Source: Thermothielavioides terrestris NRRL 8126 (taxonomy: Eukaryota; Ascomycota; Sordariomycetes; Sordariales; Chaetomiaceae). From it: 64,000 nt of DNA. Both the position numbers and the translations under genes were made by a program. The notes under the pieces are model-generated. The model worked only from the letters and a program-made list of their open reading frames with translations. It had not been told where the DNA came from and ran no database searches. This document shows, in pieces, positions 1 to 64,000 of the stretch. Location of the stretch: contig NC_016457.1 in assembly GCF_000226115.1 (NCBI RefSeq), positions 1,550,001 through 1,614,000 on the forward strand, read 5' to 3'. Position 1 is the stretch's first letter. The number at the start of each line of letters is the position of its first letter.

Positions 1-1363
1 CTTTTGTTCCGTAACTGTATGTGGATACCATGACGGATACCTAGGCGCCATGGGGAGGAGATACCAAAGAGTTGATGTTGATGTTGATTGACAAATGAGA
101 CGGCCATCTCGCACCCCATTTGCTCGACAGTGGAGGCACGATGAAGTTGGTCCGGCTGAAAGTCAGACAGACACCCAGCTATACACTTAATAGCATATCG
201 TGCCACGCCGTGCTTCGTTGCTTCCCTTGTTCAGGCCACATCCCTTGTCATTTCTCGGTATTGTTTGGGCCAGCTAGATGGACTCCAAGTCATGAGACGT
301 CCACGCACCACACAACTGTCCTTCCATACAGATCGCCTCCGATGAAGCAAACCAGTGCCCATCAGTCAAACAACAACCCCACGACAAAAGTGTCCCGCAA
401 TGCAAACCGCACAACGACAGAATAGGAAACGTACACCATCGGCAGGAGAAACAAGACATGTCCCATTTCCATCTCCACACCCGCCATCTCTTCCCCAAAC
501 ATGACCCTTACTTAATAGATAGACAGATCCAGCCATACACCACCGAATATTCCCTAGATGATCGACACCGGAAGTATGCCGCCAGGAAACCACATCCCCT
601 CAACCGTGGCATAACTACCTACGCAGAGACGAAGATGAGTGAACAGGGCCAGCATCAACAGCACGAACAAAACGCTGGGTATAAAGTGCGCAATCATTTC
701 ACTCTCCCGTTTTCCCCAGTCCCAATCCCCAAATCCAGAAACGCCGGTATATATGCTTGCTTCGCCTTACTCGGTCTCCTTGACACGCACGCTCAGCTCA
801 GGTGTGCCTCATGCTTCCCCAGGACCCTCCCAGGACCCTGCCGAATGAAGCTCAGGTGAAGAGGATAACTGCCAGCCGCCCAGGGGGAGGGGAGGAGGCA
901 AAAGGGAAAGAAGAGAAGAGAAGAAAAGCAGAGAAACACAACCCGAGGGCGGCATTTTATGCCTTTCCCTTGGTATATGCTGGACGTATGTACGAGCAAC
1001 CATACACTAAGAAGATGCCATGCTTTCTTTCTTTTTTAACAATGGTCCCCTGTCCGCAACGTAGTGTTTTATGACTGCCATATTTCTGGTCCGCCCTCCT
1101 TTCTTGATACGCGCCCCAGCACCACAGCCAGCCAGCCAGCCAGCCAGCCAGCAAGCCTTTGCTCCCACTCCCAGAGCCCAGCCACCCATTCAGAGACTCG
1201 CTCCGGTCATGCAACTGCACCAGAAGAATCCTTTCTCTCCTCCTCCCTACCCCCATCCAAGAAACCCACCCACCCAACCAACCAACGAACCGCAACAACC
1301 CATTGATCGATCCATCCACCCACCGCTCAGGTCCCCTTCCCTTCCTTACACAGTCCAAGTGCG
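1..1363. other. Intergenic, 3' of SAC3
   Basis: No gene is recognised. Short frames on both strands lack family motifs. The stretch contains a CAGC tetranucleotide repeat and the presumed 3' flank of SAC3, which ends at 1364 on the minus strand. Confidence 0.6.
1125..1152. repeat. (CAGC)7 microsatellite
   Basis: Seven uninterrupted CAGC tetramers lie in the 3' flank of SAC3. No function is apparent. Confidence 0.9.
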
Positions 1364-4300
1364 CTACCTCCCCGAATACACCCCAACCTCCGACTCCCCT
1401 CCGACCGCAGCACCAGCCGCCGCAGGTGCCGCAGCCGGCACACCCGCGCCGGGCGCAGCTGCCCGGCCCTCCTCCCGATCCGCGCGGTCCATGAACTCCC
1501 GCAGCTCCCGCAGCATGCGCCGCGTGTTCTCCACCATGGCACAGGTCTCCTCGCGGCCTGGCACAGCCGCCGGTGGGTGTAGGTCGACGTCGGCATCCCC
1601 CCCATCACGACGACGAAGACGATGCAGATCGAGGTTGAAATTGAGGTCGAGGTCGAGATTCGCCTTTTTCTTCCTTGCCGCTGATGACGACGGCGACGGG
1701 GACGGTGATTGCTGATGATCCCCTGCCACGCCGTCGATGCCACGATCCGCGGTCGCGAAGTCTGCGTCTTCTGTCGTGCGTTTTCTCTTGCCGTGCAGGC
1801 TGACGGGTCTGATGCCGGGGGTTGGGTGGCTAGCAGCAGGCGGCGGCGGCGGCGGCGGCGATATATCCGCGGCAGGGGAGCGGCTCGCCGCGTGGGCAGT
1901 GGCTGCGCCGTTGGCCGCATTCGCGGGGTGTCGCGAAGCGAACGGCGGATGGGGTGGCGAGGCAGGAGAGAGCAGCCAGCGGTCTGTTGCGAAGCCGGAC
2001 GCGGCGGGCGGCAGGTCGACGCTGTGGCGAGTCCCGTGTCCGAGGCCGTGCGGGCGAGACTGCTTAAGTCTCGCCAGGCGCAGGCGCAGGTCTGACGGGG
2101 TGGGCGAGGGGTCGCGGTCGGGGAGCAGCTCGGGGTCGTGGTCGTACCCGCGGGGTTCTGAGCGCGGCGATTCGGGCTCCAGCGCGCTGTCGCGTTGCTT
2201 TCCCGCCTTGACGATTGCTTCCGGCAGCCAGTTGCCGTCGGGCGTCGGGACGAAGCCCCGCGCACGCAGGTCCCAGTGGCGAGATCGGGCAAACCCATTC
2301 GTCTTCGGCGCGGCGTTGCTGCTATAGAGCGAACGGCGCCTCGCCTCCCCGTCTTGGTCGTCACCGTCCTCCTCGGCCGACCGCTTACGGGAGAAATTTG
2401 TCGTTTTGTTGCTGCTGCTTCCCGGCAGGGACTGGCGGAAGCGGGAGGAGGACGACAGGAACGACGCACCGTTGACGACGGAGCCGCTCGCCGAGAGGCT
2501 ACGCCTCGGCTCGATGCCAAACTTCTCACGCAAAGACCGCGTCTTCCAGCCCTCACGGCGGCCGCCGACGCTGCTGGTGTCGGGCGAGTCGCGGGCCGAC
2601 GGTGCCGGTTCGAGTTCGAGTTCCGACTCGGGATACCGGAAAGACCGGGAGGCGCTTGCCATGGACCAGGCGTCGCCGCCGTCGGCAGCGGCCGCTTCTC
2701 GCACAACACGGCGGGCGAGAGAGCGCGGGTCGTCACGCAGGCCGGAGAAGATGCCGCTGGCGAGGAGCTGCTCTTCCGGGTCGTGGTCCGCGCTGTAGGC
2801 AACGCTGCCCCGCCGGCGCACCGATGTGGCCAGCAAGCTGATGCGGCGCGAGTCTTCCACGGCTTGTCTCTCGGCAGCTCGCCTGGCCTCTTTCTCCGCC
2901 TTCTCCTTCTCCGCCTGTTGCCGTCTCTGGATGGCCTGCTGTTGCTCTCGGTACAGTCGCATCTTCTCCTTGCCTTCGCGAAGAATGCGCTTCGTGGCGG
3001 AGGACCGGGCGTTGTTGCGCCACCGGTAGAAGTATTTGACGCGCAGGCGGTAATTTTGATGCTCGCGAGCGAGACGCCAGGATTTCTCGTCCTCTTCCCT
3101 GCGTTTTCTCTCGGCCTCTTCCCGCTGGAAACCCTGCCAGACGTCCCAGAGAAGGTTCCGCAGGGTCTCCTCCGTGAAGTGCTCCAGCAGACCGTCGTCC
3201 GCGTTGACGAACCACTTCGTAAAGTCGCCAAAAGGATCCCGCTTGGGAGCTGGTTGAGCTATAGGCAGCGCCGCGGCAGGCGTGGCCAGAGCAGGGACGG
3301 CTGGAGCGGAACTGGAAAGGTTCGTTGATTCCCGTGGTTGGGTCGAAGCAGGAAAGAAAGCAGGTTGGAGACCCTGATTTGTAGAACTGCTTGTAGCGGA
3401 TGGCGGGGAAACGAATATCGACGGGATTGCCGGCGCAGCAGGGGCAGGTTGCTGCTCTGCTGGCTTTGGGAGCTGAGTGGTTGAGAACGGAGCCGTGCCG
3501 CTCGACGGAGATGTCCCTAGGAGAGACGATGAGGATATCGGCCCGGTTGGTTTAACTTGGGAGGAGCTAGCGTTCCCTAGTAATGTGGAAGCAACGGTGG
3601 GCTTGGAAGCCGCGCCATTGGGGAGCGCAGCTGCGGATGGCATCGGTCCCGGCGCCGGTCCCGTCGTCGGCGTCGTCGTTGTAGCGGACGGAGCTGGGGT
3701 TGACTTGAATCCCTTAAGAAAATCGAACAACCCGGGGGCCTGCGCCGGATTGGATGCAGCGAGTGAAGAAGCTGTTGGTTGGCCCAGAAGCGAGGGGATC
3801 TTGGGGCTCGAGCCGGCCGTCGACGAAGCTTGCGGAATATTCAAGAACGAAAACGCACTCTTCCCTGCTTGAGTCGACGCTGATGGCTGCGAGGTCTGGA
3901 AACCCGCAAACGTCGGTGTTGTTGTCCCGGTCGGCGCTGCGGCGGAGGGCGTCGTCTTCGGAGCCTGCGTGGTCTGGAACACGGTGCCGAACGGGGACGT
4001 AGAGGGCGCAGTTGCGGTCGACGGCTCAGCCGGCTGTAGAGGTGGCGAAGGAGTGCCTAAAGGAGAGTTATCCGGCGCCGCCGCCGTCCTGGTGACGAAC
4101 AAGCCCGGGCTGTCCTCGGCGCTCGAGGGAGACTTCTCCGCCGGCTCCTCAAAGATGGTGTTATAAATGACATAAGGCAGCGACTGCGTCGAGCGTTTCC
4201 GCTCGACGAGCGTCCCGGAAAAGGACTGGCCAACCTGCGGTGGCGGCACGTATTTCCTCTTGTCGTTGAGAAGCAGATACGGCTCGGTCACGGGTGGCTT

Positions 4301-6160
4301 GCCTTCGGGCACCCACGTCGAAAACTCCAGGCCGTGAAGCTCGGCAAACTCGACAGCCTCCTCGGGCGTGTCGAACCTCAGGATCGCGTTGAGATCGGAA
4401 GCTGTGATGGTACGGGGCGCATCGCGAGACCGGGCATAAGCGCGCACCAGGTTTTTGAGGATTGCCTGGCGCACCTGGGTGAAATGCACCTCGGCGATGC
4501 AAGCCATCGTGTAAGACACGCGCGGGTCTTCGACAATTGAGAAATAGTTCGTGAAAGACGTGTCGGCTAGCGACGTTGGTCGATGCGGCTTGATCGGTCC
4601 CTTGGGTTTGCGCACATCCTCCATCGCCTGGACCAGAGCCACAGCTGTCTGGACCTCTTCAGACTCAAACCAGAACTCCTTGCCCCAGGCCGGAATCCTG
4701 TTCGCTATAGAGGGGTCCTCGGCGTTGACGAGGAGATAGTAGGCCCTGAACTCGGCCTCGTTCTCGCACTGGACGTGCTTGTCGCGACACGCATCGTAGG
4801 CCTCCATGAGCGACAGGACGGTGTTGCCCAGCTGCTCAAACTCCTGCTTCTGCACAAAGCTCTCGTTTGCGAAACCCTTCTTCGACAGCAGGTGCAGGGC
4901 TGTGGCGTGGAATCGTGCGATGGCCTCAAAGCAGTAGACCATGTCTTTCATCTCTTCGGCCGACTTCTGCGAGTGAAAGGTGAAGTCCTTTCGTACCGCC
5001 CTGGTGCGATCCCACAGGAAGCTGTGCATGGAAGGCAGGTTGCTTTCCGACTGGAGGAGATCGTTGAAGAGATAGTCTGTTGTCCTGCGCAGCGCGTCCA
5101 CGGAACGAACGTCCATGGGCAGCGGCGCGTCCGAGCCGGCAGAGGAGCGCCCATACCTCTTGACCATCCGAGACCTGTCCGGCCACAGAGTGAGACCGTC
5201 CGGGCCAACTGCCTTCTCCTCGGTGCTGACTGTATCTTCAATGATGCGCTTGATCTGCTCAAACTCTGGACACATTTCCTCACAGATGCCCTTGAAGGGG
5301 AGGGCGTCTTTCAGCTTCCGCCTCTTTTCCGGGTCGTCAATGAGGTCGGCTTTTCTCAGGGACGCAGTGACCTTGTCGCGATACTTCTTGAAATCGGCAT
5401 TGAAGCTTTCGACAGCGGCGCGGTTGTTCGGGTTCCCTGGTTCGGCTGGCCATTCTGGCGGCGCGATGTTTTCTTTCCTCAGATGGTCGTACAGCTTGTT
5501 TGCATAGTCGAAAGCAAAGGGCGACAGCTGCTTCGTGCGTTCGCTCGGCTCTCCGATCAGCGGGGCCTTTGGCCGACCTTGCCGACTTGAAGAACGTGGA
5601 GGCTGAGGCCGCTCCAGGCGTCCAGGCTGCTTGCGCCGCCCGCCTGGGGGTAATCTCGTGTTCGGCGCGGTCGGCGCAACCTTCTCCTGTCCTGCAGATG
5701 GCTTCGCGCTGCCGAAAGGATTGGCGCGCTGTGATTCCGGCGTCTGCCCTTCCCGTCCTCCAAACCGCCCAGCATTACTCGCGGCCTGCGGTTTGCCGCC
5801 GGTGAGCTTGTTGTTCCGACGAGTCATCGTGTTCGCCTTGGTTGCTCCAACCGATAGTTGTTGACTTGACGGTCCAGTGGGTGGCGCTTTGGAAGTGGAC
5901 GGCGACGGGCTCCGACCACTGCGGGGGCCCTTTTTCGCGGCGTCAAGCTGGCTCTTAAGCTGAGCTTTCGCCGACGGGCCTGCGGGCGGATGTTGTGTGC
6001 TTGCGGGTGAGGGCTGACGACTTGACGCTGACGAAGGAGCCAAAACCGAAGTCTGGGCGGACGGAGCCCCAAACGGGTTGTTGACCACGGGCGCGCGGAA
6101 GCTATTGTGAGCGGCCTGCACAGGAGGCGCCCCGAAGGCGTTGTTAGCTGGCGCCGCCAT
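1364..6160 (-). CDS. SAC3: SAC3/GANP-domain mRNA export factor
   Basis: Scaffold of the nuclear-pore-associated TREX-2 complex, which couples transcription to mRNA export (family knowledge). One open exon of 1598 aa. The frame stays open further upstream, but the ATG at 6160 has a CACCATGG context and begins MAAPANNAFGAPPVQ. Residues about 1-230 are low-complexity, Pro/Ser/Gln-rich and contain NNAFGAP/NPFGAP-type nucleoporin-like pieces. Residues about 290-640 are the SAC3/GANP helical and PCI region (starting GICEEMCPEFEQIKR). A Phe/Ser/Thr-rich linker follows. Residues about 975-1090 (DPFGDFTKWFVNADDGLLEH, then a long charged helix) resemble the Sus1/Cdc31-interacting segment. The C-terminal 500 residues are disordered and Arg/Pro-rich. 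It is longer than yeast Sac3 (1301 aa), mostly through disordered tails. Identity is strong from the central domain; the exact start is less certain. Confidence 0.92.
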   Translation of the reverse strand: MAAPANNAFGAPPVQAAHNSFRAPVVNNPFGAPSAQTSVLAPSSASSRQPSPASTQHPPAGPSAKAQLKSQLDAAKKGPRSGRSPSPSTSKAPPTGPSSQQLSVGATKANTMTRRNNKLTGGKPQAASNAGRFGGREGQTPESQRANPFGSAKPSAGQEKVAPTAPNTRLPPGGRRKQPGRLERPQPPRSSSRQGRPKAPLIGEPSERTKQLSPFAFDYANKLYDHLRKENIAPPEWPAEPGNPNNRAAVESFNADFKKYRDKVTASLRKADLIDDPEKRRKLKDALPFKGICEEMCPEFEQIKRIIEDTVSTEEKAVGPDGLTLWPDRSRMVKRYGRSSAGSDAPLPMDVRSVDALRRTTDYLFNDLLQSESNLPSMHSFLWDRTRAVRKDFTFHSQKSAEEMKDMVYCFEAIARFHATALHLLSKKGFANESFVQKQEFEQLGNTVLSLMEAYDACRDKHVQCENEAEFRAYYLLVNAEDPSIANRIPAWGKEFWFESEEVQTAVALVQAMEDVRKPKGPIKPHRPTSLADTSFTNYFSIVEDPRVSYTMACIAEVHFTQVRQAILKNLVRAYARSRDAPRTITASDLNAILRFDTPEEAVEFAELHGLEFSTWVPEGKPPVTEPYLLLNDKRKYVPPPQVGQSFSGTLVERKRSTQSLPYVIYNTIFEEPAEKSPSSAEDSPGLFVTRTAAAPDNSPLGTPSPPLQPAEPSTATAPSTSPFGTVFQTTQAPKTTPSAAAPTGTTTPTFAGFQTSQPSASTQAGKSAFSFLNIPQASSTAGSSPKIPSLLGQPTASSLAASNPAQAPGLFDFLKGFKSTPAPSATTTTPTTGPAPGPMPSAAALPNGAASKPTVASTLLGNASSSQVKPTGPISSSSLLGTSPSSGTAPFSTTQLPKPAEQQPAPAAPAIPSIFVSPPSATSSSTNQGLQPAFFPASTQPRESTNLSSSAPAVPALATPAAALPIAQPAPKRDPFGDFTKWFVNADDGLLEHFTEETLRNLLWDVWQGFQREEAERKRREEDEKSWRLAREHQNYRLRVKYFYRWRNNARSSATKRILREGKEKMRLYREQQQAIQRRQQAEKEKAEKEARRAAERQAVEDSRRISLLATSVRRRGSVAYSADHDPEEQLLASGIFSGLRDDPRSLARRVVREAAAADGGDAWSMASASRSFRYPESELELEPAPSARDSPDTSSVGGRREGWKTRSLREKFGIEPRRSLSASGSVVNGASFLSSSSRFRQSLPGSSSNKTTNFSRKRSAEEDGDDQDGEARRRSLYSSNAAPKTNGFARSRHWDLRARGFVPTPDGNWLPEAIVKAGKQRDSALEPESPRSEPRGYDHDPELLPDRDPSPTPSDLRLRLARLKQSRPHGLGHGTRHSVDLPPAASGFATDRWLLSPASPPHPPFASRHPANAANGAATAHAASRSPAADISPPPPPPPAASHPTPGIRPVSLHGKRKRTTEDADFATADRGIDGVAGDHQQSPSPSPSSSAARKKKANLDLDLNFNLDLHRLRRRDGGDADVDLHPPAAVPGREETCAMVENTRRMLRELREFMDRADREEGRAAAPGAGVPAAAPAAAGAAVGGESEVGVYSGR

Positions 6161-6960
6161 GGTGACAAGAGCAGGACATTGGCGACGGGGATCCGCGTAA
6201 GAATAAGTAAGGTGCGATCGGGAGGAGGGTCCGGGGGGATGAGGAGAGCTCGGCGTCGCGGAGAAGAATCCTGGATACCGGCTAACGAAAGCTGGATGCG
6301 GGATGCTGGACACCGGATGTGGATGCGATCGCTCAGAGTGGGATGCGTGAGGGCGGATTTACCAGAAGGGCGCCGGACGACGGGTGCAGCGACAAGTGCA
6401 GCGACAGGTGTGGATGCGACGCCGAGCGAGTCACTGTCGAATCGCGGCGCGCGCGTGAGCACGACGGGCTCTACGCTGCCGTTGCCGTTGCTGAGCAGAA
6501 CCGCGGTCGCAGCCACATGGATGGACGAGACTTCGACCGCTTGCGCTCTCTCCCGAAGGTGGATGGGCGATGAGGACAAAGTCAAATTGCGGCGGACGGC
6601 GCCGCAAGTCCACAAGGAATGACTGCGGGCCCCGGGCAGCAACAAGCGATGTACAGTTCAGCGGCGGCTTTGTTGCACTGCGGTTGATTCTGCCCTGCGA
6701 TGCAACTGGCTGGATCTAGGCGGTGAGCCAGATGCTTGCTAGCTAGACGCTTGGGCCATACGGGTGGGGTCACCTTGGCTGCGCAAGGGTCGCTGCCACC
6801 GTTTGCGAGCCAAGGCAGGAAGCTTGGATATTTCCGTCTGTGTTGATCACAGCCTTAGCGTCTTTGGGCATCACAGTCTCTTTGCCTGTAAGCAATACAA
6901 ACGCTAGCTTGTCAGTAGGTACCGTTACAAGACAATGCGGAAATAGAGAGCAAGAAATGT
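6161..6960. other. Intergenic, SAC3 5' flank
   Basis: Contains the SAC3 upstream region and the 3' flank of the methyltransferase gene, both on the minus strand. I see no further gene. Confidence 0.6.
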
Positions 6961-8137
6961 CTATTTCTTTCTAAATCGGCCCTGCAGCCAGCAACGGTAC
7001 ATCTTCAGCTTCTTGGCCCTGTTGACGAGCAGCCGACGGTCAACGCCCAGCTCCTCGATCTCGAAGCGCGCCGCCTGCGCGCCGTCCGCGCTGCCGTGCT
7101 TGCCCGTCCATATGTCAGCCAGCTCGTCCTTCTCGAAGAAGTAGACGCGCGTGCCGTCGCCGCGGATGTAAAAGTTCTCCTCCAGGTACCGGCCCTTCTT
7201 GAAGCGGACCTGGGCGAGGTCTCCTCTTCCATAGTCGCGGAAGCAGACCTCGCCGCCCGGCTTGAGCACCCGGTAGACGTTCTCTACCGCCTTCTGCCAC
7301 TGCAGCGGGGACAGCGCGGAGAAGATGAACACCATGACCGCTACGTCTACGGAGCCTTCGCCGAGGCCCGGCGGCAGCTCGTCGCCGGCCACGTCCCAGA
7401 CGTCGGCTTGCATCACCTTCGGGTCGTACGACTCGTGGCTGCGCATGACCTCGACCGCCTTCTTGGAAAAGTCACAGGCATGTAGCTTTAGCTGGGGGTT
7501 CTTGTTCTTGGCCAGAACTGGAAATGCCGTGTTCCCGGCACCGGCTCCTATCTCTAGGACGGTCACCGGCCCAGCGTCCTCCTGCGTGACTTTATCCAGA
7601 ATTGGGAACTCCTGCTGCAGCCACTTCCGGTCTTTGAAAAAGTTGGCGGCGTTATTTTTGTAGAATAGGTTCCACCACTTGGCTGGGTCCGAGTTGAACC
7701 GCTCTGCTGACTGTTAGCCGACTGCGAGGCAGCTTGAAGGGGAGCAGCGACGACAGATAGGGGTAAGGCGCATCAGATGGGAGCGAAAGACTATAAAATA
7801 CATGGGTGTCTTCATGGATGCTCAGATGAACTATGCTTTTAATTGTAAATCATCACGAGCGCCGACCTCTCTCAAAGAGAGGAAGAGCAGCGGGAAAAGG
7901 CAGAGAAACGGCAAGAAATGCCACTCACTCTTGTCAAACTCGGACACGGGCGCCTGGCGCTGCATGGCGTACTGCTGCTCGGCATACTCCTTGTACGCGT
8001 CGTCAGTCTCGACATGGTCCCAGGCATTGAACTCGAAGACGTCGTCATCCTCCCCGAGGTAGCGGGATCCGAACTGGAACGGGTCGCTCCTCTTCTGGTT
8101 GTACTGGGGATCGTGCGACCGGTGGGGAGGCACTTCG

Positions 8138-8171
<34 letters not shown>

Positions 8172-8295
8172 CAGTGTGCTTGTCCTGCGCTAATTCGAGC
8201 GAGGCCATCTCGGCAGCCAGCGCTTCTGGCGCCGCCGCCTCGGTCGAGGGAGGCGCGGCGCCGACTGCGAGAATAGGACCACTGTCAACCGTCAT
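6961..8295 (-). CDS. TRM140: tRNA (cytosine-N3) methyltransferase, Trm140/METTL2 type
   Basis: SAM-dependent enzyme that makes m3C at position 32 of tRNA-Thr and related tRNAs (family knowledge). Two exons: 8295-7929 and about 7706-6961, giving 370 aa. The acceptor could also lie 3 nt further in, changing T-E to a single K. Exon 1 holds a 10-Gln run and the METTL2-type signature FGSRYLGEDDDVFEFNAWDH. Exon 2 starts near ERFNSDPAKWWNLFYKNNAA and carries FFKDRKWL and the SAM-binding motif VLEIGAGAGN. The N-terminal actin-binding extension of S. cerevisiae Abp140 is absent. The FG..VF..NAWD segment favours Trm140/METTL2 over the Trm141/METTL6 branch. The gene is divergent from GCN5 across 547 bp. 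Confidence 0.9.
8140..8169. repeat. (CTG)10 repeat encoding poly-Gln
   Basis: Ten CTG triplets read as CAG on the minus strand and encode ten Gln in exon 1 of the tRNA methyltransferase. The tract may be length-polymorphic. Confidence 0.9.
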
Positions 8296-8842
8296 GGCGA
8301 ATTGCGCGCCGCGGAGAAAATGAAGAGATAACTAGCGCTCCTGGGAGGAGCGGCTAGCAGGCGCCGCAGGTCATCGAACTGCTCTTGCTCTCTGTGCGGA
8401 TAATTTTTTTTTTCTCGGGGTCGGGCGCGCCGTTTTTGATTCCCGTCTGGACCCACCGGACTGACCGCAAACGTTACGTCCAATCAGCACGTTGCTTGGT
8501 GACCCCACTTCCTTCCTCGACCCCAAGGCTCCAGATACCACATGGATGGTCCACCGCAACGACCTTCCAGGTCAGTCGCTCTGCTTCACTCCCCGCCTGC
8601 CAGGCCCAACGCTCCAACCACTCCGTGAAAAGTCCTCACTCCGTAAGTACCAAATGAGCGACAATCTCGGTGCTTCGAGGCTTACATGTATCAGGTAAAA
8701 TAGCACTTATTAGAAGCCCACCTTTGCCGGAGTCCATCACAAACGCTTTATGGGGTGATCACTTCGACTCTCACCTTCTGTGAGGTGTGGGACCCCACCT
8801 CTGGGTGCCGGGACATCCACCCACGCGACCATACCGAAACAG
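8296..8842. other. Divergent promoter region, TRM140/GCN5
   Basis: A 547-bp spacer between two divergent start codons. No clear TATA box or gene is seen. It should contain both 5' leaders. Confidence 0.55.
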
Positions 8843-10132
8843 ATGGACAAAGCAGAGCCGCAATCGCTTTTAGCCGACCACGGGCAAGCTCCCCGTGCCG
8901 TGAAGCGCGCAGCTTCCGAAGAGCCTAACGGCACCTCTGATGGCAAAAGGATCAAGACCACATCGGATGTCCAACCTCAGGCCACCGCCAGCTCGTGGAG
9001 GGTCCCTTACCCAGAAAGGGTATGTATTGCGTCCTCAAGTACCTTCTAACTGTTGCGAAGCCTTCTAACTGTTGTGCAGCCAGCGGTTGTGGAAGAACGG
9101 AATGGCGAGATCGAATTCCGAGTGGTCAACAACGATGGTGAGAGACAGAGCATCATCATCCTTACAGGCCTCAAATGCCTGTTCCAGAAGCAACTGCCGA
9201 AAATGCCTAAAGATTACATTGCACGGCTTGTCTACGATCGGAATCACCTATCGATGGCCATCATCAAGAAGCCTCTGGAGGTCATTGGCGGAATCACCTA
9301 CCGAGAGTTCCGACACCACAAGTTCGCTGAAATCGTTTTCTGCGCCGTCTCCTCGGATCAGCAGGTCAAAGGATACGGTGCCCACCTGATGGCCCATTTG
9401 AAGGATTACGTCAAAGCGACCGGGCCGGTGATGCACTTTCTTACCTATGCCGACAACTATGCGACTGGGTATTTCCAGAAACAGGGCTTCACCAAAGAAA
9501 TCACCCTCGACAAGTCCCTCTGGATGGGGTATATCAAGGACTATGAAGGAGGCACGCTGATGCAGTGCTCTATGCTTCCTCGAGTCCGCTACCTGGAGGC
9601 CGGCCGGATGCTTCTTAAGCAGAAGGAAACCGTGCTCGCCAAGATTCGGGCCCAAAGCAAAAGCCACATCGTCCATCCACCGCCCCAACAATGGGCCAAC
9701 GGCAACGTCACTCCAATCGATCCGCTGTCCATCCCTGCCATTCAGGCAACCGGCTGGTCTCCGGATATGGATGCGCTAGCGCGGGTGCCGCGCCACGGAC
9801 CTCATTTCAACGAACTCCGGCGCTTCCTGTACCAGATCCAGAACCACAAGCAGGCATGGCCGTTCCTCAATCCGGTCAACAAGGACGAGGTCCCGGATTA
9901 CTACACCGTCATTACCTCGCCCATGGATCTGTCGACCATGGAGGAGAAACTGGAGCGCGATCTCTATGCGACCCCGAGAGACATGATCGCCGATCTCAAG
10001 TTGATCTTCAGCAATTGCCGGCAGTACAATGACCCGTCAACGGTATACGCCAAGTGTGCTGCCAAGCTGGAGAAGTACATGTGGACCCTCATCAAGGAGA
10101 TCCCGGAGTGGTACGACTTGCTCGAGGAATGA
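8843..10132 (+). CDS. GCN5: Histone acetyltransferase Gcn5 (SAGA/ADA)
   Basis: Catalytic lysine acetyltransferase of SAGA/ADA, acting mainly on histone H3 tails. Two exons, 8843-9019 and 9080-10132, give 409 aa. I chose the ATG at 8843 (MDKAEPQ); the frame is open 63 nt further up but weakly conserved there. Exon 1 encodes a basic, disordered tail. The GNAT domain spans about residues 65-230, with FAEIVFCAV holding the likely catalytic Glu143 and [11 protein letters not shown] as acetyl-CoA motif A. The bromodomain spans about 305-405 ([19 protein letters not shown], then [15 protein letters not shown] with the acetyl-lysine Asn). The 60-nt intron has a duplicated 3' splice region (see findings). 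The 3' end converges with QNS1. Confidence 0.97.
9042..9079 (+). repeat. 19-bp tandem duplication of the GCN5 branch site and acceptor
   Basis: Units 9042-9060 and 9061-9079 both begin CCTTCTAACTGTTG and both end in AG, differing at two or three bases near the end. Each holds a CTAAC branch-type motif and an AG. Only the second AG (9079) keeps the Gcn5 frame. Confidence 0.9.
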
Positions 10133-10453
10133 TTTAGCTTCTTAGTGACTGTAGATCTAGCGTATTGGATTCTTTTTTTTTTTTTCTTTTCTTCTTTTTT
10201 CTTCTTTTCTTCTTTTCTTTTTTCTTTTTTCTTTTTTCTTTTTTTTTTTTTTGGACAGTCAGAAAGGAGGCGAATCTGGAGCTCAAGGAGCAGAGGGACC
10301 ACCGGGAAACTGGGGAGTCAGGAGTAGATATCGGCGGGGATGGTCTAAGTTAAATCATGTATTTAAAGAGAGCAGGGGGTTAACGAACCAGCAGCATATT
10401 GCCTACTGTGTTACAATAGATACCCGCCCCCTTTCTCTTTTCCAGGCATGAAA
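10133..10453. other. Convergent 3' region with polypyrimidine tract
   Basis: Between the ends of GCN5 and QNS1. Positions 10171-10252 are an almost pure T/C tract, which would be purine-rich in the QNS1 orientation. It is probably 3' UTR/terminator sequence for both genes; that is inference. Confidence 0.6.
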
Positions 10454-13400
10454 TCAGTGCTTCGTGCTCGCCCGCTTCTTCTCAATCTTCTCGAGCTCCA
10501 TGTCGATGCGTTTGAAGCTCCAGCTCTTCCAGAAGGGCGGGTACAGGAACGGCCGCAGATCGAAGCGGTTGTCGTCGGGTGCTGCCGACATGGTCAATCA
10601 ATCAATCGTCCACATCAACCACTGTTCTTCCCCCCCTCCCCCGCCCTCCTCTCAAGATGTTACTCACAGTAGTCGTTGCAGTGGAGCGCGGGCGTCAGCG
10701 TGGTCATCTTATGGCCTGGGTTGAACCCACCGTCAGCCAGCCAGCAAGCAAAAGCACGCACACGCGGATTCCTCCGGGTGAATGAGGAATGAGAAACGAC
10801 GCAACAAAGCGACAGCACGTACGGTTGATGGCATAGAAGTGGAAGAACTTCTTGACCTTCTCGGCCACCTGCGCGGGCGTGTAGTACGGCGCATCGTCGT
10901 CCGGCTTGCGCTCGCGGTCGGCGCTCCAGTCGTGCACCAGCCGCTGGAACATGCCGAACGGGCCGAGCTTGTTGAGCTTGCGGAGCCGGCCGAAGATGGT
11001 CAGTTCCTGGTACGTCATGCCCATGTCTACGGGCAATCTCGAGTTAGAAAGAGGGCAAGACTGGATGGACTGCCAAAGAAGGGAGGGAGGGAAGGGGGGG
11101 GGGGTGCCCTACCCGCTTCATCGCTCTGGACGTAGTCCTGTGTGATTGGTTCCTAGAAGGTGAGGTAGAGTTAGCCTTTCTGCAACAGCTATACAAGATT
11201 TGCTGGCGAGGCTTTCTTACAAGCTCGGCTGTGGGAACCGCCGTCAGGAACTCGTGGAGGCAAGGCAGGTCGAAGTTGGTTTCAGCCCATGCGATAAAGC
11301 GCTTCAGGTCCGCCTTGTCGATGGAACCGATGGGGTTCTGCGACGACGACACTGTCAGAAGTCTGATCCTCTCGTCATGTGGTGGGAACCGAGAAAACAT
11401 GGACGTACGATGTCTGCGCTCTGCAAGGAACGTTAGCCCTGAAATGGATCACGTCGGCGGCAGGATAAGACAGGTAGGTGACTTACCGAGCAGTCGTACT
11501 TGGTCAAATAGCCTCGTAGACCTAGACGTAACCATGCATTAAATCACCATGACCCTCCATCAATTTGTCTTGGAAAAAAAGGGGGCAACGTACTCTGTTG
11601 ATACGTCAGCATCAAGAAGTGTAAGCCCCTCGAGAACACTACGTACCTCGCCAACGTTAGCGCTCCCAAGCACCAACAAGCTGCCGCCACCGGGTCTCTT
11701 GCGAGCCGTGGGGAGAATCTGCCCAAACTCCTACGGCGTCAATCAGCATCACGAGTTCAGGGAACACAACGAGATAAATTGCCGCCTTACGTAGGCCGTC
11801 ACCATCCTGATTCGTGCCTGCAAGCACTGGAGCGTCAGGTTCTCCTGCACGGAGCCGCCCTCGACCTTGAACCGGGGCTCGAAGCCGACCGTGTCCACGA
11901 CGAGCTTCTTCTGCGCCTCGTAGATGTCGTCAATGTCGAGGTTGACGTGGTAGCTGCCGATGGCGGCGGAGAGGTCCCTTGCGCGCTGGCGCGTCTCGCG
12001 CGAGCTCTGCTTCTTCATGCCCATGTAGAGCGTGGTGAAGACCTGGTTGCAGAGCTCCTGCGGCGTCTTGGGCAGGACGCCCTCGTCGCCGTACCTTGCG
12101 ATGCGCTTGACGTCTTCGATCACCTGCTGGTTCCCTTCTTCGACGGCTTTCATGACGATTCGACACATGGAGTAGACGAGAACTAAACCAGACGCTTGAT
12201 GAGCATGTTCTGAAGCGGCAATACAGCGGAGGGGAAACTGAACGAACATACCGGCGGTCGCACAGGAGTCAATGCCGCCGCTCAGGGGAACCAGATAGCC
12301 CGCAGCGCCGGACCGGCGGAGATACTGTCAAGAATAGGCCGTTAGCGTCTAGCCAGCCGGGCTACAAACCACTCACTACGGACTCGACTTACATCCCAAA
12401 GGTAGCAGCCGCCGCAGAGGGCAATTTCTTCTTCGACAGGATGGTACCGCGGCTGGATGGGAAGGCTTGGGGCCTTGGACACGTCGGCGTCGTCATCCTC
12501 GGAGCTGAGCTCGAAGGGCGTCTGGATCCGCTGGTACTTGGCGGTGGACGCGGCCGCCTGGAGGCCGCGGGAGATGGCAGCGCGGTAGGACCTCACTTCC
12601 TCGAGGTCGACGGTGGCAGTGACCACCTCGACGTCGTTGAGGCTGAACTGCGACCCCTGGGCGACGACGTCGCCGTTGACAATGATCATGGCGCAGCCGT
12701 CGAAGTACAGACGCTCGCCGTCGCAGCCTTGCTGGTTCGCGTACAGGTAGACGCCGCCCGACTTGCGCGTGGCCTCCATGATCAGCTGCAGGCGGGTGTC
12801 GAGCTTCCGCAGGGTGAAGTGGCTGCCGCTGGAGTTGGTGATGATCTCCACGCCATCCAGGGCCATGTCGATGTGCGGGGCCTTGGGGGTGAAGAGCTCC
12901 TCGCAGGTCTCGGCGCCAAAGGCAGTCTCGGGGGTGGAGATGACGGCGTCGCCGAACAGGACGTGCGTCTCGCCCTGCACCTCGGCCAGCATCTTGGGCA
13001 AGTGGAAGAGCTCGGTCTCGCGGGGGCGCATCCAGGGGGTGAAGTGGCGCATCTCGCGGTAGTTGCCGTCGTTGGCGAGCCACATCTTGGGCCGGATCAG
13101 GAGGATCTTGCCGTCGAGGCAGATGACGCGGCAGTTGTACCGTAGGTTCCGGTGCAGGATCGGCACGCCGACGTCGAGGAGGATGCCGTGCGTGCTCTTG
13201 TCCAGCAGCAGCCGGCGGAGCATCTCCAGGCTGTGGGTGTAGACATCGAGCTCATGGAAGTGGTCCAGACTCGAGTAGCCGCAGATTTCCAGTTCCTAGG
13301 CCGTGTCCATGCATGGTTCAGTGACACGGAGAGAAGCGACTAGCCGATGCGCGACTTACAGGACCGACACGGAGCCGCGCCCCCGCAGCTTTTGCCTGGT

Positions 13401-13568
13401 GGATGCTCTCGATGATCCGGCCAAGGTTGCCCTCCCACTGCACAAGATGAGAGTCAGCGGGTGCTGGATGATGGCTAAGACGTGTGTATCACCGTCAACC
13501 GGCCGCTTGCTTACATCGAGAACCCATTGGTTCAAGCTGCAGGTCGCAACCGTCACAAGATGGCCCAT
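10454..13568 (-). CDS. QNS1: Glutamine-dependent NAD+ synthetase, 14 exons
   Basis: Final step of NAD+ synthesis: amidates deamido-NAD+ using Gln and ATP. Exons by splice consensus and frame: 13568-13515, 13437-13360, 13295-12393, 12324-12252, 12182-11791, 11730-11647, 11594 (1 nt), 11521-11487, 11420-11409 (12 nt), 11337-11221, 11152-11113, 11026-10823, 10715-10668, 10581-10454. They sum to 2169 nt, 722 aa; yeast Qns1 is 714 aa. The N-terminal nitrilase-type glutaminase carries the Glu (LEICGYSS), Lys ([11 protein letters not shown]) and Cys (GAETCEEL) motifs. The synthetase domain has the ATP P-loop [11 protein letters not shown], then [27 protein letters not shown] and NRFDLRPF. Without the one-nucleotide exon the frame breaks into a stop within seven codons. 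Identity is very strong; micro-exon usage is inferred. Confidence 0.95.
11594..11594 (-). other. Predicted single-nucleotide exon of QNS1
   Basis: On the minus strand the sequence reads ATCAACAG, A, GTACGT. The upstream 52-nt intron (11646-11595) has a CTGAC branch site and a CAG end. The downstream 72-nt intron (11593-11522) starts GTACGT and ends TAG. The A joins GT at the start of the next exon to form AGT (Ser) in [16 protein letters not shown], where human NADSYN1 also has Ser and yeast has Cys. Confidence 0.75.
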
Positions 13569-14588
13569 AGCTGCGGCGTGCGGGTTTCCGTATCCAGGAG
13601 CCGCCGGTTTTCAGGGGCTATCAGATCCAGAAAGATGCTGTATATTTTGGAAAATGAGCAGGGCTCTTCAGTAGATCTCGGGCTATGAATCCCACTGAAC
13701 TGAGCAGCTCTTTTTGTAAGCGTCCGGCGACGGTGAGAGAAGGAATATTCCGGAGACGGCGCGTCTCCGCATTGCCAGCGTAGATAGGTAACTAAGGGAA
13801 CTGGGTAATGAAGCCCGGTAATTTTGGAGATATAAAAGTCGGTACGGATTTCCAGTGCAATTTAATACACGGAAAGCCCCAGCAGTGAGTCTAGAGAAAC
13901 AGAAACCCAGTTCTTTCACTCTGTTATTCTCTCATGCTTCCTGCTTTGGGGCTTGGGTTAGAGTTATGGCATGTGCGCTTTCATTGCATAGGCACCCAAG
14001 TCACTCAACGCGAATCTGCGGGGTGTGAGATGCAGCCTGCGAAAACCATTGCACAGTTGAAGATTAACTTTGGAGCATGTGCCAAGGCTATGACGTGCAA
14101 GAACATTCGAAAGAGGCTTGTTGCCCAGCAGGAGCGGCTTGCAGGGCTGACACGGTGTGGAATACGTTATCGCAGTCGTGGTTGTACTGTGTCCCGGCCG
14201 CTGCGTAACACACAGGAATCCCGTCCAGCCGCATCTGCGGCGAAGTTAACGCATGTGCTGTCTCTCGTTTTTTTTCTGCGCTCGGGCGCAACCATCAAAG
14301 AGAAGGCAAAAAGAACCCGCGTCGACGGAGTCTTTTGCCAATGCATCTCGCCTCGAAATCCCCCCGCGACCACACACACTAGCGAACTGCCGTTAGCATT
14401 CTCTTGTATGTGTGGTCGTGCTTTGCGCTTCCTCCGAACGTTCGAGAGGCCGAAAGAACGAGAACGAGAACGAGGAAGAGAACGAACACCCGGGAGTCTG
14501 GAAGCGAAGCAAAAGCCGCTTCTCACTCACCACTCGACCACTGCTCTCTCTGCGCTCCTCTCCTCTGCGCTCCTCTGAGGCTCTCAAC
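13569..14588. other. Divergent promoter region, QNS1/TFIIE-alpha
   Basis: A spacer of 1.0 kb. Short frames here show no homology that I recognise. The last 180 bp are GA/CT-rich with open frame into TFIIE-alpha but no in-frame ATG before 14589. Confidence 0.55.
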
Positions 14589-15629
14589 ATGGAGGTCGCC
14601 CAAACGCTGGTGCGCGCCGTTATTCGCGCCTTCTACTCGACCCAGGACGTCCTGGTCATCGAGGCCCTCACGACGCACTCGGCTCTGCGCGACGACGAGC
14701 TGGCGTATCTTATGAAGATGAACCTCAAAGATCTGCATCGCCTCTGCGCATCCCTGCGCGACGCCCGCTTCATCGCCGTGCACACGCGACCCGAGATGCA
14801 AGCCGGCAAGACGCGGCCGATCAACCGCACCTACTACTACATCGACTACCGCCAGACCATCGACGCCATCAAGTGGCGCGTCTACAAGACCGACAAAGAC
14901 ATGCAGGGGAGCGTCCAGCCCGTCGACGAATCCAAGGAGTACTCGTGCCCGCGCTGCCGCGCCCAGTGGACCCAGCTGGAGGTGCTGGACTCGGCCTCGG
15001 CGCAGGGCTTCATGTGCCAGCGGTGCGGCACGCTGCTGGAGCGCGCCAAGGAGCGCGAGGCGCCCGGCCACCAGCAGCTGTCGCGCATGAACAACCAGTT
15101 CAAGTTCATGACCGACATGCTGCAGCAGGTCGACCAGGTCGTCGTGCCCGAGTGCACCTTCGACAAGGCGATCCAGGCCGCCCGCCCCATCGTGCGCGAC
15201 CCCACCCACGAGGTGGCCGCCAGCGTCCCCGTCGACACGGGCCTCAACAAGCCCTCCGCCGTCAAGGGCCTCGCCAACGTCGGCCCCAAGACCATGCAGG
15301 TCACCATCTCGGACGGCGACAACGAGCAGGAGCGCCTCGAGGAGCGCAAGCGCAAGGAGCGCCTGCTCAGGGAGAACGCCCTGCCCTCGTGGATGACCGA
15401 GAGCTCCGTGCCGCCCATCACCAGCCAGCCCAGCCAGACCAGCCAGACGCGATCCTTCGAGATGGTCGACGCCGCCGACGACGAGGTCGACCTCGTGCCG
15501 TCCAAGCGCGTGAAGCTGGAGACGGCCGACACCTCGACGGCCGCGGCCGCCGACGACAAGAGCGCCGTCATGAGCTTCAAGATGGAAGAGGAAGACGAAG
15601 ACGAGCTCGAGTTCGAGGATGTGGTCTGA
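14589..15629 (+). CDS. TFA1: TFIIE alpha subunit
   Basis: Large subunit of general transcription factor TFIIE, which recruits and regulates TFIIH at RNA polymerase II promoters. Single exon, 346 aa, starting at the ATG in CTCAACATGG. Residues 1-105 form the winged-helix TFIIE domain (MEVAQTLVRAVIRAFYSTQD). A zinc ribbon follows with C120-x2-C123 and C143-x2-C146 (YSCPRC, FMCQRCG). Residues about 150-200 are helical (MNNQFKFMTDMLQQVDQVV). The tail is acidic and ends EEEDEDELEFEDVV, as in the TFIIH-binding acidic region of the family. It is shorter than yeast Tfa1 (482 aa). Confidence 0.96.
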   Translation: MEVAQTLVRAVIRAFYSTQDVLVIEALTTHSALRDDELAYLMKMNLKDLHRLCASLRDARFIAVHTRPEMQAGKTRPINRTYYYIDYRQTIDAIKWRVYKTDKDMQGSVQPVDESKEYSCPRCRAQWTQLEVLDSASAQGFMCQRCGTLLERAKEREAPGHQQLSRMNNQFKFMTDMLQQVDQVVVPECTFDKAIQAARPIVRDPTHEVAASVPVDTGLNKPSAVKGLANVGPKTMQVTISDGDNEQERLEERKRKERLLRENALPSWMTESSVPPITSQPSQTSQTRSFEMVDAADDEVDLVPSKRVKLETADTSTAAAADDKSAVMSFKMEEEDEDELEFEDVV

Positions 15630-15861
15630 GATTGGGGCGGGGGGAAGAATGGCGAGTTAGTTTGTGCTGTCTGGTTCGGAGAACGGAAGGGCAAAGAAAG
15701 AAAACAAGCGAGCGCGCCAAAGTTCGTTTTGGGATCAGCTCAGCTCGCGCCACGCCGGGGGCTCAGGAGGGTGATGCCTCAGTTGGCCTTACAACGGCGG
15801 GCCTCCACGCAGCAGTCGGCTCTCGCGTGGTTGGCGCTATTTCGCGACAGAACCCACGAAG

Positions 15862-15896
<35 letters not shown>

Positions 15897-16483
15897 ACAA
15901 CGGCGGGTGCTCTTCGCGGGCGAGTGCTGCCGGTGGCAGCACCTACATACAGACTGCGAATCGCCAGGCCGAAACGGTTGTCCAAGCATGGAATTGCATG
16001 GAAGACCGGGCATGTTGAGAGCTCTGTGAGCTCTTTTGCTGCATGACGCGGGAGCAGTTCATCCCCCGCTCCCCCGAAAAGGGGGATTTGGGAGGTGACA
16101 TTGGGAGCCTGGAAGGCCAGCTAGGATGGAGGAGCGCTGAGAGATAACAGGGATCAGGGGCTAACCGAAGCATAGGCAAGCAGGTTTCGCTATATATAGC
16201 AAGAGCTTGGTTAGTATTGTACTGTACAACGGGACGCAAAAATCACTCGGCGTTGGGCTGGCGGAAACCCTGGCTAGAGAGATAGAAAGAATAGAATCAA
16301 TCCCACGTAAGACCAGCCCTTCATTTGCCGTTCCAAAGCCACCCAGCATGTAAGAAAGAAAATAAGAGAAATTTAACAAAAAACAAGGCACCTCGCTATC
16401 CCGCCTGCGTATAGCCTCATCCATTCGACTCCCGCCTGGGCCCGCCGCTCCCTGGTTCGGCCTCGCCTTGCCATGCAAATCTA
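15630..16483. other. Convergent intergenic region, TFA1/SMC1
   Basis: Holds the 3' flanks of TFA1 and SMC1 and a GA dinucleotide repeat. Frames seen here continue by chance from neighbouring exons; no separate gene is supported. Confidence 0.6.
15865..15895. repeat. (GA)15 microsatellite
   Basis: Fifteen uninterrupted GA dinucleotides 3' of TFA1. Confidence 0.9.
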
Positions 16484-19400
16484 TCACTTGTATTTTCGAA
16501 GCTGCATCCAATCAGTGACAACCATCCTCATTACGCGTCAGAGGGAGAGAGGGGGGAGGGAAGAGAAACTCACATCGAGCGTCAGCGTCCGCGAGGTGTT
16601 GGCTTCCTGGTCGCGGTAGACGCCGACGAGGCTCTCGCTGTCCTGGAACAGGGTCGGCTTGAGGCTGATGACGATGAACTGCATGCCGGGCCCGGCGTGC
16701 TCGCGGATGTACTTCTTGATCTTCTCGACGTTGGCGTTGTCGAGCGCGGCGTCGACCTCGTCGAGCACGAAGAAGGGGCTCGGCTGGTACGAGTGGATGG
16801 CGAACAGCAGGGCGAGCGCCGCCATGGTCTTCTCGCCGCCCGACAGATGCTCCATGTCGCGGAAGCGCTTGAGCGGCGGCATCGCGTGGTACTTGATGCC
16901 CGACAGGTACGGCGTGTCCGTGTCCTCCTCGATGTCGAGGTAGGCCTGCCCGCCGAGCGGGTACGCGTCCGACCGCGTCAGCTCCTTGTACACGTGCGTG
17001 ATCTGCTCCTGGATGTGCGTGAACGCCCGGTTGAAGAGCTCGAAGCGCTTGTCCTTGACTTTGTTGAAGGCCTCGCGCGCGGCCCGCAGGGCGGCTCGAG
17101 AGTCTTCAAAGTCCTTTTCGGTCGACTCCAGCCGCGCTTTGACCGACTCGAGGCGCTCCATGGCACGCAGGTTGGGGTTGAGCTTCTCGAGCTCGGCGGT
17201 GAGAGACGCGATCTTTTCTTGAAGCTTGTCTTCGTGGTCGTCGTCCGGCTACGCGGGTTTTGGTCAGCCTCGTGATTACGGTGCTCAGGTCTGCAAGGGG
17301 GGAAAAGAGCCGACTCACGTTTTTGAGATCCTCGTCTAGACCGTCAAAGTTAATCTCGATGCCGTAGTCATCCATGGCGGCCTCCAGCACTTCCTCCTCA
17401 TCCTCTTCGCCATCGACATCCATGGCGTCCTGGTCCCTCCGTAGCAGCGCATCCTCGTTCGGTATGTCGTCGAGCGAGCCCTTACTTAGCGGCAGCCGGA
17501 TCTGCTCCAGCCTACATCTCCTGAGCAGGGCGAATTTCTGGGCGCTGTTCTTCTGCACCGTCACTTCGAGGTTGCTGATCTCCTTTAACCTCGACTCAAT
17601 CTCTCGATTCTTCTTCTGCAGGTCTTGCTTCGCGTCCGCCACCTTCTTGGACTTCTCAGCATGGCTGGCCTTGAGCTCCTCCAGGGACTCCTGGAGGGCT
17701 GCCAGCTCGTCCTGGTCTTGCGCCTTGGCCTCTTCAATCTCCTCTTTTGCCTTTTGATAGCCCTCGAGATCTTTTTGGTGCCGCTTCAGCGTTGCCTCCA
17801 TTGCGCGCAGCCGATCGTTGGCCGCGTCGTGCTGTGATGTCTCCCAAGACAAGTTGTTCTGGATGCGCTGCTTCTGCAGGTCAAAGTCCTGGCGCTTCTG
17901 TGCCGCTTCCTGCTCGAGACTGCCCTGCTGAGCCTCGTAGGCGCGGATGTTCTCGTAACCAAGCCTCCTGCAGAAGTCGGCGAAGATCTTATCCTCGACG
18001 TCAGAGATGGCCTTCTCAAACTTCTCGACGATCGCACGTGTCCGCTGCAGCTCGCCGTCCTTCTCGGCGTACTTGGGCTCGTAGTCCCGGAGCTCTCGTT
18101 TGGCATGGTCAAGCTCCTTCTGCTTGCTCTTGAGGTTCTTCTCGAAGGCGGCCAGCTCGCTCTGTTGGAGTCGCAGACGCTGCTCGAGAGCGGCGATTTC
18201 GTTTTGCAGCGACTCTTCGGCCGCTCCTCGCCTTCCTGGCCTGGGCAGCTTCGCGATCTCGTCGCGGAGCTTCTCGGCCAATCGCTGCAGATTTTGCACG
18301 TCGTGCTCCTCGAACCGCCGTTTCCCGCCCTTGTCCTCTGGTAACCGACCACCGGACATGGTGCCGGCTTTATGGATCACGAAGCCCTGCAATGTTACTG
18401 CCTTCACTTGGATTTTCCGCTTGTAGACGATATCCTTGGCGATATCTAGACTATCGCATACCACGGACCCGCCACAGGCATATGCAATAGCCCGCTCCAG
18501 AGAAGGGTCGAAATCGACGGTGTCGAGGGTCAGCCGGGCGCCGGAGATGCCCTTCACGGCAGGGTTGGACGTGTTGACTTTGATGTTGTCGAGTGGGATG
18601 AACGTGATGGGCGGGAATCGCTGGTCCTTGAGATACTGGACGCAGTCCACGCCCGTCTTCTCGGTGTCAACCACGACTGCGTCGAACTCGCGTCCCAGCG
18701 CAGTGATGACGGCCTCGTCGAACTTCTTCTGCTTGGGCTTGCAGAGCTCGCCCACTCGACCGCGGACGCCCGGGTAGATGCGCTTAAGATCGCTGATCAT
18801 GTTCCGCATCTTGACCTCTTTCTCGTTCTGCCTGCGCCCCATGTCCGCGTCGTCGAGCTTCCTCAATACGTCGCGAAGCTTCTCTTCCAGCTCGGTGTGA
18901 GTGTTATTGATCCGAATCCGCTCAGACTGCACGCTGTTGAACTCCTTCTTTTTCGTATCGATCTCGCTGGTTATTTGGCGGACTGAATCTTGGCTGGCAT
19001 TCCGGCGGTCCTTAATCGCCTGGAGCTCGCTCTGCAGTTTCTCGACGGCCGCCTCGCACTTGTCGATCTTGCCCCTGAGGCTGCTTACTGTTACCTCGTC
19101 GCCTTTGAGTTGGCGCTCCAGATTGGCCAGCTTCGCTCGGTTATCCGAGGTTCTCCTCATGGCTTCGGCCTGCAGGCTCGTGTACTCCTTGCGGTCCGCG
19201 TCACTCAGCTCCTTGCCTTGCTTCTTCAACGTTTCGGACCATTGCTTCTCGAATTGCTGGTGGGCTTTCTCGACGGTGGCCAAGTCCTTCTTCAGCTTCA
19301 GGATGCCGGCCGCTTTCTCGTCGCGGTCTTTCTTGACATCGCCAATCCGTTTCTGGAGCACGGTCATATCCTGCGAGCTTTGAGCAATCTTCTCGTCGAT

Positions 19401-20568
19401 GGGAACCAGGCTGTTGTCCCGGTCTTCGATGCTCTTCTCCTTGGCCTTGATGTTCTTCTCGATCCTGCTGACCTCGCGGCCGACGGTGGCCTGCTCCTTC
19501 CGAGCCGCCTCCAACTTCTTCTCAAAGGCCTCCACGTTACGGCGGAACTCTTTGAGATTCTCCTGGTGCTCCTGGATCTGCGCGCTGGACTCGTCCATGA
19601 CCCGCTGGAAATGGTAGAGCTTCCACAAAATGTGGGTGATGACGGCCTCGTCCCGCTCCTCGGTCTTCTTCTGGAAATTCTCGGCCTCTTTTTTCTGCTC
19701 CTGATACTGTTTGATCTCCGAGTTGATGCCTCGCCTCCGATGAAGCTGGAAGTTCTGGTTCTCCGCGGCTTGCTCGGCCTCGGCCTGAAGCCTCTCGTAC
19801 TCGGCCTTGTACTCCAGACTGCCCGATATCTGCTCGATAAGGCGGGTCAGGTCCTGCGGGGACTGGGAGGCAATGGCCTCGACATCTCCTTGGAAAACCA
19901 GGAAATTCCGCGCCTTGATCAGGATGTTCTCCTCTTCGAGGGCCTCATTGTACTGCTGGGCGGTGACAACACGGTCGTTGATGCGGTACTCGCTCGTGCC
20001 GTTGCTCGTGATCGTCCGTTTCCACCGCTGCTCGTCGCCCGCATCGTCCTCGTAGACCGCCATGACCCAGGCGGTCTTCGGATCGTTCCGGGACGCACGT
20101 TGCGACGCATCGTCATCGTCGCCGTCCTCGTGGCCGTTGGCTTGCCCGTTCGTGGCTGGCGCGGCAGTTCCGTCATCTTGAATTTTGGACGTCTTCATGA
20201 CGCGCCCGCGGTAGACGAGGTCGCGGAGATGCGACGATCGAAGGTGGGATGACTTGATGCCAAGGACGAACGAGATGGCATCCATGCTAGACCGCGGCAC
20301 GGCGCACATCTGTTAGCGCTAGTCTCGGGATTGCGCGCGACCAGCGAGCGCAGGCGCGGCGCAGGCGCAGGCGTAACTCACGAGTTCGATTTGCCGGAGC
20401 CATTGGGGCCGATGATGGAGGTGAAATAGGAGTCGCCAAACAGCAGGGTGTGGTGGCCCTTGTAGGACTTGAAGTCTAGTGGCGCAGGTAAGCATCCACA
20501 CCACTGGCGCGGGTTCACCGCGGCGGGCGGCACGCACTGAAGAGCTCGAGGCGGATGAGCTTCCCCAT
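16484..20568 (-). CDS. SMC1: Cohesin subunit Smc1
   Basis: SMC-family ATPase that with Smc3 and kleisin entraps sister chromatids. Five exons: 20568-20538, 20475-20382, 20286-17319, 17248-16574 and 16501-16484, giving 1261 aa. The N-terminus reads MGKLIRLELFNFKSYKGHHT with Walker A GPNGSGKSNS split by intron 2. Coiled coils flank a hinge at about residues 540-690 (RIYPGVRGRVGELCKP to TMSGG). The C-terminal head has the signature LSGGEKTMAALALLFAIH and Walker B FFVLDEVDAAL. The last exon encodes only LRKYK and the stop, matching the usual fungal end LTLDLRKY. Length matches the family (about 1225-1265 aa). Confidence 0.97.
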
Positions 20569-22198
20569 GGCTGTCGCGGGTTGCTCCGGGGCGTGGAGCA
20601 CGCTACCACCAGGACCGTCCTCTGCTTTTGTCGCGTCAAGATGTCGAGGGGTCGAAGCGGGATAACGCGCTAATGGTCGAATCTGAGCCGTTCATACAGT
20701 GCTGGGCATCGGAACGCGCGTAGAATCCAAGTGGTGAGTGGTGTCGGCCAGTGCTGCCTCATCGGTCGCGCCAGGTCCCGCCTCGCAATTCACGTTATCG
20801 CGCGACGGACTTGAATTTCCAGCGCGACGAGACAGCGGTCGGTCGGTGGTGGGGGCGGGGGTGCACGGACCAACCTAAACAGCTTTTGCTCAAGGAAGTC
20901 GCAGGTCCACCAGTGTAATCTGTACCGTATGTACCGTACCAACCAAGGTAGGTGCCCGCTTTACCAACTTTTATTGCAAAGTCCTGAGTGAAGCTGTGAT
21001 GCCACAGACCCTCGCAGTGGCATAATCATTATGATAATGCCCGTCCCGCGCGCTGTCACATTTCTAAGGATTTCCTCTTGGGAAGCTGTTAATCCGAAGT
21101 CTGATACCCGCGCTGGGTCTGGTAAATAACGGTACCTAAAGGTAGTCCTGCCGGAAACGGCACTTGGAGTCTGACGGAGCTCAGGTTAATGCTATCTTGA
21201 TTACCTGGTAGTTACCCGCAGAACCGTACCATGGCACTGCCGTAGTCTGCGCTTTTAATATCAGCAGCGATCTGAGAAGTGGCTATGCTTCAGAACGAAC
21301 GTATTACTAGGTCAGCTGGATGATTTGGGCGCCTGGTGGTGGGACGGATGTAAGTGAGTCGGAGGTGTCTGCCTGTCACGCCTCTAACGTTACTTGCTGC
21401 GGCAGCACGGCCTACTGCGGACTTAACTATCAGTCGGGTGCAGATAAAGCTCCATGGGACCAGGTTGTAGTTGCCTGGTTTCGTCCAGTAAGAGCGCAGC
21501 TTTGCGACACGCCAAGTTGCTGAGCCAGTCGCAGAGCTTCTGTGAGACGCTAGTTTGATCGCAGCACCCATGTCAATCCTGAACACCTCCATGGCCTCCT
21601 TCGAGGTCAGCTGGGCATCCCCTACTTGGACGTCCACGACCACAACGCTCCAGTCCCGTCGCTCTCGTGGGCTGCAACAAAGCACGGGTTACCACCGCGG
21701 CGGGCCGATCCATCTACCTTTAAGTTTCGACAAAACCGCTGAGTCCCTGAGCCTCCCGGCCTTTCGACCTTGAACCTCGTTCTCGCTTGTCACAAGTGAC
21801 GCTAGGAGCAAACACCAGCTTGAAAGGCAGCTCCCGGAGCTTGACGTCTCCCGACGACACCAACGCAATAGCTCCCGAGTTTCTTCCTGATAACGCATGC
21901 GAACAAGCTAAGACCTGGGGGTAGTTGCTCGGTAGCTGTCGGAGAGGGGCATTTGTGCGAACTGTGGTCGGCGGCGCGTACTGCGCTCGACTCGATCGCC
22001 ACATTCGAAAATATCGTGCTGTGTAAGTCTCGTCGCTTCCCTCATGTTGCGCGCCGTTTGCCATCCATGACGTCGCATACCCACAAGCTCATCCCCGTCT
22101 CTTGTCTCTCCGAGGTTGACTGACGCTTTGACGCTTTAGCTCCATCGGCATCGCGCTGGCCAGTTCTATCTCGCCCAACCGGTCCGTTGCAAGTCGCG
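20569..22198. other. Divergent intergenic region, SMC1/GPC1
   Basis: A spacer of 1.6 kb with GTACC/TACCTGGTA-rich stretches near 20920-21240. A 131-codon minus-strand frame at 21290-21685 shows no motif I recognise, so no gene is called. Confidence 0.55.
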
Positions 22199-23992
22199 AT
22201 GGCGGCACCGGAGAGCAGCAGCAACCCAATACCAATCCCAAACGCCGAAGGCATAAACAGCAACAACAACAACAACAAGTGGGAGGGAGCATCAACGGAC
22301 AGCGAGACAGTCATGACGCCAGATATGAGCGGCACACCCCCTGATGACGGTTCGCTGCACGAGCAGGCCGTCGAGACGCCCACGCTGGGGCCCACGGTGC
22401 CCAAGAGCCCCCGGCTCTCGCGAAACCCGTCCTTCTCCGGAAGCAGTTCGTACCAAGAGGACTGGGACCCGTTCCCGCCATTGGACCGGCTTACGGTGCT
22501 CGACATCCTTGATAATTTCACGCTGTCACACCAGCTCGAGAAGCTGCAGAAGGGTATTTCGGCGCAGACCGAGAAGGTGCGCAAGTCACGCCAGGCCTTC
22601 GGCAACCGGAGCCGCATGGCACGCGAGCGCATGGTGGACGAGTGGCGGCGTCGCGTGCCCTCGGCAGAGGAGCAGCTGGAGCGCTATCGCAAGCGGATGC
22701 GAGCGAGCGTCGAGAAGCTCGGCGCGCGGTGGAACGACACCAAGGCCATCTCGCTGCGCGAGAAGATCTCCTTCATCTTCGGCGTCATGAACATCTTCGT
22801 CAGCGGCTACCTGATCGGCGGCTATGCCGAGTGGTTCCACCTCTGGTACACCGGCCAGGTGCTGTATTTCATGCCCATCCGCTTCTACACCTACCACAAG
22901 CGCGGCTACCACTACTTCCTTGCCGACCTCTGCTACTTCGTTAATTTCCTGCTCATACTCAGCATCTGGGCCTTCCCCTCCTCCAAGCGCCTCTTCACCG
23001 CCGTCTACTGCCTCGCCTACGGCAACAATGCCGTCGCCATCATCATGTGGCGCAACTCCCTGGTCTTCCACTCGTTCGACAAGGTCACCTCACTCTTTAT
23101 CCACATTATGCCGTGCGCAACCCTGCACTGCATCGTCCATCTGGTCGACCCGGCCCTCCAGGCCAAACGCTTCCCGGCCATCTGGACCATCAAGAACTCG
23201 CCGCCGGGCTCCGCCACCGCCTACGCCAACGTCCTCTCGATGCTAGCCTGGTCGACCATCCCGTACGCCTTCTGGCAGCTGTGCTACTACTTCTTCATAT
23301 CCGTGCGCCGCCGCGAGAAGATCGCCGCCGGCCGCCCCACCTCCTTCACCTGGCTGCGCAGGTCCTACAGCAAGATCTGGATCGGCAAGATCGTGCTGGC
23401 CCTGCCCGAGCCCCTGCAGGAGCCCGCCTTCATGCTGATCCAGTACATCTACGCCGTGCTGACCATGCTGCCCTGCCCGCTGTGGTTCTTCAGCCGCTGG
23501 GCCTCGGCCGCCTTCCTCCTGCTCGTCTTCGCCTGGTCCGTCTACAACGGCAGCACCTACTACATCGACGTCTTCGGCAACCGCTTCCAGAAGGAACTCG
23601 AGGCCATGAAGGCCGAGGTTGCCAAGTGGCAGAACAGCTCGGACGGCCCGGCCGCCGGCGTGCAAAGCCCGCCGCTCGCGCCGCGTGAGGATGGCACCGC
23701 CGCCGCCCTTGCCGCTGCTGCTACACCTGCTGCGCCTGGCGCGATGGCGACGACCGCCTCTCCCGCCGCCGCCGCCGCCCGCAGTAGTCTTGCCGACGCC
23801 ATCTCGGGCAAGGCGCTGGATGACCGCGGCACGAGCGGCTTCGCCGCCGTCGATAACATCCCGCTGCTGAACGACGAGCGGCCGGCGGCCGTGATCGCGA
23901 CCGGGGCGGATATGGACGTCGGGGCGAGGGATGTGGCGAGGGAGCGGAAGACCGGGAGCGGCAGCGGGAGTGCGGGGCAGTCTTTGTCATGA
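22199..23992 (+). CDS. GPC1: Glycerophosphocholine acyltransferase Gpc1
   Basis: Integral membrane enzyme that acylates glycerophosphocholine to lyso-PC in phosphatidylcholine remodelling (DUF2838 family). Single exon, 597 aa, from the ATG at 22199; nothing upstream in frame is an ATG. Residues 1-115 are disordered with an Asn run and many Ser/Thr-Pro. Residues about 115-185 are charged helix (EKLQKGISAQTEKVRKSRQAF). Several hydrophobic helices follow from about 195 to 460 (ISFIFGVMNIFVSGYLIGG, YFVNFLLILSIWAFP, ANVLSMLAWSTIPYAFW). Conserved YHKRGYHYFLADLCYFVN and HIMPCATLHCIVH lie among them. The C-terminal 130 residues are Ala-rich and disordered. Identification rests on the membrane core pattern. 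Confidence 0.9.
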   Translation: MAAPESSSNPIPIPNAEGINSNNNNNKWEGASTDSETVMTPDMSGTPPDDGSLHEQAVETPTLGPTVPKSPRLSRNPSFSGSSSYQEDWDPFPPLDRLTVLDILDNFTLSHQLEKLQKGISAQTEKVRKSRQAFGNRSRMARERMVDEWRRRVPSAEEQLERYRKRMRASVEKLGARWNDTKAISLREKISFIFGVMNIFVSGYLIGGYAEWFHLWYTGQVLYFMPIRFYTYHKRGYHYFLADLCYFVNFLLILSIWAFPSSKRLFTAVYCLAYGNNAVAIIMWRNSLVFHSFDKVTSLFIHIMPCATLHCIVHLVDPALQAKRFPAIWTIKNSPPGSATAYANVLSMLAWSTIPYAFWQLCYYFFISVRRREKIAAGRPTSFTWLRRSYSKIWIGKIVLALPEPLQEPAFMLIQYIYAVLTMLPCPLWFFSRWASAAFLLLVFAWSVYNGSTYYIDVFGNRFQKELEAMKAEVAKWQNSSDGPAAGVQSPPLAPREDGTAAALAAAATPAAPGAMATTASPAAAAARSSLADAISGKALDDRGTSGFAAVDNIPLLNDERPAAVIATGADMDVGARDVARERKTGSGSGSAGQSLS

Positions 23993-25284
23993 TGATGATG
24001 ACGGTTGTTTTCCCTCCCTGTTAATGATGACCCTGAACATACCTTGGATAGTCGACCTGTCTTTTCCGCAGCTGGCTTCTGCCTTGTGCTGGATTGTGGG
24101 GATTCACTCAATCGGACCTGATTTCGGCGGCGCTGGATAATAGAAGGTGTTTGATGGGGGTGGGTTGCATCAATCTGCCCATTCACTCCGGATTGGTACT
24201 GTACGCCCCTTTGAAGGGGGGCTGCAGGGAAGAGGCGCGAGACGGACCGGAACGGATTCAATCATTTATGATGATACCCTAGCTTAGCAACTATTCAGTT
24301 CTTTTTTTTCCTCCCTCCCCATCATCGTCTTTGATAGCGGGGATTCTCATTTCTCGCTTGGGTCACTCGCGTTCTGCATGGGTTGATCCACGGGGTCTCT
24401 GCTGCATCGGACTGAGACCATCTTATCAAGCTGGGTTGCTCCTGAACGAGCAACTACCATGAGGAGCAGGCACAGAGAGAGCGTAGCTGTGTGTAAGGCA
24501 AGGCTTTCATGCCGCATCTCACAAGCCAAGTAACTCACAGGTTAATATCCAGCCACACAGCCAACAGCCACCAACCACAGCACGCATTACTGGAGGTGAA
24601 GTCAAAACAAGGTGTGTACAGCTTACACCGAGAGCGGTTCGGCATTATCATATCCGGGATCCAAGACAGATCTCAACCACCCAGCTAGCTACCCATCGTC
24701 CTCATAACCCGGAGACGCCCTGAACAAGCGCCGATGCCCCAGCCCAAGCGGGTAGCTAGGTAAGTCCGTCCCATGATCAAGCGGCGCGGGGCAAATCAGT
24801 CCGATCACCGCTTCCAGTGCCCAGTCCCCACCCGAGCGCAAGTATAAATATTACCCAGGGCAACCACAGCGCTCATGAAGCTCCCAACGCCAGAGACACC
24901 GCATCATCCAAATACCATGCAGGGGGAAAAAAAGCAAGGCAAGGTTCCCCACAGTCCGATCGCCCATTTGTCCCGGTCCCAGAGTACCCAAGTGCAAGAC
25001 ATGTCATGAATTTCCCCAGTCATTCACCATAATATATCATGGGATCATCCGCGCTGTTGCCCTTGTTACACCCAACGCCTGCTCCCCATGTGCCATGCAC
25101 TCTCGGTGAAAATCCCGGAGGTAATATCAATCCGCAACCCCCCATCCCAAATCCATGCCCATTTGCTCCGCCCAATGAACCACCAAAAAAGAAAAAAAAA
25201 TGAAGTCAAGATAAAGCATTAAAAATGCAACGCTGAAACCGCGAGGCAACCGCCACAATCCGCGGCGAAGTGGCCGCCCCATCT
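23993..25284. other. Convergent intergenic region, GPC1/CDH1
   Basis: Holds the two 3' flanks. Starts with an ATGATGATG-rich stretch after the GPC1 stop. No gene is seen. Confidence 0.55.
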
Positions 25285-27174
25285 CTAGCGGATGACGGGA
25301 AGGTCTATGCTCCCGCCCAGCAGCCTGACGGGCTGCTTCGGTTTGAAGACCTCCCAGAAGCGCAGGGTCTCGTCGCCCGCGCCGGTGACGACCTGGGTCC
25401 CGTCGGGGCTCATGGCCAGGTAGAGCACGCGGTAGGTGTGGCCGGTCAAGCTGGCGACGCGCGACATGGAGGGGTACTTCCAGATGACTAGGTTGTTTTG
25501 TATGTACCCGTGCGTCGAGACGAGTTCGTTTGAGTTTTTGGACCACATGAGGTTGCAGACTTGGCTACCCGTGTCGACGTCGTTGCGGACGTTGCCGCGG
25601 ACCGTGTCGTGGAAAATGATACGGCGGTCGGCGGTGCCGCCGCCCGAAGCCAACAGGCCACGCTGATGAGGAGACCAGGCAAGGGCCTTAACGGCGGCAA
25701 TGTGCTCGGTGAAGGTCCAGAGCGGCTTGTGGTCCTGGAGCTTGTCCCAGACCAGGACCGTGTTGTCGTTTGATCCGCTGGCCAGCTGGCCGTCCTGGCA
25801 GTTCCATTTCAGGCCGCAAACTTCCTGTTTGTGCCCGATTAATTGCTTCACCCACTGATCCGGAGCCCGGACGTCGCGGTGCAGGATGGTTCGATCCCGC
25901 GAGCCGGTGGACAGGATGTGGGCATTCCACGCCAGCGAGCCAACGCGCGCAGTGTGGCCTGTCATCGTCCGCATCCTCTTGAATTTTTGAGCGTCCCATA
26001 TCTGCACCAGGCCCTTCTTAGTGCCGATGGCAATATGGGTTCCCTTTTGAATCCAGGAGACGCTGGTGACCTTATCATCCTCGAGCGTGCACAACTTGGC
26101 GACCTTCCCGTTTTGCGCGTTGTACATGAAGACGCCCGAACCGAGACCGACGGCTAGAACATCCGAGCTGCCCCAATCCATCAAGTTAAGATAGAAATCT
26201 TCGGCAAGATTCGGCGCATCTAGGACCTTGAACGGTACTTTGCTAACTGTCCTGTGCTGGCGCCGCGGGGCGAGCAGCATCTGCTGACTGTTGTAGGTTA
26301 TCGGCGTCGTGCTGTACGTGTCCAAGCGCGGATCCGGCAGCAAGCTGTGTGCTCTCTGAGGCGTCTTCCTGGGCGTCGAGAGGCCGACGAGGTGTTGGTG
26401 GCGCGGGGAAACGTACGAAAACAGGTTCTTCTGGGGAGTTGAGGGGGTCAAGGACGTCGGAAGCGCCGGATCTGGGCCTCTGGGAGGCGTGCGCATCCGC
26501 TCGTGTTCCGGCGTCCATCTCGGCGAGGTCTGCGGTACGGTGTCCTCAAAAAGCTCAGTGCGCAGCAGCTCCCTGAAGGTCTGATCGGCCTCCTCGCCTG
26601 CAGCTGGTGTCAGCACAGCGGGAGATGGCCACTCGGCGAAACCACTTACTCTTTTGCGAGCGATATCCCCTCGGTGGGCTTCTCGGTCGACCCCTCTCTG
26701 GGGCTGGTCGCGGCGGTGGCGGGATCAACTGGTATCCAGACTGCAAATCGCGGCCAGACCGCGCGGGAATGAATCTGCAGATCAAGGTCAACACGATCCG
26801 CCACCGAGGAAAGAGTGTCGGGCGTACCTGTCGGCATCTATCCTCTGCCGCTTCCTGCGCGGGCTTCCATAGAGACGCTCTCTCTGTTTGTCGAGCGCGT
26901 CCAACCCGTCAGACGCCCTCCCGGGTCCTTCGGTGCCGCTGTGGGCCGCTGACGAGCGCGCCTGCCGGGAGGCCGAAGAGGCTCTGGACGAGGAAGGGCC
27001 GTGGTGCAGGAATTGTTCAGAGGAAGCTCTCATGGCGGTGGTAGAAGGCGCAGACAGAGCATTGAATCCGGCTATTGGTCGATCCGGTGTGGCGGTCGAG
27101 GGAAGCGGTTTGCTAAAGCGGGCGCCAGCATCGTCTGACGCCGCACCGGGCATGCCGGCGCCGTGGAGGGACAT
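25285..27174 (-). CDS. CDH1: APC/C activator Cdh1/Fizzy-related (WD40)
   Basis: Substrate-recruiting activator of the anaphase-promoting complex from late mitosis through G1. Three exons, 27174-26828, 26774-26650 and 26597-25285, giving 594 aa. The splice between exons 1 and 2 creates the APC/C-binding C-box, DRFIPAR. The N-terminal third is Ser/Thr-Pro-rich with potential Cdk sites (for example LYGSPRRKR and SPRWTPEHERMRTPPR). The Fizzy-type linker SKVPFKVLDAPNLAEDFYLNLMDW leads into a seven-blade WD40 propeller (VLAVGLGSGVFMYNA to LRFWEVF). It ends DLPVIR, with the Ile-Arg tail that docks on APC/C. The linker and tail favour Cdh1 over Cdc20. Confidence 0.95.
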
Positions 27175-29475
27175 ATTAAATGTTATCGTAACAATCGGCA
27201 AAGTCCCAGGGAGAATGCAAGGTATATAGGCCTATGCAGTGCAGGACACGCCAAAGTGAGCGCGGTCCTTTGCGGGTGCGCTTTGTTGCCAAAAATCGGG
27301 CCAGAATCAGGTCGGAAGGGATGGTCAGGGGTGTCGGTGATAGTGCGCACGCAGATAATCGAGGTAAGCAGGCAGAAGTCGATGCGCAGCGTCACGCAAA
27401 TCGATAAGAGGGGTCGCGAAAGCCGGTGGGATCCTCGTTGCGATGGCTCTGTAAGCTCAGCGGGGCAACAGGGTCGTCGGGCAAGAGGCGCTGAATTGTT
27501 CGGACTTGTTTAGGAGCGTGCCGAAGCGGTCAGGGAGTCATTGCAATCGCGCAGGTTCGGGACTGTCGAGCTCGTTGTCGTGGACTTCGCCTGTTTGGCG
27601 CGCTGTCGACGGCGACGGCAGTGATGTGCGGCGGGCGGTAGCAAGGTGCAGGGTGGAGAAGTGTGGTTGAACGGAGAAATGAGGTTGGAAGGAGCATCGA
27701 GGGTACCTGCCTCCCCCTGCCTCTGCCCTGCGAGCCGAGTGGGCCCTGAATGCTATTGCGTTCTTTGCGTGCCAATTGTCTGACGGTATTGATCCCTGTA
27801 ATGGTATTGTGCATTCCCTCCCTTACCCGCCAGCGCAAAAGTCAGGTAGGTATCTAGTGTATTTTACCTCGCCGCCCCGTTCGTTACATGAATTGTTCCC
27901 AAATTTCACAATACCAACACCAGTCGCGAAACCCTCAATCACGATCAAGCGCTCATTCGATGGCCAGGGATGCATGGGCCATGAAAACACATTGCAACCA
28001 AAACGGTGTGCGGCCCGCGGCTGCGGTGTGAGGTGCCCCATCCAGCCGCAACTGCGACTGAAGAAGCAATGATTGAACGCGACAAAGACATCCTCGAGTC
28101 GTCGTTCCGCTCTTCTTGCTGCTTGAAAACTCATTCTCCAAGATTGTTAAGTTTTAGTCAATTCTCAAATGTGCATGAACACTGGTTACGAAGGAGATCT
28201 GACTGCCCAGTCACCAATAATGAGTTCCTTTCTCGATAGTTACGCCAACTTCTCCGGTAAACTCGAAAGGTATGTGTGGGCCGCCCAACCTTAAATCCAA
28301 AACAGATATTCATTCATCTCGAATTCTTAGCCGCTGACTGGAAACCACTCTTGGATCTTCCAAACACTACGCTGCTCCTCCTCCTGGAGCGATGGTTTCG
28401 AGATGTTTTTTTATTGCAGTCAACATGTTCGCTGCCCTGCATCTATGGCCGAATCAGGCGGGCACGCGTCGCAGCATCCAGAATGCACACTGCTCTTGGA
28501 TTCGCCAGCAGGCGGCTTTTGTTGTTGTTTTGTTTCTGCCCAGCTGCACCACACCGTCGCGATGCGGGGACCGTTAACTGGCTGAGGACCCCTGCTCAAC
28601 ATCGTGGGTCGTGGCCACCTGCAGGCCGCGACCAATGACGGGCGCGTCTGTGGAAGCCCCCACGCGTCAAGTTCGTGTTTCCCTGCGCCTGGAACTGCGA
28701 ATCCCTTGTCTAACACCCCGCACCCTTGGTGCACATGGATTTCCTCCACATGCAGCGCAATCGAGGGGGACCACAGAGGACGTCTCCATCCCTGTACGAC
28801 GCATTTTATGTAGTCTATTTCACCGTCCAGAACTTAAGAGGTATTCACCTCGCCTGAAGTCTCGCCACACACCCTACTGTAACGCGCCGCCATTTTCTGA
28901 TGGGTTTTGCTGATGGGATAAATCCACCTAACTTTTTCCTGGATGGCCATCGGCATGTACTCTTGACATGCCTCCTGCAGCACTGAGATGCGTCCCGCTG
29001 CCAACCCAACTTATCACCCCTTCTCCAGCGTTCTCCGTTTAAGGTACACAGCAGTTCAAGCGGCAAAGCTGATCTATGACTGCTCATCAACTACTTATCC
29101 CGATAGGGTCATATGCCGGGCGGTTCTTTGAGGACAATCTCCCCTAGTTCCGCCCCCGACGATGAGTCCGCCCGCGGCACCGCGACTGTGGAGGCATAAC
29201 TAGGCCCTCAGACAGAATACCTTAAGGAGACATATGACGGCATTTTCTTTTTGCCTACCGTGCTCACTTCCTTGCAGACTCTGGGGGTATCATGACAGCC
29301 TGACCCGGGCACCATTTTGCCATCTTTCTCCAGGGCGATCCTTAGACCCGCACGTTTCCCCCCCAACAATACTCCTGACAACACCTAGGAAACTCCATAC
29401 CAATGCAGTAGAATGTCCCAAGGCCATTGTTTCAGACCCGAACCAGCCCGGAAGCAGCAGAACCGCATCGGCTCA
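27175..29475. other. Intergenic, CDH1 5' flank
   Basis: A 2.3-kb spacer between CDH1 and the PRPP synthetase 3' end. Frames up to about 140 codons overlap in several phases with no family motif. I see no gene, tRNA or transposon end here. Confidence 0.5.
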
Positions 29476-31082
29476 TCAATCATACTGAAACAGTGTGCTC
29501 AGACTCTCGCCGTGATGCACCCTCCTGATGGCCTCGGCGAACGTCGCGCTGATATCCAACACCTCGAGCTTCGCGCACGCCGCCTGGTGCGCCTCCTGCG
29601 GGACCGTGTTCGTCACGACCACCTTGTCGAGCGCGGAAGCGTTGATGCGCGCAATGGCGTCGCCGCTCATCACGCCGTGCGTCAGCAGCGCAATCACCTG
29701 CACCGCGCCTTCCCGCTTGAGCAACTTCGCCGCGCGTGTGATGGTGTTGGCCGTATCGACCAGGTCGTCGATGAGGATGCACACGCGTGAGGCGACGTCG
29801 CCGACTAGCATCATGGTTGCTTTGGGGGTTTCCGAGATCTTCGGCGGACGGCGTTCTGCGACGGGGTGATTGTCCTGATTAGCTTCGGTACGATGGTTAG
29901 CAGGAGGGAGAAGAGCAAATAAGCAATACCTTTGTGGATGAGGGCAAAAGCCAGCCCAAGGCTGTCGGCTATCGCCGTGGCACGCTTGGCGCCACCCGCA
30001 TCCGGACTGACGATGACCGCGTCGCGGTAGTTGGGGATGTGGTGCTGGATGTAGCGTTTCAGCAGCGGCCGGGCGTAGAGGTTGTCGACTGAGAGAGCTA
30101 GTCAGCGTTTGCCCCATCCCCAGCGAGCGTCATAAGACATCAATAACCCACCCGGAATGTCGAAGAAGCCCTGATAAGAACTCTCGTGAAGGTCGCAGGT
30201 CAGGATGCGGTCCGCCCCAGCGCAGGTCAGCAAGTCCGCCATGAGCGACCCAGCCTGCGCCATGAACTGCTTGTGCCCCGATTTCGCCTGCAGCGCCATC
30301 ATCAGCGACGGGTTCTCGTAGTCGTGCGTGGTGTAGTTGCCAGTCTGCTTGTCCTGCGGCGGCAGTGTAGGCGAGCCCCATCCGCTGCTGCTCGCTTTCC
30401 TCCATGTCACATCCCCCTCCTTCTCCAGCGAAGCGCCTCTCATCATCTCCACGACATCCAACTCGGGACTCCTCAGCCCAACCGTCTGGGGGATATTCGG
30501 ACCCGGGGTCACAGGGACGCTCTCAAACGTGTACTCGACCGGCTTCGCTTTTCCGCCGCCCCCATCACCTCCGCCATCGGCCTCACCCTTTCCAATCCCG
30601 CGCGACAGCCCAACCAACGGGGCCCCAGCCTTGGAAAACGGCAGATCCGGCTGCCGCGAGTACGGAAACAGGGGCAACACCGCGGTTACTCTCTTCGCGC
30701 TGCCCGTCTTGCACGCCGAGATCATGATGCACAGTTCGACGAAGTAGTCGTTGACCGTATGCCGCGCTGCCTTCTCTCGCTCTCTCTCCGCCTCTTTCAC
30801 CCCTGCAACCTCACCATCCCCATCGACTTCACCTCTCCCGCTCCCACCGCCCTCAGCACCACCAGCATCAGCATCGCCGTCGACGCCCGCGGGCCCGACC
30901 CCAAAGGACTGCACGATATACACATCCTTGCCGCGCACCGAGTCTCGGATCTCGCAGCGCGTCTCGCCGCAGGAAAACTTGGACAGCACGCAGCTCGCCG
31001 GCGACACGCCGAGCATGGCGGCGACGTCGGCCACGAAGCGCGGGTGCGACGTGCCCGCGAGGAGGACGATGTTGCGGACCAT
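29476..31082 (-). CDS. Ribose-phosphate pyrophosphokinase with large insertions
   Basis: Makes PRPP from ribose-5-phosphate and ATP, for purine, pyrimidine, His, Trp and NAD synthesis. Three exons, 31082-30152, 30088-29930 and 29855-29476, giving 489 aa. The third acceptor is CGCAG at 29858-29856, which restores [14 protein letters not shown]; an AG 19 nt upstream would break the frame. Core motifs are present: [14 protein letters not shown] at the N-terminus, [40 protein letters not shown], and the PRPP-binding loop [14 protein letters not shown] Gly/Asp-rich insert lies at about residues 62-108 and a second of about 100 residues between the [14 protein letters not shown] segment and DYENPSLM. 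Such non-homologous regions occur in yeast Prs1 and Prs5; which paralogue this is I cannot say. Confidence 0.93.
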
Positions 31083-32496
31083 GGCTGCCGGCCTTTTCGT
31101 TCCCTCTCGCGAAGTTTCGTGGCTGTTCTCTGTTGCGACCTCTTAGGTGGGTCTGCTCTCGCTCTCGGAGGAAGTCTGGATGTGGTGTTGGCGGGAAAAT
31201 TGTAAGTTGAAGTTGATCCAGTGAGTGTTGAGTGCTAAGTGTTTGTTTTCTGTAGTGCTTGTTGGTCGATCAATCGGTTGGCACCACGATAGCAACAGGG
31301 CGGTCAACAGCAGGAAAGTCGGAAGCACAGCTCGACGTAAGGAACGTCTCTTGATGGTTACGAGCAGCAGGAAAGGACCGTGGAGAAGAAAACGCCGTTT
31401 GCACTGGAACCAGGCTTGCTATCCTCCTCCAACTTGCAAAAAGGAAAGTGGTTGGTCGAGAACAAGAGAATCCGGGAAGGAACGAAGAGCAAGAAGAAGG
31501 CGGGAAAGATTGAAAAAAAGCAAGTCAGCCTTTCAACCCCTCCAAAAAAGGGATTGGGCGCTGAGACAGCTTGTGACTTGAGCCAGCGGGAAGGTGGCAC
31601 TGCGTTCGTTCCGATGCGCTTGTGGCGGTCGTACAAATGCCAAACTAAGATAGTCCAGTTCAAACCGTACCAAACCAAACCAGCAGGCGGAACTTATATC
31701 AGACTCAAATCCGATCCCATCAATCAGGCCGGATTGGTGCTGGACGACACAATTAAGACAGTCTGACGCAGCCAGGTTGAATTCCGCATAACTTACACGG
31801 AAAGAGCGACCGTTCGAGCATATCTGAACCAAAAAGGCAGGACAGCACGAGAAGAAAATGCCTTGCTCTTGTTTCAAACATCCGAGTGGCTTAACTTACT
31901 GGTTTACCTGCCTGTTACACCACCGAAGAAACAAACGGGAACTGCCGCCGTCGTTGGATACGCTCCATCTCGGTGCCAAAAAAGGAAGGGAGGGATCCCG
32001 GTCACATTCACAATCATAGTGTTGTCAATGAGGCGTCAAATACAGTTAACCTAAGTGGGGCGCGGGGGGAACTGGGGACTCAGAGGTTTACAATGGCCCG
32101 CGGGGGGTTGAATTCGGTGTTTGCCCTCCCTCTAATAATCCGTACTCTGCACGGATTCCAGCGGCTTTCCATGGTGAACTCTATAGTGTACAGTACAAAC
32201 ACGCATACTGCGTGCTACTGCATCGGAGGTGGCGATTGAGTCCTCGTAATACAGAGATAACGTTGTGTGAGGGACATCCCGTAAGGTTGTGTATTCTTCC
32301 CCTACTTGAACCCCTGATCGGCATAGCTGCCAGGTATTGCCAGCGCCACTAATCCGTACTGAGCAGGAAACCTACAGGTAAGGGGTCAGTGCTTGCAGCT
32401 CGGATTACGTCATGTTCGATCTCTGGCAAAGGTCGGGTGTTTGCGTCACAAACACTTTCCTGTTTGACAACATTCTTGCTCTCATGTACATGGCTG
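31083..32496. other. Intergenic, PRPP synthetase 5' flank
   Basis: Contains the promoter side of the PRPP synthetase gene and then unique-looking sequence up to the left inverted repeat of the MITE-like element. No gene is recognised. Confidence 0.55.
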
Positions 32497-32879
32497 ATGG
32501 CTAAAGAGGTCCCGCCAAGACTAATTTCGGCCAATTGTCGGCTTTGTTTTTACAACGTTTTTACGTAGCCACGATCGCCAAGGCGTTTACACTATCGCTA
32601 AGGGTTAGTTCGCCGGGGGTACGGGGGGCGGCGCCAGCCCCCCGCTAGTTAGGGTCCGGGTTATCGTTAGGGTACGGGTTATAGTTAGGGTACGGGTTAA
32701 CTTCGTTTTCTTTTTTTTCGATTTGGTTGAGGTTTCGTAAAGTTGTTGTTGCGAGTCTTTGCGACATTTCGTTGTTGGTGATGCTCTAAGTTATGGCAGC
32801 CCTACGTACCCTTGGCGATTTGTAATTTCTTGTAAGCGGCAACCTCCGAAATTAGTCTTGGCGGGACCTCTTTAGCCAT
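32497..32879. mobile_element. MITE-like non-autonomous DNA transposon with 34-bp TIRs
   Basis: Positions 32497-32530 (starting ATGGCTAAAGAGG) are the perfect reverse complement of 32846-32879 (ending CCTCTTTAGCCAT). The match stops at the next base on both sides. A second inverted pair lies inside (32574-32583 and 810-819 of the same kilobase, core ATCGCCAAGG/CCTTGGCGAT). The element has no coding capacity. If the outermost AT is a target-site duplication, the repeats are 32 bp and start GGCTAAAG. Superfamily is not assignable by eye. Confidence 0.85.
32648..32701 (+). repeat. Three 18-bp repeats containing TTAGGG
   Basis: Units at 32648, 32666 and 32684 follow GTTAGGGTACGGGTTATA with one to three changes. 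All three hold TTAGGG. They lie inside the MITE-like element, just after a GC-rich inverted repeat (about 32622-32643). Confidence 0.85.
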
Positions 32880-33137
32880 AACCCTCACATGTCTCACCAG
32901 CTCCGAGATAGCTCTCAAGCAACTGATATCCCAGTGTAAACACGTCTATTACTCGGGTGACCTTGTTTCTGCGATACAGACCAGGGCCCGTTCCCACCGC
33001 CTTTTTTTCTATAAAAGCAGCAAAACCGAACGAAACGAAGTGGACCCCAAAACGGCCACTGAAAGATTATCCCCTTCCCCCCCCCCACCCAATCAATCCC
33101 CAAAGGGACGGCTGCCAGATAGCACAGTCCAGGCTCT

Positions 33138-34587
33138 TCAAGGCAGGCCCAGCAGAGCCTTCGCGCCCGGCTCGCTGCACACGTAGATGACCTCATGGTC
33201 GTTGGTGAACCCGTTGAACGTGGTGGCAGAGCACTTCGTGTAGGCGCCCATGTCCTCGAAGTAGAGCCAGTCGCCCACGTCCAGCAGCACGGAGAAGCGG
33301 ATGCTCTCGGTGATGCGGTCGATGCCGTCGCACGTCGGGCCCCAGATGCTGTACTCGATGCCGTCGACCGAGTCCGTGGCCTCGGCGGCCGGCGTGTTGT
33401 AGAGCGTCCGGGCGCCAGAGCGCAGCACCTTGGCCACAGGGTGCTGGTGGTCGAACATGATGCTGCTGAAGTTGCCGTAGAGGCCGTCGTTGACGTACAC
33501 CATGTAACTGGCAGCAGACACATCCTCGATGGTGCGGCGAGCGATGATGTTGCAGGCCAGCGTGAAGGCCGACGACGCGAAGTAGCGGCCGGGTTCTGCG
33601 ATGAGGTTGATGCCAGAGCGCGCCGGGAAGTACTCGTCCAGGGCGGCGCCCAGCACGCCAGCCATTTCTTCGAAGCTGGCGTCGCTGCAGAAGCCACCGC
33701 CAACGTCGAGCGTCTTGAGGCAGAATCCGTGAGAGGCAGCCTGCTGGAAGACGACATGCGCATCCTGGACCGCCTTTAGGAACGCGCCGGGGTCGGACGC
33801 ACCGGAGCCGACGTGGAAGCTGACGCCCACAACGTTGAGCCCCAATTCGCGCGCCAGAGCCAGGAGGCTGTCGGTCGAGTCGAGCGAAGCGCCAAACTTC
33901 AGGCTGAGACGGCACAGCGAGGAGGAATCGTCGGTCAAGATGCGCAAGAAGAGCTCTGCCCCCGGGAAAAGGCGCGCAATCTTGCGGAGCTCGTCGGCGT
34001 TGTCGAACGTCATCTGGCGCACGCCCTGGCTGGCGACATAGCGCACATACGAGTTGGTCTTGCAGGGCTGCGCATAGATGATGCGCGACGGGTCGACGCC
34101 CAGGCCTAGAACCTGCTCGATCTCGGCCTTCGAGGCGCAGTCAAAGCCGGTGCCTAGGGCGGCCAGCAGCTCCAGCAACTTGGGGTCCGGGTTGCACTTG
34201 ACGGCTGAGGACTAGTTGTTAGTGCTCGCCTCACGGGTGATAAGGGATATACGACTGAGTCTTACCATAGAACGGCTTGACGCGCGGCAGATTCCGCTTC
34301 CAGCGGAGGTGCTGCCGATAGACCTCACCGAGGTCGGCGACGAAGAAGGTATCTTCCTCTCCGGGTTCGCAAGACTCCGAGTCGATGTTCTCAACGCGCT
34401 CACGCAGGGCCTCGCCGATCAGCTGCTTGGCCGAGTCAATCTTGCCCCCATCATGGTGGTCATGATGGCCATGGTGGTTGTGTTCGAAGAAGCCATTGTT
34501 GCAACTCTTCAAAAAGACATGATTATTCGTGAACTCCGTATAATCAAGAGATGCGAATCGATCCGAGACAACCGTTGGCATAACCAT
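33138..34587 (-). CDS. SPE1: Ornithine decarboxylase
   Basis: PLP enzyme converting ornithine to putrescine, the first committed step of polyamine synthesis. Two exons, 34587-34266 and 34204-33138, give 462 aa; the acceptor at 34205 (CCTCAG) restores FYAVKCNPD. I start at MVMPTVVSDR; the frame extends 15 codons upstream without an ATG. Lys110 in YAVKCNPD is the predicted PLP lysine. FHVGSGASD, LDVGGGF and EPGRYFASSAF form the PLP-phosphate region, and WGPTCDGID holds the active-site Cys and Asp of the dimer interface. An N-terminal His-rich stretch (residues 36-45) is unusual. The 3' flank carries the MITE-like element 259 bp downstream. Confidence 0.97.
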
Positions 34588-37587
34588 ATCCCGCGATTTG
34601 GCGAGGAGCGGTATACTATCAAGCGGAGGCAAGCGGGCTGAGCAGGAGGGGCGAGAAGAGTCGGATGCGCGCGAGATGGGAGACTGTCGAGAGGCAAGCG
34701 CGAGAGATTTATGGCGCGGGTGCTCGAGCGGGTTCTAGGGAGGTCGAAGGCGGAAGCAGACTGGTCCCTGGGCGGTCTGACGAGACTTCGTCGACTCTTC
34801 CTCGGTGAGAGGAAGAACCGCACAACTCGTCCTATGCGGCAGCTGGTGGGGGGAGTCGAACTCGGGGTGTTGGTGCAGAGAGAAGTCGAGCAAGGAAAAG
34901 TCGAGTTCCTTAGGCGACCTCAGCAGGTGGGGGGAGCGAGTTGATGATATGGAAGGTTTTTCGGAGGCTGAAATCTTGGTCTGAGACAAGGGTGACGGCC
35001 GAGAAAGCCGTAGTAGAAGCGGGTGCCTTTGAGAAGACCAAAGGCAGTCTGGCGAGAGAGGGCCTTGGGAGGACAGCGACGTTAGCATGGTAGACTACTT
35101 CGCGACCCTGTTGCCGATCCTGCGGTTCCGATTTCCATCCCATTTCGCCGAGAGGCGGGGGATCCTCGCGGATGACGCTGCGCGACTCGACAGCGCCACT
35201 GCGCGCTGCGGCAATTCTGGCGAGCTGGGTCATACCTCGAGTGGCGTTGCACTGCACGCGCGCTTTTGCGACGGAGGAAAATGCTGATCGCTGTCCTACT
35301 TACGGGATTAACGCTGAGCGGGAAGCAGATGCAATGGCCGTACGACCCGAATTTCCGATGGCGCGTCGGCAAGATGGGAACGTGAGAAAGGTGATGGCCG
35401 GGAAGGAGAGCCGTCAAGGGAGTGGAGAGGTGCAAAGTTTCGAAGCTGGGTGGGAGCTTCTCGGCTCTTGGTGTACTTTTATTAATCGAGTGGCTCGCAG
35501 TGGGCATATGGGGGCAGATTGCGCAGATGCTTCGAAACCCTAAAGCTCCCAAGCCAAAATCTGAAAACTTGCCCGGATACAACCACGCCCCCTGCAACCA
35601 TTTTACTAAGGTACCCTACCCCCCAAACATCTCTTGGCTCCTACTCCTCCCAACAATAAATACCGTACCTAGATCTTAGATGCAGTTGCCCACCTCCGTG
35701 GGATTGCCTTGCCCCTGCCTTGCGTGCAATTACCTTGCATTGCACGTGGCTGTCCTGCTCAATTGCCCTGCCTTACGCGCGATTGCCCTCTACTCGTCGG
35801 GCGCGGCTACTGGGCGGCCAGTCGGGGAGACGTTTTTGGAGCCCCGATGAGTACTTCTGGTTTTACTGTAACGAAGAGCTCAGGCTAAACACCAATTTTG
35901 GAAGGTGGGTTGGTAGACTAGCGGCTAAGGTGGATGTAAATAAAAACTTTCGAAGCACGAGAAGCTGAGAGTTTTCGAAGAGTCTCCGCCGTTTGCCCCC
36001 GTAGGGCAGTGCAATCAATGTGGGGATGACGAGAGGGTTCTGCAATTCTTTTCCTTGATTGATTTCCCTCTCCAGCGCACACAAAAACTCCACAGCCAGC
36101 CTGTGAGCGGGGAACGAATACTTGGTGCGGCGCATGAGCATCTTGCAGTCTAGCCCATCGGAGATACCACTGCAAAGCCGAGCGCGGAACATATGTTACA
36201 GTCCAACTGCTTTGAGTCATCGCGGCCGGATAAGGACCCGAGCTCGAAAATGTGGCAGTCAACGAGAGTTACCTGGTGCTTGATTTTCATTGGCCTTCCC
36301 ACCGCGGCACAAGCTCAAAGAGTCTTCCAAACAAGATGCAGCCATGCGGGACCGCGTCCCGAGACATGCAGGGTCTTGGCTCGAGGCGGCTGAACTCATC
36401 GTAGAGCAGCCGCTGGTGAAACCCCGGGGATCAACGACGACAACGATCCGACCGGGCTCGCTGATGATGAGGAGGCCGCCGATTCTTCCCCTCACGGGTT
36501 GGTCAAAGACTTGCCCAGTACGGAATACGAAATGCCTCATGTGCATCTACCAGGTAGGTAGTACACAGGATCTAAGGTAGCTGCTGGTGGTCTGCTTGTT
36601 TCAAGCCGCAACTTGCGGTCAGCGGCTGTTCATGGCCGAAAAGCGGCATGTGGATGAGTGACTCCATCCAATGCTTCCCCACCAAACGCAGCAATCGCTT
36701 AACATCTCGATTTCACCCGGCCTAGTCCAGCCGCTGCGAGCTGCCACCACCAAGGAACAGGGTGAAAAGGCGACCAGATGACGACTCAGCGGGATGGCGC
36801 TCATCAGTGATAAAATCGCGCACCACGCGGCATCGCATTGCACCATCGACGGAGATGGAGATCGCCAACTTGCCGGTCGTCAGGGGATGGAGGGCTTAAT
36901 GCACATGCTCAGCTGCGTGCCGCGGCTCGTTGCCCTGACTCGAGTGAAAGCCTAAGTATAATCAACTAACCAGCAACACAAATCGCTCACGCGATCTTCG
37001 CACGCAAATGCCCCAACAGAAGGGGGCGGCGCATGTTGCTCCGCAACTCGCTCCTAGGACCTAAGTAGTCGCCACCGGATTGCCGAGGCAGGTCTTGATG
37101 GTGCTCGTGTAGGCAACAACCTGCATGATGTAAACTTGGCAACCAGGGAGGCGAGATAGTCTCGAAATCAAATGGATTGTCTGAGTGTCGCATGTACTCT
37201 GTTCTCTAGTCCGCAAGTCCAAAGCTGTGGAAGGCGGCTCTGAAAAACGAGGCCAGACACCGGTCGGGCCGGTGTCCGGTGTCTTTAATCTCGCGCCGTG
37301 CAGTGGTCTCAAGGCTATTGTGTGAAGCAGTGAGACGTATCGTATCCAGACGCTTCGATGGAAAGGCAAAGGTCGAGAGGTGCATTGCGTGGCTGATGGC
37401 AGTCATCAGTCATCAGGGGGTTAAACGGTCCCGGATGGTGGCAGTGCTGCAGAGTATGATCAGGTGGCGTGGCCTGTGTGTTAGAGATGGGTATCATCGG
37501 TATGCGTGTTGTTGTACATGTTCAGTTACAAAAAAAGTACATGACGGCTCGCCGTTCGAGTGCTTGGTTGACACTCATATGCTGCCG
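34588..37587. other. Intergenic, ODC 5' leader and CYM1 3' flank
   Basis: A 3.0-kb spacer. The part next to ODC is CT-rich in the sense of the gene and contains a 117-codon upstream frame. Around 35700-35790 there is a degenerate run of CCTTGC/GCAATTGCC-like words. No further gene is recognised. Confidence 0.55.
34735..35088 (-). promoter_or_regulatory. Candidate 117-codon upstream ORF of ODC
   Basis: Starts at an ATG on the minus strand (35088), ends 147 bp before the ODC start, and encodes a Ser/Pro-rich peptide with no recognised domain. I saw no other minus-strand ATG between its stop and the ODC ATG. Whether it lies in the mRNA is unknown. Confidence 0.35.
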
Positions 37588-40500
37588 TTACGGCGTTCCG
37601 TTGATGTCCATGTTGGTGACTTCCCATGACTCGTCGACGAAGTCCCGCTTCTCGCCCAAAAAGACGAGCCGTTCGGCGCCTCTGCTAAGCGCATCGACGA
37701 TGTACCTCTGCGCGACCTCTCGAACTTGGTCCTTGGTGACGTCGAGGAGTTGTTCTCGACGCTTTTGCTTCATCTCCTCGGTGATGCCGTAGACAAAGTT
37801 GCTCATGCCCTCTTCGTTGACTGCTCGAGGGGCGTCAATAGCCTGGAACACGGAGATCTTGGCGTCTTCAAGATCGCGGTCCGACCACTTCTTGTCAACA
37901 GCCCACCGGCCGGCGTCCCGCATGATCTTTATGGTGTTAAGCGGGTTCGGGTCGCGGTATGAATAGAAGCCGAAGATGCCGTCGATAGCGCGAGAATATG
38001 CTCCGCTGCCGTATGCCCCGCCTTTCTCGCGAATCTCGTGATGCAAGTGCTTGTGAGTCAGCAGAGAGGCGAGAATCTGGAGAGGGGCTCCGTCAGGTGA
38101 CGTGTAGGACACCGTCGGCAGGGCAAGCGCGCCGTAATACACCTGATACGGCAGGGGGTAAAACGACTTGATGTTTCTTGCAAACTGCTCAGTCCGTCGG
38201 GGAGGGAACTTTGCATCGCCGGGGCGGAGCGAGCCCAAAAAGCCGGAAAGCGCGCTGGTGTTGCTGGCGACACTCTCGCGATCGCAAGTGATGGCGGCTC
38301 GCATGGTGCCCGCAAGCGCGATCTGCTGAATCGTCTTCAGCTTCGCGATGACGTCTTCGAGCTGGTCTGATTCCGGCCGGTTTGCCAGGCTTGTCACCAG
38401 CTTTACTTGCGACAAACCGCTGACTTGCTCTCTGAGGAAGGCGTCCCAGGTCAGACCCGCTTCCGCGGCCCTTCGAGCATAGGCATGCCCGGACGAGGCG
38501 ATGTCGTTGACGACGCCATCGGCGGCCGCTTGCAGAAGCTGCCGGATCTGCTGGGCAGCCGCCGGGCTGTCAAAGTTGGTTTCGACAATCAGTTTGCGCA
38601 GCAGGTCAAACATGGCCGGTACGTTGCGGTCGAGAGCCATGCCAGAGATGACGAGACCCTCGCTGGCTTGCGTGTAGTCCGTCGGGCGCGACGCCGAGTG
38701 GTAGCCAACGGACACGCCGCCGGTTTTCAGCTTGATGAGATCCTCAAGTTGCTCCATGGTCATGTCTTTCGTGCCGAGGCGCATGATCGAGTCCGCAAAC
38801 AGGGGAATGAGAGAGCGAAGTTCATCGGGCAGGTTCTCTAGCGTGTTGATGGCCCGGAAGTAGGTCAGACCGTTTGTGGGCGCCTCCCGCAACTGGAGCT
38901 TGACCTCGCCCACAGTCTCGGTCCGCAAAACCACAGGCTCCTTTTGGCGCGGGATGTCTTGAACATGGACGCTGGGCAGGCAGCTGAGGTCTTCGGTGTT
39001 GGATTTGGCCTGCTCGGCCAACAATGCCAGCTCCCGTGCTTCGAGAGCGGCCTGCGCCTGCTCCTCACTCCCCGCGATCTCGATGGCCTTGGAGATCTTG
39101 CTTTTCAGGCGGGCTTCTTCCTCCTTCGCCAACTCCTGCACAAAATCGGGAGACGGCGCCATCGTGAAGGTCAAAGTGTTGTCATTAAGCAAGTACTTAT
39201 CCATCAGACCTTCGAGGTAGCCTCCTTTCGCGTACTCTCTCTCGAAGGCAGCAAGCGTGTCATTCCAGGCGAGCGAATCGAACGGATCAACACCCGTGAA
39301 CCACTTGGGCTTCAGCCGGTGCAGTAGCGACATGCCAAAATTGGCCGTTTTGTGCTTAAGACTGAGCTCGAGCTGGTGGAGATAGCCGTCGATTTTTGAG
39401 CGCTCAAAACCTTTCTCGCGCACGCTGCGGAGGATTTCTTGCACAGTGGGCTTGAGCTTGGGCACGTCCGCCTCTTGAACGCCGGTCAAGCCGATCGAAA
39501 ATATCCCAACCTTGGCGGAGCTGTCATAGCCGGAATTGGGACTCCAGTCGGTGCCGAGACCGGTCTCGATGAGACCCTTGTACAGGGGCGAGCCGTAGCC
39601 GTCCGTCAACAACGCGGAGATTAGCGCCAAGGAAAAGGATTCGACGACATTCGAAGTATCCCCGAGCACCCACGACACAGAGGTCTTGAATTGTTTATTC
39701 AAGTCCACCAACGGATCCACGGGGCCGACTAGGCGGACCTCCCTCGGGCCGCTACTGAGATCGATGGGGCGATGGATGGTCGGATCGCCTTTGATCTTCT
39801 CAAAAGCGCTAAGTTGCGCATCGATCTCACGCAAGTGATCTGCTAGTGGCATGTCACCGTACGTGAACAATTTGGCATTGCTCGGGTGGTAGTGCTGTGC
39901 GTGGAAATTTTTGAGCTGCTCATAAGTGAGGTCGGTGATCTTCTGGGGATCGCCGCCGGAGTTGTTGATGTCCGGAAAGATGTGGTCCTGGAACCTGACA
40001 TAGAATAGATAGCCGGCATCGGACATTTGACCTTTCATTTCGTTGTACACGACGCCCTTGAAGACGAGCTTCCGGTCTTCGGGCTTGACCTCGGCTCCGG
40101 TGGCGAGCGCCTGGGGGTTCTCGGGCCCAATGCGCCACCCCTCCTGTGTGAAGTCGGATTCCTTCAACAAGGGATGGAGAGTCGCGTCGAGGTAGACGGA
40201 CATGAGGTTCTTGAAATCCTGGGCGTTGGTGGTGGCGAAGGGATAGAAGGTGTGGTCCGACGCGGTGAACGCGTTCATGAAATTAGACAGGGTCCGCGGC
40301 AGCATCTTGAAGAACGGATCGCGGATAGGATACCTGTGAAAGTCAGCAGGACTGTAGCTGTAGCATGGGATGTTGCAAACAGAAGGCAAGGAACGGAAGC
40401 GCCAACTTCTCGCTGCCGCAGAGCGTGGTGTGCTCCAGGATGTGCGGGACGCCAGTGTCGTCCGGCGGGTTCGTCTTGAAGCCAATCGAGAAGACATTGT

Positions 40501-40693
40501 TGCTGTCATCGCGAGCGATGTGCAGGTGCTCGGCCCCGGTCTTGTCGTGCCGCAGATGCAGTGCCGTCAACTCGAGCTCGGGAACATGCTTCGCCCGGAG
40601 CAGCGTGAAGCCGTGCAGCTGCTCGCCGGGCTTCGGGTACTGCGCGAGGTTGGTCGCAGCTTTCGCAGCGCGCCGGGCCGTGCTGCGGAGCAT
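37588..40693 (-). CDS. CYM1: Mitochondrial presequence protease Cym1/PreP (M16C)
   Basis: Zinc metallopeptidase of the mitochondrial matrix/intermembrane space that degrades cleaved presequences and other short peptides. Two exons, 40693-40407 and 40333-37588, give 1010 aa (yeast Cym1 989). The N-terminus [18 protein letters not shown] is a plausible targeting peptide. The inverted zinc motif H84-I-L-E87-H88 lies in [20 protein letters not shown] and is completed across the intron; the distal Glu is likely in VVYNEMKG. The linker and C-terminal M16 half are complete ([29 protein letters not shown]). The intron uses a weak GTTGGC donor. Confidence 0.96.
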
Positions 40694-41616
40694 TGTGTTG
40701 ACACGCCGAGAAGGCTTGTCACGGTCCCAGGCAGACGGGCAGGCAGGCCGACTCGATGGGGCTCAAGCTGGCTACCTGTGGTGACATGAGACCTGCAGAG
40801 GTCTGAGTCGAAAATCTTCGATGCAAGTGGAACTTGAACCGCTGGCCGAATTTTGGCCCGGCTTAATCGGGAAGTGGAACCGGCTGCGCCTGCTATGACG
40901 GTACCTCTCCTACGTGGTATTCCCAGCTGCGAGCGCTAGTACTTTTGTATTAGGAATATCTGCCAAGACCCTTTTTCAGCGACCGACCCCAACCGGGACA
41001 CGACCACTGAGTCGCCGCCGGCTAGTTAACGTCCCCGAAGCCTTGCTGGAGTGAAGTGTAGTGTGCATCCAGCGAATTGGGTGCTCCACAGCGGAGTTTT
41101 CGCAGCGGTCCCAGCAGGTCCTGGCGGAACGAGGCTAATCCAATGCAATTGCGACGACGGGACATAAGCAATCTCTGCAGCTGCTCGCCTGCTCAACCAC
41201 CAGCATTCTGTGCCACGGCTGATATTCCGTATTCTGTACTCTACACGCGACCACCGTACTCTCGGGACCCCTGCTCGGCCGCTGACGGGCACACGCAGTG
41301 CACGCTCTGCGGATCTGGCTCGCGGCCTCACCCACAGACTCCGGACTCTGAATTTCCACGAGCCAATCGATCCTGCAGGTAGACGTGCATCTCGTCCGCG
41401 AGGTGCATCTGGCTTCGACTTCGGCCAAGCGACCCGCAGAGCGCCGGCCTGCCCGCCTGCAGCGAGCAGACGCCGCCCGCAGCGACTGGAGCGACGAGCA
41501 CGGGGTTCGCTTGTCTTATTCGTGTGCACACGACATCCCCACTGACCACGACCCCCGACTACAACCACGGACAAGGCGAAAGAGCGGAAGCGGTCTGTGG
41601 ACTTCTTCGTCCTCTA
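40694..41616. other. Divergent promoter region, CYM1/taxilin
   Basis: A 923-bp spacer between divergent start codons. No gene is recognised; overlapping frames on both strands are chance products of GC content. Confidence 0.55.
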
Positions 41617-43444
41617 ATGTCAACGCCCAACCCCGCGATGGCTTCAGCGACTGCGGCACCCCGACCCGCGACGCCCGTGGCAAATGGAGTCCAAAATCCA
41701 CCCGTGTCCGACGGAGCCCCTGGGGGCGGGCACTCCGCCGCGGCACCACCCGGCACTGCTCCCGGAAAGAAGGGGAAGCAGAAGAAGGCGCCGGAGCCGA
41801 CCGAAGCGTCCAAGCTGATCGCGCAACGGATCTCGCAGCTGGAACTCGATGCTGCGGGCGAGAAGGATCAGGAGGCTGAAATAGGTGGGTTGCATGCACG
41901 TCTCTAAGTTCGCGCGGGCCGACGAAGCAGTGGACCACTCGCGATGTTTGGGGGTAGGCGGAGAGAGAACTCAGTACACTAGGACTACGGCATCGCCAGA
42001 ACTGTAGCGGCAGAAGAAAGGGGGGGAAGGGGGGAGGGGCGCAGCACGGACGCTTGACCGCTGACATGGGCTGCAGAGCGCGAGGTTAGGAAGGCGAACC
42101 GGGAGCTGCACAGCCAGACGTCCAAGATGAGCGACATCCAAAAGATCGAGCACCTAACAAAGCGCTGTTCCGACCTCTTGTCCGAGATGAAACGGCACGA
42201 GCGGGAAAGTATCAAGCACAAGAAGCGCGGCGACCAGTTACAGAAGGACAAAGACAACAGCAGGAACGAGCTCAACAAAACCGTGTCCTTGAAGGAGAAG
42301 TTGGAAAAGCTCTGCCGGGAGCTCCAGAAGGAGAACAACAAGTTGAAGGTTGGCGCTCCCTCTCGCCTCGGGGTTTGGCGCCGGCGAAGCGCGGTGTGTG
42401 CTGACGGGACGGCTTGTGTAGAACGAGAACAAGACGCTGTCCGACACGCAGGTTAGAAGCCAGAACACCTGGGACGAGAGGTACTCGGGCCTTCTCAGGC
42501 GGATGGACGAATACCAGGAAGAAAAGGACAATCCGCGCAAGCAGGTGGTCGACATGGAGGTCGAGGAGTTGTACGTCCCACCGAATCCTGACCGCCCCTC
42601 ATTCCTCACACTGCTCACCGCTGCTAGGTTCTGCCAACGCTTCAAGTCATTCATCGACCAGTACGAGCTGCGGGAGCTGCATTTCCACTCGCAGATGCGC
42701 ACCAAAGAACTCGAGGTGCAGTACCACATGGCCAGGTACGAGCGTGAGAAGAAGAACTACGAGGCGGAGCTGGCGCGGTCGAGGCAGCTCAACGCGCAGG
42801 TGCAGACCTTCACCAAGACGGAGGCGGAACTGCGACACCAGCTCAACGTCTACGTGGACAAGTTCAAACAGGTCTGTGGCGTTGCCACGCTTCGGTCGAG
42901 CGCGCAGGCTGACGCGGGGGCTGCACAGGTGGAGGACACGCTCAATAATAGTAACGACCTGTTCACGACGTTCCGGAAGGAGATGGAGGACATGTCCAAG
43001 AAGACGAAGCGGCTGGAGCGCGAGAACGAGATCCTCAAGCGCAAGCACGACCAGGTGAACGGCAACATCATCAAGATGGCGGAAGAGCGCAACAAGAACC
43101 TGAGCGAGATCGACGAGCTGCGCAAGAAGCTGGAGAAGCTAAACGGCATCATCAAGCAGATGCAGCAGCAGGGCCGGGGCATCCCGCAGGGGCTGACGGG
43201 CACGGTCGACCACGAGTACGCCGAGGGCGAGCTGGACGGCGACGAGAGCGAGTACGAGGACGACGAGTACGACGAAGGCGAGGACGAGGAGGAGGTCAGC
43301 GACGAGGGCGACGAGTACGACGACGAGACCGAGGACGAGCTCCACCAGCAGCAACAGCAACAGCCGCAGATGTACGGCCCCGAGCGCCCGCCTCCCGCGC
43401 CGGCCGCCGCAGCGGCAACAGCAACAACGAACGGTCACCGCTAG
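41617..43444 (+). CDS. Taxilin family coiled-coil protein
   Basis: Taxilins bind syntaxins and have roles in vesicle traffic; the fungal role is poorly defined. Five exons, 41617-41884, 42077-42348, 42422-42570, 42628-42871 and 42929-43444, give 482 aa. Residues 1-65 are Ala/Pro-rich. From about 70 to 390 the protein is almost all coiled coil with the taxilin core: KMSDIQKIEHLTKRCSDLL, LEKLCRELQKENNKLK, KQVVDMEVEELFCQRFKSFI and YELRELHFHSQMRTKELEVQ. The C-terminus is very acidic (DDEYDEGEDEEEVSDEGDEY) then Gln/Pro/Ala-rich. Intron 2 uses a GTTGGC donor; intron 3 is 57 nt. Confidence 0.93.
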
Positions 43445-44648
43445 ATTCGGTGGAGGGAGCCGGGGCTTCTACAACTGGGCCGTTGTCACCTGGGTGGAGC
43501 ATTACTCGACACGCACGCAACGCTCACTCTCAGGCGCTCGCGATCCTCGCCGCCCGAGCTAGGCCGTTGATGCTCTCACGTGAGCGGCCGTGATGGACCC
43601 TTAGAATCATCAGCAGGCATCCTTGTTAGTCCACAGCGTGATGCAGTATGCTTGTCACCAAAAGCGCTCGTCTCGGATAGACCCCTAGTCACCCTGCTGT
43701 GTAAAAGCATATCCGTAGTTATTGCTGTGCTCTCCAGAGTCAACGGCCGTCAGATAAAGCTGCATTTCGCACTTCTCCTTGGGTCAGGGGCGCTCCAGAG
43801 AGCCCCTGGCGGGCAGCCTATGAGTGGGCTGGTTCTGATGATTCGGTGTCCGGCTTCTGATGACCTCCGCTGGCTGAGAGGACATCCCGTGGTCTCGTGT
43901 GTGTGCAATTAACGGGACCAGGCATGGCGGCCCGTTCCTAGATTGTGTCAGGACGGAGTGAATTCTCCGTCGGTAGTGTACCTAGTGTAACTGAGAGTGG
44001 GGCCAAGCTCGTGCAGGAGCAGGAGGAACTGCCCCTCCAAAGTTATGCATCAATCCGTCATTATCCATTCATCCCGCAGCCCTGCTACAAGGCTGATTGA
44101 TAGCTTCCCAACCGTGCCCTGCCAACCACGTCCATAATCCCAGTGTAATGCTTGGAATGTGGCCGCTCTGAACAAACTCGCTCGACATATACAATCGCCA
44201 ATGTCTCGCGACCAATATCCATCCTTAGAGTGGCTTGCTTCCCCCGACGCAAAATAACTGCTTGATTACCCGTGGCGGTGTTCCGATGCTGGCGCCACGA
44301 ACATCAGATCCATCCGCCGTCGACTTCGATCCGACCGCCAACGGACCCATTGATTAGACGGCCACCCACACGCGCTGCCTCTATCCGATTAATGCTCTCG
44401 AATCCACGCTGCAGAACTCGCGTGCCCGCTGCATCCACACCGCTGTCGATCCCTTTATTCAATCGCCTCACCCGCCTTCCGTACCTCCCTGTCTCACCTG
44501 CCGCCGTCCTCCCTCCCCCAATCACCCACCACCAGCACCACCCAGCCGCGGCCCCTGCGACCCCTCCGCAGCACACAAAACGACTTGAACCAAACAAATA
44601 ACACACAGCGTAAAAAGAAGAGAGGGAAAAACAAGGGAAAAAGAAAAA
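43445..44648. other. Intergenic, taxilin to the 504-aa gene
   Basis: A 1.2-kb spacer with no recognised gene. Its last 65 bases are an A/G-rich leader (44585-44648) before the next ATG. Confidence 0.55.
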
Positions 44649-46163
44649 ATGGCCTTCATCCAAGACCCCCGCCTCCGCCAGCGGTGGAACCAGCTGTCGC
44701 ACACGACCGAGGCCGTGACGTCGGACGCGGCCGCGGGCATCTGGTCGTTCGGCCACCGGTACGTGGGGCCGTGCGTGGGCGCGGTGGCGGGCGCCGTCGA
44801 CGCCTGCGTGAGCGTGTGCGTGGGCGGCCGGGACGAGCGCGCGCGCCGCGCCCGCGAGCGCGACCGCGGCGCCCGCCGCGTCGAGCACAGCTTCGACTTC
44901 TACGACGACTGGGAGGCCGACCTCGACGCCGAGTTCCCCGGCTTCGTCGGCGGTGCGGACGAGGACGGGCTGCATGCCGGCGGTGCCGGTGGTGGGGGGA
45001 GTGGCAGCGGCGGGTTGTGGGGAGGGTGGATGGGGCGCGGGGAGAATTGGGATCGGCTGCTTGCTGGGACGGGGTCGGGGCATAGAGGGTCCCGTGGGGT
45101 GGGAGGGAGCGGTGCGGGTGGCGGCGATGTGGTCGACCAGCCGAGGCGGAGGAGGGGGATGAGTTACGGGACGAGAGGCGCGGTCAGGAGGAAGGTGTCT
45201 AGCGAGGAGGACCCGAACGTCATTCCGCGGACGGCGCCGCTGGGCTTTCTGGGGAGGTTGCCCTTCAAGATCGTGGGATCATTGAGGTACAAGCCGTCGG
45301 CCGCCAATTTGAGGGAGCATCCAGGTAGTGGGGGAACGGCACAGGGGTATCAAGGGTCGGCGGGACAGGAGGAGCGTGAGCCATTACTGGGGAGCAGCGA
45401 AGAGGAGGACGCCGCACGACGCCAGAAGGGGTCGCCGCGGCAAAGAGCCAGGTCGAGGAGCGACACCACCACATCGGGGGACACGTCGAGCTCATACAGG
45501 TCACGAGGGGATCTGTTCCCGAGCGATGGCGAAGGCGACGAGGACGCGGTCCCGCTGGACGACGAGTTCACAGTGGCTTTGGAGCGCGTCGACGACCAGG
45601 GCAGCACCAGAACGCACAACAGCAAGGGGAAACGGCCTGCAGACAGAGACAGGAACCTATCTAGGACGCATTCGCGGACGACATTGTCGTCGGGAAACAC
45701 GCCGAATGATTCCCGGGGCAGCAGCAACCCCGTTTCCCCTTCCCGGACCATGGAGGAGGCAATGGGGTTCCCTTCGCTGGAAGACCTCCAGCGGGAAGAG
45801 GAGCAAGCCGAAAGGGAAGAGCACGAGGAACTCGAACGCAGGCGGCAGGCTGCCGCGCAACTGGCCGTGCAGCGGGGGCTGAGCAAGGACCCGTCAGGCC
45901 GCGCTTCGGAGGCAACCGGCGGGATAGAGGGAAAGGACGGCTCGCTGGATCGAGAAGCTCCACTCCGACCTCCTGAGGGGCAAGTCCCCGGCGCAAGCCC
46001 TGGTGCAACCGGTGACGCCGAGTCGGGGGAGGTGGAGGTGGAGGAGCCAAAGCCGCGGTCTGCAATATCTCCGGAGCCGGCGCTCTCGCCGACGCTCAAA
46101 GCGAATGGCGAGTCGCGGGTCCAAAGCACGTTTGTGCCGGCGCGGCTGCCGCATTTTGACTGA
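44649..46163 (+). CDS. Unrecognised 504-aa protein
   Basis: I do not recognise this family. It is a single open frame with strong GC-rich coding bias and an A-rich leader before AAAATGG. Residues 1-30 (MAFIQDPRLRQRWNQLSHTT) look ordered. Residues about 37-60 (RYVGPCVGAVAGAVDACVSV) are small and hydrophobic and could lie in a membrane. A Tyr/Asp motif follows (FDFYDDWEADLDAEFPGF). A second possibly conserved block is about 175-215 (PRTAPLGFLGRLPFKIVGSL). The rest is Ser/Gly/Glu-rich and predicted disordered, with a charged helix at about 375-410 (LQREEEQAEREEHEELERRR). It could be a membrane-attached regulatory protein; that is a guess. Confidence 0.7.
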   Translation: MAFIQDPRLRQRWNQLSHTTEAVTSDAAAGIWSFGHRYVGPCVGAVAGAVDACVSVCVGGRDERARRARERDRGARRVEHSFDFYDDWEADLDAEFPGFVGGADEDGLHAGGAGGGGSGSGGLWGGWMGRGENWDRLLAGTGSGHRGSRGVGGSGAGGGDVVDQPRRRRGMSYGTRGAVRRKVSSEEDPNVIPRTAPLGFLGRLPFKIVGSLRYKPSAANLREHPGSGGTAQGYQGSAGQEEREPLLGSSEEEDAARRQKGSPRQRARSRSDTTTSGDTSSSYRSRGDLFPSDGEGDEDAVPLDDEFTVALERVDDQGSTRTHNSKGKRPADRDRNLSRTHSRTTLSSGNTPNDSRGSSNPVSPSRTMEEAMGFPSLEDLQREEEQAEREEHEELERRRQAAAQLAVQRGLSKDPSGRASEATGGIEGKDGSLDREAPLRPPEGQVPGASPGATGDAESGEVEVEEPKPRSAISPEPALSPTLKANGESRVQSTFVPARLPHFD

Positions 46164-46596
46164 TTCTCAGGGCGCGAAACACGTACATGGGTACCCGCGG
46201 ACGGAGACGGGGTCATAATTGTGGCGGCTCATGAGTGCTTGGACCAACCACGCTTGATTCCAAATAAGGGCATGGGGAGCGGAATGAAACACCCGATGTC
46301 CTATTTACTGTACGATGTGCTTTGGCTCTGGGCATTAATATCTGGCGTTGGCGGGTTTTAGATACGCAGTTACGGGCCACGATAAATGTTGCATGAAATT
46401 CATGAATAGTTATATGCCGGTTGGTGCTCCTAAGGGGAGAGATGGCATGCCTAGGCAGTTTGATGGTGTCTATACTGCTGTACATCGCTTGCGAACATCA
46501 TACACAGAAGAAAGAGCGTGTTAGCGTAATTGTTTGCTAAGGTGTTGTTGGGGACTGGGGGGGAGTGACGATATGAAAACAAGGCTTTATTTGAAG

Positions 46597-46598
46597 GA

Positions 46599-46629
<31 letters not shown>

Positions 46630-46650
46630 GAAAAGAAAAGAAAAGAAAAT
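46597..46650. repeat. Poly(A) and (AAAAG)n tract
   Basis: About 24 consecutive A followed by repeated AAAAG words, on the sense strand about 430 bp after the 504-aa gene stop. Confidence 0.85.
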
Positions 46651-46792
46651 CAATGAAACAATTTGCTTGGTTATGAAAGGACCGCAGGGAAATGTGATCG
46701 TCATCTATAGAGGCTGCTTATGATTCCAACTGTCACATACGGCCATAGACAGCAGAAAGCTCGGGATCGGTGACGACTAGGGAATCCCCAGT

Positions 46793-46793
<1 letters not shown>

Positions 46794-46860
<67 letters not shown>
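46794..46860. repeat. 67-nt poly(T) tract
   Basis: Uninterrupted T for 67 positions. It is far longer than any other homopolymer in the window and may be a length-variable site or an assembly artefact. Confidence 0.85.
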
Positions 46861-46863
<3 letters not shown>

Positions 46864-47349
46864 TGTATGGATTTCTTCCGCGTCCCATTCCCCCTTGGGC
46901 GCCCCGTCTGAGGCCACATGCAGAGATGCCTCGGCTCCTCCCGCAGCGCCACGGCTCCCCCGCATCTTGGCTCTCGGTGGGACCAGGGGCTTGTCTGCTT
47001 GTTCCCGGTGCCTGTTGGGGGTGTTGAAAGCTCAGATCACCCACCACCTGGTTGGTGACTGTGAGGGAGGTGTTCTTGTGAAGCGGCTTGTTCGGAGTTG
47101 GTCGTCTCGTACTTTTTGTGGTCATCTCGCCCCTGTATCTCCCTTCACTTAGCGCTGCTATCTCTTCGTCCCAGTGGTCTTGAAGTTGTTGCTCTCTCTG
47201 CCCGTGCAAGACGCAGCAGCTTCTGGCCAACCCACTCACCTGCCTTCCTTCAGCCGTGTCACCTAGCGCTTGTAGTTCGTGCACCGAATATCCTCATTCC
47301 CGATCTTCCAAAGCCTGAGATCTTCTTATCCTCTCAACGCCGACACACG

Positions 47350-48488
47350 ATGTCTTCCCAACCCCAAACCGGCCCAATCACCACCCCGCTCACAACCCTC
47401 CTCGGCATCCGCCGTAAGCCGTCCTCTCTCCCTATTACCACTCCCAACTTTCCCAACATCCAATCTAACCCTCCGGGGCAGACCCCATCCTCCTGGCCGG
47501 CATGGCGCGCACGTCCGGCGCCGCGCTCGCCGCGGCGGTCTCCAACGCGGGCGGCCTGGGCGTGGTGGGCGGCTTCATGTACACGCCGGAGCAGCTGCGC
47601 GAGATCGTGGCGGAACTCAAGGCGCGGCTGCGCGCGCCGGACCTGCCGTTCGGCATCGACCTGGCGCTGCCGCAGGTCGGCGGCGGCGCGCGCGCGACCA
47701 ACCACGACTACACGGGCGGCCGGCTCGACGAGCTGGTCGGCGTCGCCATCGAGTCCGGCGCGCGCCTGTTCGTCAGCGCCGTCGGCGTGCCGCCGCGCGA
47801 GGTCATCGAGCGGCTGCACGCTGCCGGGATCTTGGTCATGAACATGGTTGGGCATCCGAAACATGCCGTCAAGGCGCTGGAGCGCGGGGTGGATATGGTG
47901 TGTGCGCAGGGAGGGGAGGGCGGAGGGCATACCGGCGACGTGGCGAGCAGCGTGCTGATTCCGGCCGTGGTGGACGTGGCCAGGCGGTATAGGCCGAAGA
48001 TGCTGGGCGGGGAGCAGCCGGCGATCGTGGTGGCGGCCGGGGGGATTTCGAATGGGAGGGGCTTGGCCAGCTCGTTGATGCAGGGCGCGGCCGGGGTGTG
48101 GGTGGGCACGAGGTTCGTGGCCAGCGTTGAGGCCGGGTGTAGCGAGGAGCACAAGAGGGCGGTGGTCAGTTGTGGGTTTGAGGACACGGAGCGCACGCTG
48201 GTGCTGAGCGGGCGGCCGCTGAGGATGAAGACGAACGACTACATCCGGAAGTGGCACGCGCAGCCGGACAGGATACAGGAGCTCTGCAGCAAGGGGATCG
48301 TCCCGCTCGAGCATGATCTCGAGCAGGGCAATGAGGTTGACGTGCCGCATCTCATGGGGCAGGTGGCCGGCGCCATCGACAAGATCCAGCCGGCCGGCGA
48401 GATCGTCGACGAGATGGTGGCCGAGGCGGTCGAGATGCTCAAGCTGGCGAACACATATTTGGGCGGGAACAAGCCAAGCAAGCTGTGA
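47350..48488 (+). CDS. Nitronate monooxygenase (2-nitropropane dioxygenase family)
   Basis: FMN-dependent TIM-barrel enzyme that oxidises alkyl nitronates, detoxifying propionate-3-nitronate and similar compounds. Two exons, 47350-47413 and 47482-48488, give 356 aa. The join yields LLGIRHPILLAGMARTSGA, the usual N-terminal flavin-binding start. AVSNAGGLGVVGGFMYTPEQL, AQGGEGGGHTGD and VVAAGGISNGRGLASSLMQGA with GVWVGTRF are the FMN-phosphate and active-site segments. The length is typical of fungal members. It is not part of a visible cluster. Confidence 0.93.
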
Positions 48489-49416
48489 TAAGCATCGTGG
48501 AGCAGTTGCGGTCTCTCAGCAAGCAATTAACATCCTGGCTTAGGCATGTATTCTATCATGCAAAAACCAACGACATCCCTTTGTTCCGCCTGGAACCGCT
48601 CGCGCTCAAGGAAGGATCCTGCTGAAGATGGTATGCAGAAGTCTACGTTCAGTCGGGGAGAACCGCAGGCACCGCCGCAAGTCCCGTAGGTATCTCCATA
48701 TAACTTGGAGGTCTTCTTACGATGTCAACGCCGGACAAGAGAATATAGGCAAAGACTAAGTAAGCAAGTGAAGAGAGGACGAAGGGCGAACAAGGGTTGA
48801 CTCGGCGAACCCGATCAGCCATATGCAAATATAAGCAATGGTAGAGTTGTCCAGAACAACTCAGTCAAGATGCCAACGTGGGGTCGGCCCCTTCGTCGAC
48901 CTTGTGAACATGAGCAGACGGACAGGCAATCGAACGTAGTTCGCGGGTCAAATATCTGACACCAGTTCCACTTGGACTTGGATAGACTCGGCTGCGGCTT
49001 CGGCTGAACCAGGGCGCGGATCGTTTCTGAGCTTGCAATACAACAAGCTCTCTAATAGTCTTATATTAGCCACACAGACTTTCTCGAGCTTCGGAGCCGC
49101 GTCTCGGACCGCTGGACAAGCTGGGCACAAGAGTTTAGCCGTTGCCGAGTGGAACTGCTCCGGGTGCTGCGAATGCGAGTTGAGGAGTACCGAGTCCTGC
49201 CTAGGTGCGCCCGAGGAGGCACCACGGGGCTCTGTGGCCTGTAGACAAGCGTCACTAAGGCATCGTCGCCGGCCAGAAGTAGCCAGAGTGTCGAGCACCT
49301 CCTCGGTACGAAGAACCCAGGTTTAGGGCGACGCGTCGGGCCTCATAGGCGAAGCCGTATCGTGATACGGATGACGCCCAGATCCGTCGTCTCAAGCACA
49401 CATCCTTCGCAAGCCT
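48489..49416. other. Convergent intergenic region
   Basis: Holds the 3' flanks of the nitronate monooxygenase and NAT3 genes. No gene is recognised. Confidence 0.55.
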
Positions 49417-50074
49417 CTACCACACGTCAGAGGGATCGACCTCGTACTTCTCACCGTCCTCCCTGACATGCTCCCTGTTGACGTCCCTCTTCATGGGCTT
49501 GCGCATGTCGTACGCGTCCTCGCTCGACAGCGTCGGATCGCTCGAATGGTCGCCGTAGTAGTCCTTCACGACCCGGAAGACGCTGTACCCCATGCTCTTG
49601 TAGAAGGCGATGGCCTTGTGGTTGCTGACGCGCACGAACAGGTCGACGAACCAGGCATTGTTCGCGTCGGCGGCGACCTCGAGCTGCTCCGTCAGCAGCC
49701 TGCCGATGCCGAGGCGGCGGGCCTCGGGGGCCACCGTGACGGCGGTGATGTGGGCGTGCCACGGCAGGTAGTGCTCCGAGAAGCGGTACACGTCGGGCGA
49801 GGACTCGAGCTTGCCCATGACTGCGGGGGTGATGTCAGCGGAGCCGGGGGGGGGAGGAGGGTCACAAGGCGAAAGAAGAGAAGCGAGCTGGCAGGCGTCA
49901 ATTACTGTATCCAATGATGTTGCCATGCTGGTCCTCGGCGACCTGGAACAGTGATGGCCACTTCGCGTAGTACTGCAGGTAGAACCCCAGCTCATATGTC
50001 TCGGTGAACGGATCTAAATTGCATTTCGAGAGCTTGTGCAGGTCGTCGGGCCGGAACCTGCGGAAGTTGGCCAT
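49417..50074 (-). CDS. NAT3: NatB N-terminal acetyltransferase catalytic subunit
   Basis: Co-translationally acetylates protein N-termini starting Met-Asp/Glu/Asn/Gln, as a complex with Mdm20/Naa25 on the ribosome. Two exons, 50074-49906 and 49820-49417, give 190 aa. The N-terminus MANFRRFRPDDLHKLSKCNL and the segment DPFTETYELGFYLQYYAKWP are hallmarks of Naa20. The acetyl-CoA motif is RRLGIGRLL in VTVAPEARRLGIG. FVRVSNHKAIAFYKSMGYSVFR and YYGDHSSDPTLSSEDAYDMRK complete the GNAT fold and the NatB tail. Length matches the family (178-195 aa). Confidence 0.96.
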
Positions 50075-50526
50075 TGTACTGGCTGGCCCGGCGGCCTTGG
50101 GTTGTCGAAGCTGTCTTGAACGCTGAGCCAACGAGAGCTACCTGTGGTGTGGGAGAAAATGTCTTGGCGCGCCAGGAATGGATCTCGACGAAGCCATCCG
50201 ATCGCGCGCCGTCAGACGCACCTACCCCACGGTGAAGGAACGAGTCGTCAGCCGGATAGGTTGTGGAGCGATAGGTATCGATATCCGTATTTGTCTCCTT
50301 GCTTGATCAAGCAGTTCCTGAGAGCCCCTTAACTTTACTGTATGAGTATGGTACTAGGGGTTTGGAGCCCGCTTCGCGGGCTCGTGGGTTTTTTGTCTGC
50401 ATTTTTACATCACATGACTTGCTTACTGTTACTACCTCCTGCCCACCTGCATTACCTGCGTACTCCTGGCCCACGGCTTGCCTCCCGGCCTACGGCTCCC
50501 ACAGTTGCCTACCTACCTTACCTAGG
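50075..50526. other. NAT3 5' flank
   Basis: Contains a perfect 8-bp stem with a TTC loop at 50365-50383 (GAGCCCGC/GCGGGCTC) and, at its end, CCTACCT/CCTAGGTAGG-rich sequence leading into the minisatellite. No gene is seen. Confidence 0.6.
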
Positions 50527-51060
50527 TAGGTACGTTGTGCCTACGTTATACCCCCAGTGCTCGCGCTGTGCCCCCGGTGCCCGCGTTCTACCCCCGGTGC
50601 CCACGTTGTGGCCCTGGTGCCTACGTTGTGCCCCCGGTGCCCGCGTTGTGCCCCCGGTGCCCGCGTTGTGCCGGCAAGCCCCCGGTGCCCACGGCATGCC
50701 CCTGGTGCCCGCGTTATGGCCCTGGTGCCTGTGTTGTGCCTATGGCATGCCCCCGGTGCCCACGGTATGCCCCCGGTGCCTGCGTTGTGCCCCCGGTGCC
50801 CGCGTTGTGGCCCTGGTGCCCGCGTTGTAGCCCCGGTGCCCGCGTTGTGGCCCCAGTGCCCACGGTATGCCCCCGGTGCCCGCGTTGTGCCCACGGCATG
50901 CCCCCGGTGCCCACGGCATGCCCCCGGTGCCCACGGCATGCCCCCGGTGCCCACGGCATGCCCCCGGTGCCCACGTTGTGCCCCCAGTGCCCACGGCATG
51001 CCCCCGGTGCCCACGTTGTGCCCCCGGTGCCCGCGTTGTGGCCCCGGTGCCGCCCGCGGT
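50527..51060. repeat. 20-bp minisatellite, about 24 units
   Basis: Unit of the form TGCCCCCGGTGCCCACGTTG with variants GTTGTG, GGCATG and GGTATG at one end and CCCTGG/CCCAGT in the core. Units are spaced 20 bp, with a few offsets. Because the unit lacks stop codons in every frame, long CPRCP-type and GHRGH-type frames appear on both strands; none is a gene. Flanks carry a related GCGTACGGCTCCCCCGGTT word. Confidence 0.9.
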
Positions 51061-52221
51061 ATGCCCTGCGTACGGCTCCCCCGGTTGCGTACGGCTCCCC
51101 CAGATGCCGACCTGCCTACGGCTGGCCCAGTTGCCCAGGCACCTGCGTACGGCTCCCCCGGTTCCACGGTGCGGGCGCGTAGCCTCCGATGCAGGCGCGT
51201 AGAGAAAAGGAGGAAAAAGGAAAACAAAACAATAGGGAAAGGAAATGACGATTTAGCCGTAAGCCAATGGAAGGGAGAGGAAAAATCACTAACAGTCATG
51301 TACCCTGCACCTGTTATTTGTTAACGGCCTAGAAGGTGGAGTGCAATAACAATTAGTTAAGGAAGACCCCTGTTTCGCGGCCAAAAGGACTATCGCAGTA
51401 ACCGGAAAAATCTGGGCAGTTGTGTAGTATATATATTAGATTTCGCCTGCACGTCACTTGGAGGCGTTCACCTCGACCGCTCGGTTGGCTGCGGCGGGCC
51501 CCTGTGGGGCGCCTTCCAGTTCCGTAACCTGTGAGACACATTACCTGGTATCTGTTACGGTACCTGGTAGTTAAGGCGGTACCTTTGGGACGGGAGGGTG
51601 CACACAGCAGCCCGATGGGCTCAAATAACACAACCAACACTTAACGTGTGACCCGACATCAAGTACATCAATTGGAGGACTCGTTTTGTCTAAAACACTG
51701 CTCTGGTCTTTTTAAGGCAATGCTGCGTTGACACCCGAAACGACAGCGGCACAATGTCTCTGGCCTGCTAACCCCGGTTGATGAATTAGCTTCCTGGTAC
51801 CTGGTATCTTCGTGCATTCTCTGCTTTTCAAACAATCCCAGCGGAGGGTTGACCTCTGCTCTGACATCGAGCATCGCTATTTTTCCCCCTGCCGGCTAAC
51901 CCATCCAACCGCCTTGCACCTTTGTGTCCCACCGGATCCGCGTAGTAAGCTATAGACCGCGCAGTCTACTATACCCAACCTTTCTGCGACTCTGTTTCTC
52001 CGCAACAGAGGACGCATGAACCTGACGATAACCACGGCAACGCTTCCCCAGCCAACTGCGCATTTCAAAGGAACCTACCATCGCCTCTGCTGGGAAACGA
52101 ACGACGAAAGACAAGAGTCCAGCACGTTCACGGCCGGTGACATAGGCAGCGATACCGCGTCTCCCCAACTGCGCCAGCGAACGAACTGCACAACTCATCG
52201 ACCTCAGACCAGCCGTCCAAC
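51061..52221. other. Intergenic, minisatellite to the 394-aa gene
   Basis: First 120 bp hold degenerate TACGGCTCCCCC words. The stretch 51530-51600 is rich in TACCTGGTA/GGTACC. No gene is recognised before 52222. Confidence 0.55.
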
Positions 52222-53475
52222 ATGTCGTCTCCGCAAACACCGCGGCACTCCCCGCACCCCTCCCTCGACTTCCACTCCGCCGCCTCCTACACCTCGTACT
52301 CTCCGCAACAGGACCGCCGTCAGTCCAAGGCCTCCTCGTACAACGACTCCTCCATGGACCTGGGCATTTCCGGCGGTGGCGCCGGGGCTGACGGAGGTGG
52401 CGGCCTGGGGAATTTAGCTGACGAGCTGGCCGGCGCCTTCTCTGACGGCGAGGATGACTACGACGGGTATGACGACGGGGCATACGACGGGGAGGATCCG
52501 GGCGCGGACAACGAGGCAAGGACACCGGGGATAAGCCTGGACGAAGCAACAGGGGAGAGAAACGATGACGGGGTGAGGGATAGTGGTGTGGATATCGAGA
52601 GTCCGTCAGCGGCGGGGAGGGGCCATCGAAGTCAGGGGAGCCTAGGGTTGCCGTCCCATGGGCGCGGTCACCGGCGGAAGGGCAGCGAGTATGACGGGAG
52701 CGAGTACGGGAGCGAGTCCGATCTGGAGTCTCCCGGCATGCCGCCCAAGTTGGTCGAGAAGATCGACGAGGTTGAGTCCTTGGCACGGAGGGGCGCAGAA
52801 AACAACGGCTCGCCCGCAGACGGCGCCTTCAAGCGGCTCACCGACAGCCTGAGGGATCTCGGATCGCAGGGTGGCATCGAGGGAGGCGCGTCGAGGTTAG
52901 TCTATGCAACCCCCGCCCTTCACCCTCACTCAAACGCATACATAACTGACCCAACCTTCCATAGATTAATAACCGCCCACTCCGCCCTCACAACCCACCT
53001 CTCGCACCAGACCCGCCAGCTGCACAACCTGACCTTCCCGCTCCTCTCCCCGCTCGTCGCACCTCCCGAACCGGAAACCATCGACGCGCTGCTCCCGATG
53101 CTGCTGACCCTGCCGGAGCTGATGCCGCGGCCCTCGACGGCGGCGCTGCAGTCGCTGTCCTCGCTGCACGCGCTGACCGCCGACCTGGCGCACACGCTCA
53201 ACTACCTGTCGGACACGCTGCACATGGCGCGGCAGACGACGACGACGGCGGCGCGGCGGCTCAAGAGCGCGCGCGACCTGGTCGCCGAGCTGCGCCGCGA
53301 CGAGGAGCTGCGCGACGAGGGCCGCCGCTGGCTCGACCGCGGCCGCTGGGGCGAGCGCCTCGCCCGCCGCGAGTGCGCCCTCGTCTGCGGCGACGTCGTC
53401 GGCGGCTTCGAGGCCGTCTGCGACTCCTGGCGCGAGCGCCTGCGCGCCCTCGCCGAGGAGTCCGCGCATGCTTGA
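52222..53475 (+). CDS. Unrecognised 394-aa protein
   Basis: I do not recognise this family. Exons 52222-52895 and 52965-53475 flank a 69-nt intron (GTTAGT donor, ACATAACTGAC branch, CATAG end); since 69 is a multiple of three and has no stop, retention would add 23 residues in frame. Residues 1-170 are Ser/Gly/Asp-rich with DSGVDIESPSAAG and repeated EYDGSEYGSESDLESPG. Residues about 175-225 (MPPKLVEKIDEVESLARRG, FKRLTDSLRDLG) and about 225-394 look helical, ending RRWLDRGRWGERLARRECAL and VCGDVVGGFEAVCDSWRERL. A scaffold or cytoskeletal adaptor role would be a guess. Confidence 0.75.
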   Translation: MSSPQTPRHSPHPSLDFHSAASYTSYSPQQDRRQSKASSYNDSSMDLGISGGGAGADGGGGLGNLADELAGAFSDGEDDYDGYDDGAYDGEDPGADNEARTPGISLDEATGERNDDGVRDSGVDIESPSAAGRGHRSQGSLGLPSHGRGHRRKGSEYDGSEYGSESDLESPGMPPKLVEKIDEVESLARRGAENNGSPADGAFKRLTDSLRDLGSQGGIEGGASRLVYATPALHPHSNAYITDPTFHRLITAHSALTTHLSHQTRQLHNLTFPLLSPLVAPPEPETIDALLPMLLTLPELMPRPSTAALQSLSSLHALTADLAHTLNYLSDTLHMARQTTTTAARRLKSARDLVAELRRDEELRDEGRRWLDRGRWGERLARRECALVCGDVVGGFEAVCDSWRERLRALAEESAHA

Positions 53476-54059
53476 GGAGGGCATGGAAACGTGAACTGGG
53501 AAGGGGGTTTGCGAAACTGGAGAATTGGGGTTTCCCCTGACTGCTGGTGGGGAAAGGGGTGCCTGGTGGTGGGTGGATTTAGTCGACACAACCTGACGGC
53601 GCCTTTTTTTTCTCCCCTTTGTCTTTTTGCGTTTCCGATGACGATGATGTGTCGGTGCATATACGGTGGATAGTGCCATGATATGCATATACCACAAGCG
53701 GCGTTCTCGGGAGGCACGAGGAGGAGCGTGGGATGGTGGGGTGTCTAATGCAGGAGGGACAGTTCCCGGACAAGAGGGTTGACATAGATGCGGAAGGGTT
53801 AGATCTAGCCTTGCTAGCGGACCTCTTCTTTTGAACGGCATGGTCCGGAAGGGTATGGCAATAGACGAAGTAATGAGACTGTGTTTCGCAGCCGTGTTGA
53901 AGGATCTATCTGCCCTGTCGCCCCTTACCACTCTCTCCGCTGCACGGAATGCTGTACTTGAGATAGTTTTTCCCCGGTCCGCCGGTTCGTTTATGAAAGT
54001 CTATAACAAGCGTAAACCGCTCTAACCCAGCGTCTAACTAAGCACACTCACTCACTCAG
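53476..54059. other. Convergent intergenic region
   Basis: Lies between the 394-aa gene and the M16 metallopeptidase 3' end. No gene is recognised. Confidence 0.55.
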
Positions 54060-54136
54060 TCAGTCCATATCCTCGTCAGAGCCTGACGCATACGACCCGT
54101 CCTCCATCTCATCATCCTCATCCCCATCCTCATCTC

Positions 54137-54167
<31 letters not shown>

Positions 54168-57100
54168 CTCTTCCTCGCCATCCTCCTCGCCCACCTTCAG
54201 CCCATAGTCGTCGTAGAAATGCGACAGCGTCTGCACCTGCGTCTTGTACCCGGCGGCAGCAAGGGTCTTGACAATGTTCTGCTCAGTTTTATTTGTTAGC
54301 CGCGTCTTTCCAAATTCCTACATGTTCGGACTTCGAAGGATGTACTGCGTGTAAAATGGGGGGACAAGCAGAGGGTGGTGAAGAAGTTGGGGAAACGGGG
54401 TGGGCTCAAGACGCACCTCCTGCATGATGGGCGCGCACGTCACGACGACGTTGCTCTTGCCCGGCTCGAAGACGGGCATGATGAGGTCGCGCAGGACGGC
54501 GCGGATCTCGTCGTCGGTGACGTCGCGCACGCGGGCGAGGATCTTGCGGTTCCAGCCGGGCTCGAGGCCGCGCACGACGCCGGCGACGTAGTTCTGCTGG
54601 GCGGCGGCGGCCATAGTGGCCTGCTCCTCGGCGACGCCGTAGACGACGCCGCTGACGGCGGCCTCGACCAGGTGGCGGTCGAGCGGCTGCTCGCCCGAGG
54701 CCAGCCGGGCGACGGTGGCGCGGCTGGCCTCGATCGCCTTGCTCGCGTCCGGCGAGCGGTACACCTTGAACTGCACGTAGCCGCCGTCGACCTCGTGCGA
54801 GAAGAAGACGCCGTAGGCGAGGCCGGCACCGCGGACCGCGTTGCGCAGCGGGCCCTCGGCCGCCTCCAGGTAGCCGAGCGCGACGAGGTAGGCCGGCAGG
54901 CGCGGGTCCGCGTACGATTTCAAGCCCGCCGCGGTGCTCACGCTGTACGAGCTGTCGAGGGTCGTCATGGGGATGACGACGCTGCCAAAGGCGCCGGGGG
55001 ACTGGCCCTCGGGGCTCAGCATCGAGTGGAGCTGGGGGATGGGGAGAACGTCCTTGGTGGGGTCGAGCGACGGGTTCTTGGTGAGGTCGTCCCAGGCGGC
55101 GACGGGGTTCGCGAGCTTGGCGACGTCGGCCGTTACGAGGACGCGGATGTTTTCGAAGGTGAAGAGGCTCTTGCGGAGCTCTTCGAACCACGACAGCACC
55201 GTCTCGGGCTCCCTCTCGATCAGCTTCTTGAGGCGGCGCAGATACACGGCCTTGACCAGCGTCCGCTTCGCTGCGAGGTACGATTCAGGCTTGAAATGGA
55301 TCGCCGTGTCGACCTCCTGGGCCATGGCTCGGCCGTCTCGCTTAGCCTCGGGGACGTCGGCGAGCGCCTTGACGATCGCCGCCTTGATGCGAACGGGGTC
55401 GAAAATGATGTCAAACATCAGGGTCCGCAGCCAGCTGATAATGGTCGTGTATCTCTCTCGGTCAACCCGGAACTGGATAGCGACACCCTCGTAGTCACCC
55501 AGCCGTGAGGACGAGCTGATGTGATAGCTGATGGTGTCCTTCTCGAGTTGCTTCACGACATCTTCGAACTCCATGCGCTTGCCGTCCCGCAACACCGGGG
55601 AGTTGAAGAAGTTTTCGGCAAAGAGAGGGAGCAGGGGCTTCAACTTGGTAGGAGTCTGCGACATGCCTACGTGGACGGTGAGATGCACGAAATCGGTGGG
55701 AACATCCTCGAACTGCACGAAGAGGGGTAATCCCTGAGCTGCGGCATCGATGGTCTTCTGCGCCGCATTGTCCAGGACGCCCAGGCTCCGGGCTTTGCCC
55801 GACCGTGCAGTCGCCGATTCGATGAAGTGGATGGATGAGGTGCCCGGGACAGGCCACTGATCCAGCAGCTCGGGCGGGATCGGCTGGTCGTTGTTCTTGG
55901 TCGCGGTCTCGAGCCTCTCCCTCAGCCGCTCTAGACCCTCCTTTCCGAGCTCTTCCCTTCTCTTGGCCAGACGTGCCTCCTCGTTCGCTTTCAGGCTGTT
56001 GGCGAGCTCCAGCGACGGCTTACCCAGGATGGAGATGTGGTGGGCGTCCGAAATCCACTTCTTCAGAAACGCTCTCCACTGCTCCTCGGTCCACGAGTCG
56101 AGAGCGTCGTACTCGCTCAGGGATTGCAGGTCCTTCAACGTCGTTCCGTCGCGTTTTCCGAAGAGGTAGTCGGTGATGAGGTTGGTGGCGTAGAACTGCT
56201 CAGAACCCTCGGCTTCGAGCTTCACTTGACGCTTCTCCCGCTGAAGACACTCTTTGATATAGTTCATGTCCAGGGGCTTTGCAGCCACCTCCTTCAGGAG
56301 GGAAATCAAGCGCTGCTCGACGAAGGCGAGCTTCTCGGTGGCTACGCCGGTCGGTTGAAACCAGATGACCGAGTTGGGGCGGCTGTCCCACCAGTAGGCC
56401 ACCGAGCTGGCCAGGTGCTCCTTTTCGACCATGGTGTTTTCGATGACCGACACCGACGATCCGCAGAGGTAGGTCATGATAATGTTCATCGCCGTCGCCT
56501 GGACCTGGTCGATGCAGCTCGGGCCGAAGAAGGCCACGACGATCTCGCCCGTCGACTCGTCTTCTTCGGGGAACTCGACCGTCTCGACAACGGTCTTCTC
56601 CAGAGGCGGCGGCTGGGGCGAGTCGACGAAGGGGCGCTTGAAATGAGGGTCTGGTGGTGGAATATCGTCCTTGATGCTCTCTTCAAAGTCATCCAGTATC
56701 TTCAAGAGCTCATCATGGTCGGCCTCGCCTATGACAATAATGGCCAGATTCTGAGGCTGATACATGGCTTTGTGGAATTCTCGGATTCTCTGCGAAGTCA
56801 GCACTCGAAGCGCTTCCATCATGCCTCCGGTCTCGTATCTGAAGCCCACGTTCTCCGGGTAGAGCAAGCGGCGGGCACGCAGGTCCATGAGCTCGCCGCT
56901 GCTGTACTGGAGCGCTTGCATCTCGGAATAGACAACGCCAGCATCGTTTCCCTCGCCATCGATATGGTGTACCTCGGTGATACAAGCATCATCGGTGAGA
57001 GTGGGGAGAATAACGTGTTCCAGGTAGACGGGCAAGATCTGAGCGAAGCCGTCCCAGCCGGCCGTCTCGAGCGTGTAGGCAGTGTGGTCGACGGCCGTCC

Positions 57101-57416
57101 AGGCGTTGGTCACGGAATAAGCTCTGCCGGCTAGCTTGTCCAGTAGCCCCCTGTAGCGGTAGCTCTTGGAGCCCATGAAGATGAGATGCTCCAGGGTGTG
57201 GGGAGCACCCGAATCGTCGAGAATCTCGGTTGCTAGGGTGAAGTAGCCATTGATCTTGGGGCCCTTCCGGTCGGCCACGATGACCTGCATGCCGCTCCTC
57301 TCCGACTCATACTGGGTGATGGTAGTCGGGGCATAGTCGGTGCGGAAGCTCTGGATCTTTCGGAACCGCGGTCTCTGTGGTGGAAAGCTCATATTTTGGC
57401 TGTTCATGTCTTGCAT
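54060..57416 (-). CDS. M16-family metallopeptidase, Sdd3-like
   Basis: Related to the M16C peptidases and closest in my judgement to S. cerevisiae Sdd3 (YOL098C), whose substrate is unknown. Two exons, 57416-54417 and 54278-54060, give 1072 aa. The inverted zinc motif is H73-T-L-E76-H77 in GAPHTLEHLIFMGSKSY, and GVVYSEMQALQ likely supplies the distal Glu. The N-terminus MSFPPQRPRFRKIQSFRTDY has no obvious targeting signal, so cytosolic location is inferred. The start could be the third Met (57392). Exon 2 ends in a long acidic tail (EEEEDEDEDEDEDEDGDE region, about 45 residues) before DEDMD. CYM1 earlier in the window is a distant relative, not a tandem copy. Confidence 0.9.
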
Positions 57417-58976
57417 AAAACCTCGAAGATAGCTGGGTTATGATCAGCAACTGGTGACGGGCATGATGGCATGATGAAATTGTGGGAGCGGAAGTGAGAG
57501 ACAAAGAAGAACAAGAAGAGAGATCAAGGCTAGTCAGTCGTCTCTGGGACAGTCGTGGCTGTTCACCCGCTCGATGTCGACCAACATCCGGCACATGCCC
57601 AGGGAAGAGGCACAGTGAGTGAGGGTGTGTTTGAGGCAAGCAGGGGGCACAACTCGATAGCTTGATGCGAATGTGTCGGGCCTACCCATAGTCCAGGGTT
57701 GGTTCCGAAACATGCTGGCCTGCGGCAATGCTGCTGAGTGCCGCAATGGCCCCAAGGACCGAGACAAGCATCCGTATTCTGGATCGACGAACGGGCATCT
57801 TGCCGTAGGGTGATTTGTCAATTTGTTGGGGGGGAGGTCAGGGGATTTGGGAGAGGCGGAGCGCCATAAGAGGCAGCTTGCAAGAAAAGACAGCTCAGAA
57901 TAAATGTGGTCTCACGTTGTGCTCACAGGCCAAGCACACCTGGGCAACAATGCATGCAACCATGTAAGAAGAGGCGCACTGGATGCCGACAGACGGACAT
58001 ACCGGATTGGCAGGCGCAGGCTGCCAGCAATCGGCCGCCTTGCTGCCTGGCCACAGAGCTGAAGACCAATGGCACTTTGGACTCCCGGCTCCCGCTGGAT
58101 CAACCAGAAACGCGGGCGCAGAATCGTCGCGAGCCTCAGCAGAAGCAGCAAAGTCAATACAACTGCACCTTTCCTTGGGGATTGTTGGCGAGCCTGGATC
58201 GTGTTTCCAGCGTGCGGATGATAGCAAGGGGGGGAGGGAAGGGGGAGACTTTAGAAATAAATAAAAAAATAAAAAAAAAAGAAAAGAAAAATGAATCCCG
58301 CCTAATTAAGTAAACAATATGCTTACCGGAGCACGGCAGTTCAAAAACAGAGGCCAGCGGAACACTTCCTGTCCAAAGTTGCTCACCTTGGGTATTTCCC
58401 AAGATGGGTTCAACAGAGTTGTTGTGAGCTTTGGGGATTGCGGGGCAGTTCCGTTTCCTTGGGCTATGTGAGCCCCGCCGAAAAGTGCGGGCCCACATCC
58501 GGGGCAGTTTCACGGACCCGTTGGCATCTGGAAGGGGAACCGGCCTCCGATTGGCCCGGATCCGACCCAGAGAAGTGCGACCGCTCGGATAAGGGCCTTG
58601 CAACGTATTTACCGAGAGACAATTCATGGATAGGCCTTTGAACCCGGCATCGTGGTGAGGTTTGCCAGGGCTGAGTACGACAGACAGCTGGGGGATTCGA
58701 ACTCCTCCCAATGTCCACGTCGACACGCCATAGCCACCGTCACAGTCACAAGCAGAGACACGTTACACAGCGAGGATACCACAGGGGGAAGCAGACCGTC
58801 ACCCAAGGAAGCCGCGAGGTCGATTCTGGTCTAGATGGCTAGCCCATTCTACGAGCAAGCAAAAGACGATACTCCGGAGCGCAACTGCACGCCGTACCCG
58901 GATTTCCTCCCCAGAATCCATCTTCATCCCCCTCGACGTTTTCCTCGGACATCGGGTCTCAGAAGCGGCACAACAC
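57417..58976. other. Intergenic, M16 gene 5' flank and RPL36 3' flank
   Basis: A 1.6-kb spacer with an A-rich run at 58255-58290. A 190-codon minus-strand frame at 58154-58726 shows no family motif. No tRNA is supported. Confidence 0.5.
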
Positions 58977-59714
58977 TTAGTGGGCACGGCGAGACTCGGC
59001 GATGACACGGGTCATGTCCTCGACCTTCGCCTTGGCACGGCCGAAGGTGCCCAGCTACTCATCGTGTCAGCGGAGTTGCAAACTCAAAAGCAACGACTCT
59101 GCGTTCCCTACCTTCTTCTTGGCGAGCTTGCGGGCGCGCTTGTCCTTGCTGTTGCGGAGCAGTTCGATGATGCGGCGCTCATAGGGAGCAAGGCTGTCAA
59201 CCGTTGTTAGAATCGCGCCCAGACCAGCCATGGCTCCAGCGCCTGGAAGCCAGGCGAGAGAGAAAATAAACGTACCCAGCAACCTCCTTGACGAGCTCGC
59301 GAACGAAGGCAGTCCGCTTGCTGAGGTGACCCTTGGTGCGGCTCACGCGCGGCTTGCTGACGCGGGCGGTGGTCTTCTATAATCCGGGGGAAAAGGCGCA
59401 GACATAAGTCAGCCAAGAGTCCATCATCCGCGGTTTTGCTTCGATGCATCCCCGAGAGGATGAAGCAAATGCGGAGATCCTCCACGAGGTGAGACAAAAA
59501 GGCTTATCTTACGTGGCCCTTGTTGAGACCCTGTTGAAGCCAAGAGTTAGCATGTCTGCGATCTCGAAGACTACCACAACCTTCAACCCGAGGGTGGCGG
59601 CCGCAAGCCCGCAAGGCCGCGAGAGATGCATGTTTGGTAGCTCGCAGGGAAAACGTGGAAACTTACGGCAGCCAGGCCGGTGCGGGGAGTCTCGTTCTTC
59701 TTGGTGGCGGCCAT
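58977..59714 (-). CDS. RPL36: 60S ribosomal protein L36 (eL36)
   Basis: Structural protein of the large cytosolic ribosomal subunit. Five exons, 59714-59667, 59530-59513 (18 nt), 59376-59276, 59193-59112 and 59054-58977, give 108 aa. The joined protein begins [20 protein letters not shown] and contains [63 protein letters not shown] and VIAESRRAH at its end, the full eL36 pattern. The high intron density near the 5' end is usual for fungal ribosomal protein genes. It is divergent from ZW10 across 527 bp. Confidence 0.96.
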
Positions 59715-60241
59715 TGTGACTGGTGATGCCGTGATGGTTGTCGTCGTGACGCTGAGCGGGGAAAGGATAAAATTCAGGTACAGTTTTGTGCGCTTGGTTT
59801 TCCCAGGGCAAAAGTTCGCAGCTGTGGAGCTGTGGAGCGACAGCTGGGGCCACCTGGTAGTGTAGTGCATTGAGGCGCCCGAAAGCCGGGGTCCACTGCA
59901 GGTGGGCCGTTGGCCAAGGCCTGCTGGGGCCGAAGCTTTGAACAACAACTTCCAATTGGGGACAGCTCTCTTGGACTGACAAGCCAGAGCTACACTTGGC
60001 CGACCCGCTACGTCAAGTCAACCAGCACCGCGTGCCCAAGCGCTCGACTGAATCGACAACGTCTACCATCCTCGACATTATAATCGGCAGTAGACAGTTC
60101 AGTTGACCTGCTGGAGGTTAAGCTCACGGCAGCAAAAACGAGAAGCGCTTGGTACTGGTGACCTTGAAGTTGATTCAACCCTCCCTCTCTACTACGCCTC
60201 CAGTCGCGTCTGAAACAGCCACCTCCACCGCAGTGCAAGCC
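59715..60241. other. Divergent promoter region, RPL36/ZW10
   Basis: A 527-bp spacer between divergent starts. No gene is recognised. Confidence 0.55.
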
Positions 60242-63191
60242 ATGACCAGCTTGCACTCACCCCCGGCGCAACTCGCACAAGCCCTCGTCGACTTCTCCGT
60301 TCACGGCTCCTTCCCCGAAGACGAGGTCTCGTCCCTACCACTCGATGCCGAATCCTTGTCAGCGGCCATCAAAGCGCTCGCGGACGCCAAGGCAAAGTTG
60401 CGGGCAGAGATTCACGCCATCAACGAGGAGACGGCCGACGATGTGCGAGCATGGCAGGCGAACGCGCAGTCCGTCCAGGACGACATCCTTCGGTCCAAAG
60501 CGCTAGCCGCCGACATCGTAAAGGCAGCCGAGGCCCCTGTCGTGTCGGGCAGCGCGGTGCAAGAGATCGAGGCAAGAGCCGACTTCCTCATCCGCGAGCT
60601 CAACTACAATGCGCAGGTCCACGAGGCGCTCAAAGGCATCAAGACCGTGAACCGCACACTGGACGAGGTCGAGCAAGCCCGCGACGAACGGCGCATACTG
60701 GATGCTCTCCACTTGCTTGAGAGTGAGTTCATGCGCCCACTCGCTCTTGTCGCCCCGGCGCAGCTGATCTCTCAGGGTCTTGGAAAGAGCTGGATGCCGT
60801 CGGAGCGAGCAAATCCTGCCGCGCCATCAAGCTGCTCGACATCAGGGCATTCGAGCTGAAGTCGGATGTTCACGAGGTCTTTGACCATGTGTGGAACGCC
60901 CTTATCAGTGTCGACGTGGAGAATCACAGGGTCTCAATCAATAGTACCCGAGAAGGTAGGCATCACCAAGGCGGGCGTGCATGCAACCCTTTGTCTGACC
61001 GGCGTAGATGAGCCCATGAGTCTTGAGGACGCCGTAATCGGCTTGAAGGCGTACAAGGAGGTCGACCAACGGATGAGTCGGCTCTGGCAGAACATCCACC
61101 AGGCCATCCTTCTACCGAGGATGGATTTTGCCGCAGAGACATTACCAGGGATCCATACTGAAAACGTGAGTTCCCCCTCTGTTTCTTCAATGAGTTTTCG
61201 AATAACGCGCGGAACAGAATACACTGGAAGCGCGAGGCTCTGCAGACAAAACTGTCCATTCCTTGTTCGCAGATCTCGAGCAGGTTTTCTTGTTCCTAGT
61301 TCAACGGCTCCCGCCCGACCTTGTTGAGACCATTTCGTCTACCCTGCTGCCCGAAACAATCCACAAGATCACCTCTGTTTGGCTAGACTCAGCCGTGCCA
61401 TCCTCTTTGCACGACATGGACTCTTTCCAGGAGGTTATCACAGCTGCTAAAGACTTCTGCACCAGGTTAAAGGCCCTTGGGTTCTCAAACCTCGGTGGCT
61501 TGCAAGAATGGACAGAGAGCGCACCCAGGGTCTGGTTTTCGAAATGCAGAGCAGCAGCGCTAGATACCGTACGGGCCAAGCTTTCACAAGGCCTCGGCGC
61601 ATCGAAGCGGGTGGAGAGGGTTGAAAAGCAGATGGTCTCCAGGGCTGAAGGCGAACAGCTGGTCGCCAATGGCGCTACGGTTTCTGTGGACGATCACAGC
61701 TGGGATGCCTGGGATGACGAGGAGCAGGGCGGCGCTGAAGAAGCAGCAAACAGCGGTGCGGATAAAGCACAGGAAGAAGGCGAGGATGACGGCCTGGATG
61801 CGTGGGGCTGGGGCGAGGACGAGGCCGCACCGGAGGAGCCCAATGAGAAACCCAAGGACGAGCCCCAGGAGAGCAAAGCGGACGACGAGGATGACCCTTC
61901 GGCAGCTTGGGGCTGGGGGGACGAAGGGGACAACGACGAGGTTGAGGGTCCAGCACAAACCCAGGCGGCGCCGCGGGGAGGACCGCAGACCAGGGAGCTG
62001 GTGTTGAAGGAGATGTACAGCATCTCATCCGTGCCGCAACCCGTTCTGGACCTGATATTTTCCGTCTTTGAAGACGGTGCCGCCTTAACGCAGGAGACCC
62101 ACGCCGGCAGCCCTGTTGCCACTCAAGCAGCAGGACTGTTTAGTTTGCCCACGCTTGCCCTAGCCTTGTTCAGGGCTGTCTCACCTTATCATTACGCGCC
62201 TGAGGTGGGCGGCAACATGCAAGTTTCCAGCACCATGCCAGTTGAATTCCGTCTAACGGGCACAGGTACCTTTACAACGACTCTACCTATATGGCAGAAC
62301 GGCTATCCGAATTTGCCGCGGCCTGGAAACAGCGCGAAGACATCAGTCCGCGAGCACAAAACATGCTCCGCCTCGAAAACGACATCAAATCCCTCCAAAG
62401 TTTCGCCAACCGCACCTACACCAACGAGCTCGCCATTCAAAAAACCGTCCTGCGCGACCTACTAGGCGGTAAGTCGCCACACCCCCTTTTGCCAACCCAG
62501 CCCATTCCCCCCCTCCCCCCCTCTTTTCCCTTCCGGGGCGAATAGCACCAACCAATCACCCCGCAGCCAAGCTAAACAACCTCCCCTTTTCTCCATTGTA
62601 GGAGAGCAGAACCTGCTGCAACAACCCGACACGGCGGCCGCCGTCTCGGCCGCCACCGGACGCGTGCGCGCGCTCGCCACCGCCTGGGAGGCCGTCCTCG
62701 CCCGCTCCGTGTGGCAGCAGGCGGTCGGCGCGCTGGTCGACGCCGTCGCTGCCAAGATGGTCGCCGACGTCATGGATCTGCCCGCCATCGGCCAGGACGA
62801 GGCCTACAGCATCGCCGGCCTGATCGCGTCGGCCGAGGAGCTGGACGAGCTGTTCTTGCCCAGCCGGTTGGCGAGGCATGGTGCTGGTGAAGGGGAAGGG
62901 GTGGGGAAAGGGGTCCAGGGACAGGAGAAGAAGAAGGGGAAGGAGGAGGTGGAGGCGGAGGAGGTACCGCTCACGGCGCAATTCGCCGGCAGCTGGCTGC
63001 GGCTCAAGTATCTGAGCGAGGTGCTGCAGAGCAATCTCCGGGACGTGAGGTTCTTGTGGATGGAGGGGGAGCTGAGCCTGTACTTCACGGCGGAGGAGGT
63101 CGTGGACTTGGTCAAGGCCAGCTTCGAGGATAATGCGCGCACGAGGGAGGTGATTCGGGAGATCAGGGCGAATCTGAGGCCGCTAGAGTGA
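60242..63191 (+). CDS. ZW10: ZW10/Dsl1-family tethering subunit
   Basis: Subunit of the NRZ/Dsl1 tether that receives COPI vesicles at the ER; in animals ZW10 also acts at kinetochores. Six exons, 60242-60722, 60776-60955, 61008-61165, 61218-62218, 62266-62468 and 62602-63191, give 870 aa. I start at ATG 60242 (MTSLHSPPAQLAQALVDF), since no ATG lies upstream in frame. The N-terminal half is helical; PRVWFSKCRAAALDTVRAKL is a typical ZW10 middle motif. An acidic loop at about residues 470-565 holds SWDAWDDEE, LDAWGWGEDE and AAWGWGDEG. The C-terminal domain carries VGGNMYLYNDSTYMAERLSEF, created by a GC-AG intron, and ends WMEGELSLYFTAEEVVDLVK. The exon-5/6 join gives RDLLGGEQNLL. Confidence 0.93.
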
Positions 63192-64000
63192 AGGTTTTTG
63201 GGTTAAGGGTGGTGGAGTTTTGGAGGGGGAGGGGAGGTGGGGTTTTAGGATGGAGTGGAGGGGCTGGTTTTTGGATGCGCCGCGTATCGAGGTTGTCTGG
63301 GGATGTGATCCGTGGAAGCGCTAGATTTTCAGTGCATTGCGTGGATCTATGCGTTGTTGGTTAAGGTTGTTTTGCATTGCTCGTCCACGGGGGCAGCGAT
63401 GTGGTGTTTTTGTGCCGTCTCTGCTGTGTTTACTTTGCCCCTGACTTGGCTTGTTTACAGTCTCCGTGTGACGGCCGTGCACTGCCGCATCATTAACTCG
63501 GAGCTTCGTAAGTACGAACGGCTCTCCGACTCATTCCAGATCAGGAACTGCCGAGGAGAGAAAAGCAAATGTCCTCCATTGATTGCTTCGTTGCAGGTCT
63601 CGTTTCGCGTATCTGCCGAGGCTCCGCGGCAACGGCATGCAAGAAGGCACACTTCACGGGCCGACCGGCTGCATGGTTGCGTCTCCGCCTCGGAGACAGC
63701 GGGCACTCCCCCCTTCCTCTGACTAATGGTTCTCCTTTCCGATTCCTCTTCCTGCATTTGCTTCCTGCGTGTTCGTTTGCCTTGCCCGCCTTTTCCGGTG
63801 CATGTCTCGGCCGAGACAGGTGGCCGGCGCAGAATACAAACGGTGAAGGGATGCGTTAATGGTATGTACGGAGGTAATGCTTGCTGCCTGCGCTCTGCTC
63901 TCCGGCGCAGATTATTACTGTATTATGTTGTGTTGTGCATGCAGCTGCAACTGCCTCACCCCCCTCCGACCAGCCTCCCATTGCTCGATCATGTCAGGCG
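63192..64000. other. Intergenic, 3' of ZW10
   Basis: GT-rich 3' flank of ZW10, then sequence with only short frames. No gene is recognised before the window ends. Confidence 0.55.

Follow-up and report, generated by a model that had tools for sequence, protein, structure and literature searches.

QNS1 locus

The sequence window analysed, a 64,000-nucleotide stretch of the Thermothielavioides terrestris NRRL 8126 genome (RefSeq accession number NC_016457.1; coordinates 1,550,001 to 1,614,000), carries the QNS1 gene for glutamine-dependent NAD+ synthetase on the minus strand (window coordinates 10454..13568). The encoded protein was found to have CN_hydrolase plus NAD_synthase domains along its full length (domain profiles PF00795, 149.7 bits, and PF02540, 79.6 bits) and to score above the TIGR00552 cut-off (77.1 bits), and it aligns with human NADSYN1 (PDB 6ofb_A) over residues 1-716 (E 2.1e-252). 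A second copy was not found in the genome, and all 8 reported protein matches were to the gene at 10454..13568. QNS1 is essential in yeast.

The gene model has 14 exons, and 13/13 introns are of the form GT...YAG. Apart from introns 6 and 7, which are treated below, there are eleven introns of 60-107 nt, of which introns 2 and 4 do not match the looser of the branch motifs searched either. Tail to tail with QNS1 lies an open reading frame on the plus strand (9053-10132) that encodes a GNAT acetyltransferase with a bromodomain, presumably GCN5-like, and a C/T tract (plus strand, 10170-10252) is located between the two genes.

A candidate one-nucleotide exon

Exon 6 (11647..11730, minus strand; 84 nt), placed by reading frame and homology, encodes 28 residues and ends in phase 0 with GGCGAG directly before GTACGT. 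Exon 8 (11487..11521, minus strand; 35 nt), placed by reading frame, begins GT-CTA (GTCTACGAGG at 11521) and encodes 11 residues following a Ser codon that it completes. Between them is an interval of 125 nt (11646-11522) ending GTCTAG, and joining the two exons leaves the coding sequence one base (modulo 3) short. A single A on the minus strand (11594..11594), flanked by CAACAG on the 5' side and by GTACGT on the 3' side (GTACGTTGCC), could supply this base. This putative exon 7 consists of one base with AG before it and GT after it, in an interval that would otherwise be excised. It is required for the frame and for the spacing conserved in the protein (see below), and would start the AGT codon for Ser at residue 529, a position occupied by Ser in human NADSYN1 (PDB 6ofb). 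It would divide the interval into a 52-nt intron 6 (11595..11646, minus strand; GTACGT...CAACAG), in which a CTGAC motif starts 15 nt before the 3' end, and a 72-nt intron 7 (11522..11593, minus strand; GTACGT...GTCTAG), in which CTRAC is absent and a TTAAT lies 21 nt upstream of the 3' end. GTACGT is also the start of QNS1 introns 9 and 12. With the A included, the coding sequence runs to 2169 nt (722 aa and the stop, 723 codons in all), with 0 internal stops.

The phase 0 end of exon 6, the TAG acceptor followed by two extra bases (GT), the lengths of the two introns, the CTGAC motif, the total of 723 codons in 14 exons and the correspondence with the human Ser had been described in the initial annotation, and all were recovered at the coordinates above and in the 6ofb alignment. 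Direct joining of exons 6 and 8, said there to lead to a stop, reads GE-VYEAI-stop, the stop being the sixth codon after GAG.

The probability of such an arrangement arising by chance was estimated from 20000 dinucleotide shuffles of the interval and from 20910 genomic 125-nt windows, a set that contains the QNS1 site itself, keeping 43 nt or more on either side. AG-N-GT by itself was frequent (3378/20000 shuffles and 2248/20910 genomic windows; 11-17%), and the consensus YAG-N-GTRNGY was rare (117/20000 and 63/20910; 0.3-0.6%), particularly with A as the single base (26/20000 and 13/20910; 0.06-0.13%). On all the evidence, it is likely, with a probability that we put at roughly 0.88, that QNS1 uses the A at 11594 constitutively as a coding exon of one nucleotide, between canonical introns of 52 and 72 nt.

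A 12-nt microexon, exon 9, encoding SADI (11409..11420, minus strand; placed by reading frame) follows exon 8, making consecutive exons of 1, 35 and 12 nt, a trio of tiny exons in a strongly conserved region of the protein.

Alternative readings of the interval

Single- and two-intron solutions were enumerated across 11646-11522 as alternative readings (ALTERNATIVES). Retention of the whole interval, of intron 6 only or of intron 7 only leads to a stop in each case. The stops described in the initial annotation are thus confirmed where the exons are joined directly or an intron is retained, but its account of other readings is incomplete, as donors shifted to +4 and +7 give open frames. A total of 22 single-intron solutions were open (6 GT-AG, 10 GC-AG and 6 AT-AC), and the nearest GT-AG solutions using the exon 8 acceptor have the donor at +4 (GTAGTG; product GEVRLRGY, one additional aa) or at +7 (GTGTTC; GEVRSLRGY, two additional aa). 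Skipping exons 7 and 8 together (1+35 = 36 nt) also keeps the frame.

A small splice-site matrix was built from the 11 other QNS1 introns, with the real sites scored leave-one-out. The natural donor scored 8.2, that of the candidate A exon 3.9, and the +4 and +7 donors 0.4 and -8.0, respectively, so that the two GTACGT hexamers are the two top-scoring GT sites in the interval. The donor of the A exon is weaker than 10/11 real donors (5.1 to 11.8; worst -1.2), and its acceptor, CAACAG, scores 0.4, which ranks it fourth of the interval's six AG sites and near the bottom of the range for real acceptors (-0.0 to 6.2). These low scores count mildly against the one-base exon.

In the reading with the +4 donor (GTAGTG, 11637..11642, minus strand), a single 121-nt GT-AG intron would extend from GTAC|GTAGTG to GTCTAG. 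The frame would then stay open as far as the natural stop, the protein gaining one residue and carrying Arg instead of Ser. The score of this donor exceeds that of the worst real QNS1 donor but falls below the other 10/11, and its +5 position is T, where 11/11 other introns have G. Upstream of 209 branch/acceptor-like tails, GTACGT was observed 9 times (2.7 expected) and GTAGTG 2 times (2.1 expected), a test that is weak because hexamers unlike donors rank equally high. Both shifted donors are disfavoured, by these features and by the protein spacing described below, and we consider the use of the +4 donor very unlikely. Unsupervised intron finding via long open frames in 264 kb produced too much noise for use.

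With introns no shorter than 35 nt and a middle exon no longer than 60 nt, 28 two-intron solutions were open, and the A exon is the only one that keeps both flanking exon edges. When the intron minimum is lowered, a different one-nucleotide exon is admitted, the second G block of GGAG|G|GTCATG, whose product, GEGLRGY, is that of the Parathielavia gene model (P0002). This G would keep the spacing, and Gly is found at the position in 5/227 scored proteins, but the second intron would be only 32 nt compared with 60-107 nt for the other eleven, the acceptor would be GAG, and the donor GTCATG scores -3.6 and is not enriched before the tails in the same weak test (1 observed, 4.8 expected), making this exon very improbable. 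Among the readings enumerated, only the A exon combines canonical GT-AG sites and introns of 35 nt or longer with a single residue between GE and LRGY.

Removal in two steps with no exon between was also considered, by a stwintron (nested intron) or another complex intron. Stwintrons occur in Pezizomycotina and, in the accessible text of two reports, undergo a pair of successive excisions at the same intron position, as the QNS1 interval would; they differ in that one intron interrupts an element of the other and nothing is retained (PMC6616335, PMC9024468). Enumeration of nested readings with an interrupted donor or acceptor and with the conserved blocks kept gave 24 solutions, none of which (0/24) has one residue between GE and LRGY, and excision of all 125 nt gives a stop. 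No enumerated QNS1 reading is thus a stwintron with the conserved spacing, and such an intron is highly unlikely here.

Spacing of the E and LRGY blocks in homologues

Intronless bacterial loci served as length markers for the junction. These were 61 loci with 58-63% identity from Candidatus Poribacteria and Chloroflexi relatives in a prokaryote genome collection, found with search patterns that took in GYLTKYDC and left out the spacing. In 61/61, exactly one residue (60 Ala, 1 Ser) lies between E and the LRGY block, and human NADSYN1 likewise has exactly one, Ser. A further 262 proteins were taken from three lists (the best 120 of each), of which 227 could be scored for the motif and 35 could not. 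One residue was present in 220/227 (133 S, 39 C, 35 A, 5 G, 4 T, 3 Q and 1 Y), and 7/227 had insertions (VS in three, and VKC, VSC, VTHLRIG and SRVC). All seven insertions were in gene models from Sordariales, namely three from Thermothelomyces and one each from Canariomyces, Humicola, Immersiella and Corynascus similis.

Five fungal proteins cross the junction without signs of splicing, with the protein match ending at the site of intron 12 or 13, and 5/5 have one residue, Ser, before LRGY. P0144 (8,581-bp contig) is 98.6% identical to the Podospora protein P0012 over 356 aa and leaves at intron 13. P0145 (17,991-bp contig), 93.3% identical to the Thermochaetoides protein P0039 over 327 positions, 21 of them gaps, continues through intron 12 before leaving at 13. 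P0146 (4,334-bp contig), with 90.5% identity to T. terrestris QNS1 over 294 aa and no gaps, enters from intron 4 and leaves at 12, where P0121 (13,721-bp contig; 82.9%) and P0085 (3,504-bp contig; 83.9%) also leave. As these proteins are read unspliced with a single Ser, the relatives that carry them seem to lack introns 5-11 and the Ser seems to be encoded there by the DNA itself; the gene-calling behind the five is not visible in the source, and none is tied to a species with the one-base exon. The +4 donor would break the spacing held in these five and in the bacterial orthologues.

Three full-length proteins (P0008, P0009 and P0010) on contigs of ~2.5 kb, shorter than the 3.1-kb QNS1 gene, agree with the one-residue Ser spacing. 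Shorter proteins were examined as possible transcript fragments, and 0/11 could be assigned to T. terrestris; the closest were reads of other species, apparently unspliced at the junction. The apparent joint absence of introns 5-11 from several Sordariales-like QNS1 genes that keep intron 12 or 13 is as expected for mRNA-mediated en bloc intron loss.

QNS1 gene models in Chaetomiaceae

The best 120 matches included 15 models from Chaetomiaceae and 105 others. We take Chaetomium (P0027, P0032) to be a member of the family, and the placement of the other genera was looked up. In a strict test within three residues, the exon 6/8 junction deviates in 11/15 Chaetomiaceae models, compared with 0-5/15 at the other eleven junctions, though the 15 are not independent as they include three Thermothelomyces and two Corynascus models. 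Outside the family 9/105 deviate, against 1-7/105 at other junctions, which is no clear excess, and the 9/105 is a lower bound because the Madurella model P0014 (GEVFESADIN; Sordariales incertae sedis, outside the 15), which looks broken at the junction, escaped the test.

The deviating models differ from one another. All three from Thermothelomyces read GEVSLRGY, the product of a donor of the +4 type, analogous to that of the +4 reading in T. terrestris and a point in favour of that reading; others have inserts of VKC, VSC or SRVC; and exon 8 is skipped in the models of Corynascus novoguineensis, Chaetomidium and Dichotomopilus, which can occur in frame because exon 8 and the one base together make 36 nt. 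The Collariella model has lost ANVGE. Such conflict among close relatives is what would be seen if the models were guesses, and it weighs against the +4 donor. In the 8/11 that retain exon 8, LRGY is preceded by S (5) or C (3), both of which can be encoded by NGT and would fit an exon 8 that begins GT-CTN, though S is also the normal residue there. The model of Chaetomium olivicolor (P0032) reads LINGQ-S at the junction, which would imply CAR-A before the donor, i.e. AG-A. Judged by the protein models, AG-A-GT may be kept in these relatives.

A twelfth case, outside the strict 11 as most of exon 6 is lost, is the model of Staphylotrichum longicolle (P0036). Its CKCWRGLRGY is what results when SANVGE, translated out of frame, runs straight into GT-CTN; the equivalent direct join in T. 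terrestris reads R*RWRGLRGY. Of the 6144 encodings of SANVGE followed by GTCTN, 16 yield exactly CKCWRGL out of frame, and the 1440 distinct stop-free shifted 6-mers are a fraction of 2.25e-5 among all possible 6-mers. It is therefore very probable that a second genus has these two exon ends, again short by one base.

A base missing at an exon edge through an assembly or sequencing error, with a plain single intron, would leave just such a one-base gap, the classic sign of an indel error. However, the same phase gap, as deduced from models of other Chaetomiaceae genera, makes a local error unlikely, the out-of-frame join in Staphylotrichum argues against it, and a consensus AG-A-GT at the right spacing would further have had to arise by chance. 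An error is thus very unlikely as the explanation, and the missing base is probably shared among Chaetomiaceae.

Normal spacing among the 15 was found in Parathielavia P0002 (G), Chaetomium globosum P0027 (S) and Thermochaetoides P0039 (S), the last of which is probably intronless at the junction (cf. P0145). Two further models were left out of the argument: Cercophora P0017, in which STSSW after GE is compatible with A|GTACN but unproven, and Bombardia P0025, which fits no simple decoding. Separately, P0022, P0023, P0024 and P0027 (Thermothelomyces, Corynascus similis and Chaetomium globosum) lack ~45 residues before intron 5, so that with the break at the junction at least P0022, P0023 and P0024 look wrong twice.

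Predicted splicing of the QNS1 transcript

If the A exon is used, the spliceosome would excise the canonical 52-nt and 72-nt introns on either side of the A, and the mature mRNA would read GGCGAG-A-GTCTACGA, encoding G-E-S-L-R and keeping the frame for the last 194 residues. With a single base separating the acceptor CAG from the donor GTACGT, the footprints would overlap, and simultaneous binding of the two sites is implausible. Stepwise splicing is thus predicted, as at a ratchet point, with one intron removed and the junction reused, and the context of the second donor would survive as the GAG of exon 6 and the CAG of intron 6 both leave AGA before it. We infer that use of the A is constitutive rather than regulated. 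According to the accessible text on Drosophila ratchet points, acceptor and donor are likewise near enough there for stepwise splicing, but they are juxtaposed and no nucleotide is left (PMC8605326); in QNS1, AG and GT do not abut directly, and one coding base would stay, the stepwise order being our deduction.

A broader history is possible, and we propose it tentatively. The exon may predate the radiation of Chaetomiaceae, and perhaps the split between Sordariales and Glomerellales, and may be recursively spliced. It would then have been erased repeatedly where introns 5-11 were lost together by an mRNA-mediated route (in the Thermochaetoides-like, Podospora-like and other unspliced genes), each loss leaving a genomic copy of the correct splice. 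Skipping of the base leads to a stop six codons on and could thereby restrain NAD synthesis in a nonsense-mediated manner.

Relationship to known one-nucleotide exons

Exons of this kind are already known, and the accessible portions of the published reports describe one in APC11 of Arabidopsis (PMC4674806) and in APC11 and VPS55 across plants, with RT-PCR and RNA-seq support (PMC8831610). The APC11 exon is, as proposed for QNS1, a constitutive lone A, and it is absent from reference annotations (PMC4674806, PMC8831610). Some lineages have intronless APC11 genes, attributed to reverse-transcription-mediated intron loss, that resemble the unspliced fungal QNS1 reads (PMC8831610). In contrast to QNS1, these are plant genes examined with reporter constructs or RT-PCR, and the intron surrounding the APC11 base is much longer (422 nt). 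Organellar one-base exons are known (PMC12308204, PMC5436844), and a regulated microexon has been reported in Trichoderma Xlr2 (PMC11121469).

In fungi, a one-nucleotide exon in Fusarium CYP621A was reported in February 2026 from RNA reads and presented as the first in fungi and the second overall (PMC12940212), a count that, in the accessible part of the report, overlooks VPS55. Like QNS1, it is a nuclear fungal gene with AG-N-GT in an over-long interval, in which the lone base restores the phase within a conserved motif and an intronless relative provides a length marker. The Fusarium base is a G in the middle of a Gly codon and was confirmed with RNA, whereas that in QNS1 is an A, the first base of a Ser codon in a gene of core metabolism, recognised from sequence. 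The proposal in the initial annotation of a fungal one-nucleotide exon is supported, with its splicing deduced, but the first fungal case is that of Fusarium. No report of a one-base exon was found in the literature on QNS1 introns in fungi, a search that had most subscription papers outside its scope.

What would be new here is the occurrence in a core-metabolism gene, apparently common to several genera of one family. If confirmed, QNS1 would apparently rank second among nuclear fungal genes with such an exon and, by the papers cited, fourth among nuclear genes, after APC11, VPS55 and CYP621A, and would be the first of these to encode an enzyme of core metabolism. It would also indicate that a spliceosome in fungi can recognise a single base from both sides when the flanking introns are 52 and 72 nt long, and that many public Chaetomiaceae QNS1 models are predicted wrongly within the NAD synthetase domain. 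Scrambling of models at one junction across related genomes would then be a cheap route to further one-base exons.

RNA-seq data from T. terrestris LPH172 have been deposited as 50-nt single reads (ENA PRJEB25201; PMC8176577), and the strain has an assembly (GCA_900343105.1). Read aligners may overlook exons of one base, as STAR is reported to have done with soybean APC11 (PMC8831610). The one-base exon predicts the cDNA joins GAGAGTCTACGA and GTTGGCGAGAGTCTACGAGG, the +4 donor predicts GAGGTACGTCTACGA and GTTGGCGAGGTACGTCTACGAGG (also written GAG-GTAC-GTCTACG), exon skipping predicts GTTGGCGAGGTCTACGAGG and the G exon GTTGGCGAGGGTCTACGAGG. GAG-GGTCTACG is a further join that would conflict with the one-base exon.
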